DNA from: a virus
Virus record (IMG/VR): IMGVR_UViG_3300048091_000163
Span: 1 to 45,946 of that record
Direction: 5' to 3' (one strand)
DNA length: 45,946 bases
The notes under the pieces were generated by a model. It searched no databases. It saw only the letters and a program-made list of their open reading frames with translations, and was not told the origin of the DNA. Below are positions 1-45,946 of this stretch, in pieces. Position 1 is the stretch's first letter, and every line of letters begins with the position of its first letter. A program made the translations under genes and the position numbers.

Positions 1-40
1 GCCCTTGCGGGCTTGGGTTGCTTCGCTGTTGGCTCGGGGC

Positions 41-1138
41 TCATGCTGCTTTTGATGTGGTTTTTGCCAGGATCTTAAGCCACGGCCACCCCTTGTATTT
101 GTCGCCGCTCTGGCGAATGTGCGTGTACCTCTTGAGCGATTCCCAGGAGCGGTGACCGGAGACGGTTGCCGCTTGCGGGATTGAGCGGCCCATTTCGAAA
201 AGCCGCGACACGCCGTCGTGACGCAAGTCATGGAAACGCAAACCCTTGATATCGAGAACCTTGCACATGAGCGTAAAGCTCTTGCTGATGGCGTTCGGAT
301 CATATGGAAAATAGCGGCCATTTGTCAGCGGCATTGAATCGAGGATGGCAAGCGCCTGGGGCGGCATATCGCACCACGTATCATTGCCGATCTTTTCGCC
401 TGGGTGCTTCATGTCTCGGACCAAAACGCGGCTGTGCCTATGATCGACGTCACCCGGCGCGATATTGCAAATCTCTTCTTGTCGGCGTGTGCTGAATATG
501 GCGAACGCGATTATTTTCTGCATTGGCATTTGATCGGGTCGGCGGGCCGAACGCTCGCCGTAAGCGGTCAAGATTCGGTCAAGCTCCTCCAGCGTGGGGC
601 GGCGGTCGCGCTTGTCGCTCTGCTTGATAATGCCAATTTTCCGCGCAACCTTCTGCGCGCCCAGTATCGTCGCCTCATCCAACTTGAAACCCCATGCTGG
701 CCCCGCGATGGCGAACACGGCCGACAGGTGCGATAGGTAAACGGCAACCGTCTGCGGCTTCCTGGTCTTCCCCAGGTCGGCCGCCAGGGCAATGATGTCC
801 TGGCTTGTGATGTCCTCGCACGCCTTCCCGGCAATGGCGAATGTCTTCAGCTTCAACAGGCAGTTTTTCTTAGACTTCCCTAGCTTCTTGACGCTTTCGA
901 GCATGTACTTATCGATTGCGTCGGCAAGCGTCTTTCGGTCGGCTCCAGCGCGCCCGATTTCCCCAGGCTTTGAAAGCTCCTCTTCACGCTCCGCGATCCA
1001 CGCCAGGGCGGCGGCCTTCTTGTCAAACGTCTTATTCTCACGGTGCGTTTGGCCGTTTCGCATGATCGAAACCTTAGCCAGGAACGCAATTGTTTTGTCC
1101 TTTCGAGGACGCTTAACGACGGTGCCCATTGATAACAT
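41..1138 (-). CDS. int: Tyrosine-family site-specific integrase
   Basis: Phage integrase that would insert and excise the genome at att sites by strand exchange through a 3'-phosphotyrosine intermediate. The C-terminal catalytic domain shows the family signature in order: Arg218 in STRR, the box H303-D-L-R306, H329 in SGHRSW, and nucleophile Tyr338 in KRYTHI. The N-terminal half (about residues 1-165) fits an arm-binding plus core-binding (SAM-like) domain. Length 365 residues is normal. A second in-frame ATG three codons in (base 1129) lies about 9 bases after an AGGT and may be the true start. It is alone in its transcription unit, with a predicted promoter/operator just upstream. Its position at the window edge suggests attP is near, but no att core was identified. 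Family assignment is firm. Confidence 0.95.
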   Translation of the reverse strand: MLSMGTVVKRPRKDKTIAFLAKVSIMRNGQTHRENKTFDKKAAALAWIAEREEELSKPGEIGRAGADRKTLADAIDKYMLESVKKLGKSKKNCLLKLKTFAIAGKACEDITSQDIIALAADLGKTRKPQTVAVYLSHLSAVFAIAGPAWGFKLDEATILGAQKVARKIGIIKQSDKRDRRPTLEELDRILTAYGERSARRPDQMPMQKIIAFAIFSTRRQEEICNIAPGDVDHRHSRVLVRDMKHPGEKIGNDTWCDMPPQALAILDSMPLTNGRYFPYDPNAISKSFTLMCKVLDIKGLRFHDLRHDGVSRLFEMGRSIPQAATVSGHRSWESLKRYTHIRQSGDKYKGWPWLKILAKTTSKAA

Positions 1139-1186
1139 ACCTGTAGCAGTTGGAACATTGTTATCGATATCGGTGTTGAACCCACT

Positions 1187-1209
1187 TGTATAGTGTAATT
1201 ATCACAACA
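1187..1209 (-). promoter_or_regulatory. Predicted int promoter -10 with overlapping phage operator
   Basis: On the minus strand a TATACA -10 box (1187-1192) sits next to a 16-bp operator-like sequence at 1194-1209 (TGTAATTATCACAACA on the plus strand). This matches the family of operators found at the other early promoters, with the shared right half CACAACA. No good -35 box at standard spacing was found (TTGCAA is 19 bp upstream). It suggests int is under the same repressor as the other early units. This is inference from sequence similarity. Confidence 0.45.
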
Positions 1210-1297
1210 CCTTGCAATATTCATCAACGTGGCGTTCTGGCAAAAGCCCGCAACACAAGGGGCCATCATCCGATGGGCGATGGGATGATTTGGCACT

Positions 1298-1323
1298 AAA
1301 AAGCCCGCAAATGCGGGCTTTTT
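1298..1323. terminator. Bidirectional intrinsic terminator
   Basis: A perfect 11-bp stem AAAAAGCCCGC / GCGGGCTTTTT with a 4-base loop. The A-run and T-run make it a terminator in both directions. It lies between the left-arm operon and the int promoter and would insulate int from readthrough. Confidence 0.8.
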
Positions 1324-1408
1324 CATAGGCGTGTTATCAATGATGTTATAAGCGGTTTTCGGCGCGGCCGGTAATTCGATGTTCAAATCATAGCCCGAAA
1401 TTTGGTAT

Positions 1409-1433
1409 AAAAAAAGCCCGCAAGACGCGGGCT
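1409..1433 (-). terminator. Terminator of the small-gene operon
   Basis: Read leftward this is a GC-rich 7-bp stem (AGCCCGC/GCGGGCT, 5-base loop) followed by seven T residues, about 27 bases after the stop codon of the last gene of the operon. A second terminator-like hairpin follows about 90 bases further on. Confidence 0.8.
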
Positions 1434-1459
1434 CCTTTGTGGCGGTGTTATCAAAAATT

Positions 1460-1672
1460 CTACGCCTGCTCGGCTGGTATAAACGTGTAGGTCAACACGT
1501 AGCTGCCGGGGCCTGTCCTGGTATGCTGGTGACTGATCCTGACCGGGCAACCGAAATATCGCTCGGCCTTCTCTATCCCTCGGCGGGCCTCGCGCACGGC
1601 GTTGTGATATGCAGTGTTGTCCTTCGGCGGACCCATGGCCTCAACCAGGGCTTCAAGCTCGGAAGTCTTCAT
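1460..1672 (-). CDS. Small hypothetical protein (70 aa), last gene of left operon
   Basis: Function not recognised. The start chosen is the ATG of MKTSELEAL, which overlaps the preceding stop codon as ATGA; a longer reading is possible but would lie over the upstream gene. The protein has an N-terminal helical stretch followed by a short beta-rich end (VRISHQHT... SYVLTYTFIP). It lacks a signal peptide or membrane segment. It is the distal gene of a translationally coupled run of ten small genes and is followed by a strong terminator, so it is probably an early accessory protein. Confidence 0.65.
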   Translation of the reverse strand: MKTSELEALVEAMGPPKDNTAYHNAVREARRGIEKAERYFGCPVRISHQHTRTGPGSYVLTYTFIPAEQA

Positions 1673-1932
1673 TCTGCCTTCTCCTCTTCCAGAGCTTGGC
1701 GAACAATCTTGAGCGCTTCGGCCGTGGCGTCTGTAAAGCTCTTGCTCTCTCTCGATGTGTTGAAATGTACCGGGCATCCCTCCGCGTTGTATGCGAACCA
1801 TCCGGACATTCCCTTTTGCGCGACTGCATAGGCAATGCCGCCCTTTCGCAAGGTGTAGGTTTCAACCGATCGATAGCGCCCGGTCTGCTTGTCCCGCGAC
1901 CATGCGAAGCGCGTTTGTTTCGGCGTGCTCAT
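1669..1932 (-). CDS. Small hypothetical protein (87 aa)
   Basis: Function not recognised. It begins MSTPKQTRFAW, with its ATG overlapping the stop of the zinc-finger gene upstream by 4 bases; its own stop overlaps the next start. The centre is rich in Tyr, Gly and Trp (GRYRSVETYTLRKGG...MSGWFAYNAEG) and the C-terminus is a charged helix (EALKIVRQALEEEKAE). This resembles small basic phage proteins that may bind a host factor or nucleic acid, but there is no diagnostic motif. Real-gene status rests on the coupled spacing and on codon usage like its neighbours. Confidence 0.65.
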   Translation of the reverse strand: MSTPKQTRFAWSRDKQTGRYRSVETYTLRKGGIAYAVAQKGMSGWFAYNAEGCPVHFNTSRESKSFTDATAEALKIVRQALEEEKAE

Positions 1933-2414
1933 TCTGGTTTGCCTTTCTGCGGCAGGTTGGCGGCAATCTCCTGGGCCGCTCGATAGACGGCGCGAGCCTG
2001 CTCGATGCTTCGAATGTCTGCCGTGTGATAAGACTTCGCTTCGACGGCCGCCGCAAGCTTCGCGTAAAGCTCTTTCCGGCCGATCCGCTTCGACTGCCAA
2101 AGCGGGTCAATGAGGCGGTGAATGTGGTTCCTCGCCTCTTTGAGTTCTGGCGTTGGGATGACGCCTAGGGGATTGGTTGGGTTATCCGTCTTATGGTGGC
2201 ACCCCACGGCGTTGCCGCAAGCGTCGCACTTCCAGAACGGAAGTGCAGCAAGATCCGGCCGGTGGGCGTAAACCTCCCGGCCGTCTGTCAGCCGCGCCGT
2301 AACATCGGCGGCGCATCCGCAACAATAAATCTCGCGGGCGTTTTGCGGGGCGCTCGGGTTGGCAGCCTCGTGCCGCTTGCGCGCCTTGCGGGTTCTGGAT
2401 CGGCCGCCGCTCAT
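1929..2414 (-). CDS. DUF3268-type zinc-finger protein
   Basis: 161-residue protein with two Cys pairs, CCGC near residue 31 and CDAC near residue 64, followed by GCHH. The spaced sequence VYAHRP...FWKCDACGNAVGCHHKTDNPTNPLG and the following EARNHIHRLIDPLW are the pattern of the zinc-finger-containing family DUF3268, found in many phages and prophages. The metal site is structural or nucleic-acid binding; its biological role is unknown. Residues 1-15 are very basic (RSRTRKARKRH). The start overlaps the preceding stop as ATGA. Confidence 0.75.
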   Translation of the reverse strand: MSGGRSRTRKARKRHEAANPSAPQNAREIYCCGCAADVTARLTDGREVYAHRPDLAALPFWKCDACGNAVGCHHKTDNPTNPLGVIPTPELKEARNHIHRLIDPLWQSKRIGRKELYAKLAAAVEAKSYHTADIRSIEQARAVYRAAQEIAANLPQKGKPE

Positions 2415-2962
2415 GCTTCTACTGCCTTCCTCGGCTTGCCTGCCGCCTCCCAGGAGGCGACGGCTTCCAGCCAGCTTTCGTGTTCGTCAACTTCGTCCTG
2501 CGCCCTCTGGCGCTCGCGTTCAACTTCTTCGTCCGTCATGGAATTGAAGTCGCCCGCGTATTCTTTCCAGGTGTCGGCGATCTGCGCACAAGGCTCGATA
2601 GCCTGGGCGGTGACGTTCTGCGGCTCCAGGCCGCCGCCCTTGATCTGGTCGAACAACACGCCAATTGACCTTGATAGGTATTCGCTACCGTTCAAGCCCC
2701 TGCCCCATGCCTTGACGAGATCCAGGGCGCGCAAGCGCTCGGCGTGTTCGCCCATTTCGAACGCGTTCTTAGCCGCGTCGTCAACAGCCTCCATCAGGTT
2801 CGCGCGCTCGATCTCGGCCGCCTCCTGGTTTTGCTTGCGCTCGGCCTGGATCGCTTCGGCTATCAGGCGCGCAATCTGCTTTCCCGCGTCGGTGCGCAGG
2901 TCGAGGCGATGCCCTGCGATCCACGCCGCTGTCTTTTCGATATCGATGGCAATGGCGCTCAC
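2411..2962 (-). CDS. Hypothetical protein (183 aa), acidic and helical
   Basis: Function not recognised. It starts with GTG in a GTGA overlap with the upstream stop, so it is translationally coupled. The protein is predominantly alpha-helical, with long charged runs (residues about 36-75 and 140-165, e.g. DEEVERERQRAQDEVDEHE) suitable for coiled coils. There is no signal peptide, membrane segment or metal motif. It is likely a cytoplasmic early protein. Confidence 0.65.
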   Translation of the reverse strand: MSAIAIDIEKTAAWIAGHRLDLRTDAGKQIARLIAEAIQAERKQNQEAAEIERANLMEAVDDAAKNAFEMGEHAERLRALDLVKAWGRGLNGSEYLSRSIGVLFDQIKGGGLEPQNVTAQAIEPCAQIADTWKEYAGDFNSMTDEEVERERQRAQDEVDEHESWLEAVASWEAAGKPRKAVEA

Positions 2963-3165
2963 TGAATGATCCCCTGACGAAACGCCTTGCCGACGATACC
3001 GGCCGCGCTATTGACGTTCATGGCCGCCATCATGCCTCGCACGCGGTAATCAACCGCGTGCTTGGTGACGCCCATGACATCGGCGATAACCTTCGCCTGG
3101 GTGCCCTGGGACAAGAGGTCGATGATTTTGATTTCATCGGGGGTGAGACGGTACGGCACGGCCAT
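2959..3165 (-). CDS. Small LuxR/GerE-type HTH DNA-binding protein
   Basis: 67-residue protein that is almost entirely one helix-turn-helix domain. The stretch LTPDEIKIIDLLSQG then AKVIADVMGVTKHAVDYRV follows the LuxR/GerE family pattern (LT.rE.evl.l...G.s.keIA..L..s..TV..h), and the end (AAMNVNSAAGIVGKA) matches the fourth helix. There is no receiver or autoinducer domain, so it would act as a free DNA-binding unit, perhaps an early or late regulator. The start was chosen at MAVPYRL because its ATG overlaps the previous TAA (TAATG). The target is unknown. Confidence 0.7.
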   Translation of the reverse strand: MAVPYRLTPDEIKIIDLLSQGTQAKVIADVMGVTKHAVDYRVRGMMAAMNVNSAAGIVGKAFRQGIIQ

Positions 3166-3494
3166 TATGCTGCTTCCTTCAAGCGTTCGATGCTGTCTTT
3201 CCATTCGGTTGCCGCGTGGCGGCCGATGGCGGTGTTTTCGCTTTCGATGACTGCGGCCGCGCGCTTGAAAAGCTCGGCCTCAAAGGCGTTCGGCAATCCC
3301 AGGAAGCCGCGACCGGTCGGGGTCAATTCCGCGCCGTCGCTGAGAACGATAGACTTCACGTAAAAGCCTTCGTCCGGAGATCCGGCGTAGTTCTCGACAA
3401 GCTCGGCGTTGCCGTAGATCAAAAGGCCGCTTTCGTTCTTGCCCAGGATCGGGATGACGAGTTCGTCAAAATCAAAGGTGACGGTGTGCGGCAT
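3165..3494 (-). CDS. Hypothetical protein (109 aa)
   Basis: Function not recognised. A strong Shine-Dalgarno (AGGAGGTAA) precedes the ATG by 7 bases, better than for its neighbours, so it is probably well translated. The N-terminal half is beta-rich (MPHTVTFDFDELVIPILG, then YVKSIVLSDGAELTP) and the C-terminal half is a charged helix (FEAELFKRAAAVIESENTA...). It overlaps the upstream gene by 23 bases and its stop overlaps the next start as TAATG. Confidence 0.65.
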   Translation of the reverse strand: MPHTVTFDFDELVIPILGKNESGLLIYGNAELVENYAGSPDEGFYVKSIVLSDGAELTPTGRGFLGLPNAFEAELFKRAAAVIESENTAIGRHAATEWKDSIERLKEAA

Positions 3495-3618
3495 AGGCGT
3501 TTACCTCCTGGTCAATGCGCGCCTGGGTGACAAGCTGGCTGTTGTAGGAAATGAAAAAAGCGATGCTGAAGCCGAACCCGGCGACCATCGCCGCAAGGGC
3601 GTGAAGGGCGCGGCGCAT
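3472..3618 (-). CDS. Small single-pass membrane protein (48 aa)
   Basis: Predicted inner-membrane microprotein. After a short basic start (MRRALH) comes one hydrophobic helix (ALAAMVAGFGFSIAFFI), then a polar tail (SQLVTQARIDQEVNAY). The ATG overlaps the preceding stop codon (ATGA), which supports translation despite the size. It is one of five microproteins of 37-48 residues with a hydrophobic segment in this window. Superinfection exclusion or modulation of a host membrane enzyme is possible, but nothing here shows which. Confidence 0.55.
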   Translation of the reverse strand: MRRALHALAAMVAGFGFSIAFFISYNSQLVTQARIDQEVNAYAAHRHL

Positions 3619-3878
3619 CAAGCGGGCTCTACGGCGTAGATGTCGCCGCCCTTGGTGATGAAGTCGGCGCAGTTCTCGCAATCCTCGTCCACGTCGTAGA
3701 ACGAGATTTCGAAGTTTGCGCGCGCCCAGGCTTCGGCGGCCTCCAGGCTGTCAAAGCCCGACTTGATCGGCTTGCGGCCGGTCGTGTACGGGGTTTCCGA
3801 TTTGAAAATTCCGATGCTCATTCCGCATTGCTCCTCATGCTGTTGGATGACGGCCCGAAGGCCGTCGCCGAACTGCAT
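3618..3878 (-). CDS. Hypothetical acidic protein with CxxC (86 aa)
   Basis: Function not recognised. The start at MQFGDGL overlaps the upstream stop (TGATG); an inner ATG at base 3821 (MSIGIFKSE) has a better ribosome site (GAGGAG) and would give 67 residues. The C-terminal half contains FEISFYDVDEDCENCADFI, an acidic stretch with one CxxC that could hold a metal only with a partner. The segment SGFDSLEAAEAWARANFE resembles small phage/host proteins with an alpha-beta hairpin, but it is not diagnostic. Confidence 0.6.
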   Translation of the reverse strand: MQFGDGLRAVIQQHEEQCGMSIGIFKSETPYTTGRKPIKSGFDSLEAAEAWARANFEISFYDVDEDCENCADFITKGGDIYAVEPA

Positions 3879-4093
3879 CAAGTCGTTTTCCAGCCCTTCG
3901 CGACGCGGCGGGCGTGCATGAATTCGATTGCTGCCGGGGCGGTCGCAAATTTGCGGGCTGATCCGCGCGTTGCGTTGCTGTTCCAGTAGAGTGACCAGTG
4001 GCCCTTTGGCTGACGGACCAGGACGCAAGCGAAGCGGTTGGACTTGGTGAACACGTCGAACGCTTCGCGGCCTGCTTCAAAAAGCTGGTACAT
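3878..4093 (-). CDS. Small hypothetical basic protein (71 aa)
   Basis: Function not recognised. It begins MYQLFEAGREAFDVF, with its ATG in a TAATG overlap with the preceding gene. It is compact, beta-rich in the middle (FACVLVRQPKGHWSLYWN) and basic toward the end (RRVAKGWKTT), so nucleic-acid or protein binding is possible. Base composition and codon use match its neighbours. Confidence 0.6.
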   Translation of the reverse strand: MYQLFEAGREAFDVFTKSNRFACVLVRQPKGHWSLYWNSNATRGSARKFATAPAAIEFMHARRVAKGWKTT

Positions 4094-4368
4094 TACGCGG
4101 CCGCCTGTTCGTTCGAGTTGCGGAGCGCGACCAGGGCGGCGGTTGCGCGAACAACCTTGCCGTAGTTGTGGATCGTGGACATGTAGCTGCGATAATCGCC
4201 GGAGCGACGCGCGTTCCCTACCCAGGCGGCAACGGTCGAAGAGCCTTCGCCGTAGAACCGGCCGCGCGGGCCATCCTCGCCAGCGGAAACCCACTGCCCG
4301 ATCTGGAGCGCGGCGCGCTGCTCGCTGTCGAGGTTCCAAATGTTGACTGTCTTGGTAAAGCGGGCCAT
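4093..4368 (-). CDS. Hypothetical protein (91 aa), first gene of left operon
   Basis: First gene after the predicted promoter with two operators, so likely the earliest and most strongly expressed product of this unit. It begins MARFTKTVNIWNLDSEQR after GAGGCAAAACCGC. The middle contains GQWVSAGEDGPRGRFYGEG and the end is helical. It has no known domain, signal or membrane segment. Short proteins of this look are common in the early regions of rhizobial phages, but I cannot name a function. Confidence 0.65.
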   Translation of the reverse strand: MARFTKTVNIWNLDSEQRAALQIGQWVSAGEDGPRGRFYGEGSSTVAAWVGNARRSGDYRSYMSTIHNYGKVVRATAALVALRNSNEQAAA

Positions 4369-4389
4369 GCGGTTTTGCCTCTAATGTGT

Positions 4390-4455
4390 TGCATTAGTCA
4401 CATCAGTACAGGAGGCAAAATTTTGTGTCAACATGATAATGTGGAAACCACATCA
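4390..4455 (-). promoter_or_regulatory. Left-operon promoter with two flanking operators
   Basis: Leftward promoter: -35 TTGACA (4426-4431), 17-bp spacer, -10 TACTGA (4403-4408). One operator-like 16-mer covers the -10 (4390-4405, TGCATTAGTCACATCA) and a second lies just upstream of the -35 (4440-4455, TGTGGAAACCACATCA, a near-perfect palindrome). A separate 17-bp inverted repeat CTAATG-N5-CATTAG (4381-4397) lies in the leader. The -35/spacer sequence TTGACACAAAATTT is shared with the promoter near base 6300. Confidence 0.65.
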
Positions 4456-4461
4456 CCTGGG

Positions 4462-4492
4462 CAAAATAAAAGCGCGGTGGTTAGCCGCGCTT
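4462..4492 (-). terminator. Terminator of the 505-aa protein unit
   Basis: Read leftward: stem AAGCGCGG / CCGCGCTT with a 7-base loop, followed by TTTTATTTT. It sits between the 48-aa membrane-protein gene and the operators of the next unit, insulating the two transcripts. Confidence 0.8.
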
Positions 4493-4514
4493 GTGGTCGG
4501 ATCGGTCGGCGGCG

Positions 4515-4661
4515 TTAGCCTGCCATGGCAAGGGATATGATCTTGAGGACGACGGCCACGGCAACGAACGGAAGGCCGCGATATAGAAGCCAGCGGAGCC
4601 GGTCTTTCATCGTCCGCTTCGGCTTCCAATCGCCGTGCATGTAGGTGACTTTATCGCCCAT
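4515..4661 (-). CDS. Small single-pass membrane protein (48 aa)
   Basis: Open frame starting MGDKVTYMHGDWKPKRTMKD, followed by a hydrophobic C-terminal half (GLPFVAVAVVLKIISLAMAG). The basic patch before the helix predicts an N-in orientation. It follows the 505-residue gene by 78 bases and directly precedes a terminator, so it belongs to that transcript. Function unknown. Confidence 0.5.
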   Translation of the reverse strand: MGDKVTYMHGDWKPKRTMKDRLRWLLYRGLPFVAVAVVLKIISLAMAG

Positions 4662-4739
4662 TGTCGCGCGTCCCTGGTGTGGCGGCCCAAATTGGCCGCC
4701 TCCAGCTTCATCACAAATTGGGCGAGTTGGTCAAGCTTG

Positions 4740-6257
4740 CTAGAAGGGGTAGATGTCGCACCATCCAAAGTAATTTGGCTTGGCTCCTGCCGCCTCGTCT
4801 GCCGCCACTGCGGCTTTGTTGCGCTCCAGGAACATGCCCACAAGTCTGCCGGGGCCTTCCTGCTCGCGCTCTGCCCTGTACGCTTCAGCTTCCGCCCTGG
4901 TGCTGAAATCAGCGTCAACCATGCGCTCACCTCCATGGCCGTCAGCCTCGCGGCCGGTCACGGTGAAAACCGGGTTCGCGCCACCCTTCGCGATTGGGTG
5001 CACTGTGGTACGTGTCGAGCGCGATACGGGCGGCGCTGGCAAGCGTTCGGTTTGCTCAAGGCTCAACGAAAGCGCGGCGTTTTCCAGCTTCAGGCGCTCG
5101 TTCTCGGCCCTAAGCTCGGCGTTCTCGACTTCAAGCCGTTCGATCCGTGCACCTCGGCGTAGCTCCCGGTGGTAGTGGGCGATTGACGGCGCTGCGGCGG
5201 GCTCGGCAGCAAGTCCGCGCTTTACTGCTTCGCGCTCGGCGATGGCAATCCAATGGGCGTCCGTCAACCCTTCCCAGGCTCCAGTTTCCGCAAGCTTGAT
5301 GTTGTCGCCATACTGCTCGATGCGGCGTCCGTCATACTCTACGAGAACTTCGCCCTGGGTGGCGCTGAAGCGCTTGCGGGTAATCTTCACCTTCGCGGCG
5401 TCGAATGGCTCGACCTGGGCGGCTTTCTCGGCGGCAAGCTCGGCCGCGTGGTCGGGATACATCGCGGCGTAGGCCTCGGCGCGGCGCTTGCGGAAGATCT
5501 CGCGGCGGCCGCTCGCGTCCTTGATGCCGCTGCCTACCGTCCAGTTAGCCGCGTCGATGTCCTCGGCAACGTCAGCCGGAATGTCCAGGTTGTTCCAAAG
5601 CGGAACGCCTGGGCGCTTGGTAGCTTCCAGCGTCCAGAATGCAATATCATCGGAGGCGCTCATGTCGCGCGCCTGGGCGGCTTCCTGGGTGGCAACGTCG
5701 GCAGGCACGTCACGAATGCGGATGATAGCAAGGGCTGTCGCTTCGGCAAGGAAGCCCTCCTCGTCGCGCACAATCCAGTTTCCGGAGTTCGCTTCAATAT
5801 AGCAGTGCTGTACGCGCTCGGTTTCGAGCCATTCGAGCATGCCGGTGATGTCAGCGCCAAAGCGGTCCTTTGCTGCGAAAACGATAGAGGCGGCCTTCTT
5901 CTCGACGCGCTCTGCGCGCGCTTCCGGCGCTTCTACCGTCTGCCAGATCCAGTTTTCGGCCGGGTGCTTGGCGACGTTGGCGCGATTATTCAGGAATTTG
6001 ATGCCATAGACGCGCTCGGCGGCGGCGCGGAGATCCGCCAGCTTGTCGCCCTGGTCGCGGTGAAGCAGCGGCGAAACCTGCTGCGCGCGGCTTTCGTCAC
6101 CGGCTGGACGCATGTAGACGGCCCAGCCATCGGCGGCGCTGCCTGCAATAAAGAGATAAGCTTTATTCACGAGCACGTCGCGGATTGCCACAACCTTGCC
6201 TTCGCGCTTGACGTGGGTCGGCCAGAAAATGTTGCGGCGTGGGTTCTTAGAGGCCAT
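4740..6257 (-). CDS. Unknown 505-aa protein with coiled coil
   Basis: Function not recognised. It is the largest leftward product and has its own promoter with two operators, so it is early and repressor-controlled. The region 1-130 is mixed alpha/beta. Around residues 380-415 there is a short leucine-zipper-like coiled coil (RIERLEVENAELRAEN then RLKLENAALSLS), suggesting oligomerisation. The last 80 residues include ADFSTRAEAEAYRAERE and end in a Trp/Tyr-rich tail (YFGWCDIYPF). It has no enzyme motif, signal peptide or membrane segment. A long open frame also exists on the opposite strand; it is treated as an overlap artefact. Confidence 0.75.
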   Translation of the reverse strand: MASKNPRRNIFWPTHVKREGKVVAIRDVLVNKAYLFIAGSAADGWAVYMRPAGDESRAQQVSPLLHRDQGDKLADLRAAAERVYGIKFLNNRANVAKHPAENWIWQTVEAPEARAERVEKKAASIVFAAKDRFGADITGMLEWLETERVQHCYIEANSGNWIVRDEEGFLAEATALAIIRIRDVPADVATQEAAQARDMSASDDIAFWTLEATKRPGVPLWNNLDIPADVAEDIDAANWTVGSGIKDASGRREIFRKRRAEAYAAMYPDHAAELAAEKAAQVEPFDAAKVKITRKRFSATQGEVLVEYDGRRIEQYGDNIKLAETGAWEGLTDAHWIAIAEREAVKRGLAAEPAAAPSIAHYHRELRRGARIERLEVENAELRAENERLKLENAALSLSLEQTERLPAPPVSRSTRTTVHPIAKGGANPVFTVTGREADGHGGERMVDADFSTRAEAEAYRAEREQEGPGRLVGMFLERNKAAVAADEAAGAKPNYFGWCDIYPF

Positions 6258-6276
6258 TGCGATAATCTCCAGTTAC

Positions 6277-6341
6277 TGTTGTGTTATTCGCACCATACGC
6301 GGCTCGAAATTTTGTGTCAACAGCGTGTTGTGACTTTCGCA
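6277..6341 (-). promoter_or_regulatory. Promoter of the 505-aa gene with two flanking operators
   Basis: Leftward promoter: -35 TTGACA (6315-6320), 17-bp spacer, -10 TATGGT (6292-6297). Operator-like 16-mers lie on both sides: 6277-6292 (minus-strand TGCGAATAACACAACA, touching the -10) and 6326-6341 (TGCGAAAGTCACAACA, just upstream of the -35). The geometry is the same as at the promoter near 4400, strong internal evidence that both are bound by one regulator. Confidence 0.7.
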
Positions 6342-6344
6342 TTG

Positions 6345-6373
6345 AAAAGGGCGGCTCGATTGCTCGGCCGCCC
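6345..6373 (-). terminator. Terminator of the exported-protein unit
   Basis: Read leftward: GGGCGGC / GCCGCCC stem with an 11-base loop, then TTTT. It lies 22 bases after the stop of the exported-protein gene and directly before the next promoter's upstream operator. Confidence 0.75.
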
Positions 6374-6395
6374 TGGGTTTTGTGTCTTGCTTAGA

Positions 6396-6722
6396 TTACT
6401 GCCGGGTACACTCTTTGATGTCGTCGGCGGGGCGCTTCATCGTATCGGGGCCACGGTAAGCGATGAAGCCGAAACGGGCGGCCTCACCCGGCAAGGTGCG
6501 AGCGCTCGGGCTCGGCTGCATTCTCAGATCGACGCGCTGGACGGTCGCCGGGGCTTCCGGTGCGACGACATGCGCCACGGTGTGGCTTGCGAGCGACTGC
6601 GAAACGATCACGTCGGGCGACACGATCACACTGAACGCCAGCGCGCTCGACGGTGCCGCAATCATCGCCAGCGCGGCCGCCGCCATGCCAACGAATGCAA
6701 GTCCAATTCGTTTGATGCTCAT
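6396..6722 (-). CDS. Exported protein with Sec signal peptide (108 aa)
   Basis: The N-terminus MSIKRIGLAFVGMAAAALAM has a basic n-region and hydrophobic core, and the following residues end in a small-residue site (SSALA-F) near residue 29, predicting cleavage and export to the periplasm. The mature part is about 80 residues, rich in Val, Ala and Pro, with a single Cys near the C-terminus (ECTRQ) and no lipobox. A good ribosome site (AAGGAAAG) precedes the ATG. Its repressor-controlled early position argues against a structural role. It may alter the host envelope during infection. No family was recognised. Confidence 0.65.
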   Translation of the reverse strand: MSIKRIGLAFVGMAAAALAMIAAPSSALAFSVIVSPDVIVSQSLASHTVAHVVAPEAPATVQRVDLRMQPSPSARTLPGEAARFGFIAYRGPDTMKRPADDIKECTRQ

Positions 6723-6804
6723 TTTCCGCTTTCCTTCTGTTGGCGGTTTTTTTGGTTTGCCTGCCCTTTATCGGGCAAGACAGTTGTCGCCAAATATCAG
6801 CGGC

Positions 6805-7029
6805 TCAGAAGCGCATCCGGTTTACCATAATCGCCCAGGTAAACGGCCCTTTATCAGGTGTCGGGATTGCCTCAGTCCTCCAGGCTGAAGAGCAAACTGC
6901 CTCTTCCTGCCCTATAGCCTCGCGCCATGCCTTCGTTTCCGTAGGCCGTATTTCAAACCGCTCTCCAGGCTCCATTGTGCGGAGCCTAGCGCGGCGTTCA
7001 TTCAACGTGTCGTTTAGTTCTTCGATCAT
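6805..7029 (-). CDS. Small hypothetical protein (74 aa)
   Basis: Starts at MIEELNDTLNERRARL, with the ATG two bases after the stop of the upstream microprotein (TGATATG), implying coupled translation; an upstream TTG start is also open. The N-terminal half is a charged helix. The rest (GERFEIRPTETKAWREA... and TWAIMVNRMRF) is short and unassigned. It lies in the leftward unit with the exported protein. Confidence 0.5.
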   Translation of the reverse strand: MIEELNDTLNERRARLRTMEPGERFEIRPTETKAWREAIGQEEAVCSSAWRTEAIPTPDKGPFTWAIMVNRMRF

Positions 7030-7030
7030 A

Positions 7031-7156
7031 TCAGCCAACCACCATTGCAGCGCCGCCAAATCCAGCGGTAAGCAAACAATAGGAATTTATTCCCACGATA
7101 GTCAAGCAGATAACCGCGACGAAGCGAGCCCCTTCGCCGTCCCTAAATTCAGGCAT
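7031..7156 (-). CDS. Small membrane protein (41 aa), first gene of the leftmost-arm unit
   Basis: Reads MPEFRDGEGA, then a hydrophobic stretch FVAVICLTIVGINSYCLLT and a Gly/Ala end, so one or two membrane helices are likely. A GGGGACC ribosome site is placed 8 bases before the ATG, and the predicted promoter -10 lies about 40 bases upstream, giving a short normal leader. The stop is joined to the next gene's start. Function unknown. The size makes this tentative, but promoter, ribosome site and coupling agree. Confidence 0.45.
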   Translation of the reverse strand: MPEFRDGEGARFVAVICLTIVGINSYCLLTAGFGGAAMVVG

Positions 7157-7194
7157 TTCACTGGTCCCCAAAGATGTATGGAAGTACGTCCTTG

Positions 7195-7223
7195 TTGGTA
7201 TTGCGAATGTCGCAACAAGTCAA
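7195..7223 (-). promoter_or_regulatory. Leftward promoter with palindromic operator filling the spacer
   Basis: -35 TTGACT (7218-7223), exactly 17 bp, then -10 TACCAA (7195-7200) on the minus strand. The spacer contains the perfect palindrome TTGCGA-ATG-TCGCAA (7201-7215), which is the most symmetrical copy of the phage operator family (TGCGAATGTCGCAACA, 7202-7217). A bound repressor would block RNA polymerase directly. It drives the 41-aa, 74-aa and exported-protein genes. Confidence 0.65.
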
Positions 7224-7298
7224 CGCAGAGTGTACCAAAACAACACAGATTTGCGGCGTGAGTTGCACGGCTGCTCAAGTTGTTGATTTCACATGATA

Positions 7299-7558
7299 AG
7301 TGACGAAATGTTGATGCCGTGTAGGATGCGCACTTTCCTAAGTCATTGTTTGGACTCCAGAAATGACGAAGTGTAGGAAGTGACGCACCCTATAGGGTGT
7401 CTCTTACGCGTGGGCTTGATATTCATTCGCAATAGCAAAAGGTCTGCCGTATGGGCGTATAAGCGACTATCCTACACTTCCTACACTTCGTCACTTATTC
7501 AATGAATTCAATTAGTTATAAAACGCGTAATCCTACACGCTTCCGTCACTTCAGTCAC
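7299..7558. repeat. Clusters of 9-bp GTGnnGGAA-type repeats upstream of terS
   Basis: Gene-free region (7224-7637) before the late operon. Four clusters are built from 9-bp units such as GTGTAGGAA, GTGTAGGAT, GTGACGGAA and GTGACTGAA: forward at 7299-7327 and 7363-7387, inverted at 7469-7500 and 7529-7558. A 19-bp stretch at 7364-7382 recurs exactly inverted at 7475-7493. Between them is a perfect 14-bp palindrome CACCCTATAGGGTG (7386-7399). Candidate roles are a pac site bound by TerS, activator sites for the late promoter, or a replication origin. Confidence 0.7.
7494..7522 (+). promoter_or_regulatory. Possible late promoter for the terminase/structural operon
   Basis: TATAAA at 7517-7522 with only a weak -35 (TTATTC, 16 bp upstream), in an AT-rich patch placed between two inverted repeat clusters. 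A weak -35 beside tandem repeats is the pattern of an activator-dependent promoter. No better rightward promoter was seen before terS. This is inference. Confidence 0.3.
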
Positions 7559-7637
7559 CGCTAATGTAAGTGTGTCGTAATGACAACTGTTTCGGGTGCA
7601 TCTGTTTACCCCTGTTAACTATGGGGATAACTCGGCC

Positions 7638-8207
7638 GTGTCTGAGGACGTTTTAGAACTGACTAAACGCGAGGCTATTTTCGTAAGAGAATACCTTGTC
7701 GATTTAAACGCAACGCAAGCCGCAATTAGAACCGGCTATTCAACCGTTAGTGCGCGCTCTACCGGTGCGACGCTGCTTGCAAAACCAAACGTGGCGGCCG
7801 CTGTCAAAGCAGCGCTGGAAGATCGTGCGGAACGGACGCAGATAAATGCCGATTGGGTACTGAAACGGCTCGCTGCTGAAGCTGACGCAGATATTGCCGA
7901 TCTGTACGATGAAGGCGGCGCGCTTCTGCCCGTCAACGAATGGCCTTTGATCTGGCGTCAAGGCCTCGTTTCTGGCGTCGATATTGAAGAGCTTTACGAG
8001 AACGATGCCGAAGGCGGTAAGCAGAATGTCGGCCGCGTCCTAAAGCTTCGCATGAGCGACCGCGTGAAACGCCTTGAAATGATAGGCAAACATATCGCCG
8101 TCAACGCCTTCCAGGATACAATTGAGATCAAGGGGCTTGATCAGCTAGCCGAACGCCTAGAACGCGCTCACGCGCGAACGTCGGTCGAACCTGGGGCGGT
8201 AGAATGA
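7638..8207 (+). CDS. terS: Terminase small subunit
   Basis: DNA-recognition subunit of the packaging motor. The N-terminal part, LTKREAIFVREYLVDLNATQAAIRTGYS followed by ARSTGATLLAKPNVAAAV, is the conserved HTH region of the Terminase_2/XtmA small-subunit family (about residues 6-55). The C-terminus is helical for oligomerisation. The start chosen is GTG at 7638 because GGGGA lies 10 bases before it; an earlier GTG at 7596 adds 14 residues but has no ribosome site. It is coupled to the next gene by an ATGA overlap. It probably binds the repeats just upstream. Confidence 0.9.
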   Translation: MSEDVLELTKREAIFVREYLVDLNATQAAIRTGYSTVSARSTGATLLAKPNVAAAVKAALEDRAERTQINADWVLKRLAAEADADIADLYDEGGALLPVNEWPLIWRQGLVSGVDIEELYENDAEGGKQNVGRVLKLRMSDRVKRLEMIGKHIAVNAFQDTIEIKGLDQLAERLERAHARTSVEPGAVE

Positions 8208-8413
8208 AGATCCTCAAGCTTGGAAAGCTCGCTGATACGGCCGTGCACCGGTTCACTTGCCGGGAATGCGCGACCGTCTTCGAATTCGAGCGACGGGAAG
8301 CGGAGTACATCAGCGATCCGCGCGACGGCGATTGCCTCAAGATCGATTGCCCAGGCTGCAAGCGCGCGGCCTATGTCGGCGTTTCCGCAGCCACTTACCA
8401 TGGACAAGGCTGA
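8204..8413 (+). CDS. Small zinc-ribbon protein (69 aa)
   Basis: Two CxxC pairs (CREC at residue 19 and CPGC near 49), spaced about 27 residues apart, form a zinc-ribbon-like knuckle; the first pair is preceded by VHRFTCREC and followed by VFEFERREAEY. Such small proteins lie between terS and terL in several phages and may help hold DNA or terminase, but the role is not established. Start and stop overlap both neighbours by 3-4 bases. Confidence 0.65.
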   Translation: MKILKLGKLADTAVHRFTCRECATVFEFERREAEYISDPRDGDCLKIDCPGCKRAAYVGVSAATYHGQG

Positions 8414-8526
8414 TGTGCGGCGTTGATATTTCAGACGCTCACGCCTGGGCAATCATTGCGGGCTGCTCCCTGGCCGTGGTCGCGCTCCTCGTTCTCGCTT
8501 GGCTCGATGGTGACGGCTATGGCTAG
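8413..8526 (+). CDS. Small membrane protein (37 aa) between terminase genes
   Basis: Begins MCGVDISDAHAW, then a single membrane helix IIAGCSLAVVALLVLAWL and a short polar end. The ATG is in a TGATG overlap with the zinc-ribbon stop, and the stop codon overlaps the terL start region. The coupled position suggests real translation. The role is unknown; it could be a holin-like or membrane-tethering peptide. Confidence 0.5.
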   Translation: MCGVDISDAHAWAIIAGCSLAVVALLVLAWLDGDGYG

Positions 8527-9994
8527 AACAGATCCGAACGACGAGATTATCAGCCTCGCCGCGTCCTGCCGCTTCTCGCCTGCCGCCTGGAGCCGCATCG
8601 CCTGGGATTGGGGCGTGGGTGAATTGGACGGTATCGACGGGCCGCGCAATTGGCAGGACGAAATCAATCAATGCATCGCCCGCCATCTGGCTAATCCAGA
8701 GACGCGCTATCAGCCTCTCAAGATCTCCGTCGCCAGCGGTCACGGTATCGGCAAATCCGCCGAAATGGGAATGCTGTCAAATTGGGCGCTGTCGTGCTGG
8801 CCTGATGCAAAGATCGTCACGACGGCCAACACAGAGGGCCAGCTACGCACAAAGACAAGCCCGGAAATCGGCAAGTGGCACCGCATGAGCATAACCGGCC
8901 ATTGGTTCGATATCGGCACCATGGCAGTGAAGGCAAAAGACGCGACGCGCTCCGAAAGCTGGCGACAGGACTTTGTGACCTGGAGCGAGCACAACACGGA
9001 AGCTTTCGCCGGTCTGCATAACAAGGGCAAAATCATCCTGCTCTTGTTCGATGAAGCCAGCCGCATTCATGACAAGGTTTGGGAAGTCGCAGAAGGCGCG
9101 CTTACCGACGAAGACACGGTTATCATTTGGGTGGCGTTCGGGAACCCGACGCGCAACAGCGGCCGTTTCCGCGAATGCTTCCGCAAATTTAAGCATCGCT
9201 GGACCACCTATCAAATCGATAGCCGCACGGTCCCAGGCACGAACAAGAAATTCCTTCAACAGCTAGTGGACGACAACGGCGAGGATAGCGATATCGTCAA
9301 GGTTCGCGTTCGCGGCCAATTCCCGAGCCAATCAGCTATGCAGTTTATCAGCGAAGCCGACGCCGACGCAGCGCGCAACCGTCACCTTGTCCCAGGCCAG
9401 TACAATTTCGCGCCCGTCATCATCGGCGTTGATCCGGCCTGGACCGGCGATGACCCGCTTGTGATCATGCTCCGGCAAGGGCTCTATTCAAAGAAGCTCG
9501 CCAGCATCCCAAAGAACGACAACGATATTGAGGTTGCGAACCTCATCGCGCGCCTGGAAGTCGAGTACGAAGCCGACGCCGTGTTTATCGACGCGGGCTA
9601 TGGCACCGGCATCTATTCGGCCGGTCAAGTCATGGGCCGCTCCTGGCGGCTTGTCTGGTTCGGCTCGACTAAGGTCGCGCCAGGATACAAGAACGTGCGC
9701 GCCTACATTTGGGGCCAAATGAAACGCTGGCTGAAAGAGGGCGGCGCAATCGATCCGAAAGACCAAAGTCTTTATGACGACATCATTGGTCCGGAAACCA
9801 AGCCAACGCTTGACGGCGTTATCCAGCTTGAAAGCAAGGAAGACATGAAGGCGCGCGGCGTTCCCTCGCCCAACGATGGCGACGCCCTGGCTCTGACGTT
9901 CGCCGAGCCCGTCGTAAAGCGTTCGACGCCAATCGGCTCCAACAACCATCACATGCCTAATCAAGATGAGTACGACCCTTACGCCAATATGTGA
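8519..9994 (+). CDS. terL: Terminase large subunit (ATPase/nuclease)
   Basis: Packaging motor that pumps DNA into the prohead and cuts concatemers. Walker A: SGHGIGKS (residues 73-80). Walker B: LLLFDE with acidic pair at 178-179. The C-terminal RNase H-like nuclease shows GVDPAW (Asp305), VFIDAGYGTG (Asp358) and NDGDALAL near the end as the third acidic site. Length 491 residues is typical. The start MARTDPNDE overlaps the previous gene by 8 bases. A headful or cos mechanism cannot be told from sequence alone. Confidence 0.95.
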   Translation: MARTDPNDEIISLAASCRFSPAAWSRIAWDWGVGELDGIDGPRNWQDEINQCIARHLANPETRYQPLKISVASGHGIGKSAEMGMLSNWALSCWPDAKIVTTANTEGQLRTKTSPEIGKWHRMSITGHWFDIGTMAVKAKDATRSESWRQDFVTWSEHNTEAFAGLHNKGKIILLLFDEASRIHDKVWEVAEGALTDEDTVIIWVAFGNPTRNSGRFRECFRKFKHRWTTYQIDSRTVPGTNKKFLQQLVDDNGEDSDIVKVRVRGQFPSQSAMQFISEADADAARNRHLVPGQYNFAPVIIGVDPAWTGDDPLVIMLRQGLYSKKLASIPKNDNDIEVANLIARLEVEYEADAVFIDAGYGTGIYSAGQVMGRSWRLVWFGSTKVAPGYKNVRAYIWGQMKRWLKEGGAIDPKDQSLYDDIIGPETKPTLDGVIQLESKEDMKARGVPSPNDGDALALTFAEPVVKRSTPIGSNNHHMPNQDEYDPYANM

Positions 9995-9997
9995 CGG

Positions 9998-10264
9998 ATG
10001 CTCATCATGGATAAATTTAATCTCGCCCTCTCCAAGAACATCGCCGCGAATGGCCGCTTCGTAGAGGGGGCGCTCTTCGTCCTTTCGATCATTTCCGGCC
10101 GGTACTTAGCCGCGCTCCTGATCATCGTGTCTGTCTTCGCCGCAATGGTTGCCGACACGTTGAAGCTCTACGGCTCGCGACACGCCATCATCGCCAGCGG
10201 CATTGCTCACGGCGTCGCCCTCGCCGTCTTCATCATCATCGCAATTCACGTTTGGGGGATCTAA
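9998..10264 (+). CDS. Two-helix membrane protein (88 aa)
   Basis: Two to three hydrophobic segments (YLAALLIIVSVFAAMVA, then IIASGIAHGVALAVFIIIAIHVW) separated by a short basic loop with LYGSRH. Size and layout are like a class II holin, but it lies between terL and the portal rather than in a lysis cassette, and holin-like candidates also occur near 33.5 kb. The start could be three codons later (MDKFNLAL). Function open. Confidence 0.6.
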   Translation: MLIMDKFNLALSKNIAANGRFVEGALFVLSIISGRYLAALLIIVSVFAAMVADTLKLYGSRHAIIASGIAHGVALAVFIIIAIHVWGI

Positions 10265-10269
10265 CGCCC

Positions 10270-10554
10270 ATGTGCCTTTTCTCTTCTCCCGCTCCCGCTC
10301 CTGCCGTCGTCGCTCCTGAAGAGCCTGCCCAGGCCAAGACACCGGACTATGCAGACAAGGAAGGCGCGGCCGCTCGCCGAACGTCCGACCGGCTGCGCTC
10401 CGGATCGAACACCGTCTTGACCTCGCAACAGGGTGTCCAGTCCACGGCCGCAACCGCCGCCTCTGCCCTTACCGCTGGCACGCCTGCCGCGACGACGGTC
10501 AACGGCGCTGCGGGCGACGGTATGGCCGCGAAAAAGACGCTCCTGGGGAACTGA
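10270..10554 (+). CDS. Small head-associated protein with C-terminal KKTLLGN
   Basis: 94 residues beginning MCLFSSPAPAPA, low-complexity Pro/Ala at the start, then a basic helix (DKEGAAARRTSDRLRSGSN), an Ala/Thr-rich linker and the C-terminal KKTLLGN. Short proteins with an MCxxF start and a TLLG end are regularly found next to the portal gene of podoviruses and are thought to be virion parts. Cys2 is not in a signal peptide, so it is not a lipoprotein. Confidence 0.65.
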   Translation: MCLFSSPAPAPAVVAPEEPAQAKTPDYADKEGAAARRTSDRLRSGSNTVLTSQQGVQSTAATAASALTAGTPAATTVNGAAGDGMAAKKTLLGN

Positions 10555-10557
10555 TCA

Positions 10558-12252
10558 ATGCCCGACACAATGACGCCACAGGCGGAAAGCCTGATCGGCT
10601 ACCATCGCCGTCGCCTGGAGGAACTGAAAGAGGTTCGCCAGCCGTGGGAAGACGAATGGAGCGCCTTGGGCGAATACGTAGAGCCGACGCGCATCCGTCT
10701 CTATTCTCGCAAGGAGCGGCCATCGAGCCGACGCAAGATCATCGATAGCACCGGCACGTTTGCGTACAACACGCTTAAGAACGGGATGCATTCGGGCCTG
10801 ACTTCGCCCGCGCGTCCGTGGTTCAAGCTGTCCCTGGCCGATAGCGACCTGAAGAAATTCGCGCCGGTCAAGGAATACCTCGCCAAGGTCGAAACGGAAA
10901 TGCGCCGCGTCTTCCGTCAATCGAACGTCTACAACGCCTTCCATCAGGGCTATGGCGACCTTGGTCAATTCGGCCAATCGTGTGGGCTCCTGATCGAGGA
11001 CGAAGAACACACCGTCCGCATGATCCAGCTGGTTCATGGCCGGTTCTGGCTTGCCCGCGATCACAAGGGCCGCGCGACCACCTGCTACCGCACATTCCGG
11101 TGGAGCGTGCAGCGTATCGTTGAGCGGTTCGGATGGGCCAATGTCGGTCAGCGTATCCAGGACCGCTACAATAGCAGCAAGTACGGCGAGCTATTCGACG
11201 TATGGCACGCCGTCGAGCCGCGCGCCGTTCGCGATCCTTCCAAGCCCGACAAGAAGAACAAGCCTTGGCTGTCAAACTACTGGCTTGATCAGCAGTCCGG
11301 AAACGTCCTGCTTGAGCAATCCGGCTTTGACGAAAATCCGATCATCGCGCCCGCCTGGGAACTGAGCGACGACGATCACTATTCGCTTGCTCCGGCCATG
11401 GTCGCGCTAGCTGACATTAAGATGCTCCAGAAAGAGCAGGTGACGAAGCTTAAGGGCATTGACAAGCAGGTTGACCCGCCAATGACCGGGCCAATTAGCA
11501 TGAAGAACAACCCGTCATCGCTGCTTCCTGGCTCCGTAACCTACGTTGATGATCCGACCGGCAAGGGCTACCGGCCCGCGATGGAGGTCAATATCTCCCT
11601 GGGAGAACTGCGCGAGGATATCAACGAGGTTCAGGAGCGCATTAAGCGCACCATGTACGCTGATCTCTTCTTTGCCATCACCAACATGGAAGGCGTGCAG
11701 CCGCGCAACCAGCTTGAGCTAACGCAGCGCAAGGAAGAGCAGCTTTTGCAGCTTGGCCCTGTCCTGGAAAACGTCTACGGCGGCCAGCTTGAGCCGACGA
11801 TTGACCGCACGTTTGCAATCATGCATCGGCGCGGCGAACTGCCTCCGCCTCCTGCCGAGCTTCACGGCGTCAAGCTGGAAGTCGAATACACGTCCATGCT
11901 CGCCCAGGCGCAACAGGCTGTCTCTACCGGCGCAATCGAGCGCGGCGTTGGCTTCCTCGGTCAATTGGCGTCCGCAAAGCCTGATGTTCTCGACAACCTG
12001 GACGCTGACGAAACGGTGGGCCTCTACTTCGACATGATCGGAGCGCCGCCGTCTGTTCTCCGAGATCCGGAAGACGTGAAGAAAGACCGCGCAGCCCGCG
12101 CCCAGGCGCAGCAGCAGGCCGCCCAAGCCGAAATGATGAGCAAAGTAGCGCCCGCCGTGAACCAAGGCGCACAAGCCGTCCAAGTCCTTGCCGACGCGCG
12201 GAACAACGAAAGCGGCAATGGTCTCCTTCAGCAGCTTGGAATTGGAGGCTGA
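10558..12252 (+). CDS. Portal (head-tail connector) protein
   Basis: Forms the 12-fold ring at one capsid vertex through which DNA enters and leaves. The sequence has the signature of the podovirus head-to-tail connector family (T7 gp8/BPP-1 type): YHRRRLEELKEVRQPWEDEW at the start, FAYNTLKNGMHSGLTSPARPWFKL near residue 70, and AELHGVKLEVEYTSMLAQAQQ late in the protein. The C-terminal tail is Gln/Ala-rich. The 564-residue length is normal. GGGGAACTG precedes the ATG. It follows the small head protein by 3 bases. Confidence 0.93.
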   Translation: MPDTMTPQAESLIGYHRRRLEELKEVRQPWEDEWSALGEYVEPTRIRLYSRKERPSSRRKIIDSTGTFAYNTLKNGMHSGLTSPARPWFKLSLADSDLKKFAPVKEYLAKVETEMRRVFRQSNVYNAFHQGYGDLGQFGQSCGLLIEDEEHTVRMIQLVHGRFWLARDHKGRATTCYRTFRWSVQRIVERFGWANVGQRIQDRYNSSKYGELFDVWHAVEPRAVRDPSKPDKKNKPWLSNYWLDQQSGNVLLEQSGFDENPIIAPAWELSDDDHYSLAPAMVALADIKMLQKEQVTKLKGIDKQVDPPMTGPISMKNNPSSLLPGSVTYVDDPTGKGYRPAMEVNISLGELREDINEVQERIKRTMYADLFFAITNMEGVQPRNQLELTQRKEEQLLQLGPVLENVYGGQLEPTIDRTFAIMHRRGELPPPPAELHGVKLEVEYTSMLAQAQQAVSTGAIERGVGFLGQLASAKPDVLDNLDADETVGLYFDMIGAPPSVLRDPEDVKKDRAARAQAQQQAAQAEMMSKVAPAVNQGAQAVQVLADARNNESGNGLLQQLGIGG

Positions 12253-12255
12253 TCG

Positions 12256-12621
12256 GTGGGCTATTTGAAGCAACAACTATCTGCGGCGCAATCAGTGGAA
12301 CAGGACGAAATCACGAAGGCATTCTTTGCTGTCTTCGCGACCACTGACGGGAAGCGCGTTCTGCACTGGATGCTTGAACAATGCGCGGTCTACCAAGACG
12401 CCTGGGCAGGGGAAGCGACGGCCGCGACGAATTACACGCTTGGGCTCCAGGCGGCGGGGCGTCGGCTCATGGCTCAAATGGATCACTGCGATCCCGCCAT
12501 GTACCCAACGTTGCTTTTGGCGATGAAGTCCATTCGCGAAACCGATGCGGCGCGCGCGGCAACGATTGCCAAGAACGCGCCCGAAACTGAGGACCTGGAA
12601 GACGATGCGAACATTGCTTAA
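12256..12621 (+). CDS. Bbp19-like phage head protein
   Basis: 121-residue protein with the pattern FFAVFATTDGKRVLHWMLE and NYTLGLQAAGRRLMAQM, typical of the Bbp19 family named from Bordetella phage BPP-1 and found next to portal genes. The precise role is unknown. It begins with GTG after GGAGGCTGATCG, a good ribosome site at the end of the portal gene. The C-terminus is acidic. The scaffold gene starts inside it (17-base overlap). Confidence 0.75.
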   Translation: MGYLKQQLSAAQSVEQDEITKAFFAVFATTDGKRVLHWMLEQCAVYQDAWAGEATAATNYTLGLQAAGRRLMAQMDHCDPAMYPTLLLAMKSIRETDAARAATIAKNAPETEDLEDDANIA

Positions 12622-13456
12622 TTCCCTGCGCTATTCGGCGCGCTTTTTCGAGGCCGATGGCCTGGGCTCCGGTGGCGGCGGCGATACCGCTCCCACGCCG
12701 GAAAGCATTCTGTTCCCGTCCGAAAGCCAGCCCTCCGAAACTGCCGGGGACACCGACGATGCAAGCACGAATGCCGATGCCAGCGGCGCAAATGCCGCCA
12801 CCGATCCCGCCCAGGCCGCCGATGACAATTCTGGAGACGCCGGAGCCGCCAAGGCGACCGACGCGGCCGACTGGAAAGAGTACGTCCACGACGACACCAA
12901 GACGGCCGAAGAAAACGCTGCACTGAAGGCGGCGCACGACGCTACCAAGCCGAAGGAAGCGGACCCGCTCGATACCGTTCCGGAGGATGGGAAGTACGTC
13001 CTAACGATGCCGGAAGGCGTGCAGGTAAATCAAAGGCTCCTGGACGATCTTTCGCCGACGTTCAAAGACCTGGGCTTGACCACCAAGCAGGCCCAGGGCC
13101 TAGCCGACAAGTTCGCGGCGTCTGAAGCTGCGGCCGCCAAGGCTCGTATCGAAGAATGGGCCGCTACCCAGGCCAAGTGGGTCGCTGACGCCAAGGCTGA
13201 CAAGTCTATGGGCGGTGACAACTGGAGCGGCACCGTCACCAAGGCCGTGAAGGCAATCAATCATTTCGGCACGCCCGATCTGAAAAATTATCTGGATGCG
13301 AGTGGTGGCGGCAACCATCCGGAACTTATCCGTTTGATGTCCAAAGTGGGCGACCTGATTTCCGAAGACAACCCGCCAGCTGGCGGCGGCTCCGGTTCGG
13401 GGAAGCCTGCCGAAGCAGCACACCTTCTGTTCCCTAACGACGCTCCGAAAGGCTGA
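12605..13456 (+). CDS. Scaffolding protein
   Basis: Assembles the prohead and leaves before packaging. Identified by position (portal, scaffold, capsid) and composition: a long acidic, Ala/Asp/Pro-rich disordered N-terminal region (residues about 15-105), a helical middle (LLDDLSPTFKDLGLTTKQAQGLADKFAASEAAAAKARIEEW) and a short C-terminal part with many Gly and a basic end. This layout is that of phage scaffold proteins. The start MRTLLNSLRYS overlaps the preceding gene. Confidence 0.8.
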   Translation: MRTLLNSLRYSARFFEADGLGSGGGGDTAPTPESILFPSESQPSETAGDTDDASTNADASGANAATDPAQAADDNSGDAGAAKATDAADWKEYVHDDTKTAEENAALKAAHDATKPKEADPLDTVPEDGKYVLTMPEGVQVNQRLLDDLSPTFKDLGLTTKQAQGLADKFAASEAAAAKARIEEWAATQAKWVADAKADKSMGGDNWSGTVTKAVKAINHFGTPDLKNYLDASGGGNHPELIRLMSKVGDLISEDNPPAGGGSGSGKPAEAAHLLFPNDAPKG

Positions 13457-13463
13457 GTGATCC

Positions 13464-14501
13464 ATGGCTACCATTGGCAGCTACTACCCTACCCTGATTG
13501 ACGCAAATAAGGCTTCTGCCGAAGGTCAGGTCATTGAACTGCTTGCACAGCAGAACCCCATCCTTGACGACGCGATGGCCGTCGAGTGCAACATGGACAG
13601 CGTGCACCGTCACATGGTCCGCACCGGCCTTCCCGGTGTCTCCTGGGGCCGCCTGTATCAGGGCATCCCGCAGGGCAAGGCGACTATGCAGCAGGTTGAC
13701 GACACGACGGGTTTTATTCATGCCCGTTCTGAAATCGATGTGCGCCTGCTCAAACTGGCTCCGGATAAAGCCAAGGCTCGCCTTGTCGATACCATGCCAT
13801 TCCTGGAAGCGCTAAACCAGGAAATGGCATCCGGCCTGTTCTACCACGACACGGCAACCACGCCCGAAAAGTTCAAGGGCATGGCCGCGCGTTATGCGGC
13901 GTACAATTCGAATCTGCCGAACGTCGCGCAGCCGAACATTGCCAATCAGGTCATCCATGGTGGCGGCGTCGGCAGCGACAACACGTCCATTTGGTTCATC
14001 ACCTGGGGCGACCACGCAACGCACCTGCTCTACCCGAAGGGAACCAAGGCAGGCGTCGAGATCGATGACAAGGGCGAACAGCGTGTCCTGGACGCAAACG
14101 GCCAGCCCTACTTTGCGAAGGAAGTCATTTATACATGGCACCTGGGCGCGGCCGTCAAGGACTGGCGCTATAACGCTCGCGTTGCCAACATCGACGTTTC
14201 GGACATGCTCGCCGGTAACGTTGATCTGTGGGCGCTCATGCGCAAGGCTTACTATCGCCTCCAGTCGCGCCGCCTGAATGCGCAGTCGAGCCGCATTGCG
14301 ATCTACATGAACAAGGACGTTCTGGAAGTCCTCGACGCACAGTCAACCGATCGGGCGCTTACTGCTGATCGTCAGAACACCGTGCACCTGACGACGCAGA
14401 TGGTCGAAGGCCAGGAAGTCAAGTTCTATCGCGGCATCCCGATCAAGGAGACTGACGCGATCCTCAACACGGAAGCCGCCGTTCCCGCCCTCGCCCTCTA
14501 A
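13464..14501 (+). CDS. Major capsid protein
   Basis: 345 residues, directly after the scaffold gene and before the cement gene, the usual place of the shell protein. It begins MATIGSYYPTLIDANKASAEG with no basic delta domain, and contains TGLPGVSWGRLYQGIPQGKA near residue 55 and FYRGIPIKETDAIL near the end, typical of BPP-1-like podovirus capsid proteins with the HK97 fold. AAAGG precedes the ATG. The fold is inferred from family and position. Confidence 0.88.
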   Translation: MATIGSYYPTLIDANKASAEGQVIELLAQQNPILDDAMAVECNMDSVHRHMVRTGLPGVSWGRLYQGIPQGKATMQQVDDTTGFIHARSEIDVRLLKLAPDKAKARLVDTMPFLEALNQEMASGLFYHDTATTPEKFKGMAARYAAYNSNLPNVAQPNIANQVIHGGGVGSDNTSIWFITWGDHATHLLYPKGTKAGVEIDDKGEQRVLDANGQPYFAKEVIYTWHLGAAVKDWRYNARVANIDVSDMLAGNVDLWALMRKAYYRLQSRRLNAQSSRIAIYMNKDVLEVLDAQSTDRALTADRQNTVHLTTQMVEGQEVKFYRGIPIKETDAILNTEAAVPALAL

Positions 14502-14516
14502 TCACAACCTCTCTGA

Positions 14517-14538
14517 CCAGCCGCCAACCAGCGGCTGG
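14517..14538 (+). other. Stem-loop between capsid and cement genes
   Basis: Perfect 8-bp stem CCAGCCGC / GCGGCTGG with 6-base loop, 16 bases after the capsid stop. It is not followed by a T-run, so it is unlikely to be a simple terminator. An mRNA processing or stabilising site, or a brake that lets capsid be made in excess, is possible. Confidence 0.65.
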
Positions 14539-14561
14539 CAATTCCCTTGAAAGGCACTCGA

Positions 14562-14975
14562 ATGATTTTCGACCGTCAGACGCTGCTTTCCGACGCCCAG
14601 GCAATCACGGCAACCGGAGCCAGCACCAACGTTCTCAACCTTGGCCCGATCAAGACGGGCATTACCCGCGATATCGGCAAGGGCGAGCCCCTTCCGTTCC
14701 TCATCCAGGTTGTTGAAAGCTTCAACAACTTGACCTCGCTTGATGTCACGATCCAGACGGACGACAACGAAGCCTTCGCTTCGCCCAAGGACGTGATCAA
14801 ATCGACGGTTCTGCTCGTTGATCTCAAGGCCGGAAAGGTCATTCCGCCGTCGCATGTCCCGCGCGGCACGAATGAGCTTTACATGCGCCTGCTTTACACC
14901 GTGAACGGCACCGCGCCGACAGCGGGCAAGATCACGGCGGGCATGGTCCTGGGGGGCGTTCCGTCCAATGGCTAA
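14562..14975 (+). CDS. Bbp16-like capsid cement protein
   Basis: 137 residues. It starts with MIFDRQTLLSDAQAIT, the characteristic opening of the Bbp16 capsid cement/decoration family of BPP-1, and continues with beta-rich segments (PLPFLIQVVESFNN, SLDVTIQTDDNEAF, LYMRLLYTVNG). It would stabilise the expanded capsid by binding at the 3-fold or 2-fold positions. The start was chosen because GAAAGG lies 9 bases before this ATG. The stop overlaps the next gene by 8 bases. Confidence 0.82.
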   Translation: MIFDRQTLLSDAQAITATGASTNVLNLGPIKTGITRDIGKGEPLPFLIQVVESFNNLTSLDVTIQTDDNEAFASPKDVIKSTVLLVDLKAGKVIPPSHVPRGTNELYMRLLYTVNGTAPTAGKITAGMVLGGVPSNG

Positions 14976-15282
14976 CGTCGTCGCCACGCAGCCCGGTTAT
15001 TTCGGCAAGGCTCTCCGCGCAGACGGCGAACGCTTCGAAATCCCGGATGAAATTTGGGAAGACGAGAAGCGGCGGCCGTCGTGGGTTCGCCTCGCTCGTA
15101 AGGCCGCCCCGGAAATTGCTCCTCCCGAAACTGCCGGTGGCGAGCAGCCGCCCGAAAGCGCACCGGTTCCGAGTGCGCCGGTTCCAAGCGCACCGGAGCC
15201 CAAGGGCAACGGCGTCAAGGACGCTCTCGGCGTGGCTCCGGATTGGGTCAAGCCGGAAACCCCGGCCACCCCTGCCAAATAA
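14968..15282 (+). CDS. Small head protein with Pro/Ala repeat tail (104 aa)
   Basis: N-terminal part (residues 1-45: GYFGKALRADGERFEIPDEIWEDEK split by charged residues) resembles small phage proteins found after the capsid gene that are thought to be virion parts. The rest is a disordered linker with repeats of SAPVP. It overlaps the cement gene by 8 bases and ends just before a terminator hairpin. Function not proven. Confidence 0.6.
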   Translation: MANVVATQPGYFGKALRADGERFEIPDEIWEDEKRRPSWVRLARKAAPEIAPPETAGGEQPPESAPVPSAPVPSAPEPKGNGVKDALGVAPDWVKPETPATPAK

Positions 15283-15302
15283 GCGGCCCAGGCCGACGAA
15301 AC

Positions 15303-15332
15303 AAAGGGCGGCTTCGGTCGCCCTTTCTTTTA
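15303..15332 (+). terminator. Intrinsic terminator inside late operon
   Basis: Stem AAAGGGCG / CGCCCTTT with a TTCG-containing loop, followed by CTTTT. It lies 20 bases after the preceding stop and 21 bases before the staple gene. It probably reduces transcription of downstream genes relative to capsid rather than stopping it, since no new promoter was seen after it. Confidence 0.75.
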
Positions 15333-15353
15333 CTCTCGCGCGGGATCTCCCCA

Positions 15354-15641
15354 ATGAAAATGACAAGCCTAAAGCAGACCTACAAGGAATGGTCCGAACC
15401 GGCCGCGCCTTCGAACAAGGACGAATATTACCCCTGCCTCTACCTGGACGAAAGCAGCCTGGACGCGATGAACATCGACGCGCCAAAGGTCGGCCAAGAA
15501 ATGCAGATGGTTTGTACCGTTCGCGTCTCCAGCTATTCCGCCCAGGCCAGCGGCTCGCGCTCGATGTCCCTGGAGATCCTTTCCGCCGCTCTTCCCGAGA
15601 AGAAGGAAGACGCAGCTAAAATCCTTTTCCCGAACGGGTGA
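15354..15641 (+). CDS. Capsid staple protein
   Basis: 95 residues beginning MKMTSLKQTYKEW, with YYPCLYLDESSLDAM and GQEMQMVCTVRVSSYS and ending with an EILSAALPEKKED helix. This is the pattern of the small capsid staple proteins of BPP-1-type podoviruses, which clamp neighbouring capsid subunits. Its own start lies just after the terminator hairpin. Confidence 0.75.
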   Translation: MKMTSLKQTYKEWSEPAAPSNKDEYYPCLYLDESSLDAMNIDAPKVGQEMQMVCTVRVSSYSAQASGSRSMSLEILSAALPEKKEDAAKILFPNG

Positions 15642-15644
15642 CGC

Positions 15645-17285
15645 ATGGCAACCCTCTATAATCAGTCTCGCGCTCTCGGCGTGGTTCTCGTGCCTGATGG
15701 CACGCGCCTCTATAACAATCAGCCCGTAATCGGCATTCGCGACGTAGGCGCGGCGACGCTGTTCGCCAATAATCGGCGCGTGTTTCAGGCTGACGTGCAG
15801 CCGAACGGCGCGAAGCTCTACAATGATCAGCAAGTTATCGGCGCGGTCCTCATCACTGACGGACGCGTGCTTTACAATGACCAGCTTGTCACGCCTGCCA
15901 ACGTGCAGGGCCTCGCCGTGCCTCTTCCTGCTCTACCTCTTGCGGCAGGCGCAAAGGTCATGGGCCTTGGACATAGCTTCATTGGGCTCGGAACCGCGCA
16001 AACCTACAGCGCGGGGCAGACGGCGACAAATGGCCATACCGGTTTCTATGAGAACGGCCGTACTGTACTCTCCTGGATCAAGGCCGCTGACGGCCGCTTC
16101 AACATCGACATGTTCGCCGAGTTGAACAGTCCATTTTTCGCGCCGAGTTCCTTTGCCGCCTTCTCGGGCGCGATGGGCGGGAAATCGGGCGACTGCCTAT
16201 TCCCCGTTCCTGGCCTGGAAGCGCAGTACCCCGGCACTCTGGCGCGCACGGCCTATGCCCTTAGCCAGAAGCCGGACATTGTCTATATCGACATCGGCTA
16301 CAACGATATCGTCCGCAATAGGACGCTTGCGGCCATCATTGCAGATTTTGACGCTCAAGTGCAGCGCATCGTTGATGCCGGTGTCTACGTCATTCTGCAA
16401 ACTTTGAGTTGGACCAACACGCTCGATGACCAGCCGGGCGTTGATGATCCGGCATGGCCCGGCATACTCGACGGCATCAATACGTGGATCCTTGCGCAGG
16501 CGGGACGCAGCGGCGTCCTGCTCTGCAACACGCTTTCGCTCGATGGACCAGCCTCGGGCATCTCGCCGACCATGTTTGTCGATGGGCTTCACCCCAAGCC
16601 GGACCTGATGGCGAAGCGCTCCGATATTCTGCTGCCGATCCTGCAGGGAATGGTCTCAGCAGGCGAAACGAGGTCGCTCGATCCGCTTGCCGCCTACAAC
16701 ATCTTCCCGCCCAAGGGCACGCCGGGGATCGCAGGCATCAAGACCAATGTGACCGGCGATGTTGCCACCGGCATGCGCCTTGTTCGAGGAACAGGCACTT
16801 CGACTTATGTCGCCAGCAAGGAAGTGGTGGCGACCGGCAACGAAAAGCAGGTCGTCACGATCACGCCTGTCAACGACGCGGCTGCCGTTCATACCGTGAC
16901 CTATGGCCTGCCAGCCAATCTCAGCCTTGCAGCGCTGGGCCTTGTCGCTGGCGACTGGCTCGAAATCGAAATCCCGGTCCAGCTAAATGATTGGGCGGGA
17001 TGGGATTACCTCGATAGCTCAATCCGTGGACCCGTCCAGATCGGCAACACGGTAACCGTGACAGGCGGTGGCTGGACTACGGGCAACTACATCGGCGGCC
17101 GCAACCGCTCGCTTATCTGCGGCTCTAAGCTTTGGCTTCCGCCTGGGTTGACTATGACAAACATCCGGCTCGATAACCTACTGGTACTGCGACACCTATG
17201 CAATACGGGAGGGACCGGGGTTGCGAAGATAGGAGCGCCGATCATTCGCAAGATCGCGGACCCCCGCGCGGCCTGGAACCTGTAA
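15645..17285 (+). CDS. SGNH/GDSL-type esterase with N-terminal repeats
   Basis: Residues 1-90 hold four degenerate repeats around a motif like DG..LYNnQxVIG (LYNNQPVIG, LFANNRRVF, LYNDQQVIG, LYNDQLVT), perhaps a virion-attachment domain. From about residue 105 is an SGNH hydrolase: GLGHSFIG (Ser nucleophile; His replaces the usual Asp of GDS), IGYNDI (GxND block) and DGLHPK (Asp-x-x-His). The C-terminal third is beta-rich. Such enzymes remove acyl groups from polysaccharide. It sits between head and tail genes, in the late operon, so it is probably carried on the particle to deacetylate a host surface polymer. Substrate unknown. Confidence 0.8.
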   Translation: MATLYNQSRALGVVLVPDGTRLYNNQPVIGIRDVGAATLFANNRRVFQADVQPNGAKLYNDQQVIGAVLITDGRVLYNDQLVTPANVQGLAVPLPALPLAAGAKVMGLGHSFIGLGTAQTYSAGQTATNGHTGFYENGRTVLSWIKAADGRFNIDMFAELNSPFFAPSSFAAFSGAMGGKSGDCLFPVPGLEAQYPGTLARTAYALSQKPDIVYIDIGYNDIVRNRTLAAIIADFDAQVQRIVDAGVYVILQTLSWTNTLDDQPGVDDPAWPGILDGINTWILAQAGRSGVLLCNTLSLDGPASGISPTMFVDGLHPKPDLMAKRSDILLPILQGMVSAGETRSLDPLAAYNIFPPKGTPGIAGIKTNVTGDVATGMRLVRGTGTSTYVASKEVVATGNEKQVVTITPVNDAAAVHTVTYGLPANLSLAALGLVAGDWLEIEIPVQLNDWAGWDYLDSSIRGPVQIGNTVTVTGGGWTTGNYIGGRNRSLICGSKLWLPPGLTMTNIRLDNLLVLRHLCNTGGTGVAKIGAPIIRKIADPRAAWNL

Positions 17286-17292
17286 CGCCGCG

Positions 17293-17556
17293 CTACGCCG
17301 CGTCATCGGGCAGCACTGTAACGCCTACTTCGCGAGCGGCCGCAACGAATGCGGCCCTCGCATCTGCCGCCGTGCTCTTGCCGCCCTCCATCACTTCCAG
17401 GCAAACCGCCAAAGCCGTCCGGTACGCCTCACCCCGCCCCGCCTCGGGGAAGCGATACAGCAGGCAGTCGGCAAGGTTCTCGATGTTCACGAGATTGCGA
17501 TAGCCGCCGATCTCATGGACTTGAGCCCGAACTAATTCAATCCTCGGATTTTTCAT
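17293..17556 (-). CDS. DUF982 family protein
   Basis: 87 residues. The middle matches DUF982: LADCLLYRFPEAGRGEAYRTA, then CLEVMEGGKSTAADARAAFVAAARE. This family is small, of unknown function and almost confined to Rhizobiales, often plasmid- or prophage-borne. It is the only leftward gene within the late region and its start is 30 bases from a rightward gene, so it is likely a moron (added gene) expressed independently, possibly in the lysogen. AGCAGG precedes the ATG. Confidence 0.78.
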   Translation of the reverse strand: MKNPRIELVRAQVHEIGGYRNLVNIENLADCLLYRFPEAGRGEAYRTALAVCLEVMEGGKSTAADARAAFVAAAREVGVTVLPDDAA

Positions 17557-17586
17557 CGCGAACGCCTGCTTTCCAAAAGGTGAAAT

Positions 17587-17916
17587 ATGGCTCTGGACAA
17601 CAATGGCAAGCAGGAATATTTTCCGGAACGAAAAGAGAACATTCCCATGCGTGACAGGCCAAATTTTCAAGGCGATGTTTTTGTACATGCCATTGATATC
17701 CAAGCCCCGTTTGACCGGATACCGGAGAAAGTCGCCGGTTGCGACGACGCCGGCGCGGCTCAAGCGGCGTTCAAGTATCTGGTCAAGACCAATCCGCCAG
17801 ACAGGACGATAACACTCCGCGATGGCGCGCGCGTAATGGATGAGCAGAAGGGGCAGGCTGTGTGGAATGAGCTTATCGGCCGATGGCTCCCGGCCGATTT
17901 CCCGAACCGTTCATAG
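17587..17916 (+). CDS. Hypothetical protein (109 aa) divergent from DUF982 gene
   Basis: Function not recognised. It begins MALDNNGKQEYFPERKENIP after AAGGTGAA; an inner ATG (residue 21, MRDRPNFQGDVF) is also possible. It contains DAGAAQAAFKYLVKTNPPDRTITLRDGARVM, a helix plus beta hairpin. With the DUF982 gene it looks like an inserted two-gene cassette between esterase and tail-tube genes. Confidence 0.55.
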   Translation: MALDNNGKQEYFPERKENIPMRDRPNFQGDVFVHAIDIQAPFDRIPEKVAGCDDAGAAQAAFKYLVKTNPPDRTITLRDGARVMDEQKGQAVWNELIGRWLPADFPNRS

Positions 17917-17937
17917 AGACAACCATTCGCCGCGTAA

Positions 17938-17970
17938 CCATGGGTCAACTCACGAAAGGTTGGCCCATGG
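17938..17970 (+). other. Stem-loop enclosing the tail-tube A start codon
   Basis: A 12-bp stem with one G-U pair: CCATGGGTCAAC (17938-17949) and GTTGGCCCATGG (17959-17970). The 9-base loop carries most of the GAAAGG ribosome site and the start ATG (17967) is paired in the stem. If it forms in mRNA it would hinder initiation, so translation may be controlled. An in-frame ATG also lies in the left arm. Confidence 0.65.
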
Positions 17971-18578
17971 CTTCCGTAGTCTCCATCTGCAACCTTGCTC
18001 TATCGAACCTGGGCAAGGGCAATATCGCCACTCTGACAGAACTGAGCGCAGAGGCAAAAGCCTGCAATCAGTTTTACGAAACGACCCGCGACACCGTGTT
18101 GCAGTCATTCCATTGGTCGTTCGCGGGCAAGACCGCCAGCCTCGCCCAGGTCACGAATGACAAGCCTGGGCAATGGCAATACGCCTACTCCAAGCCGTCT
18201 GACTGCCTTTCCATCCGGTGGATTCGTCTCCAGTATTCGGCCGATCTGTCCAGCGGCCTTGATCTCGACACGGCGTCTCCGGAGTTGGATCTCCCCTACG
18301 AGATCGAGGGGGAAACGATCTACACCAACACGGAAAAGGCAATGCTGCGCTATACGGCGCGGCTGACAGACCCAACCAAGTTCTCGCCGCTCTTCGTCGT
18401 CGCGCTCTCCTGGAACCTGTCGGGGTGGCTCGCCATGCCGCTTACACGCGATCCGAAGCTTAGGACTGACGCTTTCCGGATCGCGCAGCAAATGCAGGAC
18501 GAGGCGGCCGCAAAAGACGCCAACCAGACGCGGACCTCCTCTAGCTTCACGTCAAGCTTTCTGGAGGCTCGACGTTAA
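17967..18578 (+). CDS. Tail tubular protein A (T7 gp11-like)
   Basis: 203 residues, beginning MASVVSICNLALSNLGKGNI, the typical opening of podovirus tail tubular protein A; ETTRDTVLQSFHWSFA and a segment with YTARLTDPTKFSPLFVVALSWNLS are also conserved. It forms the adaptor ring between portal and nozzle. The start was chosen for GAAAGG 8 bases upstream. The stop overlaps the next start (TAATG), so A and B are coupled. Confidence 0.9.
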   Translation: MASVVSICNLALSNLGKGNIATLTELSAEAKACNQFYETTRDTVLQSFHWSFAGKTASLAQVTNDKPGQWQYAYSKPSDCLSIRWIRLQYSADLSSGLDLDTASPELDLPYEIEGETIYTNTEKAMLRYTARLTDPTKFSPLFVVALSWNLSGWLAMPLTRDPKLRTDAFRIAQQMQDEAAAKDANQTRTSSSFTSSFLEARR

Positions 18579-20674
18579 TGGCCGATCTCCGCGCTTATCA
18601 GCCGTCTTTCGTCGCTGGCGAACTGTCTCCCGCCCTGTGGGGCCGCGTCGATATCGCAAAATATGGCTCGGGCCTTCAAACGGCGCTGAACGTTATCATT
18701 CACGCCCACGGCGGCGCATCGAACCGGGCTGGCCTTGAGTTTATCAGGGAGGTCAAGACCAGCGCCCAGGCGACGCGCCTCATTCCTTTCCAGTTCAGTA
18801 CGGCGCAATCTTACGTCCTGGAGTTCGGCAACCTTTATATGCGGGTCTACCGCAACGGCGGGCTTGTCCTGGCTTCCGATGGTGTCACGCCCTACGAACT
18901 GGTGACGCCCTACACGGCCGCCGAAGTTGGCGAGCTAGTTTATTCGCAAGAGGCCGATGTTGTCTATCTGACGCACCAAAACCGCCCGCCTATGAAGCTC
19001 GGGCGCACGGCGGATAACGCTTGGACGCTGACCGTCATGACCTTCCTGCCGGGAATCTCCCCGCCAGTGCTTGCCAGCGCCGTTGCAACGGGCAACACGG
19101 CGGGGAAAACGGGATACGTTGCCACTACCTACCAGTACGTTGTATCCGCCATCAAAGCCGATACGGGCGAGGAAAGCCTACAATCGAATATGAAATCATG
19201 CGTCAACGACCTGACGCTAGCGGGCGGCATCAATACTATCACCTGGGCGGCCGTTGCGGGCGCTGACAGATATATTGTGTATCGCTACAATCAGGGCGTT
19301 TACGGCTACATTGGCGGAACGTCTGGCCTTACTCTGGCCGATGAAAACATTACGCCGGATCTATCGGACACGCCCCAAGCGGGTATCAACCCGTTCGTCG
19401 GCGCTGGCAACTATCCGGCCTGCTCAACATTCATCGAGCAGCGGCTTGCGTTCGGGTCTTCGCTGAAAGATCCCCAGGCCGTGTGGTTGTCGCAGTCGGC
19501 GAACTACGAGAATTTCGGCTACTCGTCTCCGGCCAAGGCTTCCGACGCCGTGACGTTCCGCATCAGGGCGCGACAGGTCAACGCCGTGCGCGCCATGATC
19601 GCCCTTCGCGGCCTTATGCTCCTCACGTCGGGTGCTGAGTGGGTCGTTACTGGCGGCTCTCAGGCCGACACTATCGGGCCGAATGCCATCAAGATCGACA
19701 ACCAAGGTTATCGCGGATGCGCGCCCGTCCAGCCTATTGTTGTCGGCAATACGGTTCTGTTTGCGCAACGCCTGGGCGGCGTCATCCGCGACTTTACTTA
19801 TGACTTGGCAACTGGCGGCTATGACGGCGCTGATTTGACGATCCTGGCGCGGCACCTGTTCGAAGGCAAGAGCGTGGTGAAATGGGCATACGCCCAGGCT
19901 CCGGATAGCGTGGCCTGGGTAGTCTTGTCCGATGGTTCGCTTGTCTCGCTCACTTACATGAAGGAGCAACAGGTATGGGCCTGGACGCGCCACGATAGCG
20001 CGGGCGGATTTTTCGAGGACGTTGTTTGCGTCGAGGAAGGCACGGAAGACGTGCCTTACTTCCTTATCCGGCGCACAATCGGCGGCGTCCAGCGGCGATA
20101 CATTGAGCGGCTTCATACTCGCGCCATGGCGACGGTCGAAGATGCTTTCTTTGTCGACAGCGGCTTGACCTACAGCGGCCCGCCTACGTCCGTTCTCGGT
20201 GGCCTGGGGCATCTTGAAGGGGAAAGCCTTTCGGCGCTCTGCGACGGCAACGTTGTCCTGAGCCTGAAGGTAACGGGCGGCTCTGTGAAGCTGCCTAACC
20301 CGGCTCGGCTCGTGCATATCGGCCTGCCGATCACGGCGACCCTGAAGACGCTCGCGCTCGATCTCGGCCAAATGCCGGGGCTTGGAACCGTCCAGGGCCG
20401 TATGAAGTCCGTTGCAGAGGTGACATTGCGCGTCAAAAGCACGCGCGGAATATTCATCGGGCCGAAGGATGGCGAGCGCGATTCCAAGTGGCTAACCGAG
20501 TACAAGCAGCGCGATACGGAGGCGTGGGGCGACGCTATCCAGCTTTATACCGGGGACATCAGGCTTACCCCGGCATGGGATTGGGACACGACCGGCGCAA
20601 TGGTCGTGAAGCAATTCGACCCCCTGCCCATGACCGTGCTGGCGATCATGCCTGATATCGTGGTGGGGCGCTAA
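18578..20674 (+). CDS. Tail tubular protein B (nozzle, T7 gp12-like)
   Basis: 698 residues. It begins with YQPSFVAGELSPALWGRVDIAKY and ALNVIIHAHGGASNRAGLEF, conserved in nozzle proteins of T7-like and related podoviruses, then beta-rich propeller-like repeats (e.g. YRGCAPVQPIVVGNTVLFAQ). It forms the distal tube of the short tail to which fibres attach. It follows tail tube A with a 1-base overlap. Confidence 0.9.
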   Translation: MADLRAYQPSFVAGELSPALWGRVDIAKYGSGLQTALNVIIHAHGGASNRAGLEFIREVKTSAQATRLIPFQFSTAQSYVLEFGNLYMRVYRNGGLVLASDGVTPYELVTPYTAAEVGELVYSQEADVVYLTHQNRPPMKLGRTADNAWTLTVMTFLPGISPPVLASAVATGNTAGKTGYVATTYQYVVSAIKADTGEESLQSNMKSCVNDLTLAGGINTITWAAVAGADRYIVYRYNQGVYGYIGGTSGLTLADENITPDLSDTPQAGINPFVGAGNYPACSTFIEQRLAFGSSLKDPQAVWLSQSANYENFGYSSPAKASDAVTFRIRARQVNAVRAMIALRGLMLLTSGAEWVVTGGSQADTIGPNAIKIDNQGYRGCAPVQPIVVGNTVLFAQRLGGVIRDFTYDLATGGYDGADLTILARHLFEGKSVVKWAYAQAPDSVAWVVLSDGSLVSLTYMKEQQVWAWTRHDSAGGFFEDVVCVEEGTEDVPYFLIRRTIGGVQRRYIERLHTRAMATVEDAFFVDSGLTYSGPPTSVLGGLGHLEGESLSALCDGNVVLSLKVTGGSVKLPNPARLVHIGLPITATLKTLALDLGQMPGLGTVQGRMKSVAEVTLRVKSTRGIFIGPKDGERDSKWLTEYKQRDTEAWGDAIQLYTGDIRLTPAWDWDTTGAMVVKQFDPLPMTVLAIMPDIVVGR

Positions 20675-21135
20675 TGCTGACGATTGAAAAGCCCCTGCCC
20701 TGGCATGTCGCCTGGGTGTCGGACCACATGCGCCAAGCGGATCGCGATGAGGTCAAAGCATCCGGCGACCGCGAACCGGAAGCCGCGCTCTGGTTCTCGA
20801 TTGACCATTCTGACGCGGCTTGGACGGTCCTTTTCGACGGCATTCCGGCTGCGATTTTCGGCGTGGGCTGCATCAGCATCGCCACCGGCACGGCCGCGCC
20901 CTGGATGCTCGCCACGCCTGCGATTGAGCATCATAGGCGCGAGTTCCTGAAAACGTCCGTCAATTTCAGAAACCAACTGTTGAAGCAATATTCGACGCTT
21001 AGAAACGCGGTTGATGCCCGCAACACCGTAGCCATTCGCTGGCTTAGGTGGCTCGGCTTCAGCTTCTATGAACAACCGTTGGAATATCGGGGCTATGTGT
21101 TCCGCATTTTCGAATTGAGGGCTGGCGATGTGTGA
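20674..21135 (+). CDS. Internal virion protein A-like (gp13-like, GNAT-like fold)
   Basis: 153 residues. Layout as in T7 gp13/DUF2833 proteins: N-terminal WVSDHMRQADRDEV, a central AWTVLFDGIPAAIFGVG, and a C-terminal TLRNAVDARNTVAIRWLRWLGFSF, resembling an acetyltransferase fold. In T7, gp13 is needed for assembly or infectivity and is not known to be an enzyme. It lies just after the nozzle gene, as in T7. It overlaps the next gene by 8 bases. Confidence 0.72.
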   Translation: MLTIEKPLPWHVAWVSDHMRQADRDEVKASGDREPEAALWFSIDHSDAAWTVLFDGIPAAIFGVGCISIATGTAAPWMLATPAIEHHRREFLKTSVNFRNQLLKQYSTLRNAVDARNTVAIRWLRWLGFSFYEQPLEYRGYVFRIFELRAGDV

Positions 21136-21628
21136 TCTCGGAATTGCCTTGACAATCGGCTCAACGCTGATGGGCGCGGCCGGTCAAATACAACAGGCGA
21201 AAGCAACTTCCCAGGCCGAGAAATACAACGCCCAGGTCGCGAATATGAACGCGGAGCTTGCGAACAAGCAGGCAAAGCAGGCCATCGAAAGCGGCGCTCG
21301 TGAAGAGCAGATGAAGCGGCTCCAGACTTCGCAGCTGATGGGCAAGCAGCAAGCCGCCATGGCCGCCAATGGCGTTGACCTGACGTTCGGCTCTCCGCTC
21401 GATACCATCGTAGACACGGCGAAGATGGGCGAATTAGACGCGCAGAATATCCGCACGAACGCCTACCGTGAAGCCTACGGCTACCAGGTGAAAAGTGCGA
21501 ATTACACGGCCGAAGGAAAACTCGATGAGGCCAAGGCCGACAACGCAATAAGCGCCGGATACATGGGCGCAATCGGAACGATCCTTGGCAACGGCGGTAA
21601 GGGCTGGGCCATGAGCAAGGGAGCTTAA
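21128..21628 (+). CDS. Internal virion core protein B (gp14-like)
   Basis: 166 residues. It starts MCDLGIALTIGSTLMGAAGQ, a Gly-rich hydrophobic stretch, then a long Ala/Gln helix (QAKATSQAEKYNAQVANMNAELANKQ) and ends with a second Gly-rich hydrophobic part (GAIGTILGNGGKGWAM). This is the pattern of the T7 gp14 type, which forms a pore in the outer membrane during ejection. Position and pattern agree. Confidence 0.75.
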   Translation: MCDLGIALTIGSTLMGAAGQIQQAKATSQAEKYNAQVANMNAELANKQAKQAIESGAREEQMKRLQTSQLMGKQQAAMAANGVDLTFGSPLDTIVDTAKMGELDAQNIRTNAYREAYGYQVKSANYTAEGKLDEAKADNAISAGYMGAIGTILGNGGKGWAMSKGA

Positions 21629-21631
21629 AAC

Positions 21632-24019
21632 ATGCCTGTCGTACCAACTCCTATGGACGCCGTTAGCGGCGTCGCGCTTCGCCCGCAGCAGGCGGGCTAT
21701 AGCGTCCAGGCAGATGCCGACGCATTCGGGGGCTCTATCGGTCGCGGTATGGAAGCGCTCGCAAGCGGCGTCGGCGATCTCGGCGACGCCGTTGCTCGGG
21801 TCAAGAACCTGGACAATATTAACGCGTCGAAGGACGCGGAAAACAATCTTGGTAACTGGTATCGTGACCGCATGTATGGTGAAGGCGGCTACGCCACGCT
21901 TGAAGGCCGCGCCGCCGTGGACGGTTTCGCGAAGTTTCAGGAGGAAGCGGAAGCTAAGCGGCTGGAGTTTGGTAAGGGCCTACCGCCAGGGGCCGCGAAA
22001 TATTACGATCAGGCGTCCCGCGACCGGCTTAATTCTGTCCTTAACCAGTCTATTCAGCATCAGGCGACGGAAAGAAAGGCGTGGTTCACGGACACGTCAA
22101 ATGCACGTATCGACGGATTCGGGAACGACGCGCTTTCATCCTGGAAAGATCCGGCCAAGGTCAACGAAAGCCTGCTTAGCGGCATTGATGAGTTGAAGCA
22201 GCAAGCCGAAATGCACGGGTGGGATGACAGCGTTTTCCAGCAAAGAAAGCTTGAGTTCGTTTCCGGCGTTACGAAAAACATCGCGCTCCAGATCGCGCAA
22301 ACCGATCCTTTGGCGGCTGAAAAATACATCAATGACGCTGGCGGCCGCTTGCGCGAAACCGACCGAATGGCTCTTACCAATGCCCTTGAAACGCCGCTTC
22401 TCCAGGCAAAGGCGCAAAAGCATTTCTCCGACTGGATGGCCGGGAATAATGGCGCGGAGCCTCCCAAGCAGAGCGGCGGCGATCCGACGCGCGGCATGGG
22501 CGGTTTTGCGCTCATCGACCACGGCCCGACGCGGATCACGTCAACGAACGTGCGCGGCTCTCAGCCGTTTCAACAGGTCGCCAGCCAACTCGTCGGCATG
22601 AGCGAGGGCGCAAACAGCGCGGCTATTTCTCAGTTCATCAGGCAGGCGTGCGGGATCAACGTTGATCCGCGCGTTACGCCTTGGTGCGCCGGTTTTGTCA
22701 ACGGTGTTCTTGGTGCGCAAGGCATCAAGGGTACGGGCTCCCTTGCGGCTCGATCCTTCCTGAACTTCGGCAACGCGACCGACAACCCCAAGCCGGGTGA
22801 TATTGTTGTTCTCGGCCGTGGTGGAGATCCGTCAAAGGGGCACGTTGGTTTTTTCCAGGGCTACGACGCAAACGGCCGCATTCTTGTCCTGGGCGGCAAC
22901 CAGGGCGCAGACGGCCGCGTTTCCGTGTCGGCGCAGAATCCGGCGAACCTGCTCGGCTTCCGTACTGCCGGGGCTGTGACTGAGCATAGTGCGGCCCTGC
23001 CTAATTATACTCCTGAAGGGCTCGCCGCGATCCAAGAGAAGCTTGACAGCATCACAGATCCGAAAGAGCGCGCCGCGACACAGGCCTTGTTTAACTCCGC
23101 ATTCACCATGCAGAAAAAGCAATTGGACGCGCAGAAAGAGCAGGCGGCAACTTGGGCCATGACGCAGGTTGCTTCTGACCCCACGTTTGATGTCACGAAG
23201 ATGCCGATTGATACGCAAACGGCACTTGGTGCCGCTGGCATGTCCTCACTGATGGAGTATCAGAACAAGGTGAAGGCAAGCGGTAATCCGGTGACGGATG
23301 ACCACGTTTTGTATGATCTTCAGACCCAATACGCGAACGATCCGAACGCCTTCGCGCAGCAAGATCTTTTCCAGTACCGCGCGAAACTTTCGAACCAGGA
23401 TTGGGATAAGGTGACTGGCTGGCGTCAAACGGCGCTCACCGACACGAGGAAGGCCAAGGAAGACGGAACGGCACTTTCCCAGGCCATGGCGCAAGCGCAA
23501 GTCCAGTTGCGCGGCGTCGGGCTCATCAAAGACAAATCGGACGGCGGCACGGACGATAAGGCCGTTGCGCAGTTTCAGAATACGTTGTCGGACGAACTGA
23601 ACGACTTTCAGCGGAAGAACGACGGCAAACGCCCAACGCAGCCGGAAGTGCAGGCAATCATCAACCGGCTGCTCTTGCCTATCGCCATTACGACAAAGGG
23701 GCGCGTCTACGGCACGAATACCGTTCCCGGCTTTGGCTTCCAAATGGGCTATCAGTCCGACGCCTCGGCGACGGCCGCCCCGAATATCGAAATCGGCGAC
23801 ATCCCTCGCGACGTACGCGAGACGCTTTCGGATCGCTTTGAGCGCCTACAACGCAGGCGGCCGACCGACGAGGAGTTGATTGCGAGCTACGCGAATATCC
23901 TAGCCGGAACGAAGATGGTTCAAGATCCTGCGCCGTGGCAGGGGCCAGAGGCTTTTGACGATGACCGGTTTGCGGGCAGCAAGGCTCCTCTCCGCCCAAC
24001 GAAGGGCGGCCGCCTGTAG
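21632..24019 (+). CDS. Internal virion protein C with peptidoglycan hydrolase domain
   Basis: 795-residue protein in the place of T7 gp15. About residues 1-290 and 445-795 are helical. An inserted domain at about 318-445 matches the TIGR02594/CHAP-NlpC type: WCAGFVNGVLG with Cys352, then PKPGDIVVLGRGG and GHVGFFQG with His404, LGGNQGADGRVSVSA, and LLGFR. Cys and His would be the catalytic pair that cuts the peptide or amide bond of murein. Unlike T7, where the murein activity is a transglycosylase on gp16, here the wall-cutting domain is on the 15-type protein. It would open the cell wall during DNA entry. Confidence 0.85.
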   Translation: MPVVPTPMDAVSGVALRPQQAGYSVQADADAFGGSIGRGMEALASGVGDLGDAVARVKNLDNINASKDAENNLGNWYRDRMYGEGGYATLEGRAAVDGFAKFQEEAEAKRLEFGKGLPPGAAKYYDQASRDRLNSVLNQSIQHQATERKAWFTDTSNARIDGFGNDALSSWKDPAKVNESLLSGIDELKQQAEMHGWDDSVFQQRKLEFVSGVTKNIALQIAQTDPLAAEKYINDAGGRLRETDRMALTNALETPLLQAKAQKHFSDWMAGNNGAEPPKQSGGDPTRGMGGFALIDHGPTRITSTNVRGSQPFQQVASQLVGMSEGANSAAISQFIRQACGINVDPRVTPWCAGFVNGVLGAQGIKGTGSLAARSFLNFGNATDNPKPGDIVVLGRGGDPSKGHVGFFQGYDANGRILVLGGNQGADGRVSVSAQNPANLLGFRTAGAVTEHSAALPNYTPEGLAAIQEKLDSITDPKERAATQALFNSAFTMQKKQLDAQKEQAATWAMTQVASDPTFDVTKMPIDTQTALGAAGMSSLMEYQNKVKASGNPVTDDHVLYDLQTQYANDPNAFAQQDLFQYRAKLSNQDWDKVTGWRQTALTDTRKAKEDGTALSQAMAQAQVQLRGVGLIKDKSDGGTDDKAVAQFQNTLSDELNDFQRKNDGKRPTQPEVQAIINRLLLPIAITTKGRVYGTNTVPGFGFQMGYQSDASATAAPNIEIGDIPRDVRETLSDRFERLQRRRPTDEELIASYANILAGTKMVQDPAPWQGPEAFDDDRFAGSKAPLRPTKGGRL

Positions 24020-24042
24020 GCCATAACAACCATCTGAACTGT

Positions 24043-24072
24043 AAACCGGCCTTCTACCAAGGAGGCCGGTTT
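24043..24072 (+). other. Stem-loop partly covering the ribosome site of the giant gene
   Basis: Perfect 10-bp stem AAACCGGCCT / AGGCCGGTTT with a 10-base loop. The AAGGAGG ribosome site (24059-24065) begins in the loop and ends in the stem, and the ATG follows 1 base after the hairpin. It could set the low translation rate needed for a core protein of few copies. Only three T residues follow, so it is a weak terminator. Confidence 0.7.
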
Positions 24073-24073
24073 G

Positions 24074-27000
24074 ATGGTTGATGTTGACGACGTAAACGCA
24101 TATTTCGACGCACAAGAAAGCCAGTCTGCGAACATTGCTAATCTTAGCATCGCAGCGGCGGGGCGAACGCCCGAGGAAGCGGCGAAGGACTTCAATACTG
24201 CGCATACATTCGCCAAAGTCACAGGCAATCCGGTCCCACCTATTCCAGTCGTTCGCGACTACCGGCCTGACTTCGAAAGCAAGATTAGCGAGTTTGAACG
24301 GCTCAACGCGTTGACCGCTTCGCCGCGCCTCGCGTCGTGGCTCTCGCATCCTGAAAATTCCGACCGCGCGCCAATCGTCGCCGACGATCTGAAGAACCTG
24401 GGCTTTTGGGAAGGGCTCGGGAAAAGCTCTTACGAAGGCGTTCGGGCCGTACCGGGCGGCGTGATCTCTGGCACCGGCAACGCCATGGAAGGCGTCGGCC
24501 GCCTTTTCGCCCCCGACTATGAAGCGCCGACAGCGCCCGTCACCCCCACAGATGCCGGGTATCTTGAACGGGCTTGGAATTGGGCGCTAGGAGTTCGGGC
24601 GCAAGCAATCCAGGATTCGGAACAGAAAAGGCAGAACCTCGTAAAAGCAGGCAAGAGCCTGACAGAGACGGGCAGAGCGACGCTGCCGCCCTCTCCTGGA
24701 TATGAAGATAGCTATAGCGTCATGATCGGGCATACCCTCGGGGCGCTTATTCCTATGCTTGGCATGGGCGCGGCGACGGGCGGCACTGGCGCGCTTGCAA
24801 CCGGCGTTGCCCAGGTCGCCGGGTTCGGCGCTGAAGACGCGCGAGCGCACGGCGCTGATGAGAAAACGCAGAACGAATCAGCCTTGTGGAACGCGCCGTT
24901 TGGCGCGCTCGACCTCGCACCCGTTATGCGCCTTCTGCGAATGCCAGCCGCAAGGCAAGGCGTTATGGAGATCGCCAAATCTGTCGCCACACAGTTCGCC
25001 CTACAGGGCGGAACGGGAGCAATCCAGACCGTGGCGGCCAACGAGGTCGCCAAGACGCTGTATGATCCCAACAGGGCCACTCTCGACGGCGTGGCGGATA
25101 GCGCAGGCGTCGGCGGCGCAACGGGCGTCATCACAGACCTTGTGCGGCTCGGCCTGGGGGCCATCGTCCGCAGAAGAATTTCCGTTCCCGAGGCCCGCGC
25201 CGAGACAGCCAACGCCAACCGGCAGGTTTTGGAGGGCATCACCCAGGCGGCGGCCGGTTCCGTCACTCGCGGACGCTCGGCCGATGTGTTCCGCGATATC
25301 GTCAGCCATGGCGTTGATGGCACTCCGGCGCAGGATATCTTTGTCCCGGCTGATAAGTTTGTTGAATATTTCCAGTCGGTCGGCCAGAACCCTTACGAAC
25401 TGGCGCGCGGGCTCGCTGGCATCAATGACGGCGACTTGCAGGCGGCAATCCAGAGCGACACGGATTTGCGCATTCCGATTGCGACCTATGCGGCCGACAT
25501 GGCGGGCATGGGCCATGACGAATTTTTCCTGGACAATGCCCGCTTCTCTCCTGACGAAATGACGTTCTCCGAAGCGCGCGAGTTCAACGAGCGCAAAGAC
25601 GATCTTCGCCAGGAGGCATGGGACGAGGCCGAAAGCCAGCGCCTCGCCGACGAAAGCGAGCGCTCGACAGAACAGGCAATCTATGACGAAGCGGTTTCGC
25701 GCTTGCGTGTCGCCGGTCGCGCTACCGATGTAGCGACGACTGAGGCCGCGCTCTATCCGTCCTTCTATTCTGCTCGCGCGGCGCATGAGGGCATGGACCC
25801 GGCCGAATTGCTCGCGGCCTACCCCCTGCCCGAGTTCCAAGGCGACTTGCCGCAAGGCATGCAGTTGAAAGATGTTGACGAACTGAACCGCACGCTTGCT
25901 GCCGCACGCAACCGGAAAGAGGTTGCCGACACGCGTCCGTCGCTGCTCGACTTCATCCACGATCATGGCGGCATGACGGACCACGGCGGCGAACTGAAGA
26001 GCCGCGACGCCCTGACCGTCAAGCAGGGCAAGGGCAAGCGGACCCTGAAGCTTGCCCGCAAATCTGAGAAGGCTGCAACCGGCGACATGCTTGGCGGCAA
26101 GTCTGAAGAGGGCCGGAAGCATGGCCCCGATGCCGTCGCCCAGGCGGCTATTGAGGCCGGTTATCTCCTCGATCATCCCGACGTAAAAGAATGGATTGCC
26201 GCCACCCACGAAGGCCGGGAAGCTCCCGATATCACGCGGGCGCTCTACGATGGCATTGACGAGGAATTGCGCGGCAACAAGATCTTCGCCACGGAAGAGA
26301 CGGAAGCGCTGAAGCAGGCGAAACACCTTGCCGAAGTAGAGGAATATCTAGGCTCGCTCGGCCTGTCGCTGAAGGATAGCGATGAGCATATCCGCGCTGG
26401 CCTGGAGGAAGCGGAAAAGCGGCGGTATGCGCAAAGTTTCGCCGCAGACATGCGGGCGCTGATCTCGTCCGCAAAGTCGGCAATCAAGGGCGTCACCGAA
26501 AAGCTGCGCATTGGGCCGGTGTCTAGCGATGTTGCGCAGGTGATTAAGGACCATACCGGGCTCGATGTATCCGGCTATGAGCATGACATAGACACGAACG
26601 CCATCCAGCATATTTTCAAGCGCCACGGCGACGAACGCAAAGAATTGTCACGCGGCCAACTGCCGGTTACGGATGCAGATATCGAGGCCATCCCGTCTAT
26701 CGTGCATTCGGCCGACGCGATTGTTACAGGTGCTAAAAATGCGCGTGGGCAGGAGATCGTTGGCTATATCAAGCGGATGCCCAACGATACGACCCTGTAT
26801 CTCGAAGAGGTCAGAACTGGTCGCAAAACCATGTCTGCCGCCTCCATGCGCAAGTACCCGTCAGATGTCGAAAACGAGAAAATCGCCAAAACGGTTGATG
26901 ATGGGAAATCCTCGGCGGCCAAATCCAGCGATAACGCTGACCTTGCCTCTACGTCCGAAACGTCTCCGAGTGAGATTAGGTTAACCGATCTCTCAAAAAA

Positions 27001-30000
27001 TCGCAATGACGGAGCCACGTTCTTCCAGAAAATGGGCGGTGCGCGCGGCTCAATCCAGTTTCCCGCCAAAGGCGTCGGTTCCGGCGTTACGGTCATCCGT
27101 GCTTTCGAGGGCGCAAACCTGTCCACGGTCGCCCACGAAACCGGGCACTACTTCCTTGCAGTCACCGAAGACATGGCGGCAAAGGGCTTCAAGGGAGCGT
27201 CTGCCGACATGGAAGCTCTCGGCAAATGGTGGGGTGAAAACGCGGCCGATGTCGCCGCCGATGGCAATAAGGCCCTGCCCGATGCCCGCTTGACGGCCGA
27301 CGACGTGCGCGCCGCCCTGGAGACGGGCACAACTGGCGACCCCATCAAGGATGCTGCTATCCAGGTTGGCAAGCATGAGCAGTTCGCGCGCGGCTTTGAG
27401 CACTACTTGATGGAGGGGCGCGCCCCGTCGCTCGATCTCCGTAGCGCTTTCGAAAAATTCCGTTCCTGGATGATATCTATCTACCGGAACCTTACCGGCC
27501 TGGGCGTCAGAATGTCGCCCGACGTAACGGCCGTGTTCGACAGGATGCTTGCCAGCGACGCGCAGATTGAAGAGGCTCGCGCCAATTCTGGCGAGGCTGG
27601 CCCGGTATTCGCGACGGCCGAACAAATGGGCCTGACGCAAGAGCAGTTTGACAGGTTCATGAAGAACCGCCAGCAAGCCCAGGACGATGCCAAAGCCAAG
27701 CTTCTGAAGGAAGCCCTTGCCCCGATCAAGCGCGAGCGTGACGAGGCTTACAAGGCAGAGAAGGCCGCCGTTACCCAGGAAGTCACGCGCGAGGTCAACA
27801 AGCTCCCGATGTATCGGGCTATTGATTGGATCATCAATCGGCGCTGGTACGGTGACGAAGACGGCGGGCATCAGGAAGTTGATGATATCCGCTTTGACAA
27901 AGAAACGCTTGTCGAGCGGTACGGCCCTGGCATTCTCGAAACCCTGCCCTCTGGCAAGCGCAAGGCTTACACGACGGACGGCGGCGCTGATCCTGACGAC
28001 ATTGCCGGGCTCTTCGGCTTTGATAGCGGTGACGAACTGGTGCGGGCGATGGAACGCGCGCCCGACAAGAAGCAGGCAATCGCCGATCAGGTCGAATTGC
28101 GCATGCGGGAAAAGCATGGCGACATGCTGACCGATGGCACGGCGGAAGCCCAGGCGCTTGCGGCCGTCCACAATGACAAGAAGGGCGATTATCTTTCGGC
28201 CGAATTGCGGGCTGTGGTCGAGGTGACGGGTCGCGGCGACACATTGACAGCCAAGCAGGCGAAAGCCTCTGCTCGGGCCGCTACGAGCCGCATGCGTGTC
28301 CGTGACGCGGCTGACAGCCGTCGCTATCTCGCGGCCGAACGCAAGGCAGGCGAGGAAGCCGCCAAGCTCGGCGCGCAGCTTGCCCGCAACAAGGTTTACC
28401 TGGATCAGGCGCGAAACAAGATCGAGGTTACGGCGCGCAAGGCCGCCAAGGGTGAAGCAACCGGCGAACAGGTCGCGGCCGCCATCGACGCGCACAACGC
28501 CAAGCAGGAAACGACCACATCGACCTACACGCACGCGAAGACGGGCAAGGAGGTGACGACGGTCAATAAGGGCTACAACGACCTTGTAGACGCCTACGTT
28601 GACGCGAAGCGCCGCCAGCTGATCAATCACGCGCTCTATTCGGAAAGCGTCAAGATCGCCAAGGAAGTCGAGCGGGCGGAACGCCTCGTCAAGCGCCTGG
28701 GGTCGAAGACGACGCGCGACAAGATCGCGGGCGCAGGCCGTCGCGAAAACGCCCAGGTTGATTATCTGGCGGCGCTCGATGACGTTATGAGCCGTTATGA
28801 CTTCTCGGCCATGACGACGGGTGCCGAAGCTAAGCGCAACGCTTTGAACGACTTCATTACGGCGATGACGGCGGCCGGTCGCGAAAACGAACTGGCTATC
28901 CCTGACGACGTTCTACAGCGCGCGGGGCAGGCTCCATATAAAACCATCCCTGTCGAGGAGCTTCGCGGCGCTGTCGATACCCTGAAGAACATCGAGCATA
29001 TGGCCTTGCGCTGGAATAAGCTTATCGACGCACAGCGCGAACGATCGCTATCCGAGACGGTCGAAGGTGTCGTTAAGGCGATTGACGAAAATCTACCAAA
29101 GAACGAGCCGGGGCGCGTGGCCACCTCCAAGGAAGAGCGCCGGAAGGGCGTTCGTCAGTTCCTTAATCTCTCGCTCAATCTTAACGCGCTGTCGCACCGG
29201 ATCGACGGCGGCGAGCATGGCGGGGCGTTCTTCGAGGCGATCAAGAAACCAATTGACGAAGCGGTCAACCGGCTGACGGTGCGCAAGGTCGCCACCGCCA
29301 AGAAAGTCAAGCAGGCTTTCAGCAGGTACAGCAAGAAGGAAATGAGGTCTATGAATGTCCGCAAGGTCATTCCGGAGCTTGGCGGCCTCAGCCTCTCCAA
29401 GCTTGAGATCCTTGTGATAGCTCTGAATACGGGCAATGCCGACAACCTCCAGCGCTTGACGGATCGAACGCTACTGAAATCGGGCGGTTCGTTTACGCTC
29501 GATCAGGTGCGGGCTGTCCTCAACAATCACCTGGACGCGCGCGACGCTGATTTCGTCCAGTCGGTATTCAATATCCACGAAGAGAACCGGCAGGCGATTG
29601 GCGAGCGCGAGCGGCGTACGACTGGCAAGGAACCGAAGTGGGTCGAACCCACGCCTACCACCATCGGCGGCAAGGAGATCCCAGGCGGCTATTATCCGAT
29701 CATGTACGATAGCCGTCTGTCGTCGCGGGAGCTTGACGAAGATTTCCTCGCGCAGAATGTGACCGGTGGGCAGTACAGCAAGGCGCAGACACGCAACGGT
29801 CACCTGAAGGCTCGCGCGGAATCGTCGGGCCGCCCCCTGTCTCTCGATATTGGCCGGTGGGGCAACGCGCTCAATCAGGCGGATTATGACCTGGATCTTT
29901 CGGAAGCCGTGACCAATGTCGGCCGTGTTCTCAATCATCCCGACGTTAAGGCGGCGTTCCAGTCGAGCGGCAATCAACCGTACCTGGAGACGGTGACGGA

Positions 30001-31174
30001 CTGGCTGCGGGACGTTGGTTCAGGAGAGTTGCACGGCTCGGATATCGTATCTAAGGGCTCGCGTCTGTTTAAGAAAAACTTCACCATGGCGGCGCTCGGC
30101 TTCAATGTATCGACGGCCATGGCGCAGGCGGCCGGTTTGGCTCCGGCGTTCAATCACCTGGGCGCGAAGCATTTCGCCATCGGCGTTCGCGATAGCATGC
30201 GGCCCGCGATGCGCGGCGGCGTGGAAGGCAAATCGCCAATGATGGCAGCACGGCGGGCGGCCGGGGCTGATATCGATATCAGCGACTTCCTGAAGTCGAG
30301 CAAGCGCGGTGCGGTTGGCGAGGCCTACAACACCGGAATGCGTGCCGTCGAGCGCGGCGCATTCTGGCTGTTGGGCCACGCGCAGTACCATCTTGTTGAC
30401 GTTCCCAACTGGCTTGGCGGGTATAGCAAGGGCTTGGAGCTTTACGGCAATGATGAAGCCAAGGCCATCGCCTTTGCTGACGACGCCGTGAAGCGGTCGC
30501 AGGGCTCCGAAAACTTCCACGATAAGAGCGCCATGCAGCGCGGAACGACGGACAGGAACAAACACCAAGACAGCTTTATCAAGCTGTTTGGCGCGCTTTC
30601 GTCGTTCATGGCGACGAAATACAACGCTATCGATATGACGCTGACGGAAAGTAAGCGGAGCATGGCAGATGGCTCCAACAGCGCGGTTTATCTCGCCAAG
30701 GGTGCCCAGCTGGCGGCTAGCCTGCTTATGCTCACGGTGGCCGATGTCGTCGCCGGGGCGGCCATCAAGAAATCTGCGCGTTGGGTTCTGAACGGCGGAC
30801 AGGGCGAAGACGAAAGCAAGGATGAGAGTTGGACGGAATACCTTGCGAAAGAAACGGCATTCGCCACGCTCGGCAACCTGCCCTTCTTCCGCGATATGTC
30901 TGGCGGCTTCCAGGGCTACGGCGACGGCGGCGCTTATGGCTCTATCATGTCTGGAATCGTTCGCGGCGGAACTGGCTTTTGGAACGTTGCCACCAGTGAG
31001 TTCACCGGGCGGAAGATTAAAAACTCCGATTGGACAAGCATTATCTCCGGTATCGGCACGATCTCCGGCCTGCCGTCTGTGGCCTTGAACCGTTTTGTTG
31101 ACGCGGAATTGCGTTACCTACAAGGCGGGAAGGTTACGGTCGCGGACGTGCTGATGGGTAAAAATCATAGGTAA
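24074..31174 (+). CDS. Giant polyvalent internal virion protein (2366 aa) with nuclease and metalloprotease domains
   Basis: It occupies the place of T7 gp16 and is expected to be ejected with the DNA. The strong AAGGAGG site fixes the start at the ATG of MVDVDDVN. Seen in order: hydrophobic Gly/Ala segment near 217-255; a region at about 830-935 (H846-IFKRH851, then PNDTTLYLEEV, RTGRKTMSAASMRKYP) that fits a PBECR-type (Barnase/EndoU/ColicinE5/RelE-like) nuclease; a zinc-protease signature H1021-E-T-G-H1025; long charged helices at about 1200-1650; a C-terminal part with KRSQGSENFHDKSAMQRGT and LPD38-like features; and membrane helices near 2210. Linked nuclease and protease domains are typical of phage polyvalent proteins that act in the newly infected cell. 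Domain names are from memory of family patterns. Confidence 0.85.
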   Translation: MVDVDDVNAYFDAQESQSANIANLSIAAAGRTPEEAAKDFNTAHTFAKVTGNPVPPIPVVRDYRPDFESKISEFERLNALTASPRLASWLSHPENSDRAPIVADDLKNLGFWEGLGKSSYEGVRAVPGGVISGTGNAMEGVGRLFAPDYEAPTAPVTPTDAGYLERAWNWALGVRAQAIQDSEQKRQNLVKAGKSLTETGRATLPPSPGYEDSYSVMIGHTLGALIPMLGMGAATGGTGALATGVAQVAGFGAEDARAHGADEKTQNESALWNAPFGALDLAPVMRLLRMPAARQGVMEIAKSVATQFALQGGTGAIQTVAANEVAKTLYDPNRATLDGVADSAGVGGATGVITDLVRLGLGAIVRRRISVPEARAETANANRQVLEGITQAAAGSVTRGRSADVFRDIVSHGVDGTPAQDIFVPADKFVEYFQSVGQNPYELARGLAGINDGDLQAAIQSDTDLRIPIATYAADMAGMGHDEFFLDNARFSPDEMTFSEAREFNERKDDLRQEAWDEAESQRLADESERSTEQAIYDEAVSRLRVAGRATDVATTEAALYPSFYSARAAHEGMDPAELLAAYPLPEFQGDLPQGMQLKDVDELNRTLAAARNRKEVADTRPSLLDFIHDHGGMTDHGGELKSRDALTVKQGKGKRTLKLARKSEKAATGDMLGGKSEEGRKHGPDAVAQAAIEAGYLLDHPDVKEWIAATHEGREAPDITRALYDGIDEELRGNKIFATEETEALKQAKHLAEVEEYLGSLGLSLKDSDEHIRAGLEEAEKRRYAQSFAADMRALISSAKSAIKGVTEKLRIGPVSSDVAQVIKDHTGLDVSGYEHDIDTNAIQHIFKRHGDERKELSRGQLPVTDADIEAIPSIVHSADAIVTGAKNARGQEIVGYIKRMPNDTTLYLEEVRTGRKTMSAASMRKYPSDVENEKIAKTVDDGKSSAAKSSDNADLASTSETSPSEIRLTDLSKNRNDGATFFQKMGGARGSIQFPAKGVGSGVTVIRAFEGANLSTVAHETGHYFLAVTEDMAAKGFKGASADMEALGKWWGENAADVAADGNKALPDARLTADDVRAALETGTTGDPIKDAAIQVGKHEQFARGFEHYLMEGRAPSLDLRSAFEKFRSWMISIYRNLTGLGVRMSPDVTAVFDRMLASDAQIEEARANSGEAGPVFATAEQMGLTQEQFDRFMKNRQQAQDDAKAKLLKEALAPIKRERDEAYKAEKAAVTQEVTREVNKLPMYRAIDWIINRRWYGDEDGGHQEVDDIRFDKETLVERYGPGILETLPSGKRKAYTTDGGADPDDIAGLFGFDSGDELVRAMERAPDKKQAIADQVELRMREKHGDMLTDGTAEAQALAAVHNDKKGDYLSAELRAVVEVTGRGDTLTAKQAKASARAATSRMRVRDAADSRRYLAAERKAGEEAAKLGAQLARNKVYLDQARNKIEVTARKAAKGEATGEQVAAAIDAHNAKQETTTSTYTHAKTGKEVTTVNKGYNDLVDAYVDAKRRQLINHALYSESVKIAKEVERAERLVKRLGSKTTRDKIAGAGRRENAQVDYLAALDDVMSRYDFSAMTTGAEAKRNALNDFITAMTAAGRENELAIPDDVLQRAGQAPYKTIPVEELRGAVDTLKNIEHMALRWNKLIDAQRERSLSETVEGVVKAIDENLPKNEPGRVATSKEERRKGVRQFLNLSLNLNALSHRIDGGEHGGAFFEAIKKPIDEAVNRLTVRKVATAKKVKQAFSRYSKKEMRSMNVRKVIPELGGLSLSKLEILVIALNTGNADNLQRLTDRTLLKSGGSFTLDQVRAVLNNHLDARDADFVQSVFNIHEENRQAIGERERRTTGKEPKWVEPTPTTIGGKEIPGGYYPIMYDSRLSSRELDEDFLAQNVTGGQYSKAQTRNGHLKARAESSGRPLSLDIGRWGNALNQADYDLDLSEAVTNVGRVLNHPDVKAAFQSSGNQPYLETVTDWLRDVGSGELHGSDIVSKGSRLFKKNFTMAALGFNVSTAMAQAAGLAPAFNHLGAKHFAIGVRDSMRPAMRGGVEGKSPMMAARRAAGADIDISDFLKSSKRGAVGEAYNTGMRAVERGAFWLLGHAQYHLVDVPNWLGGYSKGLELYGNDEAKAIAFADDAVKRSQGSENFHDKSAMQRGTTDRNKHQDSFIKLFGALSSFMATKYNAIDMTLTESKRSMADGSNSAVYLAKGAQLAASLLMLTVADVVAGAAIKKSARWVLNGGQGEDESKDESWTEYLAKETAFATLGNLPFFRDMSGGFQGYGDGGAYGSIMSGIVRGGTGFWNVATSEFTGRKIKNSDWTSIISGIGTISGLPSVALNRFVDAELRYLQGGKVTVADVLMGKNHR

Positions 31175-31193
31175 TGAGCAGCTGACAACTAAG

Positions 31194-31226
31194 CCGTGCC
31201 TAAGTTCGAAAAAAACTTAGGCACGG
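31194..31226 (+). other. Strong stem-loop before the tail-fibre gene
   Basis: Perfect 13-bp stem (CCGTGCCTAAGTT / AACTTAGGCACGG) with a 7-base loop CGAAAAA, ending 9 bases before the fibre ATG. There is no T-run in either direction, so it is probably not an intrinsic terminator. It may be an RNase III-type processing site or a stabiliser of the fibre mRNA. The fibre gene lacks a clear Shine-Dalgarno, and the base of the stem (GGCACGG) is where one would be. Confidence 0.75.
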
Positions 31227-31235
31227 AAAATCTCA

Positions 31236-32864
31236 ATGACAATTCCTAGCGAAGTCAATCGGTCGGGGCCGTACACCGGAAACGGTGCAACGTCGGCATT
31301 CGACTATAAATTCAAGATCCTAGACGAGAAGCATATCCGCGTTATCTCGACTAGCGTCGCTGGCGTCGATACCGACTTGGTATTGACGACAAACTACACG
31401 GTGACTGGCGTTGGCGACGACGGCGGCGGACAGGTTCTTTTGACTGCCCCTCTTGCTGCCGGGTGCAAGCTTACCCTGCTCTTGAACGTCCCCCTTACCC
31501 AGGAAATCAACCTCTTCAACCAGGGCGCCTATTACGCCGAAGTGGTCGAGGCCGCGCTTGACCTGAACGTGATGCGATTGCAGCAGCTTCAGGAGCAAAT
31601 CAACCGCTCCGTAAAGGTTCCGCCCGCATTCGATAACGCGACCATCGAGCAGCTGATAGGCAACATTCTGGATCTGACCAACGCGGGCGGGGCGATCAAC
31701 GTTGTTGCTTCCGTCGCCGCTTATCTTGCTCCGGTGGCCGGGGTGGCTGACCTTATTCCCCAGGTTCCGGACCTGACGCAAACGGCCGTGGACAAGGCGG
31801 CAGAGGCGACGGCGCGCGCCCAGGATGCGACCAACAGCGCGGCGACCTCGGCCGCCTATGCGACCAATCCGGAAGACGTAACCGTTCCCGGCTCTGGCGG
31901 CCTGTTCTCCTCGTTCCATTGGTATCGCAAGACGCTCGCGCTTTATAGCTCGGTCGCGGCCGGTATCGTCGGCATAATCCACGGCTCGGCCGCAAAGGCT
32001 GATATCGTGGACGCCGATGAATTCGCGATTGCGGATAGCGCGGGCTCCTGGGGGCTGAAGAAGGTTCTTGCAAGCTCACTGTTCGGCTATGTCGCAAAGA
32101 CGCTCGGGCTCGATTTCTTTACCGGCTTTGTTCCCGAATATGTCAGCACTGGCGCTTTCCGCGTGGGCGCTGGCGTCGGCTACTTCGGCGGCAAGAAGCT
32201 CCAGACGGTAGCGGCGACTGACTGCGCCTTGAACGCGCTTTTCGGCGTCGGCAATGGTTGCTTGGATACTGGCGCGGTACAGGCCAACAAGACATATTTT
32301 CTCTATGCCGTCCGCAATTTAACTGACGGTAGCGTAAAGTTTCTCGCCTCTCTGTCTCTTCTCAGTAGCGGCAGCGTAGTGGTTCCGTCCGGATGGGAGG
32401 CGCTATCCGGATGCCGCGTGGGCATTCTCATTACTGGCGTTAATGGCTTTATCTATCCGTTCGTCCAGCGTGGCAATAAGTTTAATATTGGTAATCAGGT
32501 ATGGTTCCAGACTGCCTCCGATCTTACCACCCTTTCCACTTCCCTATATATCCCGGTGGGGGTTTCGGTGGATGTGTCTATCTATGTTTCAGTGCAGGTG
32601 TCCGCTCCGGGCGTAGATGCCTTCATCACCATCAACGACGCGGACGCTGGCAATGCTCTGATTAGCAATGCTCCAACTGTTGGGGTGGCTGCTAGGGCTC
32701 GTTCTGGCAGCGATTATCCGGACAGCAGCATTGCGGCGGGATACGTTCGGTCCAATGCTTCGGGCCAACTCTTCGTCTATATCGATCATTCATCTACGGC
32801 AGCCCTTTCCACCGCCTACGTCAGCGGATGGAAGGACTACCAGTGCAGGAGGCTCTTTGCATGA
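31236..32864 (+). CDS. Tail fibre protein (T7 gp17-like N-terminus)
   Basis: 542-residue receptor-binding protein. Residues 1-130 match the T7 fibre attachment domain: YTGNGATSAFDYKFKILDEK, then LTTNYTVTGVGDDGGGQVLL and LPL-type VPLTQEINLFNQGAYYAEVVE, AALDLNVMRLQQL. The middle is a helical Ala-rich shaft (KAAEATARAQDATNSAATSA). The C-terminal half (from about residue 330) is Ser/Val/Tyr-rich and likely binds the host; its codon use is less GC-rich than the rest, suggesting separate origin. Followed directly, with ATGA overlap, by a probable partner gene. Confidence 0.88.
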   Translation: MTIPSEVNRSGPYTGNGATSAFDYKFKILDEKHIRVISTSVAGVDTDLVLTTNYTVTGVGDDGGGQVLLTAPLAAGCKLTLLLNVPLTQEINLFNQGAYYAEVVEAALDLNVMRLQQLQEQINRSVKVPPAFDNATIEQLIGNILDLTNAGGAINVVASVAAYLAPVAGVADLIPQVPDLTQTAVDKAAEATARAQDATNSAATSAAYATNPEDVTVPGSGGLFSSFHWYRKTLALYSSVAAGIVGIIHGSAAKADIVDADEFAIADSAGSWGLKKVLASSLFGYVAKTLGLDFFTGFVPEYVSTGAFRVGAGVGYFGGKKLQTVAATDCALNALFGVGNGCLDTGAVQANKTYFLYAVRNLTDGSVKFLASLSLLSSGSVVVPSGWEALSGCRVGILITGVNGFIYPFVQRGNKFNIGNQVWFQTASDLTTLSTSLYIPVGVSVDVSIYVSVQVSAPGVDAFITINDADAGNALISNAPTVGVAARARSGSDYPDSSIAAGYVRSNASGQLFVYIDHSSTAALSTAYVSGWKDYQCRRLFA

Positions 32865-33268
32865 CTACGTGCTTCATTAAGACAAATGATAGCGGCGCAA
32901 TCCTCGCGGTTGCCTACAATCAACTGAGCAACGATTTCCATGTTGCTGATGACCAGGACGCGGCCGTAGCCAAATTCCTGCGCGATCCATTCGGCCTTGC
33001 AGACGCCTTCCCGGCGCTCAAAAAGTGGCAGCTATGGCTTGCCGCCCTTGAGCTTCCAACGCCTATCACGAAGGCGGACGTTCTCGCCCAGGTCGATACA
33101 ATGGGCCTGACGGCGATCCAAAAGGAAACTATTCGGATCATGGTCGAGGATGCGCAAGAGTACGCCCGCGAAGATCCGCGAATTGACTTGCTCGCCCAGG
33201 CGATGGGCATCCCGCCCGAACAGATGGATGCGCTTTGGATATGGGCCGCGTCCTTTAGCTCGATGTGA
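32861..33268 (+). CDS. Protein coupled to the tail fibre (135 aa), possible fibre chaperone
   Basis: It starts MTTCFIKTNDSGAILAVAYNQ with the ATG in the fibre stop (ATGA) and an excellent AGGAGG 7 bases before it. The N-terminal half has short beta segments (ILAVAYNQLSNDFHVADDQD), followed by an all-helical C-terminus (ITKADVLAQVDTMGLTAIQK, then MVEDAQEYAREDPRIDLLAQAMG). A small gene coupled to the fibre gene is often a fibre assembly protein or minor tail protein. I do not recognise the family. Confidence 0.65.
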   Translation: MTTCFIKTNDSGAILAVAYNQLSNDFHVADDQDAAVAKFLRDPFGLADAFPALKKWQLWLAALELPTPITKADVLAQVDTMGLTAIQKETIRIMVEDAQEYAREDPRIDLLAQAMGIPPEQMDALWIWAASFSSM

Positions 33269-33321
33269 CGGCGACAACCGTCGCGACGTAGAACGGGCTA
33301 ACCTAAGCGGAGTGCCTACCA

Positions 33322-33573
33322 ATGGATGAAATCACGCGGGCCGAATTTGAAAAGGTCCATGCACGGATTAGCGACATGAAGGAACGCGTTGTCACCCTGG
33401 AGGCGCAACAGCCGCATATCAATTCGGCATTGCTTCGGATCGAAGGCAGCGTAGGAAAGCTGGCCGACAAGATCGGAAAGGCTATTTGGGTTGCCGTCCC
33501 CATCATCTTAACGCCGTTTGTTGCCTTGATGTTCAAGGCTTTTGCAGGCGGTGCCCTCGCCCGCTTCCTCTGA
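33322..33573 (+). CDS. XhlA-like membrane protein with coiled coil (83 aa)
   Basis: Residues 1-55 form a charged helix with heptad-like spacing (EFEKVHARISDMKERVVTLEA, then INSALLRIEGSVGKLADK), followed by one membrane helix (AIWVAVPIILTPFVALMFKAF) close to the C-terminus. This is the layout of XhlA-type haemolysin/holin-associated proteins of lysis cassettes. It precedes a two-helix membrane protein and the spanin pair, which supports a lysis role. Confidence 0.65.
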   Translation: MDEITRAEFEKVHARISDMKERVVTLEAQQPHINSALLRIEGSVGKLADKIGKAIWVAVPIILTPFVALMFKAFAGGALARFL

Positions 33574-33601
33574 TTTCTCACTGCCAACCATTGCCGGGGA
33601 T

Positions 33602-33628
33602 GCTTCGCTAGTCATCAACTAGCGAGGC
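33602..33628 (+). other. Stem-loop containing the ribosome site of the next holin-like gene
   Basis: 11-bp stem with one G-U pair: GCTTCGCTAGT / ACTAGCGAGGC, 5-base loop CATCA. The 3' arm contains GCGAGG, the likely ribosome site 8 bases before the ATG at 33635. It could delay synthesis of the lysis protein, or act as a weak terminator (TTTCC follows). Confidence 0.65.
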
Positions 33629-33634
33629 TTTCCA

Positions 33635-33838
33635 ATGACGCCTGTAATCGTTCGCATTCTCCTGCGCTATGCAGCGGCCGCCCTGGTCGCGCATGGCCTT
33701 CTGTCGCCGGATCTCGGCGGCCTGATCTCCCATGACCCCGATATTGAAATGGCCGTGAACGTCTTCGCGGGCGTGCTTCTCGGCGGCCTGTCGGAAGGCT
33801 GGTACTTCCTGGCTCATCGCTACGGGTGGCGGAAGTGA
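33635..33838 (+). CDS. Holin-like two-helix membrane protein (67 aa)
   Basis: Two hydrophobic segments (IVRILLRYAAAALVAHGLL and MAVNVFAGVLLGGLSEGWYFLA) separated by an acidic turn (DPDIE), with a basic C-terminus HRYGWRK. Size, topology and place before the spanin genes suggest a class II holin that makes the lesion through which lysozyme or signals pass. It shares bases with the next gene start (GTGA overlap). Confidence 0.65.
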   Translation: MTPVIVRILLRYAAAALVAHGLLSPDLGGLISHDPDIEMAVNVFAGVLLGGLSEGWYFLAHRYGWRK

Positions 33839-34101
33839 TCGCCGCTATAGCCTCGGCCTGGACGGCCGCCAGGGGTGCCCCGGCATGGCTCTGGCTTGCG
33901 ACCGTCATTCTCGTCCTGGCGCTGGTCGCCGGGGTTTCTGTCTATCACCTGGGCGCAAGCTCGACGGCCGCCGATGTCGTCAAAGGCTCGCTCGACAATC
34001 TCCACGAAAGGGCTACGATCAATGAGGAAATCCATAATTCTAACGATGGCGGTTTGTGTCGCAAGCTTGGCGGGCTGCGCGACGAATGCAAGCATCTGTG
34101 A
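33835..34101 (+). CDS. i-spanin (Rz-like inner membrane protein, 88 aa)
   Basis: N-terminal membrane anchor (APAWLWLATVILVLALVAGVSV) followed by a periplasmic helix (DVVKGSLDNLHERATINEEI) and a polar end with CRKLGG...ECKHL. This is the type II membrane layout of Rz-type inner spanins, which link to an outer-membrane lipoprotein and fuse the membranes at lysis. The start used is GTG in a GTGA overlap; an earlier GTG at 33826 adds three residues. The partner gene starts inside it. Confidence 0.75.
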   Translation: MIAAIASAWTAARGAPAWLWLATVILVLALVAGVSVYHLGASSTAADVVKGSLDNLHERATINEEIHNSNDGGLCRKLGGLRDECKHL

Positions 34102-34228
34102 CGGATGGGAAAAGGAAACGCCCACGGCCGCCACCCGCGCCTACATCATCAAGAATGACCGGCCGTTCGCTGAAAAGGTCGCCGGTAATCGAGAGTTCGG
34201 GGAGGCAAAAGGCTGCTGGAGCCTGTAG
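34022..34228 (+). CDS. o-spanin (Rz1-like outer membrane lipoprotein, 68 aa)
   Basis: Begins MRKSIILTMAVCVASLAGCATNA: basic n-region, hydrophobic core and lipobox LAGC with the acylated Cys at residue 19. The remainder is a short soluble part (ICDGWEKETPTAATRAYIIK...). It starts 80 bases inside the i-spanin gene in the +1 frame, the classic overlapping Rz/Rz1 arrangement. Together they would disrupt the outer membrane. Confidence 0.82.
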   Translation: MRKSIILTMAVCVASLAGCATNASICDGWEKETPTAATRAYIIKNDRPFAEKVAGNREFGEAKGCWSL

Positions 34229-34235
34229 GAACAAG

Positions 34236-34264
34236 AAAAGGGCGGCTCAATGGCCGCCCTTTTT
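34236..34264. terminator. Bidirectional terminator between late and recombination regions
   Basis: 11-bp perfect stem AAAAGGGCGGC / GCCGCCCTTTT with a 6-base loop. A-run on one side and T-run on the other allow it to end both the rightward late operon and the leftward recombination operon. The two operons converge here. Confidence 0.88.
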
Positions 34265-34294
34265 CATGTCATGTTCAAGAGGTAGTCCAGGGCT

Positions 34295-34705
34295 TTACTC
34301 AGCCGCGACGGCTCCGGAGCGAAGAAAGGCCGGAACCTCGGCGGGCTCCTCCTCGCCTTCTGCCTGCGCCTGGGTGGCGTCGTCGTCGCCTTCGATCTGC
34401 GCGCCGCCCACGGTTCCGGCCGGGTCGGAAACCGCGCTGCCAGCCTCGCCAGAAGCGGCGGACGTGTCGGCCGGTGCAGTCGTCGCCGGAGCGGTCGCCG
34501 TCGTCGTGGCGGCCACGGCGGCGGCACGGCGCGTCACCTGCTCGGACTTCATTTCCTCGACGTTCACGAGCTTGAAGAGTTCGTTATAGTCGCCCGATGC
34601 CTTGGCGCTCATGACGGCCGACATTGCGGCGAACTGCGCTTCCATGTCCTTGCCAGTTTCAATAAAGCCCTTGATGGTGATTGCGATGCCGGTTTTGTTT
34701 GCCAT
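34295..34705 (-). CDS. Hypothetical acidic protein (136 aa), end of recombination operon
   Basis: Residues 1-62 look folded (ANKTGIAITIKGFIETGKDM... then a helix FKLVNVEEMKSEQVTR). The rest is an Ala/Thr/Pro-rich linker and a very acidic stretch (GDDDATQAQAEGEEEPAE) with a short hydrophobic end. An acidic flexible tail recalls DNA-mimic or SSB-like tails, but there is no support beyond composition. Last gene before the terminator. Confidence 0.6.
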   Translation of the reverse strand: MANKTGIAITIKGFIETGKDMEAQFAAMSAVMSAKASGDYNELFKLVNVEEMKSEQVTRRAAAVAATTTATAPATTAPADTSAASGEAGSAVSDPAGTVGGAQIEGDDDATQAQAEGEEEPAEVPAFLRSGAVAAE

Positions 34706-34739
34706 GATGTTTTCCCTTTCGATGGCGCTAGAAGTTCGT

Positions 34740-35504
34740 TCAGCCTGCGAAATTGCAGGATGATTGGTTGTCGCCGCAACGATCCTGAAGCCCTGTTTTC
34801 AGGACGATGATTGCGGCGGCGGCGTAGTTGATGACGCCCAGGAGTTCAGCGACGGCGGGCGAGCAATCGCCGCGCTTCGCCATGCGGTTCGCCTCCTGGG
34901 ATTTTTTCATGACCTGATAAAGCTGGCCTTCGATGCTGCCCAACATCATCGGGATTGCAACAATCGGCTGCTCTTCGAACGGAAGCCGGTTGCCGTCTGT
35001 GTGGCGCTCGGCTCCCTTGGTGCGGGCGGCGTGGTTGTGGGCGTCGCGGAAGACGGCCGCTAAGCCCTCGTATCCAGGCTCTACATTCCAGTCGATGGCG
35101 TCGGCTGGCTTCGATGTCATGAGGCCGATAACGGTCGCCGCGTCCCGCTCGTCGGGGTGATCCTCACCCCATTGATAGGCCATCGCGTCGGCGACCTTCC
35201 GAAGCGCGCCCGCCTCGCCCAAGGCTTCGACCTGGGCGGCGTCGGCGTTATCGGCATTGATGAAGCCAGCGGCCGCCATGTCAGCAAGAATTGCGGCGGG
35301 GGCTCTGGCGGCGGCGGGCGCATCGGTCGCGAGCCCAATAAGGTTCATGTAGTGATCGGGCTCATTGCTCCAGTACCGGCCGTTTGCATCGTACGTGTAG
35401 GGGCCAATGCGGAACGGGTAGCGGTCGCTGTGGTTCTTGACGACGGGGCCGACGATGTCGCCGCCTGCGTTTTTGTGCATTTCACCAATGATGGGCGTAA
35501 ACAT
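34740..35504 (-). CDS. Hypothetical protein (254 aa) coupled to recT
   Basis: Function not recognised. It begins MFTPIIGEMHKNAGGDIVGP; its ATG overlaps the recT stop (TAATG). The first 60 residues include RIGPYTYDANGRYW. The last 60 (SIEGQLYQVMKKSQEANRMA and a hydrophobic INYAAAAIIVLKTGL) are helical, with two Cys near the end. Coupling to recT makes a role in recombination or in protecting DNA from host enzymes possible, but nothing in the sequence shows it. Confidence 0.62.
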   Translation of the reverse strand: MFTPIIGEMHKNAGGDIVGPVVKNHSDRYPFRIGPYTYDANGRYWSNEPDHYMNLIGLATDAPAAARAPAAILADMAAAGFINADNADAAQVEALGEAGALRKVADAMAYQWGEDHPDERDAATVIGLMTSKPADAIDWNVEPGYEGLAAVFRDAHNHAARTKGAERHTDGNRLPFEEQPIVAIPMMLGSIEGQLYQVMKKSQEANRMAKRGDCSPAVAELLGVINYAAAAIIVLKTGLQDRCGDNQSSCNFAG

Positions 35505-36457
35505 TAGATATCGTCTCCTGCCTGCTTGGCGGTATCGTCCTGGGCTACCTTCTCGCCTTCCAGGATCTCGCCGGTTTCGGTGTCAAACGGAACGTCCGCG
35601 CCCTGCTCGATTGCCGGGAGCTTGGTTTCGGTCGGGGTGATGTTCTTCATGATCGCGGCCGCGCCGCCGCGAACCTTCGTGGCGGGCCGCACTTCTCCAA
35701 CTTCGCCGTTGGCGGCGGCTTCCGTCTCGAATGTGTAATCCTCGTCCAGGCGCTCCATTGCCGACATGAAGGCGGCCTTGTCTGCGCTGGATGGCAGGTA
35801 CTTGGACAGGCGGCGGAAAACGGTCTTGCGGGCCATTTCGCTCCAGTCCGTAGACCAGGGCGTAGACTTGATCTTGTCGGCCTTGTACGCCTTCCACCCG
35901 TCCGAACGGTCGCGGATCTTGTTGATTTCCGCCACGGTCATGACTTCAAAGATAATGCCCCCGCTTCGCAGGTTGGCGAGGGCGTAGACCGCGAAGCAAT
36001 CGCCGCGATCATTGCGCAAATCGACCGTGTGCGAAATCGGCGCGTCGGCGTCGGTCGGCACATAGTCAAACTCGTCATTGTGGTGGGCAAGCTCGACAAC
36101 GATAGACTTGATATCGCCCGACTGATGGGCGAGCTTCAGGAGCCCGCGCATCATGGGGCGGTACTGAACGTCTCCCCTGAAGTCGATGACAAGCGCCGCC
36201 TCACGGCCGTCCAGGATAAGGCCGTCAGCGGCCGCCTTGCTGCACGCCGTCAGAAGCGAACGCACGTTGCGAAGCTTCTCGATGCCGCGCGTCTGCGTAA
36301 TCGCCGTCCAGGACGTGCGAACGAACTTTTCCGGCGTGACGTGCCCCGGCAAGCTCTTGGCAAACTCGGGCATCATCTTTTCAAGTTCCGCCTTCATCTG
36401 CGAAAGCGTGATAGCTGGCAGGTTATTCGTCTCTTGCTGCCGAACGTGAGCGTTCAT
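35504..36457 (-). CDS. recT: RecT-family single-strand annealing protein
   Basis: 317 residues that anneal complementary single strands made by the exonuclease. RecT signature: SLLTACSKAAADGLILDGREAALV near residue 66, then YRPMMRGLLKLAHQSGDI and VYALANLRSGGIIFEVMT, and KSTPWSTDWSEMARKTVFRRL. The C-terminal 70 residues are acidic and variable. It lies downstream of the RecE-like gene with one small gene between, as in other RecET pairs. Confidence 0.93.
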   Translation of the reverse strand: MNAHVRQQETNNLPAITLSQMKAELEKMMPEFAKSLPGHVTPEKFVRTSWTAITQTRGIEKLRNVRSLLTACSKAAADGLILDGREAALVIDFRGDVQYRPMMRGLLKLAHQSGDIKSIVVELAHHNDEFDYVPTDADAPISHTVDLRNDRGDCFAVYALANLRSGGIIFEVMTVAEINKIRDRSDGWKAYKADKIKSTPWSTDWSEMARKTVFRRLSKYLPSSADKAAFMSAMERLDEDYTFETEAAANGEVGEVRPATKVRGGAAAIMKNITPTETKLPAIEQGADVPFDTETGEILEGEKVAQDDTAKQAGDDI

Positions 36458-36641
36458 CTTCTAAGACTTCCCTTAACACGGCCTTTGCTCGCTCCTGGAG
36501 AAGGCCCGTTGTTCCATTGATGACCGCGCCAAGAGTTGGCGCGACAACCGATCCAAGATTGCGGGCAAAGCGGTAGGTTCGTGCTGCGATCCAATACCGT
36601 TTCAGGTGCCCGCGCCGCTCGTCATCAAGCGGCAATGTCAT
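36423..36641 (-). CDS. Small basic protein (72 aa) between recE-like and recT
   Basis: MTLPLDDERRGHLKRYWIAA..., with a weakly hydrophobic Gly/Ala/Val centre (LGSVVAPTLGAVINGTTGLL) and a charged C-terminal helix (ERAKAVLREVLEDERSRS). It overlaps both neighbours (17 and 35 bases), so it is probably co-translated. Function unknown; possibly a small modulator of the recombinase. Confidence 0.5.
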   Translation of the reverse strand: MTLPLDDERRGHLKRYWIAARTYRFARNLGSVVAPTLGAVINGTTGLLQERAKAVLREVLEDERSRSAARDE

Positions 36642-37545
36642 CGCGCGGCGGCTCCGTTTCGGTGTAGTGCCAGCGCTTAAATTCGGGCTCCTGGACTTCC
36701 TCGGGGTAATCCGGCCAGTAGTCCGCAACACGGCACTGGTGATAAATGTTGAGCGCCTTACGCATGATGGCGCGGCCCTCCTCGACCATGCTCGGCGGGA
36801 TTTCGAAGGTCGCTTTCGCGAATGGGCTCTTCTTCTCCCAGGCGAGGAACATGAAGCCGTCAACAGGCAAACCGCTTTCCTCGAAAACGTCCGTGTAAAA
36901 GGCTTCCTGGGCGTGGTATCCGTAGCTTGCAATCGAGTTGCCGAACGCCTTGCGGGCTGCACTCTCGGTTGACTTAATGTCAATGATTAGATTGAGATCG
37001 CGGCGATAGCGGTCGGCGCGAACGCGCTTCAATTCGCCGGTCTCCTCGTCCTTCACATAAACAGACATTTCATTGACACCATCGCCAGAGGTCAACAGCT
37101 GGTTCAGCGTATTGCTGGCGTGAACGCGCTCGCGGATGATAAGCACGCGGTCGTACATATCTTCAGTGAGCGGCAGGCCCTGCAATCCGGCCTCATACGC
37201 CTTTACGGCGTCGGTCCACTTGTTGCCGCGACGGTCGGAAGGCCCGCGAAAAATCAGCGTCTCAAGCTTTTCCGGCTCCAAAATTGCGGCGTGTACGGCC
37301 GTGCCGAAGTCCTTGGCGGCGCGCGACTGCGCGCTGTCTTCTTTCTCGGGCGGGAATTTGAAATGCGCTGGCGTCTGCGTATAGATTGTCCAGAGGCCGG
37401 ATTTCGAAATTCCGTCGCCGCTGTGATATTCCTCGTTGGAGATATCGTAATAGATCCCTGGCGCGTGGGTGATTAGCGGCGATACTTTCACCGCTTTCTC
37501 GCCCGCGCCAACTGCCGGGTCGATTGCCGTTGTCTCTTCGGTCAT
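36625..37545 (-). CDS. RecE-like / exonuclease VIII-type PD-(D/E)XK nuclease
   Basis: 306 residues. Near the N-terminus GIYYDISNEEYHSGDGISKSG is the hallmark of Exo8-type phage exonucleases; then KDFGTAVHAAILEPEKL. The catalytic core has RADRYR, IIDIKST (Asp and Lys of the D-xK motif) and YHAQEAFY (Gln motif). It would resect 5' ends to leave 3' tails for RecT. The start was set at MTEETTAID; no strong ribosome site (TGGGG about 9 bases upstream). First gene of its operon. Confidence 0.9.
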   Translation of the reverse strand: MTEETTAIDPAVGAGEKAVKVSPLITHAPGIYYDISNEEYHSGDGISKSGLWTIYTQTPAHFKFPPEKEDSAQSRAAKDFGTAVHAAILEPEKLETLIFRGPSDRRGNKWTDAVKAYEAGLQGLPLTEDMYDRVLIIRERVHASNTLNQLLTSGDGVNEMSVYVKDEETGELKRVRADRYRRDLNLIIDIKSTESAARKAFGNSIASYGYHAQEAFYTDVFEESGLPVDGFMFLAWEKKSPFAKATFEIPPSMVEEGRAIMRKALNIYHQCRVADYWPDYPEEVQEPEFKRWHYTETEPPRDDIAA

Positions 37546-37567
37546 TGTGTAAACCCCATTGGAGTGT

Positions 37568-37686
37568 TGCGAACAACACAACACGTAAAACTGATTTGCA
37601 GTTCCGTCAATGGGTAAATGCGGAGGCGACATTATTTTATTGCGGCCGCTTGACTCTTTCGCAAGCGTAGTGTGTAAATCACATCA
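37568..37686 (-). promoter_or_regulatory. Promoter and operators of the recombination operon
   Basis: Leftward -35 TTGACG (37605-37610), 17-bp spacer, -10 TACGTG (37582-37587, weak). An operator-like 16-mer TGCGAACAACACAACA (37568-37583) overlaps the -10 in the same way as at the promoter near 6300; another, TGTGTAAATCACATCA (37671-37686), is upstream. This places the recombination genes under the same control as the left arm. Confidence 0.6.
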
Positions 37687-37802
37687 CAGACGACAAATGA
37701 AGGGTCTGGATTGCTTCGCCGCCCGATCATCCCCGCAAGGTTCAAATCGGGCGACAGCCATAGGAGCAATGGTGCAGGACATTTTAGACTGTGAGCATAC
37801 CC
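37687..37802. other. Gene-free spacer with an 8-bp inverted repeat
   Basis: Between the recombination operators and the repressor terminator. It contains CGCCCGAT (37720-37727) and its exact inverse ATCGGGCG (37746-37753), separated by 18 bases that include GGTTCAA. I looked for a tRNA: the T-arm-like GGTTCAAATC has no pairing stem, so I do not call one. A small RNA or regulator site is possible. Confidence 0.3.
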
Positions 37803-37842
37803 AAAAGGCCGCTAGAGATTTGTCTCACTCTAGCGGCCTTTT
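37803..37842. terminator. Terminator of the repressor gene
   Basis: 15-bp perfect stem AAAAGGCCGCTAGAG / CTCTAGCGGCCTTTT with 10-base loop, directly after the repressor stop codon. Works in both directions. Confidence 0.88.
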
Positions 37843-37844
37843 GC

Positions 37845-38459
37845 TTATGGAACGATGGATAGAACCGGCGTCGCCGCCTCAAGCGCGACCGAAATGTGTT
37901 CTCCGTTTGGGAGCATGACGACGGATTCGCCCGTTTTCCTGGCGCGCTCTACAGTGCCGATGAAGCGCTTTCCTGTCGTTGTTGTGCAAACTGACAGAGT
38001 ATTAAGGGATTCCGCTTCTATGCTGTCACCGTCGCGCTGATACAAGATTACCGCGTCGTCAAGCGTCGCCAGTGGGCCGCTTTCCGCCCTTACCTGGATC
38101 GCTCCAAGTTTCCGATTGATGAGGCCCATGGTCATCATGGCCTTATCCATTATCCATTTCTGAAGCGACTGCGGTTCGATAAGCTCTATGCTCCCATCTT
38201 CTTTGACGACAGCCGAAAGCTGAATAGCCTCCTCCATCGCCGGGGCGACTTCAACGCCAGCATGCAACATGACTTCAGAAACCGGAACGGCAAGGAAGGC
38301 GGCAATACGGCTCACTTCCTCCATCTTCATGCGCCGTTCGCCGGAAACCATGCGGGACATTGCGGAAGGGTCAATTTTTAGATGCCGCGCAAGGCCACGC
38401 AACGACTTGTTGTTGCTGCGCAGCTTCTCCTGAAACCACTCACTATTTATTTGCGCCAT
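37845..38459 (-). CDS. CI-like phage repressor with XRE-type HTH
   Basis: 204 residues. HTH at about 9-58: FQEKLRSNNKSLRGLARHL, DPSAMSRMVSGERRM, and MEEVSRIAAFLAVPVSEVM, the XRE/CI family pattern. The C-terminal half (AIQVRAESGPLATLDDAVIL, TGKRFIGTVERARKTGE, SVVMLPNGEHIS) is beta-rich like the LexA/CI fold, but the Ser-Met motif and Lys of S24 self-cleavage are not clearly present. The start was chosen by GAGGGA 7 bases before the ATG. It faces a Cro-like gene across an operator region; it probably keeps lysogeny by binding the palindromes described here. Confidence 0.85.
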   Translation of the reverse strand: MAQINSEWFQEKLRSNNKSLRGLARHLKIDPSAMSRMVSGERRMKMEEVSRIAAFLAVPVSEVMLHAGVEVAPAMEEAIQLSAVVKEDGSIELIEPQSLQKWIMDKAMMTMGLINRKLGAIQVRAESGPLATLDDAVILYQRDGDSIEAESLNTLSVCTTTTGKRFIGTVERARKTGESVVMLPNGEHISVALEAATPVLSIVP

Positions 38460-38488
38460 TGTTAGTCCCTCATTTCTTGCAGTGGATC

Positions 38489-38645
38489 TGTTGCACAATT
38501 CACACCATGGAGCAAGACCCCGCACCGGTAAAGGCTAGGCATTCATTGTGAAACACGAATGTCAAACCGCGCTCAAAATTTGTGCCAAAATGGTGCGAAT
38601 ATCACGCCGCACCCCGTTGACGATGTGATAGCCGCAACATAGCCT
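38489..38645. promoter_or_regulatory. Immunity region: operators and divergent promoters
   Basis: Between repressor and Cro-like genes. Operator-like sequences at 38489-38507 (TGTTGCACAATTCACA...), 38594-38609 (TGCGAATATCACGCCG) and 38621-38636 (minus-strand TGCGGCTATCACATCG). A rightward promoter -35 TTGACG (38617-38622), 17-bp spacer, -10 TAGCCT (38640-38645) has the last operator in its spacer. An imperfect inverted repeat CATTC...GAATG (38540-38561) around TGTGAAACAC is also present. No clear leftward promoter for the repressor was fixed. The box TTGGCACAAATTTTG (rc of 38573-38587) echoes the left-arm promoters. Confidence 0.6.
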
Positions 38646-38698
38646 GTGAACATCGCAACTGATTCGCGATGCAATTACGAGGTAGGCGGAACAAATCA

Positions 38699-38908
38699 AT
38701 GACCCCCTGGCAAAAAGTTTATGAGCGATTCGGCCTTACTGGCCGCCAACTCGCTATCGCTATCGGACGCGACCGCTCGAAAATCACGCGCGCTCTGAAG
38801 TCTGAAACCGGCCTTATCAGTGGAAAAGACCAGGTGCTTTTGCTGGACGCGGCCAAGCGTCTCGGCGTTGACCTGTCTCCGTCCGATCTCCTGCCGGATA
38901 GCGACTGA
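38699..38908 (+). CDS. Cro-like HTH protein (69 aa)
   Basis: Single HTH domain: YERFGLTGRQLAIAIGRDRSKITRAL, then LISGKDQVLLLDAAKRLGVD. First rightward gene after the operators and divergent from the repressor, the place of Cro. It would favour lytic growth by competing at the operators. The start MTPWQKVY was chosen; an ATG ten codons earlier is in frame. The stop overlaps the next start (TGATG). Confidence 0.75.
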   Translation: MTPWQKVYERFGLTGRQLAIAIGRDRSKITRALKSETGLISGKDQVLLLDAAKRLGVDLSPSDLLPDSD

Positions 38909-39117
38909 TGAGCGGCTTTAAACCCCTCACATTCATGGAGCAATCCTTGCTCCTCGACAGGCTTATTGCTCGCACGGTGATGCGCGACGGTGAACCAGCT
39001 GACACTGTGATGGTCGTCGACAACGAGGACGCCAAAGCCCTCGTCCATCTGTCCATGCGCCTCGCTCGGCTCGCGCCGTACCAGGATCGTATTGAGCGCA
39101 TGGTGATGGGCAAGTGA
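38908..39117 (+). CDS. Small hypothetical protein (69 aa)
   Basis: MSGFKPLTFMEQSLLLDRLIA..., almost entirely helical, ending with LARLAPYQDRIERMVMGK. Coupled on both sides by overlaps (TGATG before, GTGA after) with the Cro-like and helicase genes. Function not recognised; probably a helper or regulator of early replication. Confidence 0.62.
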   Translation: MSGFKPLTFMEQSLLLDRLIARTVMRDGEPADTVMVVDNEDAKALVHLSMRLARLAPYQDRIERMVMGK

Positions 39118-40457
39118 TCAATCTATTTCCCGATCAGGAAAAGGTGCGCGGCGATCTGCGCGTTGCCCTCCGTTCGTCATCGTCCGTTCTGGTCTTTGCC
39201 CCTACGGGCTTTGGCAAAACGGTCCTGGCGGCGGCGCTGATTTGGGCAATCTTCCAGTCTGGTAAGCGCGTCATTTTCGCGGTCCATCGCAATGACCTGA
39301 TTACGCAGACGGCTAAGACCTTCGAAAAGTTCGGTATCCCGTTTTCGTACATCGCGAACGGCTACCACTACAATCAATATCATCGCGTCTTCATCGCCTC
39401 GATTGCTTCACTCAAGAACCGAATGAAGAAAATCCCGGCAAGCTACGTGATCGTAGACGAAGCGCACCTATCGGCCGCCACCGGCTGGACGGCCGTTGCA
39501 AAATACTACCTGTCAACCGGCGCGAAGTGCATCGGCCTGACCGGATCGCCGCAACGCCTGGACGGCAAGCCGCTCGGCGACGTGTGGCAAACCATGGTTC
39601 TCGGGCCGCACCTGCGCTGGTTGATCCAGCAAGGCAGGCTCCAGAAGTACCGCGCATTTGCGCCGAAGGGCCTGGATCTGTCTCGGCTCGCAATCGAAAA
39701 CGGGGAGTTTGTCGAAGAGGAAGTTGAAAAGCTGATGATGGGCCGCGCCGTCGTGGCGAACGCGGTCGAGAAATGGAAAACGCATGCCTTCGGCAAGCGC
39801 ACAATCGGCTTTTGCCCCTCCGTCGCGTCAGCGGAGCAGCACGCGTTCATGTTCCGGGAAGCCGGGATTAACGCGATTGCCCTCGACGGCACGACGGAAA
39901 AGGGCGAGCGGCGGCAAGCATTCGAAGATTTCGCGGATCGCAAGATTGACCTGTTGTTTAACTGCGCCCTGTTCTGCGAGGGCTTCGACCTATCCGCCCA
40001 GGTTGACCGCGACGTAACGATTGAATGCGTACTTGACGATAGCCCCACGGCGTCGCTCGCAAAGCATCTGCAAAAGCACGGTCGCGGCCTGCGCCGCGAT
40101 GGCACCGACGTTCCCCATATCCTGCTCGATCTGGTCGGCGGCTTCGAACGCCTTGGTCTGCCAGATGAGCCGCACGAATGGACCCTGGACGGGATCATTA
40201 AGAAAGAGCGGGAAATCGTAAACATACATTGCCCTAAGTGCATGTGCTTCCAGCCTCCGGCCGTGAAGTGCGAAGACTGCGGCTATGTATTCCCCAAGAA
40301 AGAAGCAACGAAAGGCGGCGGCCGCCAAGTTGCTGAAGTCAACATTGAGCTTGAAGAGCTTGACGTTGCTGCGGCGCAAGAGGCCGACGCGGCGGAAAAG
40401 TTTTGGACTTACTGGCAAGCCCGCGCAGATGAGCGCAATGAAAGGAAGAGGGCATGA
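39114..40457 (+). CDS. Superfamily 2 DEAD/DEAH-box helicase with zinc ribbon
   Basis: 447 residues. Walker A APTGFGKT (29-36), motif Ia AVHRND, motif II DEAH (115-118), motif III TGSP (143-146) and motif VI Q320-KHGRGLR. The C-terminus adds a four-Cys zinc ribbon (CPKC at 373-376, CEDCG at 386-389). It is like phage UvsW/type III restriction-like helicases that unwind branched DNA and help origin opening or recombination restart. GTG start overlaps the previous stop. Confidence 0.9.
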   Translation: MINLFPDQEKVRGDLRVALRSSSSVLVFAPTGFGKTVLAAALIWAIFQSGKRVIFAVHRNDLITQTAKTFEKFGIPFSYIANGYHYNQYHRVFIASIASLKNRMKKIPASYVIVDEAHLSAATGWTAVAKYYLSTGAKCIGLTGSPQRLDGKPLGDVWQTMVLGPHLRWLIQQGRLQKYRAFAPKGLDLSRLAIENGEFVEEEVEKLMMGRAVVANAVEKWKTHAFGKRTIGFCPSVASAEQHAFMFREAGINAIALDGTTEKGERRQAFEDFADRKIDLLFNCALFCEGFDLSAQVDRDVTIECVLDDSPTASLAKHLQKHGRGLRRDGTDVPHILLDLVGGFERLGLPDEPHEWTLDGIIKKEREIVNIHCPKCMCFQPPAVKCEDCGYVFPKKEATKGGGRQVAEVNIELEELDVAAAQEADAAEKFWTYWQARADERNERKRA

Positions 40458-40939
40458 CAATTAAACTCAATACCCACAAGTGGGGCAACACCCCGCCAAG
40501 GGGCGACGTATCGGCGGCTGGCTCGCACGTCATTAGCCGCATGGATGGCGACCTTGACGACTTGGCCCGCGCGGCAACCGGCGTTGCTCCGCTTGCCGGT
40601 CCCTTGAAGATCATCAAGCCGTTGGTTTGCCCCTGCTGCAAGCAGGCTGTGACGCTGCCCACGGTCGAAATCATGATTGACGCCTACAACATTGCGCCGC
40701 TTGAGGGCCGTATCCTGGGGGCGATCTGGAAGGGCAAGGGGATGCCCGTTTCAACCGATCGGATCTTTGACGCGATGTATATCGATGATCCGGATGGCGG
40801 CCCGACGCCCACACGCATGTACGCGGCTTTCAAGGTCGCTCTTCACCATCTGCGCCGCAAGCTTGTGGGCTCCGGCGTTGGTATCGACAACCCAGGGTAT
40901 CGCCGTGGGTATCGTCTTGTCATGGAAATGAAAGGTTAA
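40454..40939 (+). CDS. Winged-helix protein with Cys motif, possible transcription regulator
   Basis: 161 residues. The N-terminal half ends with CPCC (near residue 59-62), a possible metal or redox site. The C-terminal part is like the OmpR/PhoB winged helix: LEGRILGAIWKGKGMPVSTDRIFDAMY, then AFKVALHHLRRKLVG and the typical GYRRGYRLV end. It has no receiver domain. ATGA overlap with the helicase, upstream of SSB. It could switch on late transcription, as no other late regulator is evident; this is inference. Confidence 0.7.
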   Translation: MTIKLNTHKWGNTPPRGDVSAAGSHVISRMDGDLDDLARAATGVAPLAGPLKIIKPLVCPCCKQAVTLPTVEIMIDAYNIAPLEGRILGAIWKGKGMPVSTDRIFDAMYIDDPDGGPTPTRMYAAFKVALHHLRRKLVGSGVGIDNPGYRRGYRLVMEMKG

Positions 40940-40945
40940 TCCATC

Positions 40946-41410
40946 ATGGCTGGTTCACTCAACAAAGTTCAACTTATCGGCAACGTCGGGGCCGATCCGG
41001 AAATCAGACGGACCCAGGACGGCCGCCCGATTGCGAACCTCCGGCTTGCTACGTCTGAAACGTGGCGGGACAAGGAGAGCGGGGAGAAGCGCGAAAAGAC
41101 CGAATGGCACACGGTCGTTTGCTTCAACGAAGGGCTCTGCAAGGTCATCGAGCAGTATGTTGGCAAGGGCGACAAGCTTTATATTGAAGGCCAATTGCAA
41201 ACGCGCAAATGGCAGGACCAAAGCGGCAACGACCGCTATTCAACGGAAATCGTGCTGCAGAACTTCAACGGCACGCTGACGATGCTTTCTAGCCAGAACC
41301 GCGATGACGGCAACGGCGGCGGCAATGATCGTAGCAACCAGGGCGGCGGCCGTCGCGACCAGTCTGGCAATGGCTACGGCCGCCAGATGGATGATGACAT
41401 CCCGTTCTAA
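40946..41410 (+). CDS. ssb: Single-stranded DNA-binding protein
   Basis: 154 residues. OB-fold typical of bacterial [69 protein letters not shown], then a Gly/Asn/Arg-rich linker and the acidic tip DDDIPF, which binds host or phage partners. Protects single strands in replication and supports RecT. It has its own ribosome site after the winged-helix gene. Confidence 0.96.
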
Positions 41411-41457
41411 CGGTCAATGGCTACTGAAGACACTTCCCGAAACCGAAAGATTGAAAC

Positions 41458-41571
41458 ATGGACGATAATATTTTTCTGCCCGCTTTGTGCGTTGTCGCAG
41501 CCGCTGCTATTGCTGCTACCGGCCATCTTGGCTGGGGCTGGTTCCTCTTCGCGGCTGTCATGCTGGCATGA
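41458..41571 (+). CDS. Small membrane protein (37 aa)
   Basis: MDDNIFLPALCVVAAAAIAA then TGHLGWGWFLFAAVMLA: two short hydrophobic stretches with a Gly/Trp turn. The stop overlaps the nuclease start (ATGA), suggesting translation coupling. An alternative ATG at 41417 opens a different frame that I do not favour. Function unknown. Confidence 0.45.
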   Translation: MDDNIFLPALCVVAAAAIAATGHLGWGWFLFAAVMLA

Positions 41572-41966
41572 GCGAGGCCGATTTCATGCGCCATTGCATG
41601 CGGCTTGCTTCCCAATGGGGCGCGCGCTTGCTGCGGCAAAATACCGGGCTTGCCTGGGTCGGTAAGGTCGAGTGCATCAAGATGGCCCGCAAGGTGTCCG
41701 TGAAACCTGGAGACGTGGTTATCAGGAATGCACGGCCGTTCCATGCTGGCTTTTCCGGCTGGTCGGACCTGGGTGGGTGGGTGTCCAAAACGATCACGCC
41801 TGAAATGGTGGGAACAACTATCGCGCAATACACCGTGGTAGAAACCAAGATCGACACGCGGGCAACTGCGGAACAAATGGACTTCCTGAATTGCGTCAAG
41901 GCTGCTGGCGGTCGCGCCGGTATCGCCAAGACGGAAGACGACCTTAAAAAAATCCTCTTCGACTAA
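41568..41966 (+). CDS. VRR-NUC domain nuclease
   Basis: 132 residues. VRR-NUC family features: an N-terminal helix MRHCMRLASQWGARLLRQN, GWSDLGGW (metal-binding Asp), VVETKIDT (E-x-K), and EQMDFLNCVKAAGGRAGIAKTEDDLKKIL. Standalone phage VRR-NUC enzymes are predicted to cut branched DNA (Holliday-type) and would resolve recombination or packaging junctions. It is between SSB and primase. Confidence 0.87.
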   Translation: MSEADFMRHCMRLASQWGARLLRQNTGLAWVGKVECIKMARKVSVKPGDVVIRNARPFHAGFSGWSDLGGWVSKTITPEMVGTTIAQYTVVETKIDTRATAEQMDFLNCVKAAGGRAGIAKTEDDLKKILFD

Positions 41967-41978
41967 CCGCAATCAACC

Positions 41979-42022
41979 GTCGCGGGGCTTACTGCCTCGC
42001 GACTGTTGCGGAAAACACATCA
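41979..42022 (+). promoter_or_regulatory. Hairpin and operator in front of the primase gene
   Basis: 10-bp stem with one G-U pair (GTCGCGGGGC 41979-41988 / GCCTCGCGAC 41994-42003, loop TTACT) lies right before an operator-like 16-mer TGCGGAAAACACATCA (42007-42022). The operator matches the palindrome near 4440 in 14 of 16 positions. No convincing promoter hexamers were seen, so the operator may work as a roadblock (stoperator-like) or on a promoter I cannot resolve. The hairpin may be a terminator, though its T-run is poor. Confidence 0.55.
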
Positions 42023-42049
42023 TAACATTGAGACTTTGGGGCAATTCGC

Positions 42050-44617
42050 ATGGGAACTGATGTCGAGCGCATACGGCGCGACGTAACTTTGTCAGACGTG
42101 GTTTCCCGGTTCGGCTTCAAGCTGGTGAAGGACGGCGGCGAATATCTGGCTTGCTGCCCATTCCATTCTGAGAAGACCGAAAGCTTTTCGCTGTTTACCG
42201 GCGACGATGGCGTTGACCGCTATTTCTGTTTCGGCTGCGGCGCGAAAGGCGACGTGCTGGATTTCATCATGGGCGTGAAGGGCGTCAACCTGCCTGACGC
42301 TATCCGGATCGCGGACGGCGCTAACGCCATGATGCCGAACGCCGCGCCGCGCAAGATCGAGGCGCGCGACATTTACGCGGGGATTGTCCCGCTCGAAACA
42401 CAACCGGACATGAAGCCTGGGCGCGTCAAGCTCTACAATCCGAAGCGCAAGGGCGACCGCACGGAATGGGGCGGCTTCGTTCCGGCGTCGGTCCATCGCT
42501 ACTGCCGGGAAGACGGTTCGACATTCGGCTACGTGCTGCGCCACAATCTGCCAGACGGTGGCAAAGAAACGCCTATGGTCATGGGCGTCACCCTGCCCGA
42601 TGGTGCGCGGACTTGGTGCCGCTTCCCCTTCCCCAAGCCTCGGCCGCTCTATGGCCTGGAAGCGCTTGGCGACGGCGGGCAAGTGATCGTTGTCGAGGGC
42701 GAGAAATGCAAGGACGCGCTCGCCAGGGAGACGGGCCGAACGGTCGTTTCCTGGGCAGGTGGAACGCAGGGCGTCAAGCACACGGACTGGTCGCCGCTAT
42801 ACGGCCGCAATGTCATCATCTGGCCTGATAACGACGGTCCAGGCGTAGCGACGGCGCTGGAAATCAAGTCCATTCTTGACGGCAAAGGCGGCCGCGTTCG
42901 CTTTCTCGATGTCACGAATGGAAAAGAAGAGCGGCCGAAAGGTTGGGACTGTGCCGACGCCATTGCTGACGGATGGGTGAAGGCGGATCTTGATGCATTC
43001 ATGCGCGCGACCGTTACCGACGCCCCGCCCGCGCCATGGGCCGCGCCCGCTCCAGAGGCGGCCCAGGAGGAGCGGGAGCAAGAAATTGCGCCGATTGTCC
43101 AGGAGGAACCGGCGCGCGCTCCAGCGGCCGCCCCTGAAGACGATCTAGCGCCGCCCCCGGCAGTGGTCGAAGGCAAGCGCGGCGTCGCCGGGATGGCGGG
43201 TATCACGAAATTTTACCAGGATCTCGCCGTTTACGATCAACATCACATGGCGATGGATCTCGTGACATATGTGAGGGCGGCCACCAAAAGCCGCGTCATC
43301 TACGCTGAAGGCGAATTCTATGTTTACAACGGCAAGCATTGGGAAGTGCTGCCGCTCTATCTCGTAAAGAAAGCCGTTCTTCCGTTTAGCAACGTCGGCG
43401 TCGTCAACAAGCCTAAGACGGAGGTCACGGTGAATAGCAGCGACATCAACGGAACCGTTGCTGTTGCCCAGGTGCAAACGGCCGATCCTGAATACTTCAT
43501 GGACCCCACGATTGGCGCGAACACGTCCAACTGCACAATCACGCTCGATGAAGCGGGCGTTGCTACGGTTCGCGAGCATAGCGAAGACGATGCCTTTCGC
43601 TTCGCAATCGAGGCTCAATTTGATCCGGCCGCACCGGCTAAGCCCCATGCTGATACATATCTGCACAAGCTCCTTACGGGCTCATTCCTCGGCGACGAGG
43701 ACGCGGAAGAAAAAGCCTTGCTGCTTGGCGAGATCCTGGGCGCGGCCGTCTTCGGTCTGGCAACGCGCATCCGCCAGCCGAAAGCCTTCGTGTTCCTGGG
43801 TGAGACGGCAAGCAACGGCAAGTCAACGATTGCGGGGCTGATCTCCATCCTTCTGCCGAAAGGCGCGGTGTCCTCGATCTCGCCCGCGAACCTTTCGGAC
43901 GATGCCCGTATCATCAATCTCGCTGGCAAAGCCGCGAACGTCGCGGATGAAATCAGCGGGAACATTAATGGCGAGGCGTTCAAGCAGGCCGTTACCGGCG
44001 ATCCCATGGAAGGCCGCGACTTGTATAAGTCGGCCTTCACCTTCCGGCCTCGCGCCGTCCATGTCTTCACGACAAACCGCCTCCCGACGTTTGCGGGCGG
44101 CATGGATAGGGGTATTCAACGGCGAATGGTGGTCCTGAAATTCGAACGGACCATTCCCGATAATGAGGTTATCGCCGATATTCTGGAGCGGATTAAGCGC
44201 GACGAAATGGCGGCGCTCCTGGCCTTCGCTGTTGACGGCGCAATCCGGCTGAAGCGGAACGGGGCTTATACGGTTCCGAAGTCGTCGGCCCAGGCGCTGC
44301 AAGAATGGTTGCAAAGCGATCCGCTTGTTGAATGGTTTGAGCGCAATTGCGAGCGGACGGAAGCCCCGCCTATGGGCGGTTGGCATTCTGCTTCCGCGCT
44401 CTATAAGGACTTCAAGACATGGGCGACCGAAGAAGGCCACCGCGAAAGCTTCATTCTGTCCTTGCGCGAGTTTAGCGCGCGCCTCCAGACGCTCCCGGCC
44501 ATGCGGAAACAGCGCACCAACGCGGGCGTTATCTGGAAGGGTATCAAGCTGAAGACGGTCAAGGTTGACGACGGCAAGCGCAAAAGCCTGCTAGATGAAA
44601 TGGATGAAGTGTTCTAA
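42050..44617 (+). CDS. Primase-helicase (CHC2 zinc finger, Toprim, SF3 helicase)
   Basis: 855 residues. N-terminal CHC2-type zinc finger: CCPFH (Cys36, His39) and CFGC (Cys60, Cys63). Toprim: VIVVEGEKC (Glu216) and WPDNDGPG (Asp260, Asp262). A Pro/Ala/Glu linker at about 325-385 separates the D5/P4-type SF3 helicase: FLGETASNGKST Walker A (582-593), ADEISG and RAVHVFTTNRLPTF. It makes primers and unwinds the fork. With no phage polymerase, the host replisome must be recruited. GGGG precedes the ATG. Confidence 0.94.
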   Translation: MGTDVERIRRDVTLSDVVSRFGFKLVKDGGEYLACCPFHSEKTESFSLFTGDDGVDRYFCFGCGAKGDVLDFIMGVKGVNLPDAIRIADGANAMMPNAAPRKIEARDIYAGIVPLETQPDMKPGRVKLYNPKRKGDRTEWGGFVPASVHRYCREDGSTFGYVLRHNLPDGGKETPMVMGVTLPDGARTWCRFPFPKPRPLYGLEALGDGGQVIVVEGEKCKDALARETGRTVVSWAGGTQGVKHTDWSPLYGRNVIIWPDNDGPGVATALEIKSILDGKGGRVRFLDVTNGKEERPKGWDCADAIADGWVKADLDAFMRATVTDAPPAPWAAPAPEAAQEEREQEIAPIVQEEPARAPAAAPEDDLAPPPAVVEGKRGVAGMAGITKFYQDLAVYDQHHMAMDLVTYVRAATKSRVIYAEGEFYVYNGKHWEVLPLYLVKKAVLPFSNVGVVNKPKTEVTVNSSDINGTVAVAQVQTADPEYFMDPTIGANTSNCTITLDEAGVATVREHSEDDAFRFAIEAQFDPAAPAKPHADTYLHKLLTGSFLGDEDAEEKALLLGEILGAAVFGLATRIRQPKAFVFLGETASNGKSTIAGLISILLPKGAVSSISPANLSDDARIINLAGKAANVADEISGNINGEAFKQAVTGDPMEGRDLYKSAFTFRPRAVHVFTTNRLPTFAGGMDRGIQRRMVVLKFERTIPDNEVIADILERIKRDEMAALLAFAVDGAIRLKRNGAYTVPKSSAQALQEWLQSDPLVEWFERNCERTEAPPMGGWHSASALYKDFKTWATEEGHRESFILSLREFSARLQTLPAMRKQRTNAGVIWKGIKLKTVKVDDGKRKSLLDEMDEVF

Positions 44618-44623
44618 AAATAG

Positions 44624-44660
44624 AGAGGGCGCGAACGGCTCATTCCGTCGCGCCCTCTTG
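44624..44660 (+). terminator. Terminator after primase-helicase
   Basis: 11-bp stem AGAGGGCGCGA / TCGCGCCCTCT with 13-base loop, 7 bases after the stop. The T-run is short (TTGCT), so efficiency is uncertain. The following 140 bases to the acb2 stop hold only a 7-bp inverted repeat CGCTATC/GATAGCG near 44757-44782; no gene seen there. Confidence 0.7.
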
Positions 44661-44801
44661 CTATTCCAATTTCCCCAAATTCAGCAGCCGTTAATATGAC
44701 CTAACCAGATGATGCGGCGGCCGCCTCTCCCTTCGAAATCAATAAGGGGCATGTTTGCGCTATCTCATAGGAACCTGATAGCGAAGGAGTTCCGCGTCTG
44801 G

Positions 44802-45056
44802 TTATTCGGTAACGGGGTCTGTGGGGAGGCGTACGCGCGCCGGTTTGAAAATCGAGCGGTTGACGGCCATAAAGCCTTTCTCGATGTCAGTTCGGCCGAT
44901 GGCGAGCCAACGCTTATCGATTTCCGGGATCTGGCCCAGGGCGTCGAACAGGCGCAAGATTGATTCCTCTGCCTGCTTGTTTGCGTTCACGAGCGCAACG
45001 GTTGCTTCGTTCTGGTCGCGATATCCTGCGACCGGCAATCCTTTAATTTCCGTCAT
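44802..45056 (-). CDS. acb2: Acb2/Tad1-family cyclic nucleotide sponge (anti-CBASS/Thoeris)
   Basis: 84 residues. The C-terminal part IDKRWLAIGRTDIEKGFMAV followed by NRSIFKP matches the family signature (RW.aIG.T.lq.GfMal.RavaqP), and the N-terminal GYRDQNEATVALVNANK with a following long helix matches its opening. Members form hexamers that bind cyclic di- and trinucleotides (Acb2) or gcADPR-type signals (Tad1), blocking CBASS or Thoeris defence. An excellent AGGAG site 8 bases before the ATG fixes the start. It is a solitary leftward gene between primase and lysozyme, probably with its own promoter, which is not resolved. Confidence 0.87.
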   Translation of the reverse strand: MTEIKGLPVAGYRDQNEATVALVNANKQAEESILRLFDALGQIPEIDKRWLAIGRTDIEKGFMAVNRSIFKPARVRLPTDPVTE

Positions 45057-45073
45057 TGCTTCGGCTCCTGCCG

Positions 45074-45113
45074 GGTTGGTGTTTCTAATGCCAACCATCG
45101 GCGCGGATGGTTG
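45074..45113. other. Two mutually exclusive stem-loops between acb2 and lysozyme genes
   Basis: CCAACC (45091-45096) can pair with GGTTGG upstream (45074-45079) or, extended as CAACCATC (45092-45099), with GATGGTTG downstream (45106-45113). The two pairings exclude each other, as in attenuators. The second hairpin is followed by TTGTTTCGTT-like sequence in the direction of the lysozyme gene. Could also be a binding site for a dimeric protein. Confidence 0.4.
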
Positions 45114-45140
45114 TTTCGTTCTCACCCGAAAGGAACAATC

Positions 45141-45938
45141 ATGCTCAATAACTTCCCCGCCTGCTGGCGCATCACGTCCGCCTACGAAGGCGGCTATACC
45201 GCGAACAAAGCGGACCCTGGCAACTGGACTGGCGGCAAGGTTGGCGTCGGCGAACTGAAGGGAACCAATATGGGTATCTCGGCCGCCGCCTTCCCGAACC
45301 TCGATATCAAAAACCTGACGGCCGCCCAGGCCATGACGATCTACCAAAAGAAATATTGGGATGCAGTGCGCGGCGACGATCTTCCGGCCGGTCTGGATCT
45401 GGCAACCTGGGATTACGGCGTTAACTCCGGCCCTGGTCGCGCCGCTCGCGATCTCCAGGCCGTTGTTGGCGCTGGAGTTGATGGTAAGATCGGCGATCAA
45501 ACCGTTGCCAAGGCCAAGGCCGTCAACGGCGTCAAGGCAATCCAGGCGCTATGTGCGAAGCGTCTCGGCTACCTCCAGCACCTTGCTATCTGGAACACGT
45601 TCAAGGGCGGCTGGTCGGCGCGCGTGGCAAGCGTAGAGGCCAAGGCGGTCGCCATGTTCCTTGCCGCGTCGCCCTCCTCGACGCCCGAGACTGTCAAGGC
45701 CGCCCTCGCCCAGGAGGCAACCCAGGCGAACGGAAAGGCCGTGAGCGCACAGAGCGCGGCTGCTGCCGCCGCGACCACGGCGGCACCTGTGACGGCCGTC
45801 GCGGTTCAGTCTTCCCATGTCTGGTATTGGGTGGCGGCTGCGGCTGCGGCCGTCCTGGTCGGCGGCGCTATCCTGATCGAGCGGCACAAGCACGCCGCGC
45901 GCTCGGCCGCCTACGCTGAAGCGGCCGCAAATGTATAG
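45141..45938 (+). CDS. GH108-type lysozyme (N-acetylmuramidase) with C-terminal membrane helix
   Basis: 265 residues. Catalytic domain at 1-90 with EGGYTANKADPGNWTGG, the glycoside hydrolase 108 signature (Glu of EGGY catalytic), then ATWDYGVNSGPGRAARDLQ and VDGKIGDQTVAKAKA of a PG_binding_3 domain. After an Ala/Thr/Gln linker comes a hydrophobic helix YWVAAAAAAVLVGGAILI and a basic tail ERHKHAARSAA. The helix would anchor the enzyme to the inner membrane. AAAGGAAC is a good ribosome site. Lies far from the holin/spanin cassette in this linear map. Confidence 0.88.
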   Translation: MLNNFPACWRITSAYEGGYTANKADPGNWTGGKVGVGELKGTNMGISAAAFPNLDIKNLTAAQAMTIYQKKYWDAVRGDDLPAGLDLATWDYGVNSGPGRAARDLQAVVGAGVDGKIGDQTVAKAKAVNGVKAIQALCAKRLGYLQHLAIWNTFKGGWSARVASVEAKAVAMFLAASPSSTPETVKAALAQEATQANGKAVSAQSAAAAAATTAAPVTAVAVQSSHVWYWVAAAAAAVLVGGAILIERHKHAARSAAYAEAAANV

Positions 45939-45946
45939 CGGCCAGT

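Follow-up and report, generated by a model that had tools for sequence, protein, structure and literature searches.

An optional gene for a probable Acb2-type cyclic-nucleotide sponge in BPP-1-like temperate podoviruses, and a candidate structured element beside it

Introduction

The closest described systems are the Acb2 sponges of the Pseudomonas phages PaP2 and PaMx33 (8h2j, 8h2x, 8ixz) and of phage T4 (Vs.4, 7uq2). Proteins of this family take up the signal molecules that bacteria produce on infection. In T4 Acb2, the Y8A change disrupts dinucleotide binding, and F82 stacks on the base (PMC12657218). The ligand range differs among Acb2 homologues (PMC12043709). Another sponge, Tad1, binds gcADPR and carries a sheet of four strands at its N-terminus (PMC12043709).

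The window analysed here is the whole stretch of 45,946 nucleotides of a viral record (IMGVR_UViG_3300048091_000163). In an original prediction, made from the letters alone, an Acb2/Tad1-type sponge acting against CBASS or Thoeris was proposed for a gene near its right end. The analysis below indicates that the gene product is very probably an Acb2-type cyclic-nucleotide sponge and an optional cargo of BPP-1-like podoviruses, as judged from its sequence and a predicted structure. By sequence it is a new member of the already known Acb2 family.

How does it compare with the described proteins? The helical hairpin is common to the window protein and to the Acb2 of PaP2/PaMx33, which gives the best fold match. 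Both have a GYRD element with equally spaced Y and K and a RWLAIGKTDI...MA stretch (RWLAIGRTD in the window protein). The PaMx33 acb2 gene runs into a bidirectional terminator, with a convergent gene opposite, and the gene in the window is likewise placed. On the other hand, the identity is about 32% over the alignment, the ~20-residue insert between the helices of PaP2/PaMx33 Acb2 is missing, F70 is replaced by A in PaMx33, and the window protein has an extra C-terminal RVRLPTDPVTE tail. T4 Acb2, at fold match ranks 6-8, is also 32% identical, but it has a longer inter-helix loop and lacks the LPxD tail. Among the homologues in alphaproteobacterial phages are those of RHph_X2_26, Brevundimonas phage Polewnik, RcapMu44 and Caulobacter phage Jess A (45-64% identity), with a similar tail and, except in Jess A, the same size. 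Their neighbours differ, being either replication genes or a head-tail operon, and the Jess A protein has an N-terminal extension.

Results and Discussion

The sponge gene and its phage

The gene and its surroundings in the window are as follows.

44802..45056, minus strand: probable acb2-type sponge gene, 84 aa (PF24729, E=8.2e-17; Acb2 fold match 8h2j/7uq2, ranks 1-8)
45065..45069, minus strand: AGGAG ribosome-binding site, 8 nt 5′ of the sponge ATG (from the sequence)
42050..44617, plus strand: primase/helicase, final gene of the replication operon and left neighbour of the sponge gene (phrog_6088, E=2e-63)
45141..45938, plus strand: endolysin, glycosyl hydrolase 108, right neighbour of the sponge gene (PF05838, E=2.8e-18; phrog_315)
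41..1138, minus strand: integrase, indicating a temperate lifestyle (phrog_1, E=3.7e-40)
37845..38525, minus strand: HTH repressor-like protein (phrog_4583, E=1.3e-6; weak Pfam HTH matches just below the cut-off)

Translation of 44802-45056 (minus strand) gives MTEIKGLPVAGYRDQNEATVALVNANKQAEESILRLFDALGQIPEIDKRWLAIGRTDIEKGFMAVNRSIFKPARVRLPTDPVTE, 84 aa, which contains both sequence features named in the original prediction, GYRD and RWLAIGRTD...GFMAVNRSI. The leftward orientation between the replication and lysozyme genes was also read correctly, with the primase/helicase gene on the left and the GH108 endolysin gene on the right, both on the plus strand, and so was the gene's own ribosome site. 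It was found that the Pfam profile PF24729 (Acb2/Tad1 hairpin) matches the protein with 61.6 bits, well above its cut-off of 27 (E=8.2e-17), which bears out the predicted family. A tblastn search with the protein found 86 phage records, the best being those of phages of Sinorhizobium, Brevundimonas, Rhodobacter and Caulobacter with 49-64% identity, and a search with an alignment as the query found relatives in at least 559 viral contigs. Thus, the ORF is not a chance frame. PHROG 717 (unknown function) matches the sponge with its C-terminal third. PADLOC gave no match for the sponge, which is expected of an anti-defence protein. Matches to TAL effectors (E ~3e-4) were set aside as repeat artefacts.

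The window also encodes a T7/BPP-1-type connector, tail tubular proteins, internal virion proteins and a 2367-aa protein, and its tail tubular protein B is 42% identical to that of Bordetella phage BPP-1 over the whole length. Since the connector, tail tubular and internal virion proteins occur together with integrase and HTH repressor-like genes, the phage is a temperate podovirus, as had been proposed. The genes for RecT and exonuclease VIII are on the left strand, like those for the integrase and the HTH repressor-like protein. The proposed alphaproteobacterial host is plausible from the relatives (phages of Rhizobium, Brevundimonas, Rhodobacter and Caulobacter), but the record names no host. 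Only four of 289 alphaproteobacterial genomes have a member of the sponge family over the cut-off.

Some other genes of the window may be mentioned. Past the integrase gene, two long opposite ORFs without a Pfam match overlap each other (4740-6257, minus strand, and 5253-6830, plus strand); a short part of the former matches phrog_23189. In the structural operon, a lipase/esterase-like protein (15645-17285, plus strand; phrog_6102, E=3e-12) is encoded downstream of the major head protein.

Fold and ligand pocket

A single chain was predicted with AlphaFold2 from an alignment of 67 sponge relatives. In the model (mean pLDDT 88.6), residues 17-41 and 48-70 form the two helices of a hairpin, and these long antiparallel helices resemble the Acb2 crystal structures, in agreement with the fold expected for the family. 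With Foldseek against the PDB, ranks 1-8 are all Acb2 (PaP2 8h2j and 8h2x, T4 7uq2; probability 1.00, TM 0.61-0.70), while unrelated helical proteins follow from rank 9 onward. The sequence profile of the 67 relatives found Acb2 of PaP2 (1.1e-11) and T4 Vs.4 (1.8e-7) in the PDB and no other chains at E<=0.1. Since both searches found Acb2 chains and no Tad1, the hairpin was assigned to the Acb2 side. The sponge is about 32-38% identical to characterised Acb2 proteins, and the solved structures have a longer hairpin.

In the alignment, Y8 and F82 of T4 Acb2 are kept as Y12 and F70 of the sponge. K27 aligns with lysine 26 of PaMx33 Acb2, which is probably a contact residue. Y12, K27 and F70 are each at least 90% conserved among the 67 relatives, and R49, W50 and T56 are conserved as well.

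Is the sponge then of the Tad1 type, or a dual one that traps gcADPR too and blocks Thoeris? This is very unlikely. Pfam PF24729 puts the hairpins of Acb2 and Tad1 in one family, to which the sponge belongs, and the homologue of Caulobacter phage Jess A has an extra N-terminal part of ~95 aa that recalls the Tad1 build. However, the sponge lacks an N-terminal beta domain: in the AlphaFold2 model, helix 1 begins after only ~16 residues, and there is no strand of three or more residues. Both the Tad1 sheet and similarity to solved Tad1 are missing, no Tad1 chain being among the PDB matches of the 67-relative profile. Membership of Tad1 was rejected on these two grounds. Of the original prediction, the Acb2 family and fold therefore stand, while the Tad1/Thoeris branch does not. 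In the Jess A locus (L025:4704-5270), the sponge hairpin is fused to the N-terminal part, and a sequence search with this homologue finds no Tad1 chain.

The C-terminal tail had been called unusual. It was revealed that R(V/I)xLPxD followed by a few residues is the C-terminal end in most of about 85 relatives, and nearly all of the close ones have the form RVxLPxD, so that such an ending is typical. In the alignment, the forms of Pseudomonas phages, jumbo phages and T4 lack the tail.

A cargo slot between the primase and endolysin genes

A relative of the primase is encoded in 15 viral contigs, most of which have the gene order helicase, SSB, endonuclease, primase, slot, endolysin and/or integrase. 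The slot carries a leftward sponge gene in L117 (= L033), L116 (= L084), L048 and L068, and a frame-broken one in L119. Seven relatives (L115, L118, L120, L122, L126, L127 and L129) have no sponge gene there. The last replication ORF and the endolysin gene are 229-258 nt apart in the empty slots (378 in L127), whereas the filled slot is 524 nt long in the window and 536 nt in L117. Because the slot is filled in five relatives and empty in seven at the same place, the sponge gene is an optional cargo at one fixed site, and the two states offer a natural comparison for sponge function. The last codon and the stop codon of the sponge gene (TTATTC on the plus strand) sit in DNA that looks alike in the empty site of L115. 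In L119 (6426-6854, minus strand), the frame is lost through a frameshift that follows ...VDKR, which may be decay or a sequencing error.

Where did the cargo come from? In the tree, the window sponge is nearest to that of L031 (91/93 support) and is grouped with copies of Mu phages. The L031 gene adjoins Mu gp36-like and tail-sheath-like genes, and neighbours of the Mu type surround the sponge gene in 47 of 87 relatives. From these sequence comparisons, it is likely that the sponge was exchanged between Mu-like phages and podoviruses. Forcing the five podovirus copies into one clade was not rejected (p-AU 0.40), so that one sponge gain or several would fit the tree.

Possible transcription signals

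Two inverted repeats lie near the sponge gene.

44624..44658, no strand assigned: GC-rich, terminator-like hairpin past the primase stop codon, loop CTCATT (from the sequence; loop shared by most relatives)
45092..45113, no strand assigned: palindrome CAACCATCGGCGCGGATGGTTG, 22 bp, between the divergent sponge and endolysin starts (unique in the window; conserved)

The primase and sponge genes converge on the CTCATT-loop hairpin, which the terminator scan did not list. Around the sponge gene, no sigma-70-like promoter was found. The palindrome, CAAC(C/T)AT...AT(G/A)GTTG, is kept just before the endolysin gene in the relatives, and its arms have compensatory changes there (e.g., CAACCTT...AAGGTTG). 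As it is conserved with the sponge gene present or absent, it probably serves the endolysin side. A recurring repressor operator was rejected, as the palindrome occurs once in the window and away from the repressor-like gene. The earlier statement that no operator lies at the sponge start is incomplete, given the conserved palindrome of 22 bp upstream of the start. The suggestion of permanent expression in the lysogen is unsupported. A review reports Acb2 action at induction rather than lysogenic maintenance (PMC12043709).

A structured element beside the primase gene

The slot holds a further feature, which is less expected than the sponge itself.

44662..44808, no strand assigned: candidate structured element (three-way junction and one hairpin), overlapping the sponge stop codon (model R1, 106.9 bits; covariation; no family match in Rfam)

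The element, ~140 nt in the stretch that separates the primase and sponge stop codons, is found in filled and empty slots alike (L115-L129, L048, L068). In the RNAalifold structure, which combines a three-way junction with another hairpin, 19 of the 29 pairs show double-sided compensatory changes. For the 24 pairs kept, 90.5% of cells pair, whereas shuffles reach 71.0 ± 1.6. Covariation is strong, with a score of 0.523 (0.171 ± 0.024 for shuffled alignments), and the signal is lost when the partners are slid by 1-3 columns. A covariance model finds the element in four held-out contigs (L048, 115 bits; L068, 111; L124, 64; L125, 66), in which the pairs are kept and further compensations occur. 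The element directly adjoins the sponge stop codon in L033, L048, L068 and L084, the exact abutment being partly by construction because the training sequences were trimmed at the junction motif. The window copy alone folds no better than its shuffles (z = 0.42). When looked for more widely, the element was confined to this podovirus group; 289 alphaproteobacterial genomes gave one weak match, and a 20-base pattern gave, among viral contigs, only three already known ones and two without a convincing model match.

These comparisons make the element a candidate for a new phage RNA or a structured origin. A structure at the DNA level, for instance an origin of replication next to the primase gene, is likewise a candidate, and the counts of G-U versus A-C favoured neither strand. 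As a candidate phage RNA, the covarying element is directly testable. It is tempting, but rather doubtful, to read the slot as an undescribed structured RNA alongside which the sponge gene was inserted. The sponge transcript would then end in this RNA and borrow its transcription signals, and a non-coding RNA locus would be where anti-defence cargo lands and is expressed.

Proposed mechanism

The 84-aa chain is predicted to fold into a helical hairpin and, like Acb2, may assemble into a hexamer. By analogy with the homologues, cyclic dinucleotides would be bound in a pocket of Y12, K27 and F70, and cyclic trinucleotides probably at the three-fold faces. The signal would be sequestered, not cut, and CBASS effectors would thereby stay silent while the phage infects or the prophage is induced. 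The gene, which has a ribosome site of its own, is an optional cargo placed leftward between the replication operon and the endolysin gene. This cargo may have been gained or lost several times in a family common to podoviruses and Mu-like phages. Panoptes systems are triggered by Acb2 (PMC12657218), and this cost could account for the absent or broken sponge gene in many relatives.

Could the hairpin instead be a structural or assembly protein whose nucleotide binding was lost or never there? Many relatives have a fixed position directly before the gp36-like gene in the head-tail operon of alphaproteobacterial Mu-like phages, between the major capsid and gp36 genes. PaMx33 Acb2, however, is likewise next to a structural gene, the podovirus sponge is dispensable, leftward and away from the structural genes, and the dinucleotide pocket is highly conserved, so this reading is improbable. 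It is hardly to be expected that the window copy is a decayed or inactive family member, for it is of full length with the invariant residues and a good ribosome site, in spite of the broken copy in L119 and the altered conserved positions of two chromosomal copies. The Acb2-type sponge remains the preferred reading, and a counter-defence gene of a temperate podovirus would thus be confirmed from sequence alone.

Relatives elsewhere

The Acb2 family has been recorded in 239 tailed phages (PMC12043709) and described as 'relatively rare' (PMC11722364). The viral contigs with a relative counted above, at least 559, suggest that these few hundred phages understate how common it is.

Chromosomal copies of Methylobacterium and Cypionkella (L002 and L003) are altered at near-invariant positions (V23 to G and R49 to P in L002; Y12 to C and N66 to D in L003) and are perhaps inactivated prophage genes. 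The sponge gene of Rhizobium phage RHph_X2_26 directly follows a gene (L022:7444-7983) that is annotated as encoding a TIR domain, but in which Pfam finds DUF1937/DUF4406 and no TIR. In Mu-like alphaproteobacterial loci (L027 RcapMu44, L024, L031 and many others), the sponge gene belongs to the head-tail operon and immediately precedes a gp36-like gene, and the RcapMu44 sponge already has the annotation 'similar to cyclic-nucleotide binding domain'.
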